DNA of 56,694 bases, from contig SLKA01000041.1 in the NCBI GenBank assembly GCA_007134845.1, forward strand, positions 1-56,694. Reading direction: 5' to 3'. This stretch comes from Balneolales bacterium. GTDB taxonomy: Bacteria > Bacteroidota > Rhodothermia > Balneolales > Natronogracilivirgulaceae. Position numbers and translations under genes: made by a program. Positions 1 to 56,694 of the stretch are shown here, one piece after another. The notes under the pieces are model-generated. The model was not told the origin of the DNA. It searched no databases and saw nothing but the letters and a program-made list of their open reading frames with translations. Position 1 is the first letter of the stretch. Each line of letters opens with the position of its first letter.

Positions 1-287
1 AAAAGGTTTTCGGGGATCATGCCTACAAAATAAACCTGAATTCAACCAAATCGATGACAGGACATACACTCGGCGCAGCCGGTGCCGTTGAGTCCATTGC
101 CACCATTCTGGCGATTTATCATGGAATAATACCCCCGACGATTAACTACAAACATCCGGACCCCGATTGTGATCTGAATTATACCACCAATGAAGCTGAA
201 GTCAGGGATATTGAATATGGTCTGAATAATGCTTTCGGGTTTGGCGGTCATAACACAACTGTGGTTTTCAAAAAATTTGCAGAATAG
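1..287 (+). CDS. fabF: 3-oxoacyl-ACP synthase II, C-terminal end (partial)
   Basis: This is the 3' end of a beta-ketoacyl-ACP synthase that begins before the window; the reading frame starts at base 3. FabF extends fatty acyl chains by condensing acyl-enzyme with malonyl-ACP in the cytoplasm. About 94 residues are visible. They include the thiolase-fold motif [19 protein letters not shown], which carries the Lys and the first active-site His. The second motif is [17 protein letters not shown] near the C-terminus, where FabF proteins have NSFGFGGTN. The stop codon TAG overlaps the GTG start of rnc by one base. The acpP-fabF-rnc order is common in bacteria, although acpP lies outside the window. 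Confidence 0.95.
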
Positions 288-1033
288 TGATTAAACGAAT
301 CCGGGCATTGCTTGAGCGGAAGCAGCTCGATTCTGAGCACATCAAAAAGATAAAAGCTGTCAGTAAATTGGTCGGCCTGCCCGCCTGCCGACCGGCTTTA
401 TACCTGAAGGCTTTGCGGCACAGGTCGCTGGTTGCCGAAAAGAAACTTGCAGCAACCGAGTCCTATGAGCAGCTTGAATTTATAGGAGATGCTGTACTGG
501 ATCTTATTGTCTCCGAGATTATTTTCAAAATGTACCCGGATGCCGGAGAGGGAATGCTCACCCAGCTCAGATCCCGTCTTGTCAAAGGTGAAATGCTTGC
601 AAGTATCGGCCGGAATATTGGCCTGATGGATTATATTGAACTTGGGGAGCGGGTAAAAAACCAGGGTATTGAGCATTCAGAAAGTGTTCTTGCCGATGCA
701 TTTGAAGCTCTGGTTGGTGCTGTCTTTCAGGATCATGGATACGATCCGTGTCGTGACTTCGTGGAAAGGCTTTACCAGGAATATGTCGATTTTGACGAAT
801 TGATATCAGCCAGGGATAACTTTAAAAGCATGCTTCTTGAAATGGTACAGGCAAAAAAAATGCCGGCCCCAATTTATCGCATTGTAAAGGAAACCGGGCC
901 GGGACACGAGAAGATTTTTGACGTGGAAGTTCGGGTCGATGATGAAGTCATGGGAGCCGGAAGTGGAAAAAACAAAAAAAAGGCGGAACAGGCTGCAGCA
1001 CGTTCTGCCATAAATATCCTGAGGAACATATAG
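287..1033 (+). CDS. rnc: Ribonuclease III
   Basis: This endoribonuclease cleaves double-stranded RNA and acts in rRNA processing and mRNA turnover. The 248-residue protein has the usual two domains. The N-terminal nuclease domain carries the signature EQLEFIGDAVLD at about residues 61-72, with metal-binding E64 and D68. A second acidic cluster, ADAFEALVGAVFQDHG, lies near residue 135. A double-stranded RNA-binding domain spans about 170-248, with a basic GSGKNKKKAEQAAARSA helix. The start is GTG at 287, sharing its G with the last base of the fabF stop (TAGTG), so translation is probably coupled to fabF. Length is normal for the family and no key residue is missing. Confidence 0.97.
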   Translation: MIKRIRALLERKQLDSEHIKKIKAVSKLVGLPACRPALYLKALRHRSLVAEKKLAATESYEQLEFIGDAVLDLIVSEIIFKMYPDAGEGMLTQLRSRLVKGEMLASIGRNIGLMDYIELGERVKNQGIEHSESVLADAFEALVGAVFQDHGYDPCRDFVERLYQEYVDFDELISARDNFKSMLLEMVQAKKMPAPIYRIVKETGPGHEKIFDVEVRVDDEVMGAGSGKNKKKAEQAAARSAINILRNI

Positions 1034-1112
1034 TTATTCTGTTGTATCTTCTCTCCAATATTATTTGGTAATTTACTTTTTTGGTACCAATAACAATAAT
1101 TCACAGCATTGT

Positions 1113-2183
1113 ATGTCACAGTCGACGATCGAAATAAAAAGGACTCCTCATTCGAGGTTATCCGAAATTGATTTCGATAATCTCACTTTTGGTGAACAAT
1201 TTTCAGACCACATGCTTGAAGTCCGTTACAGTGACGGACGCTGGCATGAACCACAGATTTTACCCTATGGCCAGATTCCGATGTATCCGGCCGTTTCCAC
1301 TCTGCACTACGGGCAGGCTGTATTTGAAGGGATGAAGGCTTTTCGTTATCAGGAAGATAAAGTCAATATCTTCAGAATTGACAAGCACTATGAGCGATTC
1401 CGCCGATCTTGCGAACGCGTGTGCATTCCTGAAGTGCCGGAAGGTATATTCAAGGATGGCATGAAGGAGCTTGTGCAAATTGATCGTGGCTGGGTGCCCA
1501 AATCAAAATACAAGTCGTTATATATCCGCCCGATTGTTTTTGCTTCAGATCAGACACTTGGATTGCGTGCGTCCAGAAATTATCGCTTCTATGTAATCTG
1601 CAGCCCGGTGGGGAATTATTACTCCGAGGGTATCAAACCCATCCGTCTCACCACCATGCCAAAGTACGTACGTGCCGTTCTTGGCGGAGTGGGTGATGTA
1701 AAGGTGCCCGGCAACTATGCGGCAAGTCTTCAACCCACCACCAAGGCTCAGCAAATGGGCTACACCCAGGTGCTTTGGCTTGATGCGGTAGAGCACAGAT
1801 ATGTCGAGGAAGTCGGAAGCATGAATATCTTTTTTGTGATCGGAGACACCCTCGTAACTCCGCCGCTCAACGGCAGCATTCTGCCCGGCATTACCCGAAG
1901 CAGCATCCTGGAACTGGCAAAAGCCGAAGGCATGAAAATAGAAGAGCGTCCCGTTACCATTGAACAACTGGCATCTATGCATGACAAGGGCCAGGTGAAA
2001 GAAATATTCGGGGCAGGCACTGCAGCTGTGATATCACCCGTTGGGTTAATACATCATGAAGAGTACCAGATTTCCATGGCAGCTGATGAAATGGGACCGG
2101 TTGCCAAATGGTTCTATGATAAAATCACCGGCATTCATCATGGTGAAGTCAAGGACCCTGACTCGTGGTGCTCCCTATTGTAA
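1113..2183 (+). CDS. ilvE: Branched-chain amino acid aminotransferase
   Basis: This PLP enzyme of fold-type IV transfers the amino group between glutamate and the branched-chain 2-oxo acids, the last step of Leu, Ile and Val synthesis. The 356-residue protein matches the longer eukaryote-like BCAT subgroup. Visible motifs are YGQAVFEGMKAFRY, RPIVFAS, and GGVGDVKVPGNYAASL, whose Lys197 should hold the cofactor. EEVGSMNIFFV and FGAGTAAVISPVG follow near the C-terminus. The ATG at 1113 was chosen because family similarity begins just after it; an in-frame extension to 1065 adds only a low-complexity stretch. No other ilv genes are nearby. Confidence 0.95.
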   Translation: MSQSTIEIKRTPHSRLSEIDFDNLTFGEQFSDHMLEVRYSDGRWHEPQILPYGQIPMYPAVSTLHYGQAVFEGMKAFRYQEDKVNIFRIDKHYERFRRSCERVCIPEVPEGIFKDGMKELVQIDRGWVPKSKYKSLYIRPIVFASDQTLGLRASRNYRFYVICSPVGNYYSEGIKPIRLTTMPKYVRAVLGGVGDVKVPGNYAASLQPTTKAQQMGYTQVLWLDAVEHRYVEEVGSMNIFFVIGDTLVTPPLNGSILPGITRSSILELAKAEGMKIEERPVTIEQLASMHDKGQVKEIFGAGTAAVISPVGLIHHEEYQISMAADEMGPVAKWFYDKITGIHHGEVKDPDSWCSLL

Positions 2184-2213
2184 AGATCATTTGAAATCGT
2201 AACGGCTTTTCTC

Positions 2214-3062
2214 ATGAAGGCATATCTGGATCTGATTGACCGCGTGCTTCAAAACGGCATTCGGAAGGAGAATCGTACTGGAATTGATACGATCTCTTCT
2301 TTTGCCGAATTCTACAAGATCGACCTTCAGGACGGTTATCCACTGCTGACTACAAAGAAAGTCCCTTTTCGATCGGTAATCCTCGAATTGCTTTGGTATC
2401 TGAGAGGTGAAGATCATGTCCGGTGGCTCAGAGATGAAAACAACTGTCATATCTGGGATGCGTGGGCTGATGAAAATGGATATGTGGGACCTATTTACCC
2501 TGTGATGTGGAGACGATTTCCTTATTTTGAGGAAGAGGAGATTGATCTGGAAGGCAATGCGGGTAATCTTACAAAGATGGCGTTCCAAAAAAAAGAATTT
2601 GATCAGATCCGAAATGCTATCGAGCTACTGAGAACAGATCCTCACAGCAGACGCATTGTTATCAATGCCTGGCATCCTGGGCTTTTAGACAAGATGGCAC
2701 TGCCTCCTTGTCACGTCATGTTCATATTCAATGTCACTGACGGAAGATTAAACTGCCATCTCACGCAGCGCTCCGGTGATATTGCGCTGGGTATTCCGTT
2801 CAACCTTGCCTGTTATTCTGCGTTAACCATGGCAATGGCGAAGCTGACCGGACTTGAACCTGGCGAATTCGCACACACCATCGTGGACGCGCATATCTAT
2901 GTCAATCATGTGGATGGACTAAGGGAGCAGCTGACCCGTGATCCGAAACCGCTGCCCAGGCTTGAGATCAGTCCGAAAGACATTGATGAGCTTTCCCTTG
3001 AGGATTTCAAACTCATGGATTACAATCCTCATCCCAGAATACCATTTGAAGTGGCTGTTTAA
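2214..3062 (+). CDS. thyA: Thymidylate synthase
   Basis: ThyA methylates dUMP to dTMP with methylene-tetrahydrofolate and releases dihydrofolate. The protein is 282 residues. The catalytic cysteine is Cys166 in LPPCHVMFIFNV. The folate and nucleotide motifs are RTGIDTISSF at the N-terminus, RRIVINAWHPGLLDKM, QRSGDIALGIPFN, and DAHIYVNHVDGL near the C-terminus, all in the family order. It lies 15 bases upstream of folA, which regenerates the tetrahydrofolate it consumes, so the two are very likely one transcript. The classical ThyA makes a flavin-dependent ThyX unnecessary. The protein is slightly longer than the 264-residue E. coli enzyme, with an acidic insert (EEEEIDLEG) at about residue 105. 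Confidence 0.98.
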   Translation: MKAYLDLIDRVLQNGIRKENRTGIDTISSFAEFYKIDLQDGYPLLTTKKVPFRSVILELLWYLRGEDHVRWLRDENNCHIWDAWADENGYVGPIYPVMWRRFPYFEEEEIDLEGNAGNLTKMAFQKKEFDQIRNAIELLRTDPHSRRIVINAWHPGLLDKMALPPCHVMFIFNVTDGRLNCHLTQRSGDIALGIPFNLACYSALTMAMAKLTGLEPGEFAHTIVDAHIYVNHVDGLREQLTRDPKPLPRLEISPKDIDELSLEDFKLMDYNPHPRIPFEVAV

Positions 3063-3077
3063 ACCAATCCCATCATC

Positions 3078-3557
3078 ATGATTATCAGCATGATCGCTGC
3101 ACATGATCTAAATCTGGTTATTGGCAGGGATGGAACGCTTCCCTGGCACATCCCGGAAGATCTGGCGCATTTCAAAAACAGAACTAGCGGGCACTCTGTA
3201 ATCATGGGACGCGGCGTATTCGAGGAGCTTGGGGAAAAGCCGCTTCCCCGCAGAAGGAATATCGTACTTAGTCGCAGCAGGACCTATGACAACGTGGAAG
3301 CATGTAAGAACAAACAGGAGGTATTTGAGCTGCTTCGCAATGAAAAAAAGATCTACATTATCGGCGGGGAGCAAATATATCGTCTTTTTTATCCCGATAG
3401 TACACGACTGGAAATGACAGTTATTCATGAGAACTATGAGGGAGACACCTTTTTCCCGGACTACCGGGCAGATATAGGCAGTATCTGGAAGGAGATATAC
3501 AGGCAGGACAGGGCAGGTCTTTCGTTTGTTGATTATGAACGAATCCGCCAGAAATGA
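3078..3557 (+). CDS. folA: Dihydrofolate reductase
   Basis: FolA reduces dihydrofolate to tetrahydrofolate with NADPH and completes the thymidylate cycle started by the preceding thyA. The 159-residue protein has the classic N-terminal IAAHDLNLVIGRDGTLPWHIP, where LPW lines the folate pocket and the acidic residue of IPEDLAHFK is the proton relay. The NADPH motifs VIMGRGVFEELG and IYIIGGEQIYRLF follow. The ATG at 3078 is the last of several candidate positions in a CATCATCATG run. Its stop codon overlaps the start of the M1 peptidase gene (ATGA at 3554-3557), so the three genes appear translationally coupled. Metabolically the peptidase is unrelated. Confidence 0.97.
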   Translation: MIISMIAAHDLNLVIGRDGTLPWHIPEDLAHFKNRTSGHSVIMGRGVFEELGEKPLPRRRNIVLSRSRTYDNVEACKNKQEVFELLRNEKKIYIIGGEQIYRLFYPDSTRLEMTVIHENYEGDTFFPDYRADIGSIWKEIYRQDRAGLSFVDYERIRQK

Positions 3558-5335
3558 AAATATACGACAGTTTTCATATTGTGATGCATGTAATGCTTGT
3601 GATGCTGCTTGTCAGCAGTGCTCTTATGCCGGATGTTCCGGTAATTGTACCACTGAGTGAATATGAAAACAATATCCTCGACTCCGGTGGCAAGCTGGTG
3701 GAAGAACAGGCGGCTCTGGACGTATATTATTATGAACTGGATCTGACGATTGATCCCTATGACAGTACGATCAACGGCAGCGTGCTGATGCAATCCCATG
3801 TCATGCGGCAATTGGATACCTATGTTGCTCATCTGGACACTGTATTTGATGTTCACCATGTCCATTACCACCATCCGGATGATGAATCGCCCCTCAGGGC
3901 GCTTGATTTTACCCATGAAAATGGATTGGTGATCGCTCAGCTACCCCATAAGCTGGAACCGGGAGAAAAGCTGAAAATAACTGTTTTCTATTCCGGAAGT
4001 CCGAGAATGGCGCCAAATCCTCCCTGGGAAGGAGGGTTCACCTGGGACCGCACCGATAACGGTGAGCCCTGGTTTGGCGTTTCATGTCAGGTGAATGGAG
4101 CGGATATCTGGTGGCCGGTGAAGGACCATCCTTCAGACCGCCCGGACTCTGTATCGCTGTCGATCACCGTGCCTGAATCACTGACCGCCGTCTCCAATGG
4201 CGTGCTTCGGTCTGTGGACCAGCGCATGCCCGGCACGAAAACCTTTCACTGGGTGACCAGGCATCCTATCAGCAACTATGCTGTAACCGTGAATGCAGGT
4301 CCCTATGTTGAACTTGAAAGAAAATACGAAAGCATCACCGGCCAGGTTTTTCCAATCTATTTCTGGGCGCTTCCCCGGCACCGGGAGAAAGCTGATGAAC
4401 TGATGGACCAGATTGTGCATCAGATGCGCTTCCTGGAGCAGCTTCTGGGGCCTTATCCGTACAGGGATGAAAAATACGGTGTTGTGGAAGCACCGTTTTT
4501 CGGCATGGAACATCAGACCATTATTGCATATGGCGCCGGATATCAGAATGATACGGTATTCGATACCAATTCCGGTTTCGATGATCTGCACCATCATGAA
4601 CTTTCACATGAGTGGTGGGGCAATCTTGTGACTGCTTCCGACTGGAAGGATTTCTGGATTCATGAAGGATTCGGAACCTATATGCAGCCGCTTTACGCCG
4701 AACATCTGCATGGCAAGGAGCAGTATCGTTACTTTATGAAGCGCCTTTATCAGCGTATTTTAAATAATTTGCCCATTGCACCTGATGAGAGCCGGACAAC
4801 GAGAGAGATGTTCGATGGCAGAGATATCTATATGAAAGGAGCATGGGTGCTTCACACACTTCGAAAACTCATAGGCGATGATGCTTTTTTCACGACGCTG
4901 GCTGAAATGACGTATCCGAATACGGTCCGTCCGTCCCGACCATACGGAAACTCCGGGGCTTCGGATTATCGGTTTAATAGTAACGCAACGACCGGATCCA
5001 AATCCATTAGTGAAGTGCCGGCCCGGTTTACAGACACCCGGGATTATATCAATCTGGTCCGGGTAATAACGGGCCAAGACCTGAAATGGTTCTTTTACAC
5101 CTATCTGAAGCACAGTGATCTGCCGGAACTATTAAAAAAATGGGACGATGATTCTCTGATACTTTCATGGTCCACGCCATCAGACTACGATTTTCCCATG
5201 CCTGTGGAAGTGTGCGATGGTCAAAACTGCATGTCGGTGATACCTGATGGTGAAACTGCGATAAATATACGGCATCGGGATGAATTGAAAATTGACCCCC
5301 ACAACAAAGTGCTGCGGTCGGGGCTTTATCGTTAA
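3554..5335 (+). CDS. M1 family metallopeptidase (secreted aminopeptidase)
   Basis: This is a zinc aminopeptidase of the gluzincin M1 family, predicted to be exported because the first ~25 residues form a hydrophobic signal-like stretch. The active site looks intact. The zinc motif HELSH is at residues 348-352 in HHHELSHEWWGN, and the third ligand is Glu371 in WIHEGFGTY. A GAMEN-like exopeptidase loop reads FFGMEHQT, and a catalytic-tyrosine region reads IYMKGAWVLHTLR. The beta-sandwich N-terminal domain precedes the catalytic domain. The 593-residue length fits a short M1 protein without the C-terminal superhelix. It overlaps folA by four bases. A second, inactive M1 relative lies at 23230-25557. 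Confidence 0.9.
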   Translation: MKIYDSFHIVMHVMLVMLLVSSALMPDVPVIVPLSEYENNILDSGGKLVEEQAALDVYYYELDLTIDPYDSTINGSVLMQSHVMRQLDTYVAHLDTVFDVHHVHYHHPDDESPLRALDFTHENGLVIAQLPHKLEPGEKLKITVFYSGSPRMAPNPPWEGGFTWDRTDNGEPWFGVSCQVNGADIWWPVKDHPSDRPDSVSLSITVPESLTAVSNGVLRSVDQRMPGTKTFHWVTRHPISNYAVTVNAGPYVELERKYESITGQVFPIYFWALPRHREKADELMDQIVHQMRFLEQLLGPYPYRDEKYGVVEAPFFGMEHQTIIAYGAGYQNDTVFDTNSGFDDLHHHELSHEWWGNLVTASDWKDFWIHEGFGTYMQPLYAEHLHGKEQYRYFMKRLYQRILNNLPIAPDESRTTREMFDGRDIYMKGAWVLHTLRKLIGDDAFFTTLAEMTYPNTVRPSRPYGNSGASDYRFNSNATTGSKSISEVPARFTDTRDYINLVRVITGQDLKWFFYTYLKHSDLPELLKKWDDDSLILSWSTPSDYDFPMPVEVCDGQNCMSVIPDGETAINIRHRDELKIDPHNKVLRSGLYR

Positions 5336-5339
5336 GCCT

Positions 5340-6365
5340 TCAGCTTTCAAAAGCGCGGGATTCCTCTTTGGCTGCGGAATCCGAATCATCAATGACAAAC
5401 GAGTAGGGGAGAGACCAGGCACCGGTAACACCATAGAAATCGATGGCCATGACCCGGATTTCAAAGTCACCGGCTCCGGACAAAATGGTTGAGAACTGAT
5501 TGCTGTGGTGAAGTGTCACAACGTGGTGGGTCTTTTGCGAATCGTTTTGATAAATATGAACAAGGTATTGATCGGTCATGGCAATGGGGGTCCACCGCAA
5601 GGTGACATTAGACCCGTTGATTGAGGCAGTATCTCTCGCAGTTGCAGGCGTAACCACAATAGAATCCATAATTACAGGCTGTTCAGGCAAGGTGATCCGG
5701 GAATAATTTGCTGTTGTAACCCTGCCCATGATACCGGTGCTCTCGGATATCTCAAAAGGCTTGCCATGGTTGTTCCACCAAAGCGATCCCCTTTTTGAAG
5801 TCAGAATCATGCCGGATTCGCCCCTGCAATGAACTCCAAAAGATAATGGCGGCGACCCTTCAACATGATACAGGGACTCATCGAAGCAGTGAATGATTTC
5901 AGGAAAGGAAGTGGTTATCGTGTCATATTCGAAGAGAATTTCGGCACTTTTCAATGTCAATTTTGTGCCATCCGGACTGACAACGACTATCGAGGATGGA
6001 AAAAGGATCATTGATCCTTCTGGTTGAAAATTCAGCACTGCAAAATGTTTTGCACAAGTCTCCACGATGTCACCGGGCATCAGTTCGCTTCCCGGATCCG
6101 ATGCTACCCGTTTGTTTTCACGGATAACTTTAAGACAGCTGTGGGAATAAGTTACACTGGCAAATCCGGCCTTATCCGTATCTATGGTATCAGACTCCGC
6201 ATCTTTGGTATCGGACAGGGCGTTATCCCGATTCAGGGTATCCTCTGATGAAACAGCCGGCATTTCGGATATGATGAGGGTATCAGCAACATCAAGGGTG
6301 TCAGCCTCCGGATTAAGTGCGGCTGTCAAAGAGAGCAGCAAGAGAGATAACAGTAGGATAAACAT
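5340..6365 (-). CDS. Secreted FecR-like protein with Fn3-like C-terminal domain
   Basis: The product is not recognised as a named protein. The first ~17 residues (MFILLLSLLLLSLTAAL) look like a signal peptide. Residues ~20-65 are a Asp/Thr-rich linker with repeated DTL/DTI units, probably unstructured. Residues ~75-230 resemble the FecR domain: GSELMPGDIVETCAKHFAVLNFQPEGSMILFPSS matches its pattern of a GD-I-T turn, a strand, then a DGS-like turn. Residues ~245-325 resemble a fibronectin type III domain, with TLRWTPIAMTDQYLVHIY and FEIRVMAIDFYG. There is no sigma factor or TonB receptor nearby, so a classical FecIR role is unlikely. It follows the HD gene by 14 bases on the same strand. Confidence 0.6.
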   Translation of the reverse strand: MFILLLSLLLLSLTAALNPEADTLDVADTLIISEMPAVSSEDTLNRDNALSDTKDAESDTIDTDKAGFASVTYSHSCLKVIRENKRVASDPGSELMPGDIVETCAKHFAVLNFQPEGSMILFPSSIVVVSPDGTKLTLKSAEILFEYDTITTSFPEIIHCFDESLYHVEGSPPLSFGVHCRGESGMILTSKRGSLWWNNHGKPFEISESTGIMGRVTTANYSRITLPEQPVIMDSIVVTPATARDTASINGSNVTLRWTPIAMTDQYLVHIYQNDSQKTHHVVTLHHSNQFSTILSGAGDFEIRVMAIDFYGVTGAWSLPYSFVIDDSDSAAKEESRAFES

Positions 6366-6379
6366 GAAGATAAAGATGA

Positions 6380-7639
6380 TTATGCGTGCAGTGACAAATC
6401 CTTCAAATGTACTACATAGTGTTTGATGACTGGCCGGGTCAGTGCTATAATGTGCTGGCTGTCTGATGCCTTGGAGAACTCAACAGCTACATCGTCATTT
6501 TGCAGAATCCAGATTCCATCACTTTGATACGTATAGGCTTCACTTTGACTAAAATCATGAAAAAGATAGCAGTCTACGGTTTCATGATCAGCGGGGAGTC
6601 CCATCTTTTCCAAAAATTCAGCAGTCTGTTTTTTCCATTTGCCATGCTGTTTTTCCGATGGTTTCTTATCGAGTATTGTGGTGCGGAAAAAATCCCGATT
6701 CAAAAAACGACGGCACAAATCGCGCAAAACAGGGTCATCAAAATGCTGCCAGTACTTCAGATTCATTAATATATCATTGTCGTCGAGATTCACAAACGAA
6801 TCCAGCATTTTTTTACTTACTTTCTTTGCAGAGGACTGCTTTTCCCTGAAAAAAAACTCGAGTGCCGGAGAGTAGAATGGAAGAGCGACTTTCTTATCTA
6901 ACAGTCTCCGCGCGTATTTTAGTATGGCAAGCAAAAGTTTATCACCAGCAAGAACCGTTTTATGGAGATAGACCTGCATGTACATCAATCTGCGAGCGAC
7001 AATATAATTTTCAATAGCGTATATCCCTTTTTTGTCAATGACAATATTTCCCTGGTGTACTCTCATGGTGCGTATGATCCGGTCAATGCCGACAGCCCCT
7101 TCCTGCACACCTGTGAACATGCTGTCGCGCCGAATGTAATCCAGCCTGTCGATATCAAGTTGTGATGCAGTAAGCTGATGCAGGAATTTCTTTGGATAGC
7201 GATTGGTAAAAATATCAATCGCTGTGTCGAGGCGCCCATCAAACTGCCGGTTCAATTCCTCCATCAACAGCAAAGTGAGCTGTTCATGATTGGTGTTACA
7301 GATGATGCTCCTTTCAAGCGTATGGGAAAACGGACCATGGCCGATATCATGCAGAAGAATCGCTATAAGAGTGCTTTCAAATTCCTTATGGGTGATTGTG
7401 GTGTCTCTCTCACGAAGGTGATTCAGCACTCGCTGCATCAGGCCCAGCGCACCAAGCGCATGTGAAAACCTTGAGTGTTCTGCACCAGGAAATACCGTAT
7501 TTGCAAGGCCTAATTGCCGTATGCGTCGCAGTCGCTGGACATAGGGATGATCAAGCAAACGCAATACCAGCCCTTTGGGGACATGTATAAAACCGTGTAC
7601 CGGATCTGTGAAAATTTTGTATTGCGTGGATTTGTCCAT
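6380..7639 (-). CDS. HD-domain phosphohydrolase (dGTPase/SAMHD1-like)
   Basis: This belongs to the HD superfamily of metal-dependent phosphohydrolases, in the group related to dNTP triphosphohydrolases. The diagnostic opening is YKIFTDPVHGFI at residues 7-18. The metal site is formed by His60 in AEHSRFSHALG, His97-Asp98 in LLHDIGHGPFSH, and a downstream Asp in the QLDIDRLDYIRRDS region, where SAMHD1-type proteins have the same DRLDYLLRDS pattern. The substrate cannot be told from sequence; dNTP hydrolysis is plausible. I start it at the ATG at 7639 (419 residues), because the eight extra residues available from a TTG at 7663 fall before family similarity begins. It probably shares a transcript with the FecR-like gene downstream. 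Confidence 0.85.
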   Translation of the reverse strand: MDKSTQYKIFTDPVHGFIHVPKGLVLRLLDHPYVQRLRRIRQLGLANTVFPGAEHSRFSHALGALGLMQRVLNHLRERDTTITHKEFESTLIAILLHDIGHGPFSHTLERSIICNTNHEQLTLLLMEELNRQFDGRLDTAIDIFTNRYPKKFLHQLTASQLDIDRLDYIRRDSMFTGVQEGAVGIDRIIRTMRVHQGNIVIDKKGIYAIENYIVARRLMYMQVYLHKTVLAGDKLLLAILKYARRLLDKKVALPFYSPALEFFFREKQSSAKKVSKKMLDSFVNLDDNDILMNLKYWQHFDDPVLRDLCRRFLNRDFFRTTILDKKPSEKQHGKWKKQTAEFLEKMGLPADHETVDCYLFHDFSQSEAYTYQSDGIWILQNDDVAVEFSKASDSQHIIALTRPVIKHYVVHLKDLSLHA

Positions 7640-7759
7640 TAAAATTGCGCTGTTTCGATGCAATTAGCCCTTTTATTGCTAATACGAGCATAAAGTACTG
7701 AAATGGTCCGTGAAAATAAGTATTATTTGACGATCAGAATACCAAACAGAGGAATTAAT

Positions 7760-8836
7760 ATGGCATTTGACAAAAACACAGAAGAGTTTCTGGAAAAACT
7801 GCTGGTCACTCCGAGTCCGACCGGTTTTGAAAAAGCAGGCCAACAGGTCTGGATCGACTATCTTACGCCGATTGCCGATGTCATTGAAACGGATGCATAC
7901 GGATCAGCGGCTGCCCGGATCGAGGTGGGACCGGATGCTATCACGGTCATGCTGGAAGCGCATTGTGATGAAATAGGCATGATAGTGCAGTATGTCGATG
8001 AATCGGGTTTCGTCTATATCAATCGTGTGGGCGGCAGTGATCCGGGAATAGCCAGAGCCAGAAAAGTGTTCATACACAGCCGCGATGGCATCGTAAGCGG
8101 TATTATCGGAAATACGGCAATACATCTTCAGGAACGAGATAATAACAAACTACCCAAGTGGAGTGACCTGTTTATCGATATCGGTGCTTCTAACAGGGAA
8201 GAAGCGCTTGGCATGATACGCGTGGGTGACCCGATCACCCTTGCAGAACAATTTGAGTATTTGTCAGATGAGCTTATAAGCGGACGTGCACTTGATAACC
8301 GTCTGGGCGGATTTGTAATTGCGCGAGTTATTGACATACTCAGAGTGCGACGATCCGAACTGAAAGTCAATGTCATTGCATTGAATGCCGTGCAGGAGGA
8401 GGTAGGCGGTTTTGGAGCCAGGATGATGGCGTATCGTTATGATCCTGATGTAGCAATTGTTACAGATGTCACGCATTCCACCGATACACCAGGAATCAAT
8501 CACAAACAGCATGGACTCGTAAAACTGGGAAAAGGTCCGGTCATTAATCACGGAGGGGCCAACCATCCGATGGTTCTGGCACACTTTGAGGATGTGGCGG
8601 AGAAAACCGGCATAGAACTGCAGAGAGAGGCCTCCGGATCCCGTACCGGTACCGATACGGACAGTATCTTCTATCAAAAGAAGGGGATACCCAGCGGTTT
8701 GGTTTCACTTCCATTGCGATACATGCACAGTCCGGTAGAAATGGCTTCATTGTCGGATGTCGTCCAACTTACAGACTTTCTGGCTGAGGCGGTGCTGGCC
8801 ATCCGGAGAGATCAATCCTTCTCACTTTTCGGTTGA
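7760..8836 (+). CDS. M42 family metallopeptidase (glutamyl aminopeptidase-like)
   Basis: This is a cytoplasmic dinuclear-metal aminopeptidase of the M42 (FrvX/YsdC/TET) family, which usually assembles as a dodecamer and trims peptides. Motifs appear in order: SPTGFEKAG, AHCDEIGMIV (metal His and catalytic Asp), GRALDNRLGG (bridging Asp), QEEVGGFGA (catalytic Glu), and TDVTHSTDTPG. A late GTDTDSIFYQKKGIPSGLVSLPLRYMHSP stretch, split here only by position, carries the last metal His. The ATG at 7760 is preceded by a good AGAGGA ribosome site six bases upstream, so I prefer it over an in-frame ATG at 7703. Length 358 residues is standard. The stop codon lies inside a duplicated terminator arm. 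Confidence 0.92.
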   Translation: MAFDKNTEEFLEKLLVTPSPTGFEKAGQQVWIDYLTPIADVIETDAYGSAAARIEVGPDAITVMLEAHCDEIGMIVQYVDESGFVYINRVGGSDPGIARARKVFIHSRDGIVSGIIGNTAIHLQERDNNKLPKWSDLFIDIGASNREEALGMIRVGDPITLAEQFEYLSDELISGRALDNRLGGFVIARVIDILRVRRSELKVNVIALNAVQEEVGGFGARMMAYRYDPDVAIVTDVTHSTDTPGINHKQHGLVKLGKGPVINHGGANHPMVLAHFEDVAEKTGIELQREASGSRTGTDTDSIFYQKKGIPSGLVSLPLRYMHSPVEMASLSDVVQLTDFLAEAVLAIRRDQSFSLFG

Positions 8837-8893
8837 AATAAAAAAGCCAATTGAAATAAAAAAGCCATATCGATTGCTCGAATTGGCTTTTTT
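8833..8893. terminator. Bidirectional terminator with tandemly duplicated left arm
   Basis: An exact 13-base inverted repeat, AAAAAAGCCAATT at 8840-8852 and AATTGGCTTTTTT at 8881-8893, lies between the convergent M42 and Hc1 genes and can end transcription from either side. The left arm is duplicated: TTGAAATAAAAAAGCCA occurs at 8833-8849 and again at 8851-8867, an 18-base tandem repeat that includes the M42 stop codon. The second copy can form only a shorter stem. Confidence 0.8.
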
Positions 8894-8922
8894 AAAAACG
8901 TAAAGAAAAATTAGAAATTTTT

Positions 8923-9096
8923 CTACTGCTTTTTATTGCTCTGAATATCCACACGGATATCCTGTGACAATTTTTTAAGATCCTGGAGTAATTTTCTTGC
9001 GCGAGTTCCAGCAGTTTTATTTCCCTTGCTGTAGAATTTCTCCATATCCACCTCTAATTCATCAACCAAAGATTTTATTTCGTTGAATCTGTTCAT
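8923..9096 (-). CDS. Histone H1-like protein Hc1 family (57 residues)
   Basis: This small gene encodes 57 residues beginning MNRFNEIKSLVDELEVD and continuing FYSKGNKTAGTRARKLLQDLKK. It resembles the Hc1-like proteins common in Bacteroidota and Chlorobiota, which share the pattern of an N-terminal helix, a KGNKxAGTRxRK turn and an LQxLKKLxQxIRxxxQ helix. Such proteins are thought to bind DNA and affect chromosome compaction; direct function in this group is uncertain. The ATG at 9096 has a GGAG eight bases upstream. It converges on the M42 gene and shares its terminator. The protein is basic with alternating charged helices, and it is probably abundantly expressed, though no expression evidence exists in sequence alone. 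Confidence 0.85.
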   Translation of the reverse strand: MNRFNEIKSLVDELEVDMEKFYSKGNKTAGTRARKLLQDLKKLSQDIRVDIQSNKKQ

Positions 9097-9267
9097 GTAT
9101 TGACTCCGTTAATTTTCAATTGAATTACATGTTACAAGAAGACGTCTCGCCTTCGTTTGATGGAAGCTAAATATAAGCTATCCAAGATGTCAAGTAAAAA
9201 TCGCTAATTATGTGATTAAAAAGCAGTTTTAGTTAAATATTTTTTAAAAAAAGGGTAATCCGGGGGA
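9097..9267. other. AT-rich intergenic region upstream of the Hc1 gene
   Basis: This 171-base gap lies between the Hc1 start and the end of the kinase-like gene, both on the minus strand. It probably holds the Hc1 promoter. TTGACA-like (complement of 9189-9194) and TATATT-like (complement of 9170-9175) hexamers are visible, but their 13-base spacing is too short for a standard sigma-70 promoter. No coding sequence was recognised. Confidence 0.4.
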
Positions 9268-9918
9268 TCAAATGTTTGAAATCCGATGCATTCCGCTTGT
9301 GTCTGGCAAGTTTCCAAATGCTGTTGTAGAACTCATATAGCTGTTTTTCGGGGGAGGAATCAGTTCAAATGGAATTTTATTTTGCAGATTGATTTCATTT
9401 TCCGCCAGGGCGTGAATTTTGGATTTTTTTTTCGCAAAAAGGACATCCTCGCTGTCATCAACCGGGAAAATGATGACGGTATCTCGATTCAGTTGCTCGG
9501 AAAGAGCATCTGCCAACGTGCGAAGAGGGAAGGGTGCTATCTTATGAGCATGATTGTCCCAAATCAGATTTGAAAGTACAAGATGGGTTCCGGCCGGGCG
9601 CTCTTCTATCCAATTGTTATCGATCCGAAGCTTTTCACCTGATTTCTGAATGATTTTTTTTTGATACCCGTTGACTCCAATACCGGATACGCCACTGTCA
9701 GCAAGAAGAGCTACGATCCTGTGATTCAAATCCCTGGTGCTCCTGATCACAGCATCCCCGCGCATAGTACCGGTTTGTATCAGTCGTTCTGTATAGTCGC
9801 TGTCTCCGTGCAGTATAATGCCCGAACAGCCAATCTGACGGGACATGGCTTCAGAGAAAGATTTCATGAAAAGAGAGTGATCCAGATGTTGGTAATCGAT
9901 GATTGCGATATATTTCAT
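9268..9918 (-). CDS. Amino-acid-kinase-fold protein, acetylglutamate-kinase-like, likely non-canonical
   Basis: The central part resembles N-acetylglutamate kinases. GIILHGDSDYTERLIQTG recalls the VHGGGPEI nucleotide/substrate loop. IRSTRDLNHRIVALLADSG recalls the helix following it, and a later HLVLSNLIWDNHAHKIAP recalls the PVISPIAYDEEGQLLNI strand. The canonical motifs are altered: the N-terminal KxGG glycine loop is replaced by AIIDYQHLDH, and HGGG is HGDS. At 216 residues it is also shorter than the usual ~260-300. It may therefore be a pseudo-kinase or may act on another substrate. No arg genes are adjacent. It is the last gene of a four-gene operon, 13 bases after the deaminase. Confidence 0.5.
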   Translation of the reverse strand: MKYIAIIDYQHLDHSLFMKSFSEAMSRQIGCSGIILHGDSDYTERLIQTGTMRGDAVIRSTRDLNHRIVALLADSGVSGIGVNGYQKKIIQKSGEKLRIDNNWIEERPAGTHLVLSNLIWDNHAHKIAPFPLRTLADALSEQLNRDTVIIFPVDDSEDVLFAKKKSKIHALAENEINLQNKIPFELIPPPKNSYMSSTTAFGNLPDTSGMHRISNI

Positions 9919-9931
9919 AGTTGCATTTCCG

Positions 9932-10735
9932 TCATGATTTTATGCGCTTCAGGTTTTGTGCCTTGAACTGATAGGGGAGTAAATCGGATACCATAAGGCG
10001 TGACAATTCAAATTCATTGTGATGAAGGAGTATTTTCCCGCTGCTCATGTGCTCAAGGAGTACCTGGCGGCAGGCCCCGCATGGACTCACATAGTCACTT
10101 TGAGGTGCATATACATGTATTTCCAGTAATTTATTTGCGCCGGATGAAATTGCTTTTACCAATGCGGTGCGTTCCGCACACAAGCCCTTTTGCCAGTCAG
10201 GAACCTCAATGTTCACCCCGGAGAAGATGCCTGCATCGGTTACCAGCAATGCAGTCACCGGAAAAGAGGAATAAGGTATAATACAGCGGTTTGTCAGCTC
10301 TGCCAGTCTCTTGACATCATTTTGCTCCTCGATCGTCTTAAAAAAAATATGCCGGGCACGTTTCTCCAGTGATGCCCGAGACATGCATTGCAGGCCAAAT
10401 GTCTCACACCAGAACGATATAGAATGCGATTCGAATGAGGCCCGTTGCGGCAGTATATTTCTTTCCGGATAGGCATCATCAATGCCACTTGATTTTGAAT
10501 CCTGCGCAGGATTACCGCCTTCAGGAAGCAATAATGTTACCGGTGCATCTCCTTCACTCAAACAGGAGAACAGGGCGGACTGCACAGACTCGACAGTCAG
10601 GGGAAAGGAGACATTCTCGACCCGCACCCCCGGATAATATGTGCCTGATTTGCCAATAATGATACAGGCCTCATTTATGCCGGAATATGGGACATAACTG
10701 CGGGAATATAATTCCTCCCATGAAATACTGCGCAT
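9932..10735 (-). CDS. Two-domain cytidine deaminase with degenerate N-terminal half
   Basis: The C-terminal half (about residues 140-245) is a cytidine/deoxycytidine deaminase domain. Its zinc ligands and proton-shuttling Glu are Cys186 and Glu188 in GLCAERTAL, and Cys219 and Cys222 in SPCGACRQVLLEH. It should convert cytidine or deoxycytidine to uridine or deoxyuridine. The N-terminal half (about 10-75) repeats the same fold pattern, YVPYSGINEACIIIGKSG then VENVSFPLTVESVQSAL, but Cys and Glu are replaced by Glu49 and Val51 and no PCxxC is present. In E. coli Cdd the catalytic copy is the N-terminal one, so the order here is reversed. The gene follows the GH3-like gene by three bases. Confidence 0.75.
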   Translation of the reverse strand: MRSISWEELYSRSYVPYSGINEACIIIGKSGTYYPGVRVENVSFPLTVESVQSALFSCLSEGDAPVTLLLPEGGNPAQDSKSSGIDDAYPERNILPQRASFESHSISFWCETFGLQCMSRASLEKRARHIFFKTIEEQNDVKRLAELTNRCIIPYSSFPVTALLVTDAGIFSGVNIEVPDWQKGLCAERTALVKAISSGANKLLEIHVYAPQSDYVSPCGACRQVLLEHMSSGKILLHHNEFELSRLMVSDLLPYQFKAQNLKRIKS

Positions 10736-10738
10736 AAG

Positions 10739-11752
10739 TCACTCCGGTTTTTTTAAATCAATAGTTAATCCGTCACCGATCAAATATAACGGTGGAATTG
10801 ACACCTGCAACCGGCCATTTATGGGGGCCGTTCCCAACATGGCATTTCCGACTGCGACCTGCTGGCGACGGTCGGGGGACCTACCCAGATCATGGACATC
10901 GACATCTTTCATGCTTTTAATGGCGTATGGAGTTTCTAGAGTAATGGCAATAATGGGCATTTCTGCCGGGAATAATGTGCTCATGAAAGGTGAGTTCGTA
11001 TCATCCAGTTTTATCTCCTCAGCGGTACGGATGGCAACAAGAGAAACGGCAAAAATCAGATCGGCGCCTTCAATACGTTTCACAGCCAGAAGGCTGTCGC
11101 ACTCACACTGCCCCGGATAGATTTCAACATGTGACAATTGCGTAAAATGTTCGTCAAGAATGCGGGAAAGATGATCGTCAGCCCTTCTCCGTCCATCAGT
11201 AATGTTCACTACAACGGCGTGGTCGTACCGTTCTGTCTCCCGGAGCAGGAGATCAATTTTGTTCCTGAGTAAGGTAATTAATTTTATTGCAATATGATCG
11301 GAGATCAGCCGATGCTCCCTGGTGTTAATTCGTTCCGGGAGCAGGCTCAAATCCACTATGTGCTCCCTGTCAAACAAACCGGCACGAATTTTCTCTGTCA
11401 GAATTCGTCTTACAGATTCATTGATCTTCTGTTCCGTAATTTCTCCGGCAAGCACAGCAAGCTGAACTTCGTCTATGGCTTCCTTTCCTGTTATGTATCC
11501 TTTCTGATATGCAAAGTGAGGATTTCCTGTCGCCGCAATCCCATGGCCGGCGTAAAATATGAAGCCTGTGGAATCATCATGTGTATAAAAGCCTCCGTGG
11601 GCAGCAACGACGAAAAGCTGGCCGATTTTTTGACGCAGTGTCATGTTTTTTAAAAGCCGGTCCGCATCATCTTTGATATCCGGAGCATGCCTGTCACCTG
11701 ATGCATGTCGATCATCCGAAGCAGTGATGCTGTCATGATTTCCGCGAATCAT
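10739..11752 (-). CDS. Glycoside hydrolase family 3-derived protein lacking the catalytic core
   Basis: The 337-residue protein has clear GH3 beta-N-acetylglucosaminidase pieces, but not the whole barrel. Residues ~33-58 (LLKNMTLRQKIGQLFVVAAHG) are the family opening. Residues ~62-92 (TGFIFYAGHGIAATGNPHFA, then QKGYITGKEA) match a segment usually about 100 residues in. Residues ~94-150 (AVLAGEITEQKINESVRRIL) match the end of the barrel. The rest, through GRLQVSIPPLYLIGDGL, matches the GH3 C-terminal domain. By family knowledge about 60-70 residues are missing near position 60 and over 200 near position 92, including the region with the catalytic Asp and the substrate-binding KH motif. The frame is intact. 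It overlaps the acylase gene by four bases. Confidence 0.65.
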   Translation of the reverse strand: MIRGNHDSITASDDRHASGDRHAPDIKDDADRLLKNMTLRQKIGQLFVVAAHGGFYTHDDSTGFIFYAGHGIAATGNPHFAYQKGYITGKEAIDEVQLAVLAGEITEQKINESVRRILTEKIRAGLFDREHIVDLSLLPERINTREHRLISDHIAIKLITLLRNKIDLLLRETERYDHAVVVNITDGRRRADDHLSRILDEHFTQLSHVEIYPGQCECDSLLAVKRIEGADLIFAVSLVAIRTAEEIKLDDTNSPFMSTLFPAEMPIIAITLETPYAIKSMKDVDVHDLGRSPDRRQQVAVGNAMLGTAPINGRLQVSIPPLYLIGDGLTIDLKKPE

Positions 11753-14151
11753 GGTCGAAAATGTTGAATATTTTTAAAATTATATGTTGGAGGTGCAAAT
11801 AACTGCGTTGGTGGTCTGAGAGCTCCATCATTCCACAGCTGAAACTGATCACCGTAATGGTCGGAAAAAACATGACCGGACTGGCCGGTGCTCATTACGG
11901 AAAAGAATTTGTTTTCAGGCTGCAGCATCATAATGCGCTTCGAGGTTGTTGCTCCTGCCACTCCAATCGCATGGTTATAATTGAGATGAATTGCCTGCAG
12001 CGTATGTGGTGATCCGGATATTACCGCTTTCCCAGGGTTGAAAAGGTTGCGTTCTGCCAGTCTTGCCGACCGGCTGTTCTCTTGGGTTTTATTGAAAAGG
12101 AGATCCTGAAAGGAGCCGTCAACCACATGGTTCCATTGCCAGTCGTGAGGTTCATTTCCATATCTGTCGGACAAATATCTGACGGTCTCTGACATACTTG
12201 TAAAAATCCATTCCCTGTGAGTATAGGAATGACTTTCGGGCCAACGAGCCGGTTCAGATAAGAGAGTTGAAACAGCCGAGTAGGGAATCTGGCGGGACAT
12301 GAATATCATGCTCAACTCCCTTTCACCAAGGTATGCAAGATAAAGATTTCGGGCTGCATAATTGAGAAACAGCTGGAATAATGTAGCGGCAGTTTCATTC
12401 CGGCCAAACTCGTAATTCCAGTTCCGGAGGTAGGGGAGAGCCAGGCCAATAAAGGGGTCGTCAAGGTAATGCTCCAGGTGTGCGATAATCTGCGGTGTCA
12501 ATCGGGCCGCAAATTGCGATTCGGTGTCTCTATGCCATCTTGTAGTGATTTCAGCCTGGATTCGGTCATGGGGTGTTTGCCCGAGCAGTTCCAGCAGCCT
12601 TGCAGATCGATTCCAGGGAGGCGAGAACATGCACCTGTTGCCAACACGAGCCCTGGCAGAAGCTATTTGCCCCATAAAGAAAACAGGCTGTCCGTCAGAA
12701 TGCATCAGTTCTGCAAAGTGCTCGTTTGCAGGGGATATGCCTGATTCGGTATGGGTGTCTCGAATCCTGAGAGGGTGCGGATCCGTCAATACATGACCAC
12801 CTGTAAAACGTCCGGCCTGACCATCGGAAGTTGCATAAAGGACCTGCACAGCAGGAGATGTGATAGATGAAATTGCGCTTCGGAGCCGACCGGGACTATT
12901 GGCATAGCTCATCTCCATGTAAGCGGTTATATCTGCGGAATGTGATAATCCCGTCCATCCAAATGCCAGATAACGGTTTGTGTTTTCCGAAATGGCAACA
13001 ACAGGCCTGCCGTTTGCCTTTTTTGTGACAACCTGCACTTCACCGCCATTTTTAAGGGAAAGTATGTGCCGGTCGAGGGTGATTTCGTCCTGAAGGCGGG
13101 AATAAACCTCAGGGTCCGATTCCCATTCAACCGGCTCGGTCATCGGATCGGAAAAGAGTCTGCCGGTGAAAAAGTCACCATCATCATGTATCATTGGCTG
13201 CAATGCCCACGTCAAGGTTTCATTCTGACCGTAAATCATTGCCGGGAAGCCGGGTATGGTCATGCCGGCACTCTTGCCGCGATCGCTGGTGACAACCATT
13301 TCATATCCCTGGTCAGGCAGTTCCAGAACAGATTCCCTGCTGATGTAGACCATGCTGAGCGGTTCCGGGCTGTGTCGTGACAGGGCCATTCCGACTCCGG
13401 GAGAACCTGTATTCATCGGCTTGACCGGAGCCGTAAATGACAGGAAGTCATCAAGCAGCAGATCATAGGAAACTGCATCGAGAACCGGTTGATCAGGGCC
13501 AAACATAACCTGGTGGGCTGCCTCCATTCCGGTAAGTGCACGTGTTACTGCACCGTCCTGAAGAAAATGGAGTGGTGCGTATGCCGGTTTTGTCCAAAAA
13601 GCCTGCTGATGTTGCCATGCCCACAGCAGCTGCACACCAATGGAATGCCAGGGCTCCCAATGAACAGGGCGTGCATCACTCAGTGAAAACTCAACCGGCA
13701 AATGCGGCTTGTTTTGGCTGACGTAATAATTGACCCCCCTGGCGTAGGCTTCAAGCAGCTGCCGATTTGCGGGCGGTAATTGTTCAAAGGCCTTTCTGGC
13801 TATATCACCAAATGAAAGCGTAAGATAAAAACGGTCTATGTCAATAAGACCACCGTCAATTTCCCTTGAATGTAATCCTTCGAGTTTGTATTGCTGTAAT
13901 GTCATCTGCCAGAGACGATCACGGGCGTGGAGGTAGCCCATGGTCATCAACAGGTCTGTTTCATGACTGGCAGTTATATGTGGTATCTGGTAGTCGTCCC
14001 ATTCAATGATAACTTCTGCTTTCAGGTCAGGAAGTCTTGCAGAATCATCAAGCGAGGGAACAACTCTGTAAAAAGTCCAGTAAACCGACAATCCGGAGAT
14101 CACCAAAATCAGTATTATAAACAGGACAGTGATTTTAAGTGCGGATTTCAT
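11749..14151 (-). CDS. Penicillin acylase family protein (Ntn hydrolase, S45)
   Basis: This 800-residue protein belongs to the penicillin/acyl-homoserine-lactone acylase family. Members self-cleave into alpha and beta chains and hydrolyse amide bonds outside the cytoplasm. An N-terminal membrane segment spans about residues 7-28. The alpha-chain motif is GYLHARDRLWQMTLQQYKLEG. The beta chain probably begins at Ser250 of TGSPGVGMALSRH. Families normally read GSNNWVV there, so the nucleophile may be kept but its surrounding Asn-Asn-Trp is not. TIPGFPAMIYGQNETLTWAL then follows the family pattern. The ATG at 14151 precedes the membrane segment and is preferred over a TTG at 14199. It heads the operon with the GH3-derived gene. 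Confidence 0.8.
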   Translation of the reverse strand: MKSALKITVLFIILILVISGLSVYWTFYRVVPSLDDSARLPDLKAEVIIEWDDYQIPHITASHETDLLMTMGYLHARDRLWQMTLQQYKLEGLHSREIDGGLIDIDRFYLTLSFGDIARKAFEQLPPANRQLLEAYARGVNYYVSQNKPHLPVEFSLSDARPVHWEPWHSIGVQLLWAWQHQQAFWTKPAYAPLHFLQDGAVTRALTGMEAAHQVMFGPDQPVLDAVSYDLLLDDFLSFTAPVKPMNTGSPGVGMALSRHSPEPLSMVYISRESVLELPDQGYEMVVTSDRGKSAGMTIPGFPAMIYGQNETLTWALQPMIHDDGDFFTGRLFSDPMTEPVEWESDPEVYSRLQDEITLDRHILSLKNGGEVQVVTKKANGRPVVAISENTNRYLAFGWTGLSHSADITAYMEMSYANSPGRLRSAISSITSPAVQVLYATSDGQAGRFTGGHVLTDPHPLRIRDTHTESGISPANEHFAELMHSDGQPVFFMGQIASARARVGNRCMFSPPWNRSARLLELLGQTPHDRIQAEITTRWHRDTESQFAARLTPQIIAHLEHYLDDPFIGLALPYLRNWNYEFGRNETAATLFQLFLNYAARNLYLAYLGERELSMIFMSRQIPYSAVSTLLSEPARWPESHSYTHREWIFTSMSETVRYLSDRYGNEPHDWQWNHVVDGSFQDLLFNKTQENSRSARLAERNLFNPGKAVISGSPHTLQAIHLNYNHAIGVAGATTSKRIMMLQPENKFFSVMSTGQSGHVFSDHYGDQFQLWNDGALRPPTQLFAPPTYNFKNIQHFRP

Positions 14152-14232
14152 CAAAGGGGAAAATATGTGTAAGTTTAAGATTGCTGAAAGAATGCACAAA
14201 TTACGAATTCTCTATAAGAACCGTTCCATTAA

Positions 14233-15501
14233 ATGCAACCCAACCATCCTCTGCCGGTTGATCCCGACCGCCTGCATGCCATCGCCGGGAAATGGGGTAC
14301 GCCTACCTATGTCTATGCGGAAGACACGATAAGGGAGCGTTGTCTGACGCTTCAGAAGCTGTTTCCGGATCTTCCTGTCTTCTGGCTTTATGCTGTAAAA
14401 GCCAATGACAACCCTCACATCCTGGATATCATTGCAGATGAGGGTTTCGGATTTGATACTGTGAGTTATGAGGAGGTGCTCCTCTGCCTGAAACTTGGAA
14501 CAAGTCCGGACAAAATATTCTATACCGAGAACAACATGACCGATGCCGAAATGCACGGTGCTGCCAGTAAGGGGATTGTGCTTAATATCGGTTCGCTCGG
14601 CAGACTAAAAAGCTATTGCGAGTCTTATCCGGGTTCGAAATGCTGCATTCGCATCAAACCTGATATCAGTGATGGACACCATGCCAAGGTCGACACTGGA
14701 AATCTGGACAGCAAGTTCGGCATACGAATGGACCGGATTTCGGATGCATTGGACATTGCATGTGAACATCAGGTCAGCATTCACGGTATACACGCTCATA
14801 TCGGCAGTGGAATCCGGGAACCGGAGAATCTGCTTGCCGAGATCGAAATCCTGCTGAATGCATCACGCCAGCTGGATGATCTCACATTCATCAATTTTGG
14901 CGGCGGCATGCCCATCCCTTATAGAAATGATGAGAGCTCATTTGACTTTAATCATTTTGCAGGATTGGCTTCCAATCGTTTAAATACTTTTCTCAAGAAA
15001 TGCAATCGTCCTGTATCCTTCTTTTTTGAGCCCGGAAGATGGGTTGTAGGTCCGGCAGGGATCCTGCTTGCCCAGGTGAACACGGTCAAGGACCAGGGAC
15101 GCAAGTTGTTTCTGGGGACGGACACAGGATTCAATCATTTGCTGCGTCCTGCCCTGTATGATGCCTATCATGAAGTTGTCAATATAAGTGCCGATTCTGA
15201 AGATGGTACTCAAACCTACCATGTTGCCGGGAATATTTGTGAAAGCGGAGATATCCTTGGCTTTGACAGAAAGCTCCCGAAAAGCAGCTCCGGTGATTAT
15301 CTTGCCATTCTGGATGTTGGTGCTTATGGCATGACCATGGCCTCACATTACAATCGCAGGGCGCTGCCTGCCGAAGTTCTTGTCACCAGTGATGGTTTTC
15401 ATAAGACCATTCGAAAGCGGAAGACGGCTGATGAAACTGTTGACGATTTTCTGAATGAGACAGGGAAACTTTCTACTGATAAAAATGCCCGTACCGTATG
15501 A
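14233..15501 (+). CDS. lysA: Diaminopimelate decarboxylase
   Basis: LysA decarboxylates meso-diaminopimelate to L-lysine, the last step of lysine synthesis, using PLP. The cofactor lysine is Lys56 in LYAVKANDNPHIL. Other family motifs are GFGFDTVSYEEV, IHGIHAHIGSGI, FINFGGGMPIPY, FFEPGRWVVGPAG and GNICESGDIL, whose Cys acts across the dimer interface. GAYGMTMASHYN lies near the C-terminus. The 422-residue length is normal. The start lies 81 bases from the divergent acylase gene, so that gap holds promoters for both. Its end overlaps the threonine aldolase start by four bases (ATGA at 15498), making the two genes a coupled pair. Confidence 0.94.
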   Translation: MQPNHPLPVDPDRLHAIAGKWGTPTYVYAEDTIRERCLTLQKLFPDLPVFWLYAVKANDNPHILDIIADEGFGFDTVSYEEVLLCLKLGTSPDKIFYTENNMTDAEMHGAASKGIVLNIGSLGRLKSYCESYPGSKCCIRIKPDISDGHHAKVDTGNLDSKFGIRMDRISDALDIACEHQVSIHGIHAHIGSGIREPENLLAEIEILLNASRQLDDLTFINFGGGMPIPYRNDESSFDFNHFAGLASNRLNTFLKKCNRPVSFFFEPGRWVVGPAGILLAQVNTVKDQGRKLFLGTDTGFNHLLRPALYDAYHEVVNISADSEDGTQTYHVAGNICESGDILGFDRKLPKSSSGDYLAILDVGAYGMTMASHYNRRALPAEVLVTSDGFHKTIRKRKTADETVDDFLNETGKLSTDKNARTV

Positions 15502-16520
15502 TTGATTTGAGAAGTGATACGGTTACCCGTCCGACCGACAGCATGTGGGATGCAATGCACAAGGCTCCCGTTGGTGATGATGTGTTCCGGGAGGATCCGG
15601 GACTCAATACGCTGGAGGACAAAGTCGCCGAAATGTTCGGAAAGGAGGCCGGAGTATTTGTGCCAAGCGGCACCATGGGCAATCAGATAGGGCTCAAAGT
15701 GCACACCCAGCCGGCCGATGAGGTGATTATTGATGAAAATGCCCACATTTATCATTCAGAGGGAGCTGCAGCAGGGCTTGTATCGGGTATTCAGCTTCGC
15801 CCCCTGCCAGGTAACAGGGGGGTTCTGTCAGCTTCCCTGGTAAAAGAGGCCATTCGAAGCCATAATGACTGGGATCCGCGCACCCGTGTCGTTGCAATTG
15901 AAAATACCTCGAATAAGGGTGGCGGCACATGTTATTCCCTGAAAACAATGCATGAGCTGTTTCAACTGACCAGAGTACATAAACTTGCACTCCATCTGGA
16001 CGGAGCCCGGATATGGAATGCTTCGGTTGCCACCGGAACGAAGCTCAGTGAGTACGGGGCTGTTTGCGATACCCTGTCTGTCTGCTTCAGCAAGGGGCTT
16101 GGCGCACCTGTCGGATCCATGCTGCTGGGCAGCGAGGAACAGATGAAGAAAGCCCGAAGATTCCGGAAAATTCTTGGTGGCGGGATGCGTCAGGCAGGGA
16201 TGTTGGCAGCAGCGGCATCATATGCTTTGGATCATCACTATGAAAAACTGGATGCAGATCATCTTAAGGCAAAAAAGCTTGCGGAAGTGGTTGCCGCGTC
16301 TCCTTTTTTTGATATCCGGTCCGAACATGTGGAAACGAATATTGTGCTATTCCGGGTGGTCCGGGGTACGGTTTCCAATGCGCTCGATTGGTTTGCCTCC
16401 CGCAATGTAGCGTTGATACCATTCGGGGGTAACACTATTCGTGCAACATTTCATTTCCAGATCAGCGATAACGATCTGGAGCAGGTGCTTCAGGCTGTGG
16501 AAACGTATAACGGAGCATAA
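15498..16520 (+). CDS. ltaE: Low-specificity L-threonine aldolase
   Basis: This PLP enzyme splits L-threonine and L-allo-threonine into glycine and acetaldehyde. The 340-residue protein starts with the diagnostic MIDLRSDTVTRPTDSM. It continues with GDDVFREDPGLNTLE, VFVPSGTMGNQI, HLDGARIWNA and CFSKGLGAPVGSMLLG, in which Lys199 should bind PLP. MRQAGMLAAAASYAL follows. Everything expected of the family is present. It overlaps lysA at the start and is followed by an MFS transporter gene after 13 bases. Together with lysA this suggests an amino-acid metabolism transcript. Confidence 0.95.
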   Translation: MIDLRSDTVTRPTDSMWDAMHKAPVGDDVFREDPGLNTLEDKVAEMFGKEAGVFVPSGTMGNQIGLKVHTQPADEVIIDENAHIYHSEGAAAGLVSGIQLRPLPGNRGVLSASLVKEAIRSHNDWDPRTRVVAIENTSNKGGGTCYSLKTMHELFQLTRVHKLALHLDGARIWNASVATGTKLSEYGAVCDTLSVCFSKGLGAPVGSMLLGSEEQMKKARRFRKILGGGMRQAGMLAAAASYALDHHYEKLDADHLKAKKLAEVVAASPFFDIRSEHVETNIVLFRVVRGTVSNALDWFASRNVALIPFGGNTIRATFHFQISDNDLEQVLQAVETYNGA

Positions 16521-16533
16521 GAAACGGATACAA

Positions 16534-17763
16534 GTGAATATTTTACAATTTGCCCGTCGTTACAAGCGTCTGATCATTTTTGGCTTTGGGCTGACCTTTT
16601 TTTCAAGCTTTGGCCAAACATACCTGATCTCCCTGTATGTACCCGGGTTCCTGCAGGAATTTGGGATTTCGAACGCCTACTTCGGAACACTCTATTCTTT
16701 GGCAACACTTGGAAGTGCCTTTACACTGGTCTGGGTCGGGTCGAAGATTGACGTGATTCCGCTGAAACAATACGCTCTGACAGTTGCCGGCGGATTAATC
16801 CTTTCGACCATTCTGATTGCTGCAAGTCATTGGATCTGGATGCTTTTTCTCGGACTATTCGGAGTACGACTTTTCGGACAGGGGCTGTGCGGGCACACAG
16901 CAAATACAGCTATGGCACGGTATTTTAATGCGATGAGAGGCAGAGCCCTGAGTATTTCCAACCTTGGCTTTTCCATAGGTGAGGCTGTGCTGCCCATCAC
17001 TATTACGACATTGCTGGGAGTGTTCAGCTGGCGAATGGGGTGGATTTATATCAGCTTTTTTATTCTGCTGTTCCTGCCTGCATTAATCTTAGCCGCATTG
17101 GGAAAAAATCCACTGGATCATGCGGAAGAAGGGGTCAGGGAGCATCTCACAAAATCCATCGACGAATCCGGCAGTAAATGGAGAAGAAGACTTGTACTCA
17201 TGGATTATCGCTTATATTTACTTCTTCCAGGCTCATTTGCATCTCCGTTTCTGTTAACCGGATTTTTTCTGTATCAGACTCAGCTGGCGATGTTCAAGGA
17301 GTGGGACATTGAAATCCTTGCGTCGGCATTTGTCGCATTCGCCGTTTCCAAATCGGCCGCATCCGTGATATCCGGTCCGTTCATTGACCGGTACAAGGCG
17401 TGCCGGATATTCCCGTTTTTTCTTTTGCCGTTATTTGCGGGACTGCTTTTGCTTCTGGTTTACAGTCATCCCGGCATCGCCTTTGTATATATGTTTCTGG
17501 CTGGAGTATCCATGGGGATTGTCCCGAATGTTACAACAGCGCTCTATGCAGAATTGTATGGTACGGCAAATCTGGGTTCCATTCGAAGCATGATGTCCAT
17601 GTTCATGGTGATAAGCACAGCCATCAGTCCTGCTTTATTTGGATTTCTGCTTGATACCGGGTTTTCTTTCGAATTTATTATCCAGGGCTCGATAGTATTC
17701 GTGCTTATATCCGTATTCCTTGCTATTTTCATATACCGTGAAGCAGGAAATACATTATCCTAA
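16534..17763 (+). CDS. MFS family transporter
   Basis: This is an inner-membrane major facilitator of 409 residues with about 12 hydrophobic segments, starting at FGFGLTFFSSFGQTYLISLY. The cytoplasmic loop between helices 2 and 3 reads VGSKIDVIPLKQYALT, a variant of the MFS motif A. It resembles the oxalate/formate-antiporter type of MFS, for example in GLFGVRLFGQGLCGHTANTAMARYF, but the substrate cannot be deduced. The start is placed at GTG 16534, just after the ltaE stop, because the protein becomes basic and then hydrophobic there; the frame is open upstream within ltaE but looks non-coding. Its position in the lysA-ltaE transcript makes amino acid or metabolite export plausible. Confidence 0.85.
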   Translation: MNILQFARRYKRLIIFGFGLTFFSSFGQTYLISLYVPGFLQEFGISNAYFGTLYSLATLGSAFTLVWVGSKIDVIPLKQYALTVAGGLILSTILIAASHWIWMLFLGLFGVRLFGQGLCGHTANTAMARYFNAMRGRALSISNLGFSIGEAVLPITITTLLGVFSWRMGWIYISFFILLFLPALILAALGKNPLDHAEEGVREHLTKSIDESGSKWRRRLVLMDYRLYLLLPGSFASPFLLTGFFLYQTQLAMFKEWDIEILASAFVAFAVSKSAASVISGPFIDRYKACRIFPFFLLPLFAGLLLLLVYSHPGIAFVYMFLAGVSMGIVPNVTTALYAELYGTANLGSIRSMMSMFMVISTAISPALFGFLLDTGFSFEFIIQGSIVFVLISVFLAIFIYREAGNTLS

Positions 17764-17772
17764 CACTTTTTT

Positions 17773-18360
17773 ATGAGTAGTTACGAGCTTTTATTATCGG
17801 GAAAAGCATCTTTTTCGCTTGAAGTGCCTTATCGGCTTTACCGAACCGGAGATACAAAAAATAATCCCCTGTTTGTCTATTTGCATGAAAATGGACGCAA
17901 TCTTTCAGCACTTGAAAAAATTACGGAACCCCTCAGGCCTCTGGCCGGATACCATTTGCTGATCCAGGCACCTTATGCTGATGTCCAGGCAGGCAGTTCC
18001 GAAAGATCCTATTACTGGATTCCCGATTACAAGGACGAGCAGACGATAACAGCCGCCAGGGAGTATGTTTCCGAGTTTCTGCAGGAAGTAATTGACGGAC
18101 TCCTTCCACATATTGATGCAGGCAGACTGGTCCTTATTGGCTGGGAAGGTTCCCGGAACCAGGTATCCTATTTCTGTGCAACAAGGCCACATTACATCAA
18201 TGAAATGATTCTTTTTGGAGGCTCCGTGAACAGATCATGGATGGAGCAGGAAAGTACGCGCTACAAACATCTGAGAATGCTTGGATTATCCGGAAAAGAT
18301 GCGGAAATTACCTCTGAAACATCGAAAACCATCCAGCGATGGATTCAAGGAGGCTCATAA
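17773..18360 (+). CDS. Alpha/beta-hydrolase-like protein without the usual nucleophile serine
   Basis: The 195-residue protein has the strand order of small carboxylesterase/phospholipase-like hydrolases. These are a VYLHENGRN oxyanion-type turn near residue 35-43, a strand YHLLIQAPYAD, the nucleophile-elbow strand LVLIGWEGSRNQ at 119-130, and a later strand MILFGGSV. At the elbow, where GxSxG is expected, it reads GWEGS, putting Glu125 at the nucleophile position. No Asp-His pair typical of the family is obvious near the C-terminus. It may therefore be a pseudo-enzyme or a binding protein. It follows the MFS gene by nine bases and probably belongs to the same transcript. Confidence 0.6.
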   Translation: MSSYELLLSGKASFSLEVPYRLYRTGDTKNNPLFVYLHENGRNLSALEKITEPLRPLAGYHLLIQAPYADVQAGSSERSYYWIPDYKDEQTITAAREYVSEFLQEVIDGLLPHIDAGRLVLIGWEGSRNQVSYFCATRPHYINEMILFGGSVNRSWMEQESTRYKHLRMLGLSGKDAEITSETSKTIQRWIQGGS

Positions 18361-18380
18361 ATCAATGAAACACATTGATT
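18360..18380 (+). terminator. Perfect 8-bp hairpin just after the hydrolase-like gene
   Basis: AATCAATG at 18360-18367 and CATTGATT at 18373-18380 form a perfect stem with a five-base loop, directly after the stop codon. No T-run follows, so it is a weak intrinsic terminator or an mRNA 3'-end hairpin rather than a classical one. Confidence 0.4.
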
Positions 18381-18603
18381 CACACCCGATAGTAATTCGG
18401 TCATTTTCGCAACCTGCAAATCATAAATCAGTTGCAGTGTTTAACACCATGTAATGATTTTTTTTGTAAAAATTGTTATAAAATCAGGATTTTTCTGTAT
18501 TTTCTGTTTGATTTAACTCAATGGTGGCGGAATATTTATATTGTGGAAATGTCAGAATCTCGTCGACATTTTTAATGACTGGCAAGCACATTACGAGTTT
18601 TTT
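18381..18603. promoter_or_regulatory. Leader of the orphan response regulator, with GTGTTTAACAC palindrome
   Basis: This 223-base AT-rich stretch precedes the regulator gene and holds no recognisable gene. A palindrome GTGTTTAACAC lies at 18437-18447 (one-base centre) and an AT-rich tract with TTGTTATAAAATCAG at about 18470-18484 could be part of a promoter. The core TGTTTAACA also appears upstream of the nuo operon at 45418-45426. Assignment as an operator is a guess. Confidence 0.3.
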
Positions 18604-19299
18604 ATGAAAATACTTGTTATTGAAGATGACAGGATTGTACGAACCCTGGTCAAACACGTATTGGAGAACGAAGGACATGAAGTTACGGTCGCTGACAGGG
18701 CGGAAACCGGCGAGAAAATGGCGCTTGAGGATGATCATGAGATCATCATTCTTGATCTTGGCCTGCCCGACAGGAGCGGACTTGAAGTATGCAAAACACT
18801 TCGTGGCAATAACATAACCACGCCGATACTCATTCTTTCTGCCTATCAGAACACCGATACAAAAATTGCCGGTCTCAATACAGGTGCCGACGACTATCTG
18901 ACAAAACCTTTCGACAATAAAGAGCTTCTGGCCCGAATCAATGCCATTATCCGCAGGGTTAAAAAGGGTGATGTTACCAATAACATCTATGAGTGCGGAG
19001 AGCTCAAAATCGATTTGGTCAGTCGTGAGTTTTATGTAAGGGATACAAAAGTACTGTTGACCAACAATGAGTTCAACCTCATGGCATATTTTATGAAAAA
19101 CCCCGACAGGGTTCTTTATAAGGACGAGCTTACCAACAATGTTTGGGATATCAACTTCGATACAAACACCAATTTTTTGAATGTTTACATCAGCTATATC
19201 AGGAAAAAAATCGAAGAATTAACCCCCGTCAATTACATCCAGACCGTTCGCAAAAAGGGTTTCAAGCTTAACAGCAGACCGGTTCAGGAATACGACTAG
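18604..19299 (+). CDS. OmpR/PhoB-family response regulator, no adjacent kinase
   Basis: The 231-residue protein has a receiver domain (1-120) and a winged-helix DNA-binding domain (about 130-228). The phospho-acceptor is Asp51 in IIILDLGLPDRSG, the acidic pocket is EDD at 7-9, the switch Thr/Ser lies in PILILSAYQ, and the conserved Lys is in DDYLTKPFDNKEL. The effector domain has LTNNEFNLMAYFMKNPDRVL and the wing VNYIQTVRKKGFKL. The ATG at 18604 begins the usual KILVIEDD and is preferred to an in-frame ATG at 18541. No histidine kinase is next to it, so its partner is encoded elsewhere. Targets are unknown. Confidence 0.92.
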   Translation: MKILVIEDDRIVRTLVKHVLENEGHEVTVADRAETGEKMALEDDHEIIILDLGLPDRSGLEVCKTLRGNNITTPILILSAYQNTDTKIAGLNTGADDYLTKPFDNKELLARINAIIRRVKKGDVTNNIYECGELKIDLVSREFYVRDTKVLLTNNEFNLMAYFMKNPDRVLYKDELTNNVWDINFDTNTNFLNVYISYIRKKIEELTPVNYIQTVRKKGFKLNSRPVQEYD

Positions 19300-19313
19300 G
19301 CCTTCTTTGATCA

Positions 19314-20054
19314 ATGAGTGTGCCACAGGACAGCCATACCAGAAACAAGGAGACGGCTTTTTTTTCGCAATTTGTCAGTGATCACAAGAAGGAGTTGTTT
19401 CAGAACATTCTGAACAACCGCACACGGTTCTTCACTGTTGTCCTTGAAGATATATATCAGGCACAAAACGCATCGGCGGTTCTGAGAAGTTGCGATGCCT
19501 TTGGAATCCAGGACATACATGTGATTGAAAATCGGAATGTGTTTGATGTGGACAAAGGGGTGACCATTGGATCGGATAAATGGCTCAGTGTATTCAAATA
19601 CCGGCAGAAGAATTTCAACAACACAGCGACCGCTTATAAAAATTTACGGGATAAGGGCTACCGGATCGTGACCACTACACCCCATGCCAAACAAACGGAG
19701 CTGCCGGATTTCGAACCTGACCAACCGGCCGCTCTGGTATTCGGTACCGAAAAACTTGGGCTTACTTCGTTCGCTATTGAGCAGGCTGACCAGTGGCTTC
19801 ACATTCCAATGCACGGGTTCAGTGAGAGTTTAAATTTATCCGTTAGTGTAGCCCTCTGTCTCTACCATCTTCGGAGGACTATGGAAACCAGAAAAATCGA
19901 TTGGCAGCTTTCGGATGAGGAAAAGGAGGAGCTTTATCTGTTGTGGCTTCGAAGATCCGTTCACAGGCTCCCTGCTCTTGACCGAAGATTCAGGGAGCTG
20001 TTGGAGCATTCCCGTCTGCCAACTTATGACTCCCGTCTGCCATCCCAAGACTGA
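19314..20054 (+). CDS. trmH: TrmH-family tRNA/rRNA 2'-O-methyltransferase (SpoU)
   Basis: This is a knotted SPOUT methyltransferase that methylates a ribose 2'-OH in RNA; the closest match appears to be TrmH, which makes Gm18 in tRNA. The three SpoU motifs are visible: QNASAVLRSCDAFGIQDIHVIE (motif 1 Asn/Arg), ALVFGTEKLGL (motif 2), and IPMHGFSESLNLSVSVALCLY (motif 3). A C-terminal helical extension SDEEKEELYLLWLRRSVHR fits TrmH. The last seven codons are a near duplicate of the previous seven (SRLPTYD, SRLPSQD). The end overlaps the convergent tex gene by 65 bases. It follows the response regulator by 14 bases. Confidence 0.88.
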   Translation: MSVPQDSHTRNKETAFFSQFVSDHKKELFQNILNNRTRFFTVVLEDIYQAQNASAVLRSCDAFGIQDIHVIENRNVFDVDKGVTIGSDKWLSVFKYRQKNFNNTATAYKNLRDKGYRIVTTTPHAKQTELPDFEPDQPAALVFGTEKLGLTSFAIEQADQWLHIPMHGFSESLNLSVSVALCLYHLRRTMETRKIDWQLSDEEKEELYLLWLRRSVHRLPALDRRFRELLEHSRLPTYDSRLPSQD

Positions 20055-22209
20055 TACGACCGCGCTGCTCGTCAACGCTTAGAATCCGCACCCTGACAAT
20101 ATCTCCGACCGAGATCACTTCATGCGGATTCGTTACACGTTTATTACTGCTCATTTTTGATATATGCAGCAAGCCGTCCTGTTTGACACCTATGTCAATA
20201 AAGGCCCCGAAATCAACTACATTTCGCACCGTTCCTTCCAACTCCTGACTTTCCCTGAGGTCGCTCATGGATAGAATTTCCTGCCGGAGCAACGGTTTGG
20301 GAAGTGATTCTCTTGGATCACGACCCGGTTTCTGAAGATTTTCGATGATAAGTTCCAGGGTTGGCACACCAATACCCAATTTTTCGGCTGTACTAACCAG
20401 GTCCAGATTCCGGAATTTCAGTGGTAACAGGGTGGCCGATTCACTGATTTTATGCGAATCCACACCGATAGATTCACAGAGCTTTTGTGCCGCATCATAG
20501 CTTTCCGGGTGGATCGCAGTGTTGTCTAGAGGCTGTTGTGAGTCCGGAATGCGAAGAAATCCCGCAGCCTGCTGAAATCTGAAGTCACCCAGACCAGACA
20601 CCTTCTTAAGTTCCTGCCGGTTCCTGAACGGTCCGCTTTGATTCCGGCAGGCAATGATTTTCTCAGCAACATTACGACTGAGTCCGGATACATAGGTCAA
20701 CAGCGGGGAACTTGCCGAGTTGAGATTCACACCGACATTATTAACACAGCTTTCAACAACATCATCCAGCTTTCGGGATAGATTTGCCTGGTTGACATCA
20801 TGCTGATAGAGTCCGACCCCGATTGATTTGGGATCAATTTTAACCAGTTCAGCCAGTGGATCCTGAACCCGGCGCGCAATGGATATATTGCCCCTCATGG
20901 CAGCATCCAGATCAGGGAACTCCTGTCGTGCCAGGGGAGAGGCAGAGTATACAGAGGCACCGGCTTCATTGACAATCAGGTAGTGCAAATCGGCTCCATT
21001 CGCTGTACTCTGACGCGCACCAATCAGCTCGGCTACAACCAGCTCGGTCTCGCGGCTGCCGGTTCCATTGCCAATTGCAATAAGAGTCACTCCATGGTTA
21101 TCTATCAATTTATTCAGTACATCCATGGATTCTCTGATTTTCTTTTGCGGAGGCGTGGGAAAAATGGTGGTGCCTTCCAGATATTTTCCGGTTCCGTCAA
21201 CTACTGCAACTTTACAGCCCGTACGATACCCTGGGTCAATTCCCATTACGGTCCGGGAAGCAAGCGGTGGTTGTAGCAGAAGATTTCTGAGATTTTCAGC
21301 AAACGTCTGGATGGCATGCTCATCCGCTGTTTCAGTAAGTTCCTTTCGGGCTTCGCGCTCCAATGCGGGAAAAAGCAGGCGCTTGTAGCTGTCCCGGATA
21401 GCCATGACCAGATGCGTTGTAAAGACCGAACTGCTATTCGTGATGAGATAACGCTCCATTCTTTCAAGTGCTTTATCTTCCAGGATTTCCAGGTGCACCG
21501 AAAGGATGCCTTCCCTTTCGCCCCGGTTGATCGCAAGAACCTGATGTGGTTTGACATAGCTCAGCCTGCCGTTGAATTCATAGTACTCCCGATAGGTTTC
21601 CTTCTCATCCGGTTTGCCCGATTTCACAACCTTCAAAATGCCATGCCTCTGGATCTGCGTTCGAATTCCATTACGCACGTCCACTTCTTCATTGATCCAT
21701 TCTGCACAGATATCACGTGCACCCTGCAGAGCTTCTTCTGCACTTTTTACTCCTTTTTCCTGATCTATGAAGTCAATGGCTGCGGCTTCGGGGCTTCCGT
21801 CAACTGACTCCTCCTGCCAGATCATTTCAGCCAGGGGTTCGAGCCCCTTTTCTCTGGCGACACTGGCACGCGTTTTGCGTTTGGGCTTGAAGGGGAGGTA
21901 GAGATCTTCAAGAAGCTTCAACGACTTGCAAGCAAGAATCTCCTTCTCAAGTTCGTCTGTCAGTTTATCCTGCTCGCGGATGGAACCAAGAATGGTGGCC
22001 TTCCGATCATTGAGAAGGGTTGCATATTCGAGTTTGTCACGAATGTCCCTGAGTTTTTCCTCATCAAGTCCACCGGTCCGCTCCTGCCGATAGCGTGCAA
22101 TAAACGGGATTGTGGCACCTTCAGCAAGAAGAGCGGCAACAGCAGAGACCTGTTTCGGAGAAAGAGAAAGCTCGATGGAGATATCAGAAATTATTCCGTC
22201 GGATGACAT
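19990..22209 (-). CDS. tex: Tex family RNA-binding transcription accessory protein
   Basis: Tex is a cytoplasmic nucleic-acid-binding protein related to eukaryotic Spt6, associated with transcription and ribosome-related processes. The 739-residue protein shows the full layout: N-terminal helical domain with ATIPFIARYRQERTGGLDE, a YqgF/RNase H-like domain with MGIDPGYRTGCKVAVVDGTG, tandem helix-hairpin-helix motifs (YVSGLSRNVAEKIIACRN, KVSGLGDFRFQQAAGFLRI), and a C-terminal S1 domain with GTVRNVVDFGAFIDIGVKQDG. The ATG at 22209 is favoured over a GTG at 22281, where family similarity is absent. Its last codons (ADGSHKL, ADGNAPT) repeat and overlap the trmH 3' end on the other strand. Confidence 0.93.
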   Translation of the reverse strand: MSSDGIISDISIELSLSPKQVSAVAALLAEGATIPFIARYRQERTGGLDEEKLRDIRDKLEYATLLNDRKATILGSIREQDKLTDELEKEILACKSLKLLEDLYLPFKPKRKTRASVAREKGLEPLAEMIWQEESVDGSPEAAAIDFIDQEKGVKSAEEALQGARDICAEWINEEVDVRNGIRTQIQRHGILKVVKSGKPDEKETYREYYEFNGRLSYVKPHQVLAINRGEREGILSVHLEILEDKALERMERYLITNSSSVFTTHLVMAIRDSYKRLLFPALEREARKELTETADEHAIQTFAENLRNLLLQPPLASRTVMGIDPGYRTGCKVAVVDGTGKYLEGTTIFPTPPQKKIRESMDVLNKLIDNHGVTLIAIGNGTGSRETELVVAELIGARQSTANGADLHYLIVNEAGASVYSASPLARQEFPDLDAAMRGNISIARRVQDPLAELVKIDPKSIGVGLYQHDVNQANLSRKLDDVVESCVNNVGVNLNSASSPLLTYVSGLSRNVAEKIIACRNQSGPFRNRQELKKVSGLGDFRFQQAAGFLRIPDSQQPLDNTAIHPESYDAAQKLCESIGVDSHKISESATLLPLKFRNLDLVSTAEKLGIGVPTLELIIENLQKPGRDPRESLPKPLLRQEILSMSDLRESQELEGTVRNVVDFGAFIDIGVKQDGLLHISKMSSNKRVTNPHEVISVGDIVRVRILSVDEQRGRISLGMADGSHKLADGNAPTAP

Positions 22210-22283
22210 CTTTTTTGCTATTTTAGAGTTTTCCGGCACTGCAGCAGTTTGCACTGCACCGGCAAACCAAACTGAATTCACAG

Positions 22284-22353
22284 GCGTTACAATTACTGCG
22301 TTACATTTACGGTATTACAGATACGGTGTTACGGTTGCGGTGTCGCACCCGGT
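22284..22353. repeat. Degenerate 14-bp tandem repeat, about five units
   Basis: Between the divergent tex and hisN starts the sequence can be cut into 14-base units: GCGTTACAATTACT, GCGTTACATTTACG, GTATTACAGATACG, GTGTTACGGTTGCG and GTGTCGCACCCGGT. The first four share a KNGTTAC-like core at a constant register. The period is not a multiple of three, so it is not a coding repeat. It may be a slipped-strand array or a set of protein-binding sites for the shared promoter region. Confidence 0.55.
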
Positions 22354-22403
22354 TCTGTTCAGTATGGAAGTGCCAAATATATCAGCTCGAAATTTTATTT
22401 ACA

Positions 22404-23183
22404 ATGGATTACAACAGAAAAGAAGAATTACTGCAGTTTGCGATCTACCTGGCGAGAACTGCGGGAAAAAAAACACTAGCTCATTTTAGAAAAGATATTG
22501 ACGTTGACCGGAAGGGGGACGATTCCCCGGTGACCGCTGCCGATCGGGAAGCCGAAAAATGGATGAGAGAGCGCATCATCGAAAAGTATCCGGAACACGG
22601 TATTGTGGGCGAGGAATATGGCACAGAAGGTGGGCAGAAGTCCATCAAGTGGATTCTGGATCCGATTGACGGTACGCTGTCGTTTATTCACGGCATTCCA
22701 CTGTACACCACGCTCATTGGCATCACAATTGATGATGAGCCGGAGATGGGAGTGATCTATGCTCCGGCAACCGATGAGCTTTGTGAGGCCGGCATCGGGC
22801 TTGGTGCCCGCTATAACGGACAGGATTGCCATATGTCCGGAACGGCATTGCTCAGAAAGGCAACACTTCTCAGCACAGATATGACTACAATCATAAGCCA
22901 GGGACTGGAAAAACCATTTCGGACCCTGCTTGACGAGTGCCGGATTCACCGGACCTGGGGAGATGCGTACGGACATATGATGGTGGCAACCGGCCGGGCT
23001 GATATCATGTTTGATCCGCTTCTGAATATCTGGGATGCCGCTCCTCTGCTTCCTATCATGCAGGAAGCTGGTGGTGTTTTCCTCGATTTTTCTGGTCATG
23101 CCGTTATTGACAGCGGTCACGGTTTCTCATCCAACGAAAAACTTGCAGAAATTGTATTGTCTGTTTTGGAATCCGGGGGCTGA
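22404..23183 (+). CDS. hisN: Inositol-monophosphatase-family phosphatase, histidinol-phosphatase-like
   Basis: This is a magnesium-dependent phosphomonoesterase of the inositol monophosphatase/FBPase fold, 259 residues. The metal motifs are VGEEYG, DPIDGTLSFIHGIPLY and the late WDAAPLLPIMQEAGG. The DPIDGT-SFIHG form, rather than DPLDGTTNF, is typical of HisN histidinol-phosphatases, the penultimate step of histidine synthesis, and GDAYGHMMVATGRADIM also fits that group. Assignment over a general inositol or sugar phosphatase is inference. The ATG at 22404 begins the first helix; upstream in-frame sequence runs into the tandem repeat. No other his genes are in the window. Confidence 0.82.
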   Translation: MDYNRKEELLQFAIYLARTAGKKTLAHFRKDIDVDRKGDDSPVTAADREAEKWMRERIIEKYPEHGIVGEEYGTEGGQKSIKWILDPIDGTLSFIHGIPLYTTLIGITIDDEPEMGVIYAPATDELCEAGIGLGARYNGQDCHMSGTALLRKATLLSTDMTTIISQGLEKPFRTLLDECRIHRTWGDAYGHMMVATGRADIMFDPLLNIWDAAPLLPIMQEAGGVFLDFSGHAVIDSGHGFSSNEKLAEIVLSVLESGG

Positions 23184-23229
23184 TCTTTGTTCAAATACTT
23201 TATAAACCACGAATAATATTCTTAACAGC

Positions 23230-25557
23230 ATGATATATAATTTATTAATAGCTGTCATTTCAAATATTTCTATAATATTGTCCGGCTTATGGATGCCGCT
23301 TTATGGCTTGCCTCAGGATAAAGGTGATTATCCCGTCAGGCCATTGGCTGAAGTTCATTACACTAGCCTGGAAGTGCAGCTTGAGGCTGGTTTTACGGAC
23401 AGGACCATACGTGGATCAGCCCATTACAATTTTCGCCCGAAGCACGCGCATGTGGAGAGCATGTCATGGCTGGCACCCGGAATGGATATACTGGAGCTTC
23501 GGATTAATGGACAGGAAACGGCTTACAGGGTGGAAAACGATTCCCTTTTCATCCCATTTGAAGTCCACCCGGATCCGGGGCAATCATATTCGATAACCAT
23601 TTCATATGAGACCAGGCCGACTTTCGGAGTTCATTTCAGACATACAGGCACCATATTTTCATCCACGCTTCCCGGAAGTGTTGCTCACTGGCTGCCCGGT
23701 CCCATTCACCCCGGAGTATCATTACCGGTGACCATACGTATGGATATACCTGAGGGACAAACCGCTGCTGCAACCGGTTCGCTTGACAGGCGGGAAGATA
23801 CCGATAACGGCAATCGCTACACCTACGCAACAGGTAGTATGGTGCCGATCTCAGAGCTCTTTTTTGCCGTTGGCAACTTTTCCGTAGAAGAATCTTTTTC
23901 CGGAACAAAAAATCTGAGAGTTTATCATGAGAACGGAGCTCTCGAGGATGAGCTGGCACGGGAAATCCTCTCGTACATGGTCCTCCGCACACGTGATTAC
24001 GAGCGGTACTTTCGAAGCGAACTGCCGGTCCCGGCTTTTCATGCCGTTATTCTTGCAGATGATATGTGGGAAACCCGGCCATATGCAGCAGGCGGGGCGG
24101 TATTTTCCAGCAGCGAAGAAAATATCAAAGCCTGGCTGTCTCGTTCTCTGGCAGCTCAGTGGTTTGGTATTTCACTGCGTCCTGAGCGCTGGATTGATTC
24201 ACGGCATATCACGTTGCTTCAGGCATTGGTGGCCGAAGAGAATGATGATCCGGAATGGGACCCGTCTCCTGATCCACTGGAAGAAGCCTTCAGAGTGCCC
24301 GAATCCTTATACAGTCAGCAAGGCATGGATCAGTGGCAGTGGTCACGGCATTTTCTGCGAGAAAAAGCATCACCTGTGATGCTGAATGCATTGCAGTCTT
24401 TGATGAGTGAATTTGCAGGTATGAATGGCGTTCATGACGCCGATGATTTTACCGGCAGACTTTACAACAAAACCGGCAGGTGGATGGAGCCTCCGAATGT
24501 CACAAAACCTGAACCGGAACCGGGATACAGATACAGGGTCATCGTTGCCGAACCAAGAGGATCGGATCGGCTGTCATTCATATTCATACCGCTTGAGGAT
24601 CAGGCAGATAAGACGTTCAATGCAAATGTTTACCGGATTCGGGACGGCGAGATTCATGAAAAGGCGGTGACTTTTCATGGTGCCGGAGACACTTTGGAAG
24701 TTGCTTTTGGTGGACATTCCAGCAATGTCTGGATAGAAGCTGCAGATGATTCCGGTGTTCAGTTTGAATCTGATAAACCGTTTTCTTTCTGGCTTTACCA
24801 GATGCGCAGGGATGAGCGGCCAGAAAAAAGGAGGGAAGCGGCTCTGGCTTTGAAAGATCATGCCTCGGATCCGGATTTACAGCTAGCAGTGCAGGATATG
24901 CTGAGTCAGGAGCAAAATACCGAAGTACTGACGGCGATGTACCGGCTTATGGCGGAATTGACATCTGGAGCCAGTGGTACGGAAAGACGTTTTTTTGAAG
25001 GCATTGCATCCCGGCATCCGGAAATTCGCTTGGTATCCATGCAGGCTTTGAAGTCCTATCGCGGTAATACACAGGTTGAGAACCAGGTACTCTCCGTAAT
25101 TCAGGAATCCGATGATATTCCACTTGTAAATGAAGCTATCCGCACCTACAGGCACTTGATTGAAGAGGATGCGTTCCGCGATTTTGCTATTCAATTTCTC
25201 AGAGAAGACCGGCAGGAGCAGCTCTTCACAAAAATGCTGCTGGAAGAATTGTTCAACGTTCGGGTGGTTGAACAATCTGTAAGTACTGCCGCTGAATACC
25301 TCAACCAGGGCTATTCTTTTGATATCCGCTGGCTGGCCTTCCGCCAGCTTGGCAGACATGCTCAAGGGGGGGAGTGGCAAGTTGATTTTGTGAAGAATTT
25401 TTCCGGTGATCCGGATCCCAGAATTCGTTTTATCACCCTTTTTTCTGTCTCCCAGCTTGATTTACAGGATCAGGGACCTTTTTTAGAGTCACGTATGTTG
25501 GTTGAGTACGATATTCGTATATTAAAACAGGCAAGCAAACTGGCTTCAACAGAATAG
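23230..25557 (+). CDS. M1-peptidase-like protein lacking zinc ligands, with C-terminal HEAT-like repeats
   Basis: The 775-residue protein begins with a hydrophobic signal-like segment (5-30). It then has an M1-type beta-sandwich with YRPLAEVHYTSLEVQL-like strands and a catalytic-domain remnant. The zinc motif HELAHQWFG is here RSLAAQWFG at 305-313, so both His ligands and the Glu are gone (Arg305, Ser306, Ala309). The WLNEGFA helix reads WIDSRH from 321, removing the third ligand. The GAMEN loop is AAGGAVFSS. From about 540 to 770 there are repeated helix pairs resembling HEAT/armadillo repeats. It is predicted to be an exported, non-catalytic binding or scaffold protein. An active M1 gene lies at 3554-5335. 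Confidence 0.7.
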   Translation: MIYNLLIAVISNISIILSGLWMPLYGLPQDKGDYPVRPLAEVHYTSLEVQLEAGFTDRTIRGSAHYNFRPKHAHVESMSWLAPGMDILELRINGQETAYRVENDSLFIPFEVHPDPGQSYSITISYETRPTFGVHFRHTGTIFSSTLPGSVAHWLPGPIHPGVSLPVTIRMDIPEGQTAAATGSLDRREDTDNGNRYTYATGSMVPISELFFAVGNFSVEESFSGTKNLRVYHENGALEDELAREILSYMVLRTRDYERYFRSELPVPAFHAVILADDMWETRPYAAGGAVFSSSEENIKAWLSRSLAAQWFGISLRPERWIDSRHITLLQALVAEENDDPEWDPSPDPLEEAFRVPESLYSQQGMDQWQWSRHFLREKASPVMLNALQSLMSEFAGMNGVHDADDFTGRLYNKTGRWMEPPNVTKPEPEPGYRYRVIVAEPRGSDRLSFIFIPLEDQADKTFNANVYRIRDGEIHEKAVTFHGAGDTLEVAFGGHSSNVWIEAADDSGVQFESDKPFSFWLYQMRRDERPEKRREAALALKDHASDPDLQLAVQDMLSQEQNTEVLTAMYRLMAELTSGASGTERRFFEGIASRHPEIRLVSMQALKSYRGNTQVENQVLSVIQESDDIPLVNEAIRTYRHLIEEDAFRDFAIQFLREDRQEQLFTKMLLEELFNVRVVEQSVSTAAEYLNQGYSFDIRWLAFRQLGRHAQGGEWQVDFVKNFSGDPDPRIRFITLFSVSQLDLQDQGPFLESRMLVEYDIRILKQASKLASTE

Positions 25558-25577
25558 CACCATATACCACTTTTTTT

Positions 25578-25841
25578 ATGAATTACATCATTAAACTTCC
25601 TCCGAAATCCAAGCGAGATGACATCATTGATGCATGGGTCAACGATGTGCTGCATGATCATGACTACAGCAGGCTCCGCGCCACACTGAATCAGCTAATT
25701 GAAAGTGGTTTCAACAGAGATGGTGTTATGTTCATGTATCTGCACCGTGCGACTCATGAGATTGCGTGCAAGAAAATCGCACAGCATTCGCAGTATGATC
25801 TGGCAGAAATTGCCTTCAGCAATCCCATCAGCCTTAACTAA
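25578..25841 (+). CDS. Small hypothetical protein (87 residues)
   Basis: I do not recognise this gene. The 87-residue product is predicted cytoplasmic, with no signal or membrane segment. It looks helical, with a run RDDIIDAWVNDVLHDHD and RLRATLNQLIESGFN. Three His and two Cys-containing stretches are scattered rather than in a metal-like motif. It begins 20 bases after the M1-like gene on the same strand and may be co-transcribed. Its last four bases overlap the end of the convergent ABC permease gene. The open frame, its spacing and its start ATG support it as real, with modest confidence. Confidence 0.55.
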   Translation: MNYIIKLPPKSKRDDIIDAWVNDVLHDHDYSRLRATLNQLIESGFNRDGVMFMYLHRATHEIACKKIAQHSQYDLAEIAFSNPISLN

Positions 25842-27121
25842 TTTTCACGAATCCACTTCCAAAGCTCCCTGAAGCTGGCTTTTTTCCCGTACATGAGTAT
25901 TCCGGTTCGGTAAATTCTGGAGCTCAGCCAGATAAGGATAATGAACGTGAGGATCATCAGAAGTATGGTTCCCCCAAGCTGCCAGAGCGGAATCGGCAGC
26001 ACCGCCATTCTCACAGGCATCAATATGGGTGCGAAAAAAGGCACCATGGACAAGACAACCGATAATGTTGAAGCCGGATCATCGGAGACGGGAAAAAGAA
26101 ACATAAGAGGGATGATAATCAGCATGATGATCGGCATCTGAAGCTGTTGACTGTCCGATTCCTGATCGACTGCCGAGCCCACTGCTGCAAACAGTGAGCT
26201 GTAGATTAGAAACCCGAGCAGAAAAAAGAGAACAAAACCAACCCATATGATCGGATTGATGTAAGGAATGCTGAAAGCAGCAGCTTCAGCAGCAGCCTCT
26301 GTCGATTGCACTGAGCCGGAATCACCACCCATGAACAGTGTGACAATAGGACCTGCAACCACCATCAGGGCGGCTCCGGCACCGGCCCATATGGCAAATT
26401 GCGTGAGACCGAGAAGGGCAACACCGGTCACCTTTCCCATCAAAAGCTCAAATGGCCGGACAGAGGAGGCGATCACTTCAACAATCCGGCTTGTTTTTTC
26501 TTCCATCACACTTCTCATAATCACCGCTCCGTATGCGAACATGGCCCCGTATATGATGAAGCCCATGATAAAGCCCAGGAACATGTAGAAACCACTGTCG
26601 GCCTCTTCTTCACCCTCTGCGGTAATCGTTAGATTCTCTGTCTGTACCCGTTCGGCCAGTATGGCTCGTACTTCAGCAGGGGTGTCGATCCGGTCAAGCC
26701 GGATGTCGCGCACTATTTGTTGTACATCCGACCGGATACGTGAAGTAACGGTCATGCCGGCTGTACCTCCGTGGTAGAATGAAACTTTCCCCTTACCGTC
26801 CAGTATCTCATGTGGTATGAGCAGGTAGCCTTCAATGTCACCGGTGATCAGAGAAGCCCGCAGCTCGTCAGGCGGATTGGTGGTAATCCGGTAGTAAACA
26901 GAATCTATGCCAACCAGTTCCTGTCCAATCTCGCCGGTCTCGTCATAAACAAGAAATTGCCGCTGCCGGTCAGCTGACATTGTTTGAATCAGCGTCGGGA
27001 GTATAAGCAGAAGTATCATCACTACCGGGGCCAGAATGGTGGTCACAATAAAGATTTTGCTTCTAAGCCGGGTCAGATATTCCCTTTGGATGATGAGCAG
27101 AAGTTTCTCTTTTTGAATCAT
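25838..27121 (-). CDS. ABC-2 type transporter permease (NatB-like)
   Basis: This inner-membrane protein of 427 residues forms the channel of an ABC exporter with the ATPase encoded just upstream at 27131-28030. It has an N-terminal helix (LRSKIFIVTTILAPVVMILLLIL), a periplasmic domain of about 130 residues, and five or so C-terminal helices including GFIIYGAMFAYGAVIMRSVMEEKTSRIVEVIASSV split across a cytoplasmic loop. The EEKTSRIVEVI motif is characteristic of the ABC-2 permeases of the NatAB sodium exporter type. Substrate is not deducible; sodium or drug export is possible. Stop overlaps the small gene on the other strand. Confidence 0.88.
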   Translation of the reverse strand: MIQKEKLLLIIQREYLTRLRSKIFIVTTILAPVVMILLLILPTLIQTMSADRQRQFLVYDETGEIGQELVGIDSVYYRITTNPPDELRASLITGDIEGYLLIPHEILDGKGKVSFYHGGTAGMTVTSRIRSDVQQIVRDIRLDRIDTPAEVRAILAERVQTENLTITAEGEEEADSGFYMFLGFIMGFIIYGAMFAYGAVIMRSVMEEKTSRIVEVIASSVRPFELLMGKVTGVALLGLTQFAIWAGAGAALMVVAGPIVTLFMGGDSGSVQSTEAAAEAAAFSIPYINPIIWVGFVLFFLLGFLIYSSLFAAVGSAVDQESDSQQLQMPIIMLIIIPLMFLFPVSDDPASTLSVVLSMVPFFAPILMPVRMAVLPIPLWQLGGTILLMILTFIILIWLSSRIYRTGILMYGKKASFRELWKWIREN

Positions 27122-27130
27122 TGTATGATT

Positions 27131-28030
27131 TTATTTGGATACCGAATCAATAAATATTTCCTGAATGCTGGGCTGCACCAGTTCGAAGGTATGTATTCTT
27201 ACGTGATTCTGTGCATCACGGAGAATTTGCTGATCATCAGCACCATCCAGCAGCCGGAGTTCCGCATAATTTGTAGAGCGGTTGTTGATGCGGATATTTT
27301 TCAGGTCATTCAGAAAACGACTGTCTCCGCTGAAGCGCAGACGGATGCTGTTCTGGCCATAAGACGAACGGATTTCAGCGAGGTTTCCATTCAGAATGAG
27401 CTGACCATTGTTGAAAAGTGCAATTTCGTCACAGAGTTGCTCAACCTGCTCCATTCTGTGAGTGGCAAAAAAAATAGTTTTTCCGGCGTCTCTGAGTTCC
27501 AGAATGACTTCCTTTAACATTTCGCTGTTTATGGGGTCCAGTCCGCTGAATGGCTCATCAAATATGAGACAGTCTGGGTCATGAGCAATGGTAGCCACAA
27601 ACTGGATCTTCTGTTGCATGCCCTTTGACAGTTCGCCGACCTCCTGACCTATCCAATCGTAAGCACCAAACCGCTCCAGCCAGTAACGGATGCGCTCCCG
27701 CGCCGTCTGGCGTGATAATCCTCTCAGGCGGCAAAGGTACACAAGCTGTTCGCCGACTTTCATCTTTTTGTAGAGACCGCGTTCTTCCGGTAGATAACCG
27801 ATCCTTTTCTGGGTTTCAGGGCCGACAGGCTGCCCAAACATGGATATCGATCCCGAATCCGGTTTAAGTATATAGGTGAGCATGCGTATGCTGGTTGTCT
27901 TGCCGGCGCCATTGGGTCCAAGAAGACCGAAGATACGGCCGCTCCTGACACTGAAACTGACATTATCCACAGCCCGGGTACCACCGAATTGCTTGGTTAC
28001 TTCACGAAATTCAACGATGGAATCGTTCAT
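27131..28030 (-). CDS. ABC transporter ATP-binding protein (NatA-like)
   Basis: This 299-residue cytoplasmic ATPase powers the adjacent permease. It has Walker A GPNGAGKT at residues 38-45, Q-loop GYLPEERGLYKKM, signature LSKGMQQKIQF, Walker B LIFDEPFSGLDP and the H-loop FFATHRMEQVE. The modified signature (LSKGMQQK) and YLPEERGLY pattern are typical of the NatA subgroup, with a C-terminal DUF4162-like domain at about 215-299. The permease starts 9 bases downstream, so both form one operon. The gene is divergent from glgA across a 237-base gap. Confidence 0.92.
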   Translation of the reverse strand: MNDSIVEFREVTKQFGGTRAVDNVSFSVRSGRIFGLLGPNGAGKTTSIRMLTYILKPDSGSISMFGQPVGPETQKRIGYLPEERGLYKKMKVGEQLVYLCRLRGLSRQTARERIRYWLERFGAYDWIGQEVGELSKGMQQKIQFVATIAHDPDCLIFDEPFSGLDPINSEMLKEVILELRDAGKTIFFATHRMEQVEQLCDEIALFNNGQLILNGNLAEIRSSYGQNSIRLRFSGDSRFLNDLKNIRINNRSTNYAELRLLDGADDQQILRDAQNHVRIHTFELVQPSIQEIFIDSVSK

Positions 28031-28267
28031 GTGTCATTTATTGTTGATGAATAAAGCATCTTTAACGAAAGGAAATCCCGAAAATAAAGTTTGTAAGATA
28101 GTCTTTGAATTTCTTATATACATGTTGAAAGTGTAATCATTCGATGTGGCATTGCATCGGGAACAGAACATTATAAATTCAACATTATAATTTCTTAGTA
28201 ATCGGTTGATTTCCCAGGATTACAGTAAAGGTTTTTTCATACGCACATAACAGAAGAAAAGTTTCGC
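28031..28267. promoter_or_regulatory. Divergent promoter region between ABC exporter and glgAC
   Basis: This 237-base AT-rich region separates two divergently transcribed operons and must hold both promoters. A direct repeat AACATTATAA occurs at 28167-28176 and 28181-28190, spaced 14 bases apart. A short inverted repeat CGATG(N8)CATCG lies at 28142-28159. None is a recognised operator. Confidence 0.35.
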
Positions 28268-29710
28268 ATGCAGGTAATTCACATAAGTTTTGAGTGTTAT
28301 CCGGTTGCAAAAGCCGGCGGACTGGCCGATGTTGTCGGTGCACTTCCAAAATATTTACAGCAATTCGATGTCGACTCATGGGTTGTCATGCCTCACTTTG
28401 ATATCGAATGGGTACGAAATCACGAGTTTGAGACCGTCCACCAAGGCATTGCCCGTCTTGGTGAAGAGAGGTTTGATTACCGGATTATGCACGAAGCCGG
28501 TGGTGTGCTCGGATTTCCACTCTATCTTGTGGACATTCCCGGAAGACTCGATCGTACGGGCATATACATTGATTCCCAAAGCGATTTTCCTTATTGGGAT
28601 GATTTTGAACGGTTTGCATCCTTTCAAATCGCAGTTTTGGACTGGCTGAAATCCTTCAGCAAAAAACCGGACATCATCCATTGCCATGACCATCATACGG
28701 CACTGGTTCCATTTCTGATGACCAGCACACCGGTATATCACGAATTCAGCTCCATTCCAACGGTGCTTACCATTCACAACGGACATTACCAGGGCTGGTA
28801 CGATCCGGGAAAACGGTTTCTCCTGCCGAAAATTGATCCGGAACGGGAGGGATTTCTCTACTGGAACGGTCAGATCAATGCATTATCAGCAGGTATTCGC
28901 ACTGCCTGGAAAATCACAACAGTATCGGAGTCTTATCTTCACGAACTGCAGCACACATGCAAGGGACTTGAGTCGCTTCTTTCTTATGAAAGCAGCAAGT
29001 CACTGGGCATAATCAACGGTATCGATACGGATGTCTGGGATCCTTCCACCGATCCGCTCATCGCAACCAACTACAACTCGAAAACATTTCCGGAAGGCAA
29101 GCTGAAGAACAAGAAGTGGCTTTGTGACCAGTTTGGTTTTGATCCCAACCTGCCTCTTTTTTCCTTTATAGGAAGACTTGTTGATGAAAAAGGGGCTGAC
29201 ATCCTCCCGGATCTCATAACCCGTTATCTGGAAACCGGGTTCAAGGGCAGCTTTCTCGTACTGGGCACAGGCGAGCAGTGGCTGCATCACAGATTTCAGG
29301 AGATAAAGGGACAGTACGTTGATTTTTTTGATGCATCCTTAACCTACAATGAAAAACTGGCACATCGGATGTATGCAGGCAGTGATTTTCTGATTATGCC
29401 TTCCCGCGTGGAGCCATGTGGATTAAACCAGATGTATGCCATGCGATATGCCACGCTCCCCATTGTCAGAAGTGTCGGCGGCTTGAAAGATACGGTGATC
29501 GACTACTCCGAGCCCGATGGCTACGGCATCCTGTTCGACCATTTCAGTCTGGATGATGCCTATTATGCAGTACAGAGAGCTTCGACAGTCTATTCTGATG
29601 CGCATCTGATGAAAAAGCTGCAGAATAGAGCTGTTTCAAGAGACTTTTCCTGGCATAATTCGGCGAAAAAGTACCACAATATGTACAAATCATTAATCAT
29701 GGAGAAGTAA
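28268..29710 (+). CDS. glgA: Glycogen synthase (ADP-glucose)
   Basis: GlgA is a GT5 glycosyltransferase that adds glucose from ADP-glucose to alpha-1,4-glucan. The 480-residue protein opens with the donor-binding motif VAKAGGLADVVGALP and has the second Rossmann domain motifs FIGRLVDEKGADIL, PSRVEPCGLNQMYAMRYATLPIVRSVGG broken here by position, and DTVIDY. These are the usual EPCGL and KTGGL-like features. It lies two bases upstream of glgC, which supplies its substrate, so the pair is a compact glycogen operon. A purine-rich AGAAGAAAAG lies before the ATG. There is no branching enzyme or phosphorylase in the window. Confidence 0.95.
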   Translation: MQVIHISFECYPVAKAGGLADVVGALPKYLQQFDVDSWVVMPHFDIEWVRNHEFETVHQGIARLGEERFDYRIMHEAGGVLGFPLYLVDIPGRLDRTGIYIDSQSDFPYWDDFERFASFQIAVLDWLKSFSKKPDIIHCHDHHTALVPFLMTSTPVYHEFSSIPTVLTIHNGHYQGWYDPGKRFLLPKIDPEREGFLYWNGQINALSAGIRTAWKITTVSESYLHELQHTCKGLESLLSYESSKSLGIINGIDTDVWDPSTDPLIATNYNSKTFPEGKLKNKKWLCDQFGFDPNLPLFSFIGRLVDEKGADILPDLITRYLETGFKGSFLVLGTGEQWLHHRFQEIKGQYVDFFDASLTYNEKLAHRMYAGSDFLIMPSRVEPCGLNQMYAMRYATLPIVRSVGGLKDTVIDYSEPDGYGILFDHFSLDDAYYAVQRASTVYSDAHLMKKLQNRAVSRDFSWHNSAKKYHNMYKSLIMEK

Positions 29711-29712
29711 CT

Positions 29713-30984
29713 ATGATGGAATCAACCATAGCCGTTATACTAGGTGGCGGAGCTGGCAGCCGCCTTTATCCGCTCACAAAAAGCAGATCAAAACCGGCTG
29801 TTCCGATTGGGGGGAAATACCGTCTGGTGGACATCCCCATTTCCAACTGCCTTCATTCTGACATTCGCCAGATCTATGTGCTAACCCAGTTCAATTCGGC
29901 TTCCCTGAACCAGCATATCAAGAATACATATCTCTTCGATGCATTTTCAAGAGGGTTTGTTGATATCCTTGCGGCAGAGCAGACACCCAGTTCACATCAG
30001 TGGTTTCAGGGAACGGCAGACGCTGTACGCCAGACATTCCGTTACCTGCAAAATCACCGGGCGGACAGAATCCTGATCCTCTCGGGTGATCAGCTTTATC
30101 AGATGAATTATCGTCAAATGATGGACGATCACGAAGCAATGAATGCCGGGCTTACGATCGGAACCATCCCGGTAACAGCCCAGGATGCAACTGGTTTTGG
30201 CATCATGAAAACAGATGACAAGGGAATGATCACCAGTTTTATTGAAAAACCCACCATGGAGCAGCTTGACGGATGGGAGTCGGAGGTGCCCGATGAACTC
30301 AAAGCCCAGGGAAAGGTCTATCTGGCATCCATGGGGATTTATGTTTTTAACATAGATACGCTCTGGAATCTCATCAATGACAATCCCGAAGCTGTTGATT
30401 TTGGAAAGGAGATCATCCCGAAAGCAATATCATCAAAAATGAATGTTGCCAGCTATAAATACACCGGATACTGGACAGATATTGGAACCATACGCTCTTT
30501 CTACGATGCCAATCTCGAGCTGGCGGACCCGCTTCCACAGTTTGATCTGTATGCCCAGGGCAAGCGGATATTTACACGGCCTCGTCTGTTGCCACCGACG
30601 AAATTGTTCGGAACCAGTGTCGACCGTGCCCTTATAGCAGAGGGATGTGTAATTGAAGCCGATTCCATTTTTCATTCCGTTATCGGAATCCGGTCACGCA
30701 TTGGTGCAAATACCACGATTTCCGAATCAATTGTGATGGGAAATGATTTCTATTCCACGCTCGAAGAGCTGGAAGAAGTCAATCCGGAGATGCCTCACCG
30801 GGGAATTGGAGCCGGTTGCCACATCGAACGGGCCATCGTTGATAAAAATGCCCGGATTGGTAATAATGTAAAAATTACAGGCGGTTCCCATCTGGAAAAC
30901 ACGAGCAATGAAAACTACTCCATAATCGATGGTATTGTGGTGGTTGAAAAGAACGGTGTAATCAAAGATGGTACGGTGATATAG
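29713..30984 (+). CDS. glgC: Glucose-1-phosphate adenylyltransferase
   Basis: GlgC makes ADP-glucose from ATP and glucose-1-phosphate, the committed step of glycogen synthesis, and feeds glgA upstream. The 423-residue protein has the nucleotidyltransferase opening AVILGGGAGSRLYPLTKSR, the KPAVPIGGKYRLVDIPISN substrate motif, GTADAVRQT and ILSGDQLYQMNY. A C-terminal left-handed beta-helix region (about 290-423) is typical of the allosteric ADP-glucose pyrophosphorylases. Start is at ATG 29713; an equally possible ATG is at 29716. Regulation by glycolytic intermediates is expected from the family but cannot be read from sequence. Confidence 0.95.
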   Translation: MMESTIAVILGGGAGSRLYPLTKSRSKPAVPIGGKYRLVDIPISNCLHSDIRQIYVLTQFNSASLNQHIKNTYLFDAFSRGFVDILAAEQTPSSHQWFQGTADAVRQTFRYLQNHRADRILILSGDQLYQMNYRQMMDDHEAMNAGLTIGTIPVTAQDATGFGIMKTDDKGMITSFIEKPTMEQLDGWESEVPDELKAQGKVYLASMGIYVFNIDTLWNLINDNPEAVDFGKEIIPKAISSKMNVASYKYTGYWTDIGTIRSFYDANLELADPLPQFDLYAQGKRIFTRPRLLPPTKLFGTSVDRALIAEGCVIEADSIFHSVIGIRSRIGANTTISESIVMGNDFYSTLEELEEVNPEMPHRGIGAGCHIERAIVDKNARIGNNVKITGGSHLENTSNENYSIIDGIVVVEKNGVIKDGTVI

Positions 30985-30989
30985 CAGTA

Positions 30990-32675
30990 ATGAAAAATAA
31001 TATGATCAAATTGTATGGCCTGTTTCTGCTGTATCTGATGTTCTGCATGTCTGCGTGCGGGCAGACTGAAGAAACAGGACCCGCGCAGCAACTGGCTGTC
31101 GGAGATACGATCAGCCTTGCCGTCATGGCAACAACCGATGTTCATGGTCGTGTACGAGCATGGGATTATTATCGTGACCAGGAAGAGCCCCGGTATGCTC
31201 TTTCCAAAATTGCCACACTTGTTGATTCGGTCCGGTCCCGGTATCAGTACAATCTGCTTCTGGATGCAGGTGATTGGCTTCAGGGTAATCCTTTTGCCGA
31301 ATATTTTGCTCTGCATGATCCCCGGGAGCGACATTATCCATTTCTCGAGGTGGTCGACGCAATGGGTTATGATGCCATTGTTCTGGGTAATCATGAATTC
31401 AACTTTGGACTGGAATACCTGAACAGGCAGATTAAGATGACCAGGACTCCTGTAATCGGTGCCAATATCTATCACCATGGTACAATTGAGCCGGCTTATC
31501 CGCCTTATGTACTCAGGGATGTTGCCGGAGTCAGAATTGCTGTGGTGGGACTCACCACACCCGGCTCGGCGGTTTGGGACCGCTCCCGCGTGGAGGGGAT
31601 TCTTGATTTCGGCGATGGGCTGGAAGCAGCTCACCGTCACGTGCGGGAAGTCACCGAAGAACAGGGTGCTGATCTGGTTATCATACTGGCCCATACCGGA
31701 CTGGATGGAAGTTCCAGCTATCAGGCAGAAGGCCTTGGTGAGGAAAATTTTGGCAGAGCCGTGGGTGAGAAGGTGCCGGATGTTGATTTGCTGGTACTCG
31801 GGCACACACATCGTGCTATTGATGATGTCGTTCTCAGAGGAGCTGATGGTCAGTCTGTCGGGGTGATCCAGCCCGGTCGCTGGGCGTCACATCTCGGTAT
31901 TGCCAGCCTGAGTGTGACCCGAAATGCCGATGGAAATGTTGTTGTCACCGGCATGAAAACCAGAAATCACTCTGTCTCAGGAGCCAAAGAACACCCTGAT
32001 ATAGTAGAGATGACCCGGGAGGCTCATCAGGATGTTGTTGAATTTGTAACAGAACCAATGGCATACACCGAAGATGCTTGGTCGGCTAGTGAGTCACGCA
32101 GAAAGGACACCCCCATCATCGATCTCATCCAAACAGTGCAAAAAGAAGCGACGGGGGCGCAGCTTTCCGCTGCAGCTGCATTCAATACATCCGTGGAATT
32201 CGGTCCCGGTCCAATTACCCGTGGTGATATAGCCTTGCTTTATCCATATTTCAACACGCTGCACAAGCTTGAGATCAGCGGTGAGCAACTTCGGGAATTC
32301 CTTGAGCATACATCACGGTATTACCTTACAGTTACCGATGAGCACGACCGCCCGGTAACCAACAGAGAGTGGCCCGGATTCAACTTTGATATGATCGCAG
32401 GTGTCGATTATGTTCTGGATCTGAGGAATCAACCGGGGGAGCGGGTTACAAAACTCACCTACGAGGGTGAGCCTGTTGCCGCCGATGATCGGTTCACAAT
32501 CGCCATAAACTCCTACCGGGCAGAAGGCGGTGGTGGTTTTGACATGCTGAATGAGGCTCCCGTTCTCAACAGAATAGACCGGTCTGTCGGAGACATGATT
32601 CTTGAATACCTGCAAAACAGGCCGCAGATTCAGCATAATGACGTTTTCGATGAAAACTGGCATCTGGTATATTGA
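30990..32675 (+). CDS. 5'-nucleotidase/cyclic phosphodiesterase family lipoprotein
   Basis: This is a two-domain metallophosphoesterase of the 5'-nucleotidase/CpdB family, predicted to act outside the cytoplasm and to release phosphate and nucleosides from nucleotides. A signal peptide ends in a lipobox-like CMSAC, making Cys23 the likely lipidated residue. The metallophosphatase motifs are ATTDVHGRV, DAGDWLQGNP, LGNHEFNFG and LVLGHTHRAI. The C-terminal 5_nucleotid_C domain starts about residue 340, with FNTSVEFGPGPITRGDIALLYP split by position and NSYRAEGGGGFDML near the end. It follows glgC by five bases and precedes the glycosyltransferase, so it may share the transcript. Confidence 0.87.
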   Translation: MKNNMIKLYGLFLLYLMFCMSACGQTEETGPAQQLAVGDTISLAVMATTDVHGRVRAWDYYRDQEEPRYALSKIATLVDSVRSRYQYNLLLDAGDWLQGNPFAEYFALHDPRERHYPFLEVVDAMGYDAIVLGNHEFNFGLEYLNRQIKMTRTPVIGANIYHHGTIEPAYPPYVLRDVAGVRIAVVGLTTPGSAVWDRSRVEGILDFGDGLEAAHRHVREVTEEQGADLVIILAHTGLDGSSSYQAEGLGEENFGRAVGEKVPDVDLLVLGHTHRAIDDVVLRGADGQSVGVIQPGRWASHLGIASLSVTRNADGNVVVTGMKTRNHSVSGAKEHPDIVEMTREAHQDVVEFVTEPMAYTEDAWSASESRRKDTPIIDLIQTVQKEATGAQLSAAAAFNTSVEFGPGPITRGDIALLYPYFNTLHKLEISGEQLREFLEHTSRYYLTVTDEHDRPVTNREWPGFNFDMIAGVDYVLDLRNQPGERVTKLTYEGEPVAADDRFTIAINSYRAEGGGGFDMLNEAPVLNRIDRSVGDMILEYLQNRPQIQHNDVFDENWHLVY

Positions 32676-32683
32676 GCAGTTCC

Positions 32684-33829
32684 ATGAATATTTTACTGGT
32701 AGAACCTTTTCTTGGTGGGTCACACAGGGCGTTTATTGACGGTTTAAGCAAACATTCGAGACACCAGATCTTCAGGGCAACCATGAAAGGAAGCCATTGG
32801 AAGTGGAGAATGAGTGGAGGCGCCGTTACTCTTGCTGAAAAGACCGGAGAAATTGCTGAGGATATAGACCTTGTATTTGCCAGCAGCATGACCAATCTCC
32901 CGGCCTTTATTGCACTCACGAATCCAAGATTTGCCTCTGTTCCGATCATCCTCTACATGCATGAAAACCAGCTCACCCAGCCTGTGCCCCAATCAGAGGA
33001 AAGGGATATCACCTACTGTTATATCAATTATTTAAGTGTTCTGGCTGCGGATTTTGTATTCTTTAATTCTGATTTTCATAAACGATCTTTTCTTGAGGCG
33101 CTGCCCGGACTGCTGGCGCAGTTTCCTGACTATCAGCAATCCGAATCGATTGGAAAAATTGCCGCAAAATCAGATCTGCTCTATCCCGGACTTGATCTCA
33201 AGGTGTTTGATGAAGCTGTACGGCGGCGTAGACTTCGGGGGCCGAATGAGCGGCCTGTCATACTTTGGAACCAGCGCTGGTCATTCGATAAGGACCCGGA
33301 GAAGTTTTTCCGGGTCATTGACAAACTGGATGATGCCGAGTGTTCCTTTGATCTGATTCTGGCCGGCGATCACCAGCATGATCAGGCATCGCGTTTTGAA
33401 CAGGCCTGGAAAAGATATGGTAGCCGGATCCTTCATTATGGCTTTGTCGAGAATATTCAGCAATACTCAAATCTCCTTCAGAAAGGTGATTTTGTGATAT
33501 CAACTTCCCAGCACGAATTTTTTTGTACGGCTGTGATGGAAGCTGTTTACTGCGGGTGCCATCCCATGATGCCGCGTAATTTGACCTATCCGGAACTCAT
33601 CCCCAAAACACTTCAGGAACCGCTGCTTCACGGGCCGGTTTTTTATGATGATGAGACCGATCTGTTTCGCAAAATGAAGAAGCTGCTTGATGCGACCTAT
33701 AAAAAGCTGCCGCTGCCAACGCTCCAGACGATTAATCGTGATCTTGATTGGAGCAGGATCATCACGAAATACGACGATATCTTCGACAACATTAAAAAGG
33801 ACTATCTTCGTCGCCGGGCGGAGGGGTGA
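32684..33829 (+). CDS. tRNA-queuosine alpha-mannosyltransferase-like glycosyltransferase (DUF3524/QTMAN, GTDC1 homologue)
   Basis: The 381-residue protein is a GT4-type glycosyltransferase with the N-terminal DUF3524/QTMAN domain, MNILLVEPFLGGSHRAFIDGL, followed by LPAFIALTNPRFASVP and the invariant ILYMHENQLTQP. The C-terminal half has LWNQRWSFDKDPEKFF and STSQHEFFCTAVMEAVYCG, a donor-binding pattern with the acidic residue. The human homologue GTDC1 (QTMAN) mannosylates queuosine in tRNA-Asp; bacterial members are thought to do the same or similar. The ATG at 32684 begins the motif; a TTG at 32672 overlaps the previous stop. Its 3' end overlaps dnaB by 38 bases. Confidence 0.82.
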   Translation: MNILLVEPFLGGSHRAFIDGLSKHSRHQIFRATMKGSHWKWRMSGGAVTLAEKTGEIAEDIDLVFASSMTNLPAFIALTNPRFASVPIILYMHENQLTQPVPQSEERDITYCYINYLSVLAADFVFFNSDFHKRSFLEALPGLLAQFPDYQQSESIGKIAAKSDLLYPGLDLKVFDEAVRRRRLRGPNERPVILWNQRWSFDKDPEKFFRVIDKLDDAECSFDLILAGDHQHDQASRFEQAWKRYGSRILHYGFVENIQQYSNLLQKGDFVISTSQHEFFCTAVMEAVYCGCHPMMPRNLTYPELIPKTLQEPLLHGPVFYDDETDLFRKMKKLLDATYKKLPLPTLQTINRDLDWSRIITKYDDIFDNIKKDYLRRRAEG

Positions 33830-35345
33830 AGCCGGTTTTTTTTGCACGTTTTGCCCCGGATGATCCACCCTCATTGCTGCCATCTGCCAATTTACCTGAT
33901 GCATCCGGCGCGTCTGTGGCAAGGTATGATGGCTCAGCGTAGGCACGTGACAAATTTTCGAACCTGGCGTACTGCTTGATGAATTGCAGACTTACAGTTC
34001 CAACAGGACCATTTCGCTGCTTGCCAACAATCAACTCGGCAACACCTTCGGTGGAATTGCCCTCATCATCGGTCGTGATCTTGTAGTATTCGGGGCGATA
34101 CAGAAAACAGACAACATCTGCATCCTGTTCGATGGAGCCGGATTCACGAAGGTCACTGAGCTGCGGACGCTTGTCGCCGCCTCTCTGCTCAACAGCTCTG
34201 CTAAGCTGGGAGAGGCCGATCACCGGAACATTGATTTCCTTGGCTAGTGCCTTGAGCCCCCTGGATATGCCGGCGATTTCCTGCTCCCTGTTCTGACGAT
34301 CATTCTGCATGCCGGTCATAAGTTGCAGATAGTCGACGATGATTAATCCGATATCATGTTCGCTTTTGAGTCTGCGGCACTTTGAGCGTAATTCCATGAT
34401 ACTGATGGATGGGGTGTCATCGATAAATATGGGTGCGGTGTGAAGGCGTCCGGCGGCCTCAAGCAACTTTTTGAATTCATTGTCATCGAGTTTGCCGGTC
34501 CGCGCCTTCTGAGCATCCACGCGCCCCTCCATGGTCAACAGACGCTGCACCAGTGCCTGGTCAGACATTTCCAGACTGAATACAGCGACGGATACCCTTT
34601 TATCCGGATCGGCATGAAGTGCCGCGTTGCGGGCTACGGTCAGGGTGAATGCCGTTTTCCCCATGGATGGCCGGGCGGCAATAATGATGAGGTCGCTTTT
34701 CTGCCAGCCAGCTGTGATATTATCCACATCCAGACCGGTCGGCACTCCGGTGATCCCATGTTTTTTTCCGCGGATTTCCTCCAGGTAGGAGATTGTGTTT
34801 TTCAGTATATCGACCAGCGATCGGTTTCCGCCACGGGCTTTGGCATTGGTAATGTCGTAAATTCGCTGTTCCGCGCCGTCCAGAACTTCAAAGGAGTCAC
34901 TTGTGGTATCATATGCATCCTGGATAATTTCGGAGCAACCAAGAATGAGATGCCTCTTTAGGGCTTTTTCTGCAACAATCTGGCAATGATACTCGATATT
35001 GGCAGCTGAACTTACCGCACGGGTCAGATCGGAGAGGTAGCCGATACCACCAATAGTTTCTAGCAGTTCGCGGTCCCGAAGTTCATTCTCAACGGTCAAC
35101 AGGTCCAGAGGGTTGTCACGCTCATACAGTTTGCAGATGACTTCGAAGATATGCCTGTGCGCGGGCTTGTAGAAATCATCGGACTCCAGCATTTCAATAG
35201 CAACGGATGCCGCCTGCTCTTCAATAAGCATGCTCCCGAGGATAGCCTCCTCGATTTCAGTGGCCTGGGGGGGAATGCGTCCCTGTGATTCGAGCAGCGT
35301 ATACGCATCAGCTTTGCTGGTTTTTTCTTTCGGTCTATTTGCCAT
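33792..35345 (-). CDS. dnaB: Replicative DNA helicase
   Basis: DnaB is the hexameric helicase that unwinds DNA ahead of the replication fork. The 517-residue protein has an N-terminal DnaB domain (PPQATEIEEAILGSMLIE at about 27-44) and a RecA-like domain with Walker A ARPSMGKTAFTL. The Walker B region is GLIIVDYLQLMTG, and DRQNREQEIAGISRGLKALA and QLSDLRESGSIEQDADVV follow. No intein is present. The ATG at 35345 is used in preference to a TTG at 35351. The short Pro/Asp C-terminal tail (GFTPPPGDEDSPF) is encoded in the overlap with the convergent glycosyltransferase gene. Confidence 0.95.
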   Translation of the reverse strand: MANRPKEKTSKADAYTLLESQGRIPPQATEIEEAILGSMLIEEQAASVAIEMLESDDFYKPAHRHIFEVICKLYERDNPLDLLTVENELRDRELLETIGGIGYLSDLTRAVSSAANIEYHCQIVAEKALKRHLILGCSEIIQDAYDTTSDSFEVLDGAEQRIYDITNAKARGGNRSLVDILKNTISYLEEIRGKKHGITGVPTGLDVDNITAGWQKSDLIIIAARPSMGKTAFTLTVARNAALHADPDKRVSVAVFSLEMSDQALVQRLLTMEGRVDAQKARTGKLDDNEFKKLLEAAGRLHTAPIFIDDTPSISIMELRSKCRRLKSEHDIGLIIVDYLQLMTGMQNDRQNREQEIAGISRGLKALAKEINVPVIGLSQLSRAVEQRGGDKRPQLSDLRESGSIEQDADVVCFLYRPEYYKITTDDEGNSTEGVAELIVGKQRNGPVGTVSLQFIKQYARFENLSRAYAEPSYLATDAPDASGKLADGSNEGGSSGAKRAKKTGFTPPPGDEDSPF

Positions 35346-35544
35346 AATCAATTGACAATCAACAATATGTTATCAGGTTACAGGGACGTTTACATCAGGA
35401 TCCGCCTTCCTGCCAATTTGTTCATGTGCATTGCGCGGCAGCCCTATTTCAAGTGGATTATCCGCTGCGCCAATCACGCCGGAGGCGGACACGAAAGGTA
35501 TTAAAATTTACAGAAGAGTGCTTCTCTCCGAAGAAAAAAAATAC
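35346..35544. other. Region between dnaB and the uracil-DNA glycosylase gene
   Basis: This 199-base stretch lies between two minus-strand genes. It includes the dnaB leader with TTGATTGTCAATTGATT-type repeats next to the dnaB start. I see no further gene; the frames open on the plus strand continue into the glycosylase gene antisense and look like shadows. Confidence 0.4.
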
Positions 35545-36306
35545 TCAGCCGGATGTGCCTGTCAATTCATCATATCGCTTTCGAAGCATCCGGACATCAT
35601 CCCATGTATCCCGTTTCCAGGCCGGATTGCGGAGCAGTGCGGCGGGGTGGAAGGTGACCATCAATTCGATGCCATTATGAAATGGATGGAAGCGGCTGCG
35701 AAGATGTTTCATCGGCTCGTTTGTATTGAGCAACGTCTGCGCAGAAACCCGTCCCAGGCACAGAATGAGTTTCGGACGAATGAGTTCGATTTGCCGGTAA
35801 AGATAAGGGAGGCTTCGGTCCCGCTCCTCAGGTTTGGGATCCCTGTTGTTGGGCGGCCTGTGTTTCAATATGTTGGCTATATAGACTTCATGACGTTGAA
35901 ACGATATGGCGGCCAGAATTTTATTCAACAGTTGACCTGCTCTTCCAACAAAGGGTTCTCCCTGCTTGTCTTCCTGAAGGCCGGGTGCCTCACCGATAAG
36001 CATGAGGTCGGCATCTGGATTGCCTGTTCCAAAGACCAGGTTGGTGTCTGCCAGGTCGGTGCGAAGTACGTCTGCCTTGAGGCAAATGGCGAGAAGCTCA
36101 TCCAGGTTTTTTGCGTTGGCTGGTGATTCTGTTTCACTTTCGGTTACCGGAATGGCGGCATCAGGATCATGCCGGAGGTCTTCGAAACCGCCCTTGTTTT
36201 TCTGTGATATATCAGGAAGCTGAAACCGGCCATAGGTTTCTTCTTCTGATTTCAAAAAATCCTGAACTGTGCGCATCAAACTCCTGGGTTCTGATTGATC
36301 TGCCAT
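35545..36306 (-). CDS. Uracil-DNA glycosylase, family 4-like, missing most Fe-S cysteines
   Basis: This 253-residue protein removes uracil from DNA. Family-4 motifs are present: GEAPGLQEDKQGEPFVGRAG at about 105-124 and TFHPAALLRNP at 218-228, plus IANILKHRPPNNRDPKP. An N-terminal extension of ~65 residues is acidic and probably disordered. Family-4 enzymes normally carry a 4Fe-4S cluster bound by four cysteines. Here only the first survives (Cys75); the others are Ala78, His149 and Ser165 by my alignment. The protein may therefore be a cluster-free variant, or activity may be altered. It precedes mtaB's end by 29 bases. Confidence 0.8.
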   Translation of the reverse strand: MADQSEPRSLMRTVQDFLKSEEETYGRFQLPDISQKNKGGFEDLRHDPDAAIPVTESETESPANAKNLDELLAICLKADVLRTDLADTNLVFGTGNPDADLMLIGEAPGLQEDKQGEPFVGRAGQLLNKILAAISFQRHEVYIANILKHRPPNNRDPKPEERDRSLPYLYRQIELIRPKLILCLGRVSAQTLLNTNEPMKHLRSRFHPFHNGIELMVTFHPAALLRNPAWKRDTWDDVRMLRKRYDELTGTSG

Positions 36307-36335
36307 ACCTTTTTCTATTTTTCTGAACGATGTTT

Positions 36336-37775
36336 TTAATTATTGCCGTATTGGTCCGGCACATCATAATCCAATCTTGATAATCCGATCCCGGCTGTTT
36401 CGCCCGCTGATACAGAAGGAACCGATGGAATCGATGTATCAATTTGAAATTCTTCAGGCTCGTGTTTCCCGCAAACCGCTTCGTTCGGTTCCCTTTGGAC
36501 AAGGCGGCAACGAATTACATTATTAACAAGAGACGGTTCAGACGGAACAGAGACACGGATGTAGTTGTCCGTCCAGCCGAACATCCTACCGTCCCGGATC
36601 TCCTGCTCAAGCAGCACCGGTCTGATCGAGCCCAGAAATCGGGTGTCAAAATCGAAGCGTTTTTGTTCTGATATTCGGCGCAGTTTATGCGTCCGACGTT
36701 TTCTTACCTGTTTTGAGATGTCATTTCCAATTTCAATAGCTGAGGTATTGGGGCGCTCAGAGTATGTAAATACGTGCAGGTATCCGATGGGAAGGGAGTG
36801 AATGAAATCAAGGGTTGTTTGAAAATGTGTATCCGTTTCTCCCGGGTGACCCGTAATGACATCGACACCGATACATGCATGCGGCATGCGTTTCAGGATA
36901 TAGTCGACACGTTTCCTGTAAAGATCCGTACGGTATCGGCGTTTCATCAGCTGCAGTACTTCATCCGATCCGCTTTGAAGCGGGATGTGAAAATGCGGCT
37001 GTACGGTGCGTGATTCTGCTACAAAATCTATGATCTCTCCGGATAGAAGATTGGGCTCAATGGAAGAGATTCGTACACGGTCCAGTCCGGGCAGCCGATC
37101 CAGATGATTGAGCAAGTCATAGAACGTTTCGTCAGTCCGATTTCCAAAATCCCCGACATTAACCCCTGTCAGGACTATTTCACGATATCCATCGGCAATG
37201 ACCTGCTGTGCATTCTCAAGCACCATTGCGATGGAAGGACTCCTGCTTTTGCCACGGGCAAGAGGAATTGTGCAAAAGCTGCACTTATAGTCGCATCCAT
37301 CCTGGACTTTCAGAAAAGCACGGGTCCGGTCATTTGAAGAAAATGCGTGATGAAAATCGATTGCCTCATTGACATCGGTACGGTGCACGATGGTTTGATC
37401 GCACTTTTCAAAATTGCCGGCCAGTCTCAGTATGTCAAATTTGTCCCGCGTCCCCACCACCAGGTCCACTCCATCAATGGCTGCAATTTCTTCGGGTTCC
37501 AACTGCGCGTAACAGCCGGTTACAACGATATAGGCATTCGGATTCTGACGCATTGCGCGTCGCACCACCTTGCGGCAGTCCCGGTTGGCATCCCGGGTAA
37601 CGGAACACGTGTTGATGACATATATATCGGATTTCTGCTCAAATGGCAGAATATCAAAATCCTGTCCGTCAAAATTCCGCTTCAAAGTGGACGTCTCAGC
37701 GAAATTGAGTTTACAACCGAGTGTGTAGAAAGCCACACTTTTAGATTCAGATGATATTACATTCTTGCTGCCCAT
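36336..37775 (-). CDS. mtaB: tRNA t6A37 methylthiotransferase (MtaB family)
   Basis: This radical SAM enzyme of the methylthiotransferase family adds a methylthio group to threonylcarbamoyl-adenosine 37 of tRNA. The N-terminal UPF0004 domain has three cluster cysteines in YTLGCKLNFAE, VINTCSVT and VVTGCYAQ. The radical SAM motif is CDYKCSFCTIP, and the LTGVNVGDFG and HIPLQSGSDEVLQLMKRRY motifs follow. The KLN rather than QMN after the first Cys favours MtaB over MiaB. The C-terminal TRAM-like domain is about 375-450, followed by a Ser/Pro/Val-rich tail of ~30 residues. A 12-base palindrome sits just upstream of the start. Confidence 0.9.
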   Translation of the reverse strand: MGSKNVISSESKSVAFYTLGCKLNFAETSTLKRNFDGQDFDILPFEQKSDIYVINTCSVTRDANRDCRKVVRRAMRQNPNAYIVVTGCYAQLEPEEIAAIDGVDLVVGTRDKFDILRLAGNFEKCDQTIVHRTDVNEAIDFHHAFSSNDRTRAFLKVQDGCDYKCSFCTIPLARGKSRSPSIAMVLENAQQVIADGYREIVLTGVNVGDFGNRTDETFYDLLNHLDRLPGLDRVRISSIEPNLLSGEIIDFVAESRTVQPHFHIPLQSGSDEVLQLMKRRYRTDLYRKRVDYILKRMPHACIGVDVITGHPGETDTHFQTTLDFIHSLPIGYLHVFTYSERPNTSAIEIGNDISKQVRKRRTHKLRRISEQKRFDFDTRFLGSIRPVLLEQEIRDGRMFGWTDNYIRVSVPSEPSLVNNVIRCRLVQREPNEAVCGKHEPEEFQIDTSIPSVPSVSAGETAGIGLSRLDYDVPDQYGNN

Positions 37776-37785
37776 AAAGCGGATA

Positions 37786-37797
37786 GTACAATTGTAC
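37786..37797. promoter_or_regulatory. 12-bp perfect palindrome upstream of mtaB
   Basis: GTACAATTGTAC is a perfect 12-base palindrome 11 bases before the mtaB start codon, between mtaB and nuoH. A site so close to the start could act as an operator blocking initiation, but the regulator is unknown and such a short palindrome can arise by chance. Confidence 0.35.
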
Positions 37798-37931
37798 AGA
37801 TCGATTTATACGGATCTTTTTTTGATGGATGCTGATTACATCAGACACCGTGATGTTCCGGTTCATACCATCCTGACACCATCGCAGCCTGACTTCGTTC
37901 AATCAACGGACCTGCAGCGCAGGATATTCTG

Positions 37932-38930
37932 TCAGGAAATATAATACAATATGATGGCAATCACGGCAAAGTTCAGGATTGCAAGAGGAAGCATCCTTGT
38001 CCAGCCCAGCCGCATCAGCTGATTGAATTTGAATCGTGGGAGTGTCCAGCGGACCCAGATGAAAACAAAGGCAAAGAAGACCGTTTTGATTAGAAACACA
38101 TGAATATCCAGAATAGACTTCCAGAGCGGACTCATTTCAGGCAGCCAATAGCCGGCGAATGGAAGGTGGTAACCACCGAAGAAAAAGACGGTAATGAGCA
38201 TGCTTCCAACCACAACGTGCATATATTCCGCAAGAAAGAAGGTTCCGAATTTCATGGAGCTGTATTCGGTGTGGAAACCGCCCACAAGTTCCTGCTCGGC
38301 TTCAACAAGATCAAAAGGAGCACGATTGGCTTCGGCAAAAGCAGCAATGGTAAAAATCACAAATCCGATCGGATTCCGGAATACATTCCACCACAGTTCC
38401 TGTGACTGGACGATTTCCAGGACACTAAGTGAGCTTGCGAACAGGATTACCGATGCCAGAGCGACTCCCATGGGCAGTTCATAGCTGATCATCTGTGCAG
38501 CTGCACGCAACCCGCCCAAAAGTGAATATTTGCTGTTGGACGCCCATCCTGCAAGCGTCACACCATATACAGACAAGGATGCAACAGCAAGTAGAAATAG
38601 CACCCCGACATTCAGATTTGTAATATAGACGAACTCACTGAAAGGGATCACAGCTACCGTTATAATTGCCGTGCTGACCGGGATCATCGGAGCAAGTATA
38701 TACAGAAAGCGATTGGCTTTTTCCGGAATAATATCCTCTTTCAGGAACAGCTTGATTACATCCGAAAAAGGCTGGAACAGACCTAGCGGACCAACCCGGT
38801 TTGGTCCATAACGGTTCTGGATAAAGGCTGAAACCCGTCTTTCAGCATAAACGGCAACCGCCGCTGAAGGGAGCAGGAAGAGCAGGACAACAGCCAGCAT
38901 GACCAAGGTAGAAAATAGTAATGGATCCAT
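37932..38930 (-). CDS. nuoH: NADH-quinone oxidoreductase subunit H
   Basis: NuoH anchors the quinone-binding channel of respiratory complex I to its membrane arm. The 332-residue protein has about eight helices. Conserved stretches include AERRVSAFIQNRYGPNRVGPLGLFQP, split here by position, LKEDIIPEKANRFLY, and GWASNSKYSLLGGLRAAAQMISYE, plus FAEANRAPFDLVEAEQELVGGFHTEYSS in pieces. These include the quinone-site and Na/H-coupling charged residues. It abuts nuoG directly, with no gap. It is the last nuo gene of this cluster; no nuoI through nuoN genes follow before mtaB. Confidence 0.95.
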   Translation of the reverse strand: MDPLLFSTLVMLAVVLLFLLPSAAVAVYAERRVSAFIQNRYGPNRVGPLGLFQPFSDVIKLFLKEDIIPEKANRFLYILAPMIPVSTAIITVAVIPFSEFVYITNLNVGVLFLLAVASLSVYGVTLAGWASNSKYSLLGGLRAAAQMISYELPMGVALASVILFASSLSVLEIVQSQELWWNVFRNPIGFVIFTIAAFAEANRAPFDLVEAEQELVGGFHTEYSSMKFGTFFLAEYMHVVVGSMLITVFFFGGYHLPFAGYWLPEMSPLWKSILDIHVFLIKTVFFAFVFIWVRWTLPRFKFNQLMRLGWTRMLPLAILNFAVIAIILYYIS

Positions 38931-40673
38931 TTATACCGTATTAACTTCAGAATCTTGTTCCAGTTTCAGTTGAATGCCGTTTTCTTCATCCATCTGTTCG
39001 TATGTCACACCCCGGAAAACCGGGAATTTTCCGGCAATCTCCTCTAGTATCTGCCGTGAGGATTCCCAGGCCAGTGATTCAGTACCGGAATTAAGCCGGA
39101 CAAGGAATTCCCATGCGGGGAGGCAGTCGATCCGGTTGGCATCGGTGACCCAATTGTCGAACTTGGTGCCATAGTGATCAAGGCGCCCCATGGACATTTC
39201 AAGATTGAGCCGGCGATTTGTATAAAGTGTTTCCTTGGCAGGAACGGTTCGCTGTATCCGTCCATCCACATTGACATAAGAAGCGGCATGTTCGGCTGCC
39301 GAGGTTATTGGAATAACCAGGTTTGCAACTCGCGATGTCGCATTGTGATTGGTTCCCCAGTACACTGTATAAGCTGTCCCGAAGTGCTCTGAGGTCAGAT
39401 CTGTGCGATCCAGAATGTCATCATTGAGGATGACTACAAGTTTCGTTTTAGCCGTTTCAATGATTCCAGCAAGCTTTTTTCCTTCAATTTCATTGTACCC
39501 GAGTGCCTTAACGCCGTTTGTATTGGGAGCCTGGTCATCGCTTAGAAGCAGGTTGTCACCCGCACCGGGAATAATATGAGACACAAAATGAAATGCATCG
39601 GCACCCAATGATTCAAAATAAGTTTTGAAGGCATAATTATCTTCCACTGAAGCATGCGGGCTTCCAATTACCAGAATTTCGGAGGCCTGTACCTTTTCGA
39701 ACTCTTCAAGCAGGGTAAGTTCAGCGTTATTCCATGTAGTCCGGACCTGCTCCGTATCATCGGGGCGCATCCAGGGTTTGGAAATCCTGTTTTCGTTAAA
39801 TTTCTTATAAGCCAGGCGGCCTGAATCGGGTATCCAATGGTTATTAACCTCTTCATTGAACCTTGGAGTAATACGCATCACCAGGTTGTCGCGGGTCCAC
39901 AGCCAGGTGCTGCAACCTTTGCCATTGGATACATCGATACCAGGGGTCTGATTCATTTCCCACACCCGGGCTTTGAACCGGAAATCAGCAGAAGTCAGGG
40001 CTCCAACAGGACAGATATCGACAGTATTCATAGAATACGGATCATCAAAAACCTGGCCTTTGGCAGTCATTGGATAATTTTTATCGCCCCGCGAAATGAT
40101 GGTGAGCTGATGCGTTTTTGAGATCTCGTCGGTAAAACGGACACATCGGGTGCAGTTGATGCAGCGTTCGGCGTCAAGAATTACCCTGGGTCCAAGCTGG
40201 ATCGCTTTGGGTTTATGAACTTTTTTGTGTTCAAACCGGCTTCCTTCGGGACCGTATTTATAGGTCAGGATCTGCAATGGGCACTCACCGGCCTGGTCAC
40301 AGATGGGACAGTCCAAAGGATGATTGATGAGAATAAACTCCAGATTGTCGGCTTGCGCCTGTTTTACCAGTTCGTCGGTGTGATGTGTATGAACAACCAT
40401 GCCGTCAGCCAGATCCAGACTGCAAGCAGTCATCAGTTTCGGAAAAAAACGGATGACCCTGTTACCATCTTCATCGATCTCGAAAATGCCTTTATCTCTG
40501 TCATAAATCGGCATTCCGGCCTTAACCATGCATTGCCGGCAGTTGGCAGGGACCGACAGGGAGGGGTGGTAGCAGAAGAAGGGCAGATCAAGCCCGTTGT
40601 CGAGCATGAACTGAAGTACTTTCCCCGGCTTATCGTATTCGTATCGCTTGTTATCAATAAAAATTTCAGGCAT
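38931..40673 (-). CDS. nuoG: NADH-quinone oxidoreductase subunit G
   Basis: NuoG belongs to the peripheral arm of complex I and relays electrons through iron-sulfur clusters. The 580-residue protein has an N-terminal 2Fe-2S domain (FCYHPSLSVPANCRQC, then TACSLDLADG). A His/Cys cluster follows with INHPLDCPICDQAGECPLQ, then two 4Fe-4S motifs CINCTRCVRF and DICPVGALTSADFRFKARVW. The remainder is a shortened molybdopterin-type domain, with WTRDNLVMRITPRFNEEVNNHW split by position. At 580 residues it is shorter than E. coli NuoG (about 900), which is common in this lineage. Confidence 0.93.
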   Translation of the reverse strand: MPEIFIDNKRYEYDKPGKVLQFMLDNGLDLPFFCYHPSLSVPANCRQCMVKAGMPIYDRDKGIFEIDEDGNRVIRFFPKLMTACSLDLADGMVVHTHHTDELVKQAQADNLEFILINHPLDCPICDQAGECPLQILTYKYGPEGSRFEHKKVHKPKAIQLGPRVILDAERCINCTRCVRFTDEISKTHQLTIISRGDKNYPMTAKGQVFDDPYSMNTVDICPVGALTSADFRFKARVWEMNQTPGIDVSNGKGCSTWLWTRDNLVMRITPRFNEEVNNHWIPDSGRLAYKKFNENRISKPWMRPDDTEQVRTTWNNAELTLLEEFEKVQASEILVIGSPHASVEDNYAFKTYFESLGADAFHFVSHIIPGAGDNLLLSDDQAPNTNGVKALGYNEIEGKKLAGIIETAKTKLVVILNDDILDRTDLTSEHFGTAYTVYWGTNHNATSRVANLVIPITSAAEHAASYVNVDGRIQRTVPAKETLYTNRRLNLEMSMGRLDHYGTKFDNWVTDANRIDCLPAWEFLVRLNSGTESLAWESSRQILEEIAGKFPVFRGVTYEQMDEENGIQLKLEQDSEVNTV

Positions 40674-40694
40674 AGCTGATATTATGGAGTTTCA

Positions 40695-41984
40695 TCAGGC
40701 GACGGCATAAACCGTTTTTCTGCATTTTTTTTCGAATTCATCACGGAAACGATCAATTGAGTAGCGAACAGGCCACGCAGCGGCATCGGCCAGGGCGCAT
40801 ATGGTGCGACCTTCCATGCGGTGACAGATTGCCAGCAGGAGGTCCAGATCCCGCAATTCACCATTGCCATCCTTGATTTTTCGCAGCGTCTTTTCAAGCC
40901 ATCCGGTACCATCACGGCACGGTGTGCATTGTCCGCATGATTCATGACTATAGAAATGTGATATCCTCCAGATCAGATCGACCATGTCGGTGTCTTCATC
41001 CAAAACGACCATGCCGGCGGTACCCATCATCGACCCGGCTTCCCGGAGCGAGTCAGAATCCATGCTGACCCCCTCAAGCATGTCGGCCCGAAGTGGTGGT
41101 GTAGAAGAACCTCCCGGAATCAGGGCTTTAAGCTTTTTCCCACCTCGCACACCGCCTGCAACATCATTGATGAGGGTCATAATATCCATACCGGCGGGAT
41201 ATTCGTATACTCCGGGCCGGTTTACATGCCCGGAAATACCGTATAGAACAGGACCCGGATGGGTATCCGGACCGATTTCCAGGTACCAGTCCGCCCCGTT
41301 GTTCATCACCAGCGGAACATTGGCCAGGGTTTCAATATTATTGATTGTGGTTGGCCGTCCCCATAAACCGCGCTGCGCCGGGAAAGGTGGTTTAACCCTT
41401 GGATATCCACGTTTCCCTTCCAGCGACTCCATGAGAGAGGACTCTTCACCGCAGATGTAGGCACCGGCTCCCATGTGGGTGTACATCTCCACACTGAAAT
41501 CGGTCCCAAGCACCTTTTTGCCGAGATATCCGTTTTCATAAGCCTGATCAATTGCTTTCTGCAGTTTTTTCAGGAAAGGACGATATTCGCCGCGGATATA
41601 GACATAAATAACGTTGATTTGCATAGCGTATGCAGCTATGATCGATCCCTCAATAAACAAATGCGGATTAAATTCGAAAATTTTTCTGTCCTTGAAGGTG
41701 CCGGGCTCCGACTCGTCACCGTTGCATGCCAGGTAGCGTGGTTTTCCATCCGGCTCAGGCATAAACGACCATTTCAGTCCGGCATTAAAACCCGCCCCGC
41801 CCCGGCCGCGAATATTTGCCGCTTTAACTTCTCCAATCACGTTATTTGGACTCCAAGTTTCCTGATCTTTCAGGATTTTCCGGAGTGCCTGATAGCCATT
41901 GTTCTTTTCATAAACAGTTATCTCATGAAGGTCCTTAATGGCCGGCAGAAGGAGAGGGTTATATGATTTCCAGTCGTTGGTCAT
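40695..41984 (-). CDS. nuoF: NADH-quinone oxidoreductase subunit F
   Basis: NuoF carries FMN, the NADH site and one 4Fe-4S cluster, and takes electrons from NADH. The 429-residue protein has the FMN/NADH loop IRGRGGAGFNAGLKWSFMP and the second motif GAYICGEESSLMESLEGKRG. The cluster motif is SHFYSHESCGQCTPCRDGTGWL. All are intact. The ATG at 41984 starts four bases after the nuoE stop; a longer TTG-initiated form from 42032 would overlap nuoE and adds a low-complexity N-terminus. It works as a unit with nuoE and nuoG. Confidence 0.95.
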   Translation of the reverse strand: MTNDWKSYNPLLLPAIKDLHEITVYEKNNGYQALRKILKDQETWSPNNVIGEVKAANIRGRGGAGFNAGLKWSFMPEPDGKPRYLACNGDESEPGTFKDRKIFEFNPHLFIEGSIIAAYAMQINVIYVYIRGEYRPFLKKLQKAIDQAYENGYLGKKVLGTDFSVEMYTHMGAGAYICGEESSLMESLEGKRGYPRVKPPFPAQRGLWGRPTTINNIETLANVPLVMNNGADWYLEIGPDTHPGPVLYGISGHVNRPGVYEYPAGMDIMTLINDVAGGVRGGKKLKALIPGGSSTPPLRADMLEGVSMDSDSLREAGSMMGTAGMVVLDEDTDMVDLIWRISHFYSHESCGQCTPCRDGTGWLEKTLRKIKDGNGELRDLDLLLAICHRMEGRTICALADAAAWPVRYSIDRFRDEFEKKCRKTVYAVA

Positions 41985-41988
41985 CGTA

Positions 41989-42531
41989 TTATTCAGATCC
42001 GTTTTCGTGTTGAGGCATTCGGTTGGATTCAAATTCGGGCTTTTTACCTGCCTTAAGGGCTTCGATCAGTTTGTCAATCTTTTTGTGCGTCAGATGGTTG
42101 ACGAATTTGTCGTTGGTTACCTGAAGCATGGGCGCATACCCACAGGCGCCGAGGCATTCGACGGATTGGATGGAAAATTCACCATCCGGTGTGGTTTCTC
42201 CCGCCTTGATCTCCAGCTTTTCCTCCAGATACTGAAGGATATCATATCCCCCGCATACCTGGCAGCTGAGACAGGTGCAAACATCCAGCACATGCCTGCC
42301 CATCGGTTTCTCATAGAACTGGGTATAAAATGTCACGACTCCGTAAATATGGGCTTCGGGGATATTAAGTGTGTCGGCTACCAGTTTCTGGACAGATGGA
42401 TCGGTATGTCCGAATTTGTCCTGCGCATACCATAGCACGGGAAGCACAGCAGCCTGTTTCTCCGGATACTTTGCGGTGAGTCTTTCGATCTCGGCGAGAT
42501 CGGTGGCATCAAATGTATTCGTGTCTGACAT
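41989..42531 (-). CDS. nuoE: NADH-quinone oxidoreductase subunit E
   Basis: NuoE is a thioredoxin-like 2Fe-2S subunit of the NADH-dehydrogenase module. The 180-residue protein opens with YPEKQAAVLPVLWYAQDKFG. The cluster cysteines are in VCTCLSCQVCGGYDIL and SVECLGACGYAPMLQV, the family pattern. VVTFYTQF is also present. The gene lies two bases after nuoD and four before nuoF. No anomalies are seen, though the C-terminus is extended by a charged tail (KAGKKPEFESNRMPQHENGSE). Confidence 0.95.
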   Translation of the reverse strand: MSDTNTFDATDLAEIERLTAKYPEKQAAVLPVLWYAQDKFGHTDPSVQKLVADTLNIPEAHIYGVVTFYTQFYEKPMGRHVLDVCTCLSCQVCGGYDILQYLEEKLEIKAGETTPDGEFSIQSVECLGACGYAPMLQVTNDKFVNHLTHKKIDKLIEALKAGKKPEFESNRMPQHENGSE

Positions 42532-42533
42532 AA

Positions 42534-43826
42534 TTACTTGTCTGAGTCTCCCATTACCGGGTCCATTCCGCCGATGAGAACAACAGTATCAGCGACCATT
42601 TCACCGTCAAGTATGGTTTCCAATCCCTGCAGATTGCTGAAGGATGGGGAATTGATTTTCAATCGCCAGGGATGCCCCGTGCCGTCGCTTTGTATGTAAA
42701 ATCCGAGTTCGCCCTTCGGGGCTTCAATAGCGTGATAACTTTCGGCACCCGCTGGAGGACACACGCCGGTGTCTGTCATCATGAAATCGTGGATAAGGCC
42801 TTCCATCGAATAATAGACCTCGTCTTTGGAGGGATAGCTTTTCTTGGCGTCATCCACTCTGATAGGGCCTTTTTCAGGCATTTTGTCAAAGCACTGTTCA
42901 ATTATCCTGACAGATTCAGCCATTTCCTCCATCCTGCAGTAATACCGGGCCAGGTTGTCCCCCTCTGTACGAGTTGGCACCACAAAATCCATGTCGGCGT
43001 AGTGTAGGTAGGGTTCGAACGTGCGTATGTCATAGGCAATACCCGTAGCCCTGAGCGAGGGTCCTGCCAGACCGATGGCAATGGCCTCTTCATGATCGAT
43101 TGCACCGACACCGCTGTTTCGGTCAACAAAAATTCTGTTTCTGTCAAGAGTTTTGTGCCATCCTTTCAGTTCATCCGGAAATTCCCTTATAAATTTCCGG
43201 ATTTTTTCCACGGCTGCCGGAGTGAAGTCGTTATTGACTCCTCCAATGCGTGAGTGGGATACCGTAAATCGGTGACCGGTTACTTCATCAAAAATATCAT
43301 ATATTTTTTCTCTTTCACGGAAAGTCCAGAGAAAATAGGAGAGGGCACCGGCGTCCATGATCATCGTGCCAAGCCACAACAGGTGGGAAGAGATGCGCGC
43401 CAGTTCACAGCATATCATTCGGATATAGCTGGCACGCTCGGGAATTTCAATGCCGGCAATCCGTTCGACGGCCATGCAAAGGGCAACATTGTTGCTGTAG
43501 GGCGAGATGTAGTCCATGCGGTCGGTATAGGGCATGAACTCCTGGTATGTCTTGTTCTCCGCCATTTTTTCTATGCCCCGGTGCAAATAACCGGTATCAA
43601 GACGGCATTTTGTGATGACTTCCCCGTCGAGTTCCATCAACACCCGAAGCACACCGTGTGTGGCAGGGTGCTGCGGACCCATGTTGAGAGTCATTCTGGT
43701 GGTCAGAGGATCGCTTTTGTCGACTTCGACTGTGGCGTGCTTGTCCTCAAGACTTTTGTAGAGTGCCTCCTGGTGCTCCCTGAAGTAGGTCGGTTTCTTC
43801 CTGGATATTTTTTTTTCAAGTTCCAT
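42534..43826 (-). CDS. nuoD: NADH-quinone oxidoreductase subunit D
   Basis: NuoD forms part of the quinone-reducing site of complex I and is related to hydrogenase large subunits. The 430-residue protein has the hallmark LNMGPQHPATHGVLRVLMELDGE in two parts, RIGGVNNDFT-type and GVGAIDHEEAIAIGLAGPSLRA-type motifs. The C-terminal LKINSPSFSNLQGLE, then IGGMDPVMGDSDK, ends the family sequence. Family-typical His in the HPATHG loop is retained. An N-terminal extension of ~40 charged residues precedes the conserved core. It is separate from nuoC rather than fused to it. Confidence 0.95.
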   Translation of the reverse strand: MELEKKISRKKPTYFREHQEALYKSLEDKHATVEVDKSDPLTTRMTLNMGPQHPATHGVLRVLMELDGEVITKCRLDTGYLHRGIEKMAENKTYQEFMPYTDRMDYISPYSNNVALCMAVERIAGIEIPERASYIRMICCELARISSHLLWLGTMIMDAGALSYFLWTFREREKIYDIFDEVTGHRFTVSHSRIGGVNNDFTPAAVEKIRKFIREFPDELKGWHKTLDRNRIFVDRNSGVGAIDHEEAIAIGLAGPSLRATGIAYDIRTFEPYLHYADMDFVVPTRTEGDNLARYYCRMEEMAESVRIIEQCFDKMPEKGPIRVDDAKKSYPSKDEVYYSMEGLIHDFMMTDTGVCPPAGAESYHAIEAPKGELGFYIQSDGTGHPWRLKINSPSFSNLQGLETILDGEMVADTVVLIGGMDPVMGDSDK

Positions 43827-43841
43827 AATGAGTTAATGCCG

Positions 43842-44345
43842 TCAGTCGTGATCAGGGGTTGTGTTGGGCATTTCGAGGGAACCGGGCACACCCAGCAGGG
43901 GAAACTCCTTTCTTAGCGGATAGTATTTGAAATCCTCGGGCAGGAAGATGCGCCGCAGGTCGGGATGCCCTTCAAACCGAATGCCAAACATGTCATATAC
44001 TTCGCGTTCATTCCAGTTGGCACTCTTCCAGATATCAGATACCGTAGGAAGGAGGGGCTGCTCTTCATCCACAAGAACTTTTACAAATAAACGCCACCTG
44101 TCCCGCAATGAAACAAGATGATAGATCACTTCAAAGCGGTCTTCCGAGGTGAACCGGTCCGCTCCGATAATTTCATTGAGATATGCAAAATGAAGTGTGT
44201 TTTTTAGAAAACGGCAGGTATCGTGGATCCTTTTCCGTGGAATCAGCAGCAGGGGATAGGTCTGCTTCATGTTCAGTTCAAGCAAATCATCGCCCAGATA
44301 TTCACGGATATCCTGCAGGATGTTGTCTCTGATTTCTGTATTCAT
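43842..44345 (-). CDS. nuoC: NADH-quinone oxidoreductase subunit C
   Basis: NuoC is the 30-kDa-type structural subunit of the complex I peripheral arm. The 167-residue protein contains FEVIYHLVSLRDRWRLFVKV and WKSANWNEREVYDMFGIRFEGHPDLRRIFLP, the latter in pieces matching the family signature ERE-x-D-M-x-G-I-x-F. It ends with YYPLRKEFPLLG. It lies 15 bases before nuoD and eight after nuoB. No anomaly is seen. Confidence 0.93.
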   Translation of the reverse strand: MNTEIRDNILQDIREYLGDDLLELNMKQTYPLLLIPRKRIHDTCRFLKNTLHFAYLNEIIGADRFTSEDRFEVIYHLVSLRDRWRLFVKVLVDEEQPLLPTVSDIWKSANWNEREVYDMFGIRFEGHPDLRRIFLPEDFKYYPLRKEFPLLGVPGSLEMPNTTPDHD

Positions 44346-44353
44346 AAGGTGAA

Positions 44354-44836
44354 TTAGCTGTCAAGCTTGAGCGATTGCTGCTCTTTGATTTTATCCTGGA
44401 TTTTGAGGATGGCGTTGATCACTGATTCGGGTCTCGGAGGACAGCCGGAGATGTAGTAGTCGACAGGCAGAAAATTGTCCACACCCTGTACTACGCCATA
44501 GCAGCGGTGCATGCCGCCTGTGGATGCACACGCACCCATGGCAATGCACCATTTCGGATCAGGCATCTGGTCCCAGATGCGGCGTATGGCGTGTGACATC
44601 TTGTACGTACACCAACCTGCAACGATCATTACGTCGCTTTGCCTGGGTGAGAACCGGAATACCTCAGACCCGAAACGCGCAGCATCGTATTTGGGTCCTG
44701 CGAATGCCATCATTTCAATGGCGCAGCACGCAAGTCCCATGGGCATCGGCCAGACGGAGTTGGAACGGCCCCATTTTGTCAACGCATCTACTGTTGTGGT
44801 GAAGTAGCCTTCACCCATTACACGATCAAGACTCAT
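44354..44836 (-). CDS. nuoB: NADH-quinone oxidoreductase subunit B
   Basis: NuoB carries cluster N2, the last iron-sulfur centre before quinone. The 160-residue protein has [18 protein letters not shown] (two adjacent Cys), [18 protein letters not shown] and [19 protein letters not shown]. Together these supply the four cluster cysteines. It overlaps nothing and sits three bases after nuoA. It is shorter than E. coli NuoB (220) because it lacks an N-terminal extension, which is usual in many phyla. Confidence 0.96.
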
Positions 44837-44839
44837 AAT

Positions 44840-45247
44840 TCAGGATGTTTTATAACTCGGCCCCTCACTTTTCTTGCCGGAAACAGGATCGCCAGCCCAG
44901 TCAAAGCTGCCTTTTTTGAGGGTATAGACCAAACCAAGAAAAAGTATAAAAATAAATAGCATCATGGCCCACAGCGTTCCCTCTCCGAACTCCTTATACC
45001 GCACTGCCCAGGGGTAGATGAAGATCACCTCAAGATCAAAAACAATAAACTCCATGGCGATGATATAGAAGCTGACGGAATAGCGGTCACGGGCCTGACC
45101 TATGGGATCCATGCCACTCTCATATGCTCCCAGCTTGTTGGATGCGGGCCGGCTCGGCCCAAGAAGCCATGACAACACAATGAATGCCAAAGCCATAAGT
45201 ATTGCCAGCGCAATGAGCAGTAAGACAGGTATGTATTGTTCTAACAT
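44840..45247 (-). CDS. nuoA: NADH-quinone oxidoreductase subunit A
   Basis: NuoA is a three-helix membrane subunit of complex I. The 135-residue protein has helices at about 6-30, 66-85 and 92-115. The family motif YESGMDPIGQARDRYSVSFYIIAMEFIVFDLEVIFIYPWA is visible across the second helix, quoted here only as its parts GAYESGMDPIG and MEFIVFDLEVIF. It is the first gene of the cluster nuoABCDEFGH, so the promoter should lie upstream in the 45248-45558 gap. Confidence 0.95.
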   Translation of the reverse strand: MLEQYIPVLLLIALAILMALAFIVLSWLLGPSRPASNKLGAYESGMDPIGQARDRYSVSFYIIAMEFIVFDLEVIFIYPWAVRYKEFGEGTLWAMMLFIFILFLGLVYTLKKGSFDWAGDPVSGKKSEGPSYKTS

Positions 45248-45558
45248 TTTCCCTTAGCTGATAAATATGAGGCGGAATTTCGGCACTAAAATTACTTCCG
45301 TTATGCACTAATGTCAATCAAAACAGACAATCCGATATGGTGATTCCAAAAATAGTGTATTTCTCACTTAATTATTACAATCTAGCTTAAACAAAGCGGC
45401 GGTTGAAGGGTTTTGACTGTTTAACAGTGAAAAAAAAATAGTTACCTTGTCATAGTACATATCAACAGAATTTTTCAATCGTTATCCATGTTGAAAAATC
45501 TGAAAACGGACTTCTTGCAGTAAATTCAAATTAAGAACCTTAAATATTCCGAGCGGTT
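45248..45558. promoter_or_regulatory. Divergent control region of nuoA-H and the bifunctional nuclease gene
   Basis: This 311-base gap has no gene. A palindrome ACTGTTTAACAGT at 45416-45428 directly follows a TTGACT hexamer. A perfect 9-base inverted repeat, ATTTTTCAA at 45470-45478 and TTGAAAAAT at 45491-45499 with a 12-base loop, lies in the leader of the plus-strand gene and could form an RNA hairpin or operator. A poly-A tract spans about 45430-45438. All functional readings are inference. Confidence 0.4.
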
Positions 45559-46167
45559 TTGAATAAAATTCAGATGGACATTCTGGGACTCTCAACCAGC
45601 CCCAGCAGCGGCGGAGCTTACGCTCTGATACTCAACGAGACTGATGGTAAGCGCAGACTTCCCATTATCATAGGCACTTTTGAGGCGCAGGCTATTGCTT
45701 TGGAACTGGAGAACATCAAGCCTCCCAGGCCTATGACCCACGACCTGATGCGAAATATCATTCAAAGCTTCAATACATTTGTCAAAGAAATATTTATAAA
45801 TGAGCTGAAAGAGGGCACGTTTTATGCCCAGATTTTATATGACAACAACGGGGAGACACTGACCCAGGACTCCAGGCCGAGTGATGCAATTGCCCTGGCA
45901 ATACGATTCAATGCGCCAATTTTCGTCTCGGATCATATTGTTGATGAAGCAGGCATTGAAACGGATCCCCACCTGGAAGAAGCCGAGGAGGGCCCTGCCA
46001 TGTCCGAACCCAGCGGTCCTGCTGCGACACCGGAGGAGCCGCCGTCAACATCAAGCAAGGAAAGCCGGATCAGAATGCTTGAAAAAAGTCTGACTACGGC
46101 CATCGCAGAAGAAGATTACGAAAAAGCCGCTAAAATACGTGATGAGCTGAATCGCCTTAAGGGCTGA
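45559..46167 (+). CDS. Bifunctional nuclease family protein with UvrB/UvrC motif
   Basis: The 202-residue protein has the DUF151/BFN domain (about 1-135), described in plants as a DNase/RNase. Motifs are LPIIIGTFEAQAIALELE and RPMTHDLMRNII, then SRPSDAIALAIRFNAPIFVSD. A flexible Pro/Ser/Glu linker follows, and a UVR motif spans about 168-200 (LEKSLTTAIAEEDYEKAAKIRDEL). The start is the TTG at 45559, because the family opens with a K-I-Q-(L/M) strand; the first ATG at 45574 would cut it. It is followed after 19 bases by bshC. Confidence 0.85.
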   Translation: MNKIQMDILGLSTSPSSGGAYALILNETDGKRRLPIIIGTFEAQAIALELENIKPPRPMTHDLMRNIIQSFNTFVKEIFINELKEGTFYAQILYDNNGETLTQDSRPSDAIALAIRFNAPIFVSDHIVDEAGIETDPHLEEAEEGPAMSEPSGPAATPEEPPSTSSKESRIRMLEKSLTTAIAEEDYEKAAKIRDELNRLKG

Positions 46168-46186
46168 AGCCACAAAGCAAAATACC

Positions 46187-47812
46187 TTGGATATTGAACA
46201 ACTGGATTTCCGGAACCTGCCCTATTCCGGGCTTTTCTGCGATTACATCGACCGGACCGATGGCATTGTTCCGTTTTATTCCCGGAAACACACCTATGAT
46301 GATCTCAAGGATGCTGTATCATCCTACCGGTTCAAAGGTGACCGCAAAAAGATGGCCGATCTGATTGCCGGCTTTAACTCCGGGATCTCGGATCATATTT
46401 CTGAAGGAGAACTTGCCGGCATCCTTGCGGATGAGAACACGGTGGCCGTTACAACAGGTCAGCAGCTCAGTCTTTTTGGGGGTCCGCTGTACACGGTCTA
46501 TAAAACCATGACGGTTATCCATCTGGCAAACAGGCTCACCCGTGATACCGGGAGAAACGTTGTTCCTGTGTTCTGGCTGGCTGATGAAGATCACGATTTT
46601 GAAGAGATATCGGCAGCTGTAATGCCGGAACGACAGGATGTTAAGAAAATCACACTTTCCTGCGACGCGTGCGCCTATCATGCAGCTGGAAGCATCCGGG
46701 TTGATGAGGGATTCGAACAATTTCGCCGCAAGGTATATGAATCACTACAGCCGACAGACTTTCACGAACAACTTGTTTCCCTGCTTGATGAAGCTTATGC
46801 AAGCGGTCGTACTTACCGGGATGCCTTTGGAACCCTGCTGTCCCGGCTTTTTTCCCGGCACGGGTTGATTCTGGCTGGCAGCAACTTCCGGCAGGCCAAG
46901 GAGTATTCAAGCAATTGCATCAGAAAAGCGATCCATCATGCAGATGAAATTCAAACAATTCTGACAGAACAAAGCCAGCGTCTTGGCGGCAGCTATCATC
47001 AACAGGTACAGGTTACTGACAGCCTGCTTTTCTGGCATGATGATGAACACGGACGGGTCAGACTGAAACACGAAGACGGTGTCTGGCAAAGGAAACCAGG
47101 AATCTCCTTCACCCGGGACGAGCTGCTTGAGCTGCTGGAGAAAGAGCCCGAAAGATTTTCACCTAATGTATTTCTGCGACCAATTTTACAGGATACGATT
47201 CTTCCCAATGCCGCATATGTTGGTGGTCCGGCAGAAATCGCCTACTACGGTCAGATGAAACCGGTATATGATTTATTTGATATGGGCATGCCTTTCATTG
47301 CCGGACGAATGTCGGCAACCCTGGTGGAACCGGCCGTTCAACGGTTTCTGGGTGAACTGCCGTTTGGATTTACGGATTTTCTGAAACGTTTCGAGGATCT
47401 TGAGCAGCATTATCTCAGAACGCATGGAAATTCTGATCTTGACAAACATTTTGAGACCTGGAAGGAGCAAGTGGATGCGCTGACGTCAAAAATGGTAGTT
47501 GAAGCAGGTATCGCTGACCCTGGGCTCCGTAAACATGCAAAAGCCATCACAAAGGAGTACAACAAATCTATCGACAAGCTCAAAAAGAAGATGGTTAATG
47601 TTATACGGCAGAAAGAGGAGGTGCAGACAAACAGGATCAGGAAAGTAAAAAGCGCATTGTTTCCCAATGAAAAACTGCAGGAGCGTGAGATCTCCTTTAT
47701 TTATTATCTGAACAAGTTCGGGATGGATCTTTTCGACCGGTTACTCAAGCAACTCAGTGAACAGGATGAAGAATTCCCGTTGTTTACTAAGCACCACATT
47801 ATAAAACTATAG
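46187..47812 (+). CDS. bshC: Bacillithiol biosynthesis cysteine-adding enzyme
   Basis: BshC adds cysteine to glucosaminyl-malate, the final step of bacillithiol synthesis. The 541-residue protein has the Rossmann-type nucleotide site VTTGQQLSLFGGPLYTVYKT, the NVVPVFWLADEDHDFEEI motif, and the PNVFLRPILQDTILPNAAYVGGPAEIAYYGQ segment in parts. A coiled coil spans about 410-490 (HAKAITKEYNKSIDKLKKKM) and is typical of this family. No ATG lies near the conserved N-terminus, so the TTG at 46187 is used. Genes bshA and bshB are not in the window. Confidence 0.92.
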   Translation: MDIEQLDFRNLPYSGLFCDYIDRTDGIVPFYSRKHTYDDLKDAVSSYRFKGDRKKMADLIAGFNSGISDHISEGELAGILADENTVAVTTGQQLSLFGGPLYTVYKTMTVIHLANRLTRDTGRNVVPVFWLADEDHDFEEISAAVMPERQDVKKITLSCDACAYHAAGSIRVDEGFEQFRRKVYESLQPTDFHEQLVSLLDEAYASGRTYRDAFGTLLSRLFSRHGLILAGSNFRQAKEYSSNCIRKAIHHADEIQTILTEQSQRLGGSYHQQVQVTDSLLFWHDDEHGRVRLKHEDGVWQRKPGISFTRDELLELLEKEPERFSPNVFLRPILQDTILPNAAYVGGPAEIAYYGQMKPVYDLFDMGMPFIAGRMSATLVEPAVQRFLGELPFGFTDFLKRFEDLEQHYLRTHGNSDLDKHFETWKEQVDALTSKMVVEAGIADPGLRKHAKAITKEYNKSIDKLKKKMVNVIRQKEEVQTNRIRKVKSALFPNEKLQEREISFIYYLNKFGMDLFDRLLKQLSEQDEEFPLFTKHHIIKL

Positions 47813-47844
47813 TTTAATACCTATTGAACGGATATCTTTACGAC

Positions 47845-48411
47845 ATGGATCGCAAAGCGTTACGTAAAGAGATGATAAAAAAGCGCAGCTTGATCGACGC
47901 TTCAGAGCTTCGCCATCTCAGTGATTGTATCGCCAGGATCACGCTGTCGGCATCATGGTATCAGGCGTCCCGATGCATCCACTGCTTTTTCGGGGTTGCG
48001 GAAAAGGGAGAAATATCCACTCTGAAAATTTTAAATCATGTCATTAACTCGGGAAAAATTCTGGTCATGCCCAGGGTTGCGGGCCATGACGGCCATATGG
48101 AACATATCAGGGTCCGGAATCTGGATTCCCTTGCTAAAGGAGCCTGGGGTATCCAGGAACCAGCTGAGGGAGAACATTTTAATATTGATGATATTGATCT
48201 GATCTTTGTACCCGGACTAGCAGCAGATCGCAATGGCAACAGGTTGGGCTATGGAAAGGGATATTACGACCGCTTTTTGAGTACGGCTGCCGGTGCCAGA
48301 AAAGTCATGCTGGTGCCTGATGATTTTATGCTGGGTCATATTCCTGCAAAAAAGCACGATGTCCCTGTGGATGCGCTTGTCACGGAAACCGGTGAAATCG
48401 TCTGCCGCTAG
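47845..48411 (+). CDS. 5-formyltetrahydrofolate cyclo-ligase
   Basis: This enzyme converts 5-formyl-tetrahydrofolate to 5,10-methenyl-tetrahydrofolate with ATP and returns stored folate to the pool used by thyA. The 188-residue protein opens with DRKALRKEMIKKRSLI, has the ATP/folate region FVPGLAADRNGNRLGYGKGYYDRFL in parts, and ends with the short strand PVDALVTETGEIV. The GNRLGYGKGYYDRFL signature is intact. The ATG at 47845 is preferred, since a TTG at 47824 adds only seven residues. It follows bshC by 32 bases. Confidence 0.9.
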   Translation: MDRKALRKEMIKKRSLIDASELRHLSDCIARITLSASWYQASRCIHCFFGVAEKGEISTLKILNHVINSGKILVMPRVAGHDGHMEHIRVRNLDSLAKGAWGIQEPAEGEHFNIDDIDLIFVPGLAADRNGNRLGYGKGYYDRFLSTAAGARKVMLVPDDFMLGHIPAKKHDVPVDALVTETGEIVCR

Positions 48412-48529
48412 TCCAGGTGATTCAACACTGCGGCTGACGGGGAAAATTCCGGAAACAAAAGCCCGGTGCATTCGTATGCCTGAAAGAAGGTCAGAAATCC
48501 ACTGAAAATATCGATCAATTATTATTATC

Positions 48530-49264
48530 ATGAAATCAACACATTCCGGGGGTCATTTGAGGAATCATCTCGATGAATCCTTTCAAATGACAGATGATGA
48601 GTTTGAACATATGCGGTCCGAGTATGAATATATAAATGAGGACAGTAATGGAGCAAACAAGGGGAAATTTGCTCGCGGTGCAGGCATCATCATACTTCTG
48701 CTCGCGATATTTTTTGTAATACAGCAGTACTTCTTTTCGATCGGTCCTGATCTTACATCGATCCTGCGTGTAATTCCACTGACAGGGGCCGTTCTGGTCT
48801 TTGTGATCGGGCTTGGACTGCTCACCCGGCTGAGGTCACCCAGGCAGGTCAGTTCTTTCAAAAATAAATCTCAAACATCCGATGCAGGACTGAATTCGGC
48901 ATTCTCCGATTCTGCCGAAGAACGAAAAGCGAAAGCTGAACATGGTGCCGGTGACGATTTCCGGTCCGGAGACAAGCAGGATTCAGGAGATGAGAAGGAT
49001 TCAGGAGATGAGAAGGACCGTTATGATAACTGGCGCAGCAGCAGCGAGCGTTACGGGTTTGAAGTACACAGGAAATGGTATCGCTCACGAGAAGAAAAAA
49101 TGATATTCGGTGTTTGCGGCGGCATTGCTGAGCGATTTGACATGGATCCGACCATTGTCAGGGCGCTGTTTGCATTGGCATTTTTAAGTTACGGCTTCAG
49201 TTTTGTAATTTACGTGGTATTGGCAATTATTTTGCCCAAAAAACCTCAACACAGCCTGCTGTAA
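48530..49264 (+). CDS. PspC-domain membrane protein
   Basis: The 244-residue protein has two N-terminal hydrophobic segments (about 50-68 and 78-97), a charged central region, and a C-terminal PspC domain (about 188-240). The domain reads RSREEKMIFGVCGGIAERFDMD, then PTIVRALFALAFLSYG, then VIYVVLAIILPKK, with a third membrane span. PspC proteins take part in envelope-stress response at the inner membrane, but their role outside Proteobacteria is unclear. The central region is acidic and repetitive, with a perfect two-copy 18-base tandem repeat at 48980-49015 that encodes DSGDEK twice. Confidence 0.8.
   Translation: MKSTHSGGHLRNHLDESFQMTDDEFEHMRSEYEYINEDSNGANKGKFARGAGIIILLLAIFFVIQQYFFSIGPDLTSILRVIPLTGAVLVFVIGLGLLTRLRSPRQVSSFKNKSQTSDAGLNSAFSDSAEERKAKAEHGAGDDFRSGDKQDSGDEKDSGDEKDRYDNWRSSSERYGFEVHRKWYRSREEKMIFGVCGGIAERFDMDPTIVRALFALAFLSYGFSFVIYVVLAIILPKKPQHSLL
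48980..49015 (+). repeat. Two perfect 18-bp tandem copies inside the PspC gene
   Basis: GATTCAGGAGATGAGAAG occurs twice in tandem (48980-48997 and 48998-49015) and encodes DSGDEK twice in an acidic linker. The repeat length keeps the reading frame, so copy number could vary without frameshift. Confidence 0.9.
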
Positions 49265-49286
49265 CCTGTATCAAGTCCCACGCAAC

Positions 49287-49901
49287 GTGCTTATTTCTTT
49301 TGAAGGTATTGATGGATGCGGCAAGTCCACGCAAATTGAAAAAGTCAAATCCTATTTGACAGAAAAGGGGTATGAAGTGCACGTTTTCCGCGAACCGGGC
49401 GGCACGCCACTTTCCGAACAAATCCGTGAAATCCTTCTTAACAGCAGGGACGAAATCCATCCGCTTGCCGAGTCTCTGCTTTTTTCCGCAGCCCGCGCCC
49501 AGCTTGTTGCCACCCGCATCCGTCCGCTCCTTGCCGAGGGAGCCATAGTCATTCTGGACCGATTCTACGACTCAACCACAGCATATCAGGGATATGGAAG
49601 ACAGGCTGTCCCGGTTCCTGATATTGAACAGTTGAACGCACTGGCAACACAAAATCTAGAACCGGATATTACATTTTACCTGAAACTTGATCCTCATCAG
49701 GCATCCGAGCGACGTAGAAAAAATCGGGAGGAAGACCGTATGGAACGTGCCGGTAAAGCGTTTTTCAAGCGCGTCAGCGAGGGCTTTGATCAATTGGCAT
49801 CGCGCGAAGAACGAATGGTTGCCCTTGACTCGTCGAAATCTCCTGATACGACTTTTCGCTCGATAGTTGGTCATCTTGAGAAAAAGCTTCCCCGATTGTG
49901 A
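49287..49901 (+). CDS. tmk: Thymidylate kinase
   Basis: Tmk phosphorylates dTMP to dTDP and follows thyA in the thymidylate pathway. The 204-residue protein has P-loop FEGIDGCGKST (residues 5-15), the DR motif LDRFYDSTTAYQGYG, and FLKLDP-type and LID-like RRRKNREEDRMERAG segments. Here the strand reads TFYLKLDP. The start is GTG at 49287, which begins the usual LISFEGIDG. Its last 128 bases overlap the convergent RND gene on the other strand. Tmk residues from about 162 to the end lie in that overlap. Confidence 0.95.
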   Translation: MLISFEGIDGCGKSTQIEKVKSYLTEKGYEVHVFREPGGTPLSEQIREILLNSRDEIHPLAESLLFSAARAQLVATRIRPLLAEGAIVILDRFYDSTTAYQGYGRQAVPVPDIEQLNALATQNLEPDITFYLKLDPHQASERRRKNREEDRMERAGKAFFKRVSEGFDQLASREERMVALDSSKSPDTTFRSIVGHLEKKLPRL

Positions 49902-52203
49902 TCTCCGGATTCATCCAGTAGATAAGAGCGGGCAGAAAGATGAGGTCAGCTGCCAGTGCTGTCAGAATGGTGAGGCAGGTAAGCAATCCCATCAGCATAT
50001 TTGACTCAAAAGAACTGGTTCCCAGTACGCCAAATCCAACAATAAGAATCAGGCTGGTCAGCACGATTGCTCTGCCTGTGTGAATCGTAGTGTTTTTCAC
50101 GGCCTGATGCAGCGAGGCACCACGGAGTGTTTCCATGCGAAACCTGGCCAGATAGTGAATGCTGTCGTCCACAGCAATGCCAAAAGCTATCGTAAAGATC
50201 ACTGCTGTGGAAGGCCGGATGTCAATACCGGCAAACCCCATGAACCCGGCGGTGATCAAAAGCGGAATTAGATTAGGAAGCAGGGAAATCAGAACAAGTT
50301 TTGCATTTCGGAAAAGCAACGCCATGATGATCGAAATAAACAGAAAGGCGAGGCCGATGCTCCAGGTAAGTGCTTTGACGATATTGCCGGTGAGGTCGGC
50401 CGACAGGATAGTGGACCCGGTCAGCATCACTGATTCATCCGGAAACTGCTCCTGAAGATACGCTTCCAGGTCTGAACGCATTCGGTTGATTCTGTACGAA
50501 CCTGCATCGTACGCCTGTGCAATGATTCTTGTCTGTCGGTTCTCAAAATCGTTGAGTGCTGAAACGGTGGTTCCCCCGGTCATTTCCAGCAACAGATCAT
50601 ACTGAGCAATGAGTGGACGGGAATCCGGCAGGCTGCCTGCCGGAGTATCCCGCATCACATGGTCGATTCGGGACATCAGCGTTGCAAAGGAGACGCTTTG
50701 CTCAATTTCATCGTAGGTGCTCAGGTGATCTTCAAGTGCCTTAATACGTATCAGCAGATCGGGATCATAAATACCGTCTTCCCGGCCGGTATCCACAATA
50801 ACTTCAAGTGGGAACTGCGGTGCCAGGTGCTCATCAAGAAACCGGCTTTGACTAATGAGTTCTGAGCGTTCACCTATATCATCAAAGACCTTGCTGTTTG
50901 TCCGGAGTTGTGTGATGCCCAGTGAGAAAAAAATAGTAACAGCCAGTGTGACCATGACTACTTTTTTGCTGTGCAATCGGGCGGTTCGATGCGTGGAAGA
51001 GAGTAAGGCACCAATTTTTCGAAAAAACACACGGCTTTTGTCCTCTACAGGTGTCTGGTTTCGAATCAGCTTCAGAATCGACGGAAGTACAAACATGGTG
51101 ACCACAAAAGCAATTATAACGCCTATAGCCGTATAAATTCCGAAGCGACGCATCGGCATGACATTACTGGTCATCAGCGTCAAAAATCCGATTGCTGTTG
51201 TCACGCTGGTCAGTAATGTTGCCGAACCAAGGATGAGTATTGTCTCTCTTAGCGAGCGGTCTTTGTTTTTTTTCTCAAGCCTGAGGTCCTGATACTTTGA
51301 CAGCATGTGTACCGAATCGGCTACACCGACGCACAGCAATATGGGTGCAATAGTACTGCTCAGAATTTCAAAAAATCCACCGGTCATCACCAGAACAGCC
51401 ACGACAAAAAGTATGGTCAGCCAGACGATGGTTATGGGCAGCACCACTCCAATCACCGTTCGAAAAAGCAGCCAGAGTATCAAAATGATCAGCAAAGAGG
51501 CCAGGGACACATAAAAAAGTATTTCCCGGTTGAGCGTTTCAACATATTGCGTACGGAAGTAGGGGAGTCCGGTTATATTGAGTTCGTACTCTGATCGATA
51601 GGGCTCCAGCAGCAGCTCCATCTGTAAAATGATCTCTCTCCGATTGGAAAAAGTATTTTTTTCATCATCAATGCGCAGATACAGGGCAGTAGCCGTCCCG
51701 TCTGAGCCAAGAAACCGTCCTTTAATAAATGGGTCATCAAGCATTCGCGTTTTGACTTTCTCCAGATTCTTATCCGCATTCGATTCGGATTCAAAAACCG
51801 CAGATTCTGCTAAATAGGGTCTCGAATTAAGTGCACCGTTTTCTCTGATGAATTCGCGGAGCGACCAAAGGCTTTGAAGCTCCTCGAGATAGGGAAGCCC
51901 CTTCAGCTCCTCAGCCATTTGGTGCAGTCGTCCGAGATGCTGCCTGGTAAAAAGCGAATCATGGCGAAAGGCAATGATGATCATGGTATCATCCCGCCCG
52001 AATTCGCGGCTGATTCGCTGAAATTCGACAATCGTTTCAGCATCCTCCGGATAGAATCCTTCCAGATCGAAGTCAGCTTCGATTTTCCAGGCGGGAATTA
52101 GCGCCAGTAACGCCAGGACTGCAATGACAGCCAGGTATGTCCATGGTCGTGCCAGCAGGAAGTCAATTACCGGATTTAAATTGATTCGCTGAATAAACTT
52201 CAT
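49774..52203 (-). CDS. RND/MMPL superfamily exporter
   Basis: The 809-residue inner-membrane protein has two repeats of an extracytoplasmic domain followed by membrane helices. Helix 1 is at about 18-37. Helices cluster at about 225-380 (REILFYVSLASLLIILILWLL, then the motif CVGVADSVHMLSKYQDLR with the conserved D-S-x-H) and 590-770 (FGIAVDDSIHYLARFRMETLRG). The repeated DDSIH/ADSVH motifs are typical of MMPL proteins. Substrate is unknown; lipid or hydrophobic-molecule export is possible. It follows the outer-membrane barrel gene by 38 bases. The last ~42 residues, after the final helix, are encoded antisense to tmk. Confidence 0.85.
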   Translation of the reverse strand: MKFIQRINLNPVIDFLLARPWTYLAVIAVLALLALIPAWKIEADFDLEGFYPEDAETIVEFQRISREFGRDDTMIIIAFRHDSLFTRQHLGRLHQMAEELKGLPYLEELQSLWSLREFIRENGALNSRPYLAESAVFESESNADKNLEKVKTRMLDDPFIKGRFLGSDGTATALYLRIDDEKNTFSNRREIILQMELLLEPYRSEYELNITGLPYFRTQYVETLNREILFYVSLASLLIILILWLLFRTVIGVVLPITIVWLTILFVVAVLVMTGGFFEILSSTIAPILLCVGVADSVHMLSKYQDLRLEKKNKDRSLRETILILGSATLLTSVTTAIGFLTLMTSNVMPMRRFGIYTAIGVIIAFVVTMFVLPSILKLIRNQTPVEDKSRVFFRKIGALLSSTHRTARLHSKKVVMVTLAVTIFFSLGITQLRTNSKVFDDIGERSELISQSRFLDEHLAPQFPLEVIVDTGREDGIYDPDLLIRIKALEDHLSTYDEIEQSVSFATLMSRIDHVMRDTPAGSLPDSRPLIAQYDLLLEMTGGTTVSALNDFENRQTRIIAQAYDAGSYRINRMRSDLEAYLQEQFPDESVMLTGSTILSADLTGNIVKALTWSIGLAFLFISIIMALLFRNAKLVLISLLPNLIPLLITAGFMGFAGIDIRPSTAVIFTIAFGIAVDDSIHYLARFRMETLRGASLHQAVKNTTIHTGRAIVLTSLILIVGFGVLGTSSFESNMLMGLLTCLTILTALAADLIFLPALIYWMNPEITIGEAFSQDDQLSSEKSYQEISTSQGQPFVLRAMPIDQSPR

Positions 52204-52241
52204 TTCGGGGAGATGATAAATTGATCGGGTTAGAAGCCGGA

Positions 52242-53609
52242 TCAGAAAAAGTACCTAATTCCTGCATAGACCAGATTATTGTTACGGTACGAACCGAAAC
52301 CAGGGTGCCCATAGTTCATTTCAGGAACAGGTCCGCCAAAAAAGTGTGTTCCTGCAGACAGAGTGACATTATCCACGATATCGTAACTGTGTTCTGTCCA
52401 GATCCAGAAATCCTGTCCGTTGATCTGATACAGGATCGTAAGGTCACTTTTCAGCCGCTCGCGGAAAAACTGCCTGCGTGCGTAAACGGATACGCTTTGG
52501 AACCATTCATCCTGAATGACATCGGGATGCGGATCATCAATAATCTGGCTGTACCACTGAACAGTGAGCAGTGTTCTGCCTTTGCTGTAGCGCGTTTCCA
52601 TCAGAATGTCCCATGCGGGGTGGCGTGAGGTAAAGCCACGCTCTTCATCGGCAATGATTCGGTATACCAGGGGCAGGTTGAAATGGTCCGGTCCGGCCGG
52701 ATCAAAGAAAAGCAAGGTCTCGGGGATTCGGTCAAAGGTTTTTTTCCCGAATCGTGCAACTTCCAGGAGCGCGGTTAGTGATGATGTGGCAAGCCAGGAG
52801 ATGCCGCCCGTTAAAATCCATGTTGGTGTGAATGTTTCCTCAAGGATGATTGAGGGATCGGAAGACAGCGTGCCGTGCGCTGCCAGCCGGATATCTTTTT
52901 TGAATGCCGGCATGGAGGGGGTCCAGTATAAAATACCCGCTTGAAATTCAACAGAGCGCCATCGGTTGCTGTCCCAAAGAAGTGCCCCCTGAGATTGTTT
53001 GGTGAGGAGGCTGCGGGACTTGTCAGATTCAATCTGAACCGGCAAACCTGCAGGTACAGGGATATGCATGAACCACCTGCTGTCGGGTTGTGGTATCAAG
53101 GATCGGGTGGTCACAGGAGAAAAAATCAAACGGATCCTTGAATTGTTGGTGTAATAGGAGTATTGAAGGGCTATGGTTCCCCTTTCCAAGGTGGAAACGG
53201 GCTCGAGCAGAAAGTTTCTGAAATCAAGGGGAAGGATCCTGTCAACCGGTGCGTTTGCAGCAGAAAAACCGAATTGCAGAATCTGGCTGCCGATTCGCAG
53301 GTCACTGTCTGAGAAGAAGAGTTCAATCCAAAATTCGGGCAAAGTCCATTCAATAGAGTCGGCCGAGGCTTGAAAACGATTGCGGATATCGGTTCGTGCA
53401 AACAGACGGCCGCTATTGGAACGGTGGTCAAGATTAAGAGTGAGTCTTTGCACGCCGGGCAGCAGTTCCAGCGGATAGGTGAGGGTGGTGCCGGATATAT
53501 GCTGAAAATCACCCGTCAGTGAAGGACGGGCGTCCGTTGCCCCCGCCGAAAAAAAAAGCAGAAATAACGTGATAAAAGCAATTCGCCGGTGAGGCCGGAG
53601 ATGTGACAT
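52242..53609 (-). CDS. Outer-membrane beta-barrel protein (DUF1302-like)
   Basis: The 455-residue protein has a signal peptide (IAFITLFLLFFSAGATDARPS) and many alternating hydrophobic beta-strands. It ends in YAGIRYFF, with a C-terminal aromatic residue as expected for assembly by the BAM complex. Segments such as LDHRSNSGRLFARTDIRNRF and YSYDIVDNVTLSAGTHFFGG look like barrel strands of DUF1302-type outer-membrane proteins, which often neighbour MMPL transporters. The ATG at 53609 precedes the signal sequence; a TTG at 53645 is less likely. It is the first gene of a two-gene operon with the RND exporter. Confidence 0.65.
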   Translation of the reverse strand: MSHLRPHRRIAFITLFLLFFSAGATDARPSLTGDFQHISGTTLTYPLELLPGVQRLTLNLDHRSNSGRLFARTDIRNRFQASADSIEWTLPEFWIELFFSDSDLRIGSQILQFGFSAANAPVDRILPLDFRNFLLEPVSTLERGTIALQYSYYTNNSRIRLIFSPVTTRSLIPQPDSRWFMHIPVPAGLPVQIESDKSRSLLTKQSQGALLWDSNRWRSVEFQAGILYWTPSMPAFKKDIRLAAHGTLSSDPSIILEETFTPTWILTGGISWLATSSLTALLEVARFGKKTFDRIPETLLFFDPAGPDHFNLPLVYRIIADEERGFTSRHPAWDILMETRYSKGRTLLTVQWYSQIIDDPHPDVIQDEWFQSVSVYARRQFFRERLKSDLTILYQINGQDFWIWTEHSYDIVDNVTLSAGTHFFGGPVPEMNYGHPGFGSYRNNNLVYAGIRYFF

Positions 53610-53776
53610 TCCGGGTTGCAAAGCGACTAAATTATATTTTTTCAATTGCTGATGATAATAAAAATGCTTATTTTTGTTTTATTGTGCGGCAAATGAAAAT
53701 ATTGCCTGCAATGCTATGGTGATACCAGACACTAATCACACGAACCATTCAACTTTACGAAGTATAAAAGTACATT

Positions 53777-54259
53777 ATGGCGCATCAAAGAATCGAAGTT
53801 GACCTGCCTTTAGCGAAAGTTTATGAGTTGATGAGTACTCCCACGGATTTCCCCAAGTATCTCTCCGCGCTCAGGGACGTTAGTAAAATCAATTCCCAAA
53901 CTTTTGAATATGTAACTGAAATTGGTGGAGAAGAATTCCGGTGGACCACCAACATCATTGATGATCTGCGTAACACCCGTTTTGCCTGGATCACTATTAA
54001 TGGCAATCTAAATCAGACCGGAACCATTCGCTTTACACCATTAAACAACGGATCCCGTACCAGGGTAGACTTTAGTCTGGATTACAGGACGTTCTTTGGT
54101 GAACCCTCAAGTGAAATGGCAAAATTCATTGAAGAATTGCCCAAGCAGCTCCTGAGCGACCTTGAGAAATTCAAAAACCTTGCAGAAAGCGGCAACTTCA
54201 AGGATGAAGAGGAAAAAGAGGTAGTTGCTTCCGAGAAAAAGGAAGAAGTAACGGCCTGA
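53777..54259 (+). CDS. SRPBCC (START-like) family protein
   Basis: The 160-residue protein has the SRPBCC/polyketide-cyclase ligand-binding fold. AHQRIEVDLPLAKVYELMSTPTDFPKYL matches its N-terminal strand and helix, quoted in parts here, followed by EEFRWTTNIIDDLRN and GTIRFTPLNNGSRTRVDFSLDY. The long C-terminal helix is EMAKFIEELPKQLLSDLEKFKNLA. A Lys/Glu-rich tail of ~25 residues (DEEEKEVVASEKKEEVTA) follows. The ligand is unknown. The gene stands alone and ends at a strong terminator, so it is a single-gene transcript. Confidence 0.8.
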   Translation: MAHQRIEVDLPLAKVYELMSTPTDFPKYLSALRDVSKINSQTFEYVTEIGGEEFRWTTNIIDDLRNTRFAWITINGNLNQTGTIRFTPLNNGSRTRVDFSLDYRTFFGEPSSEMAKFIEELPKQLLSDLEKFKNLAESGNFKDEEEKEVVASEKKEEVTA

Positions 54260-54278
54260 TTATTCCAGCAGATAAACT

Positions 54279-54308
54279 AAAAAGGGGGTTTAACCCCCTT
54301 TTTTTTTA
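54279..54308 (+). terminator. Strong intrinsic terminator
   Basis: AAAAGGGGG and CCCCCTTTT pair across a five-base TTTAA loop, followed by a run of about ten T residues (54281-54308). This is a textbook rho-independent terminator for the SRPBCC gene. Confidence 0.93.
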
Positions 54309-54340
54309 CCCTGCAGTTACGTGTATCAGACACCGCTCCA

Positions 54341-55210
54341 ATGTTCTTATCCGAGTTTCTTGACTCCGAACACAAGGAACAACCCTTTGCCGCAGTGCTT
54401 GGACACCCTGTTGCACATAGCCGGTCTCCGGGAATTCATAATGCTGCGCTTGCCTATCACAAAATGGATGTGCAGTATCACGCATTGGATTGTCCCCCGG
54501 CCGAGTTGAATCTGACAACGGAACTTTTTGCGCTTCGTGGTTTCCGCGGTGCGAATGTGACCATTCCACTTAAGGAAAAGATCCTATCCTTTCTTGATGA
54601 GGTCGATGAGACGGCACAACAGATCGGTGCTGTGAACACGGTTGTTCCCGATAAGCAGAAGGGATGTTTAACCGGGTTCAATACGGATGCTTACGGGTTT
54701 GTTCAGCCATTGAAAGACATAGGGGAGATTCGCACGGCAACTATTTTGGGTACCGGCGGTGCATCGCGGGCAGTAAGCTATGCCTTACTTAAACTCGGAA
54801 TAAAAACCAGGTATATTGTAAGTCGTTCTTCTAATAAACTTGATATAAATAACAATGATTCGGAGGGACTTCATTGGATCACATACGACAATCTGAAAAC
54901 TGCCATAAGAAAATCTGATTTGATTGTGAACACAACCCCGGTGGGCATGCACCCTGACACAGGTCATTCTCCGGTGCCGGACGATCTGATGCCACTGTTT
55001 GCAGGTAAAGTTTGTTATGATATCATTTACAATCCGCTCGAAACGGCGTTGCTTCAAAAAGCACGGCATCATGGAGCCCAAACGATAGGCGGCCTCGATA
55101 TGTTCATCCATCAGGCGGCTCTGTCTTTCGAGCTGTGGTTCGTCAAACCAATGCCATTGCAACTGATTCGGGATGTGCTGCTTGAAATGATATCAAAAAG
55201 TAACAGATAA
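54341..55210 (+). CDS. aroE: Shikimate dehydrogenase
   Basis: AroE reduces 3-dehydroshikimate to shikimate with NADPH in aromatic amino acid synthesis. The 289-residue protein has the shikimate motif AAVLGHPVAHSRSPGIHNAAL, the catalytic Lys in GANVTIPLKEKIL, and GAVNTVV and NTDAYGF. The dinucleotide site is TILGTGGASRAVSYALLKLG, and VNTTPVGMHPD and GLDMFIHQAALSFELWF finish the family pattern. All catalytic residues appear present. It is five bases upstream of the laccase-domain gene and 30 bases after the terminator. Confidence 0.96.
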   Translation: MFLSEFLDSEHKEQPFAAVLGHPVAHSRSPGIHNAALAYHKMDVQYHALDCPPAELNLTTELFALRGFRGANVTIPLKEKILSFLDEVDETAQQIGAVNTVVPDKQKGCLTGFNTDAYGFVQPLKDIGEIRTATILGTGGASRAVSYALLKLGIKTRYIVSRSSNKLDINNNDSEGLHWITYDNLKTAIRKSDLIVNTTPVGMHPDTGHSPVPDDLMPLFAGKVCYDIIYNPLETALLQKARHHGAQTIGGLDMFIHQAALSFELWFVKPMPLQLIRDVLLEMISKSNR

Positions 55211-55215
55211 CATAT

Positions 55216-55938
55216 ATGCCCAGAATTTGGTCGGACAAACCGGAGATCCATGCTGCTTTCATTACACGGGAAATAGAGCCAAAAGGCTTGCATTTCACTT
55301 CGGTCACCAATCTGCCGGATGAGTCCGCTGAATACAAGGCTCTGGAAAGCAACCGCAGGATTGTCGCTGAATACCTGAGCCATCCGAACATTGGCCTCTG
55401 CATGGGAAAGCAGATTCATGGCAAACGTGTTGCATATGTAAGAAAGGCAGGGCTATCAGAGGCAACGGATGGCCTGGTTACCGACCAGCCCGGCCTTGCC
55501 GTTGGTGTTCTTGTGGCAGATTGTGCCGCCGTTCTGTTTGCCGATCCGGTCAACAAGATTGTTGGAGCAGTTCACTCGGGTTGGCGTGGAGCTGTTAGCG
55601 GCATTTTGCAAGAAGCGGTCAGGCAAATGGAAAAGATTGGCGCAGAACCCGATCTGATGCAAGTTTACATCAGTCCATGTATCTCTCAGTCATCATTTGA
55701 AGTTGGAGAGGAGGTTGCCTCACAATTTTCTGAACGCCACGTGGACCGGTCCCGGAAGAAACCTCATGTGGATTTGCGAGGATTCATTCTGCAGGAGCTC
55801 ATAAAAGCCGGTATTTCTAATGAGGTGATCATTCGCGATGAAAAATGCACGATGACTCATCCAGAGACCCTTCACTCACACAGAAGGGACGGGGCAAAAA
55901 GCGGCCGGATGATGGGTATTATTTATTTATCAGATTAA
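55216..55938 (+). CDS. pgeF: Purine nucleoside phosphorylase / laccase-domain protein YfiH
   Basis: This 240-residue protein belongs to the multicopper-oxidoreductase-like laccase-domain family (YfiH/PgeF). It has been reported both as a purine nucleoside phosphorylase/adenosine deaminase and as a peptidoglycan-editing factor in bacteria. The metal-binding cysteine and histidines are visible in GKQIHGKRVAYV, VADCAAVLFAD and GAVHSGWRGAVSGIL. A final family motif is CTMTHPETLHSHRRDGAKSGR, in which Cys and His follow the pattern. It is tightly linked to aroE, five bases upstream, but no functional connection to it is evident. Confidence 0.9.
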   Translation: MPRIWSDKPEIHAAFITREIEPKGLHFTSVTNLPDESAEYKALESNRRIVAEYLSHPNIGLCMGKQIHGKRVAYVRKAGLSEATDGLVTDQPGLAVGVLVADCAAVLFADPVNKIVGAVHSGWRGAVSGILQEAVRQMEKIGAEPDLMQVYISPCISQSSFEVGEEVASQFSERHVDRSRKKPHVDLRGFILQELIKAGISNEVIIRDEKCTMTHPETLHSHRRDGAKSGRMMGIIYLSD

Positions 55939-56043
55939 CTTTTTGTCCGGGAACTATTTTTGCCCATTTTAATGATTCCGTTATGTCCAGTGCAATGCAT
56001 TCACTATAATTACATATCGCCAACGTAACAGTACCACCAGAAT

Positions 56044-56694
56044 TTGAACAGACAAAGCCTGCTTATTTTAGGATCTACGGGATCCATCGGAACCCAGACA
56101 CTGGACATCGTACGCATGCATCCGGACAAACTTGATGTGTTCGGGATCACGGCCCATACAAATTGGAAGACACTCGCAGAACAGATCAATGAATTTCGTC
56201 CGTCATTTGCACTGCTTGTGGATGATTCTTCCTTTAACAATTTGAGGGAATCCGTCACTCATGATCATACGACCCTGCTCTGCGGACAAAAAGAGTTGGA
56301 GGAGCTGGTTAAATCAGATGATGCCGATACAGTCATCAACAGCCTGGTAGGCTTTTCCGGGTTTCGGCCCACCATTACAGCCCTCTCGGCGGGAAAAAAA
56401 GTTGCACTTGCCAACAAGGAGTCACTGGTTGTCGGAGGTGCACTGCTGGCTAAATATCTCAATGGCAACTATGACAGGTTGATTCCTGTTGATTCCGAGC
56501 ACAGCGCCATACTTCAATGCCTGGTTGGTGAAGATATACGTACCATTGAAAAGCTTATCATAACAGCCAGCGGGGGGCCTTTCAGAACATGGTCAAAACA
56601 TCAGATAAAAAAGGCTACCGTCAGGGATGCGCTCAGACATCCGAACTGGGATATGGGATCCAAGATCACGATCGACTCGGCCACGATGATGAAC
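56044..56694 (+). CDS. dxr: 1-deoxy-D-xylulose 5-phosphate reductoisomerase, N-terminal part (partial)
   Basis: Dxr converts DXP to MEP, the second step of the MEP route to isoprenoids. About 217 residues are visible before the window ends, with no stop. The NADPH-binding motif is ILGSTGSIGTQTLDIVRMHPD. NSLVGFSGFRPTITAL, GKKVALANKESLVVGG and the metal site VDSEHSAILQCL (Asp, Ser, Glu) are intact. ASGGPFR and GSKITIDSATMMN follow in family order. No ATG occurs in frame upstream before a TAA stop at 56026-56028, so the TTG at 56044 is used. Confidence 0.95.
   Translation, partial: MNRQSLLILGSTGSIGTQTLDIVRMHPDKLDVFGITAHTNWKTLAEQINEFRPSFALLVDDSSFNNLRESVTHDHTTLLCGQKELEELVKSDDADTVINSLVGFSGFRPTITALSAGKKVALANKESLVVGGALLAKYLNGNYDRLIPVDSEHSAILQCLVGEDIRTIEKLIITASGGPFRTWSKHQIKKATVRDALRHPNWDMGSKITIDSATMMN

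Follow-up and report, generated by a model that had tools for sequence, protein, structure and literature searches.

An eroded GH3 lipoprotein gene with an open reading frame, a probable pseudogene in progress in an operon of an uncultured Balneolales genus

The window analysed here, a stretch of 56,694 nucleotides from the metagenome-derived genome of a Balneolales bacterium, carries on its reverse strand a stop-free open reading frame (ORF) of 337 codons, located between a penicillin-acylase-family gene and a cytidine-deaminase-like gene (Table 1). The ORF is an eroded relic of a glycoside hydrolase family 3 (GH3) gene, and its stop codon is separated from the deaminase ATG by 3 nt. The deaminase-like protein displays an unusual order of domains, a weak PF08211 match (residues 11-63) preceding the catalytic PF00383 (residues 143-228), and this order is kept in the congeners and in other genera of the family. 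The 216-aa protein encoded further downstream adjoins the deaminase gene at the loci examined. A scan of the window for tRNA and Rfam families returned no matches.

Table 1. Positions, in the window, of the eroded GH3 gene, its parts, its deletion junctions and its neighbours
Feature	Positions	Strand	Evidence or remark
Eroded GH3 ORF, 337 aa	10739..11752	(-)	Syntenic ortholog of 600-aa GH3 genes
Penicillin-acylase-family gene, intact, upstream	11749..14199	(-)	PF01804, 5.3e-89
ATGA overlap of the acylase gene stop and the GH3 relic start codon	11749..11752	(-)	
N-terminal stretch without lipoprotein signal	11672..11752	(-)	Hydrophobic stretch and Cys of all intact orthologs missing; exact alignment uncertain
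In-frame N-terminal GH3 fragment (DDADRLLKNMTLRQKIGQLFVVAAHGGFYT)	11582..11671	(-)	Protein alignment
170-nt deletion junction, short direct repeat CATGA	11575..11582	(-)	170 nt absent in alignments to close orthologs
Out-of-phase segment of 42 nt, HDDSTGFIFYAGHG instead of AMRIPQATYFTPAMG	11540..11581	(-)	Nucleotide alignments
1-nt deletion restoring the original frame	11539..11540	(-)	Orthologs ATGGGTATT, window ATGGG-ATT
543-nt (181-codon) in-frame deletion junction, GARGCC direct repeat	11477..11483	(-)	Removes nucleophile and Asp-His dyad
Retained barrel end and C-terminal GH3 domain	10748..11476	(-)	58-62% identical to congeners
Termination/re-initiation site	10733..10747	(-)	Shine-Dalgarno-like CCGGAG; GH3 stop TGA 10739-10741; cytidine deaminase ATG 10733-10735
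Cytidine-deaminase-like gene, intact, downstream	9932..10735	(-)	Profile matches and gene comparison
Next cluster gene, 216 aa, conserved	9268..9918	(-)	Pfam/NCBIfam: nothing above cut-off

At the same locus, 7 congeners and one related genus (G013) encode a full-length GH3 lipoprotein of ~600 aa, with open frames of 613-685 codons in the congeners and 613 in G013. In each of the 7 congeners, this GH3 gene is also what the C-terminal part of the relic matches best. Since all the genomes keeping the GH3 gene share the same gene order (acylase, GH3, cytidine deaminase, 216-aa gene), the relic represents their ortholog at its original position rather than a stray copy. The ACCATGA of the acylase/GH3 overlap is also kept in the 7 congeners retaining the gene. 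According to public records, the congeners are metagenome-assembled genomes of Balneolales/Balneolaceae, the majority belonging to one series labelled CSSed. Residues 61-598 of one full-length ortholog align with B. subtilis NagZ/YbbD structures (3BMX, 4GYJ, 3LK6; E ~1e-73), and the intact orthologs match PF00933 at ~1e-83 (9e-84) as well as PF01915. Like NagZ/YbbD, a full-length ortholog of the relic keeps the lipoprotein signal, the KHFPGHGDTDVDSH motif and VTDGM. Judged by these motifs, the ancestral gene is of the secreted NagZ/YbbD type, a GH3 lipoprotein predicted to belong to the beta-N-acetylhexosaminidases. In a tree of three neighbouring proteins, the window genome is sister to G002 and G004 (support 1.0), two species in which the neighbours are present and the GH3 gene is gone, with only 61 nt between the acylase and deaminase genes.

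Residues 91-335 of the relic (~245 residues) are 58-62% identical to the GH3 proteins of congeners, and relic and orthologs have the N-terminal motif MTLRQKIGQLFVVAAHGGFY in common; the identity of the C-terminal part and the shared locus establish common descent, in agreement with the initial annotation of a GH3 relative. Compared with NagZ/YbbD, the relic retains the barrel start, the barrel end and the C-terminal domain and differs by the absence of the export signal, the dyad, the nucleophile and most of the barrel. In the protein alignment with orthologs, 57 codons are gone after GGFY and 181 before the last barrel helix, the latter stretch holding both VTDGM, with the catalytic nucleophile Asp, and KHFPGHGDTDVDSH, the Asp-His dyad motif of GH3 N-acetylglucosaminidases (general form KHFPGHGx4DSH; PMC4974736). 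The loss of the stretches with the catalytic Asp and the sugar-binding His, claimed initially, is thus confirmed, and so is that of the signal peptide, the best 15-residue hydropathy at the N-terminus being 0.09 in the relic versus 2.2-2.9 in intact orthologs. With most of the (beta/alpha)8 barrel of PF00933 deleted, a Pfam search of the relic retrieved no family even at E = 1, and NCBIfam gave weak partial GH3 matches only, of at most 37 bits versus cut-offs of 666 to 1350. An AlphaFold2 model of the relic (mean pLDDT 43) is uninformative, as an intact ortholog modelled from an equally shallow alignment reached only 38. No copies of the deleted stretches were found in the rest of the window, which agrees with the initial view that the catalytic core is missing. 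The intact paralog proposed as a check exists in the sense that other, intact GH3 genes are present in the genome (C33, C28 and C102), so that redundancy with them is plausible, whereas a search of the genome for a second ortholog found none. Any protein made from the relic could not work as a GH3 enzyme.

The retained pieces had been described as joined without a frameshift, which the nucleotide alignments contradict. In alignments to congeners, 170 nt are dropped in the best alignment (split as 154 + 16 in L067; the alignment to L065 is covered in part), and since 170 mod 3 = 2, this deletion shifts the frame. About 40 nt further on, a 1-nt loss turns ATGGGTATT into ATGGGATT, and because the 42 nt read out of phase are followed by a return to the original frame, the two losses cancel. 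This 42-nt segment matches the 8 orthologs at 28-36 of 42 positions out of phase versus 22-30 in phase, the best of 300 shuffles reaching 24-26. Residues 58-71 of the relic (14 residues) are therefore the out-of-phase reading of DNA which, in all 8 intact orthologs, encodes AMRIPQATYFTPAMG or a close variant, and the supposed middle GH3 fragment, GFIFYAG, is out-of-frame sequence resembling GIMFFSG by chance. A codon alignment had suggested that 14 and 43 codons were deleted in frame, a reading discarded once the nucleotide alignment showed the 170-nt and 1-nt losses. A scan of the C-terminal part for more hidden frameshifts found none. Short direct repeats such as those at the ends of the two large deletions are typical of slippage deletions. 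The initial proposal of a recent in-frame deletion product holds as far as deletion is concerned; the deletions are several, one of them frameshifting and then compensated, and the lipoprotein signal was lost in addition. The relic's deletion, which the initial annotation suggested looking for in related genomes, is absent from the 9 other congeners, the family and the GTDB contigs searched. Two cancelling indels separated by a short out-of-frame stretch recall the mutually compensatory frameshifting pairs described in vertebrate and insect coding genes (PMC8935012), with the difference that here one indel is 170 nt long, in a gene that is dying. The relic is also a warning that a compensated frameshift can lie hidden in a stop-free ORF containing GH3-like pieces, and that a fragment resembling a barrel strand can be out-of-frame sequence.

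Constraint on the remnant appears relaxed. Of 121 columns without variation among the other orthologs, 17 are altered in the relic, versus 16 of 362 in three neighbouring genes (Fisher p = 0.0007), a violation rate ~3 times that of the neighbours, and the changes in the retained part include G273E, W291R, P170L and S158L. The same test applied to four intact congeners (L061, L066, L067 and L063) showed no excess. The ratio of the window branch to the rest of the tree is also highest for the GH3 C-terminal part (0.425), nine other genes ranging from 0.12 to 0.33 with the deaminase next at 0.33. A two-omega codon model of the C-terminal part, the dN/dS check initially recommended, gave an omega of 0.10 on the window branch and rejected omega = 1 (lnL -5040.9 vs -5035.9), but synonymous sites on this branch are saturated, so that its dN/dS is uninformative and cannot date the relaxation. 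Because of this saturation, the value of 0.10 probably mirrors mostly the time before the deletions.

Compared with the intact orthologs that occupy this locus in related genomes, the ORF bears inactivating lesions (the 170-nt, 1-nt and 543-nt deletions and the signal loss) and a remnant under relaxed constraint; an interrupted frame, another mark of pseudogenes, is lacking, as the 337 codons stay open through the compensated frameshift. From these sequence comparisons, the ORF is very probably a pseudogene in progress, a relic of GH3. A vertically inherited GH3 lipoprotein gene, in its original place, would have become dispensable in a sub-lineage of an uncultured Balneolales genus and been eroded by deletions between short direct repeats. 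The 170-nt deletion and the 1-nt deletion cancelling its frameshift, the 543-nt deletion stripping the active site and the loss of the lipoprotein signal would all belong to this erosion, function having presumably been lost before or along with the deletions.

Neutral decay should introduce ~33 stops per unit of neutral divergence, so that the open frame is compatible either with a loss within ~0.05-0.1 substitutions per site or with a frame under selection. Because 337 codons are open despite at least 3 inferred indels, the loss should be recent or the frame selected; the neutral chance that at least 3 indels sum to an intact frame is roughly 1/9 to 1/27, which counts against a plain pseudogene. 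The protein might thus be useless and its frame selected as the path by which ribosomes leaving the acylase gene reach the deaminase start, a reading that adds to that of a pseudogene and is not its opposite. We consider this tenable, at somewhat under an even chance; otherwise the open frame would reflect chance and recency. The spacing is that of coupled pairs, with the ATGA overlap, conserved in the genus, upstream and the relic stop 3 nt ahead of the next ATG downstream, and the frameshift was compensated within ~40 nt. Termination-reinitiation requires an overlap or a very short stop-start geometry like that of the relic (PMC10666635; also PMC6728339), and a spacing of ~20 nt nearly abolishes coupling in E. 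coli and Haloferax (PMC10666635). The relic resembles the systems of these two studies by its ATGA overlap and very short stop-start distance in an operon, and differs in that its coupling is deduced from spacing alone; coupling may be the cause of the open frame, a reasonable, unproven reading of the gene arrangement. Against it, the sister species get by with a 61-nt gap, the deaminase start of the window has its own Shine-Dalgarno-like CCGGAG, and the argument from the open frame is weak (about 0.01-0.1, a rough estimate). That a decayed enzyme gene persists as a mere ribosome bridge, in which selection repaired the frame and not the protein after a frameshifting deletion, seems unlikely. 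If the frame is indeed kept for coupling, it would offer a testable case of selection on a reading frame without selection on the protein.

The initial annotation also offered a retained non-catalytic scaffold, that is, a scaffold or regulator formed, after removal of the barrel core, by a now cytoplasmic C-terminal alpha/beta domain. The frame open despite several indels, the 58-62% identity of the C-terminal ~245 residues and the rejection of omega = 1 on the window branch speak for such a protein. Its export signal is gone, however, 14 of its residues are out-of-frame sequence, residues invariant in all intact orthologs have changed (G273E, W291R, P170L), Pfam detects no domain, and this form is absent from every relative searched, the sister species lacking the whole gene; we therefore regard a scaffold as improbable. 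Least probable of all is an assembly or consensus error hiding an intact gene in the organism: the genome is fragmented (141 contigs, 80.6% complete) and the compensated indel pair could be a consensus artefact, but the separate events lie at repeats of 5-6 nt, too short to mislead an assembler, the invariant-site excess is independent of the indels, the sister species are independently devoid of GH3 and the neighbouring genes are clean.

As a pseudogene in progress, the relic takes its place in a three-step loss series displayed by a single genus, from intact to eroded but open and then to gone with a 61-nt scar. The gene is missing at this locus in other genera too. Short gaps between the acylase and deaminase genes also occur in G012 (114 nt), G017 (62 nt) and G014 (56 nt), and in another genus (L112, G011:C284) a 268-nt gap keeps a decayed GH3 3' end (GRISINSKQPILSFPPMYKIGGGI). 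Considering the sister species together with these gaps and this 3' relic, loss of GH3 at the locus looks to have happened more than once. A GH3 ORF in G010 that looks short is truncated by the contig end. Progressive deletions, untouched neighbours and relatives with complete loss are features shared with bacterial pseudogenes that erode through deletion bias between conserved flanking genes (border-induced selection, PMC9748784, where the model is applied to human introns); the open frame of the relic is a further difference. The scars of the two sister species (L109 and L110, in G002 and G004) are equal in length, at 61 nt. That of L110 starts with ATGATTAAGGG, which resembles the old GH3 start, and that of L109 finishes with CCGGGGTGA, which resembles the old GH3 end.
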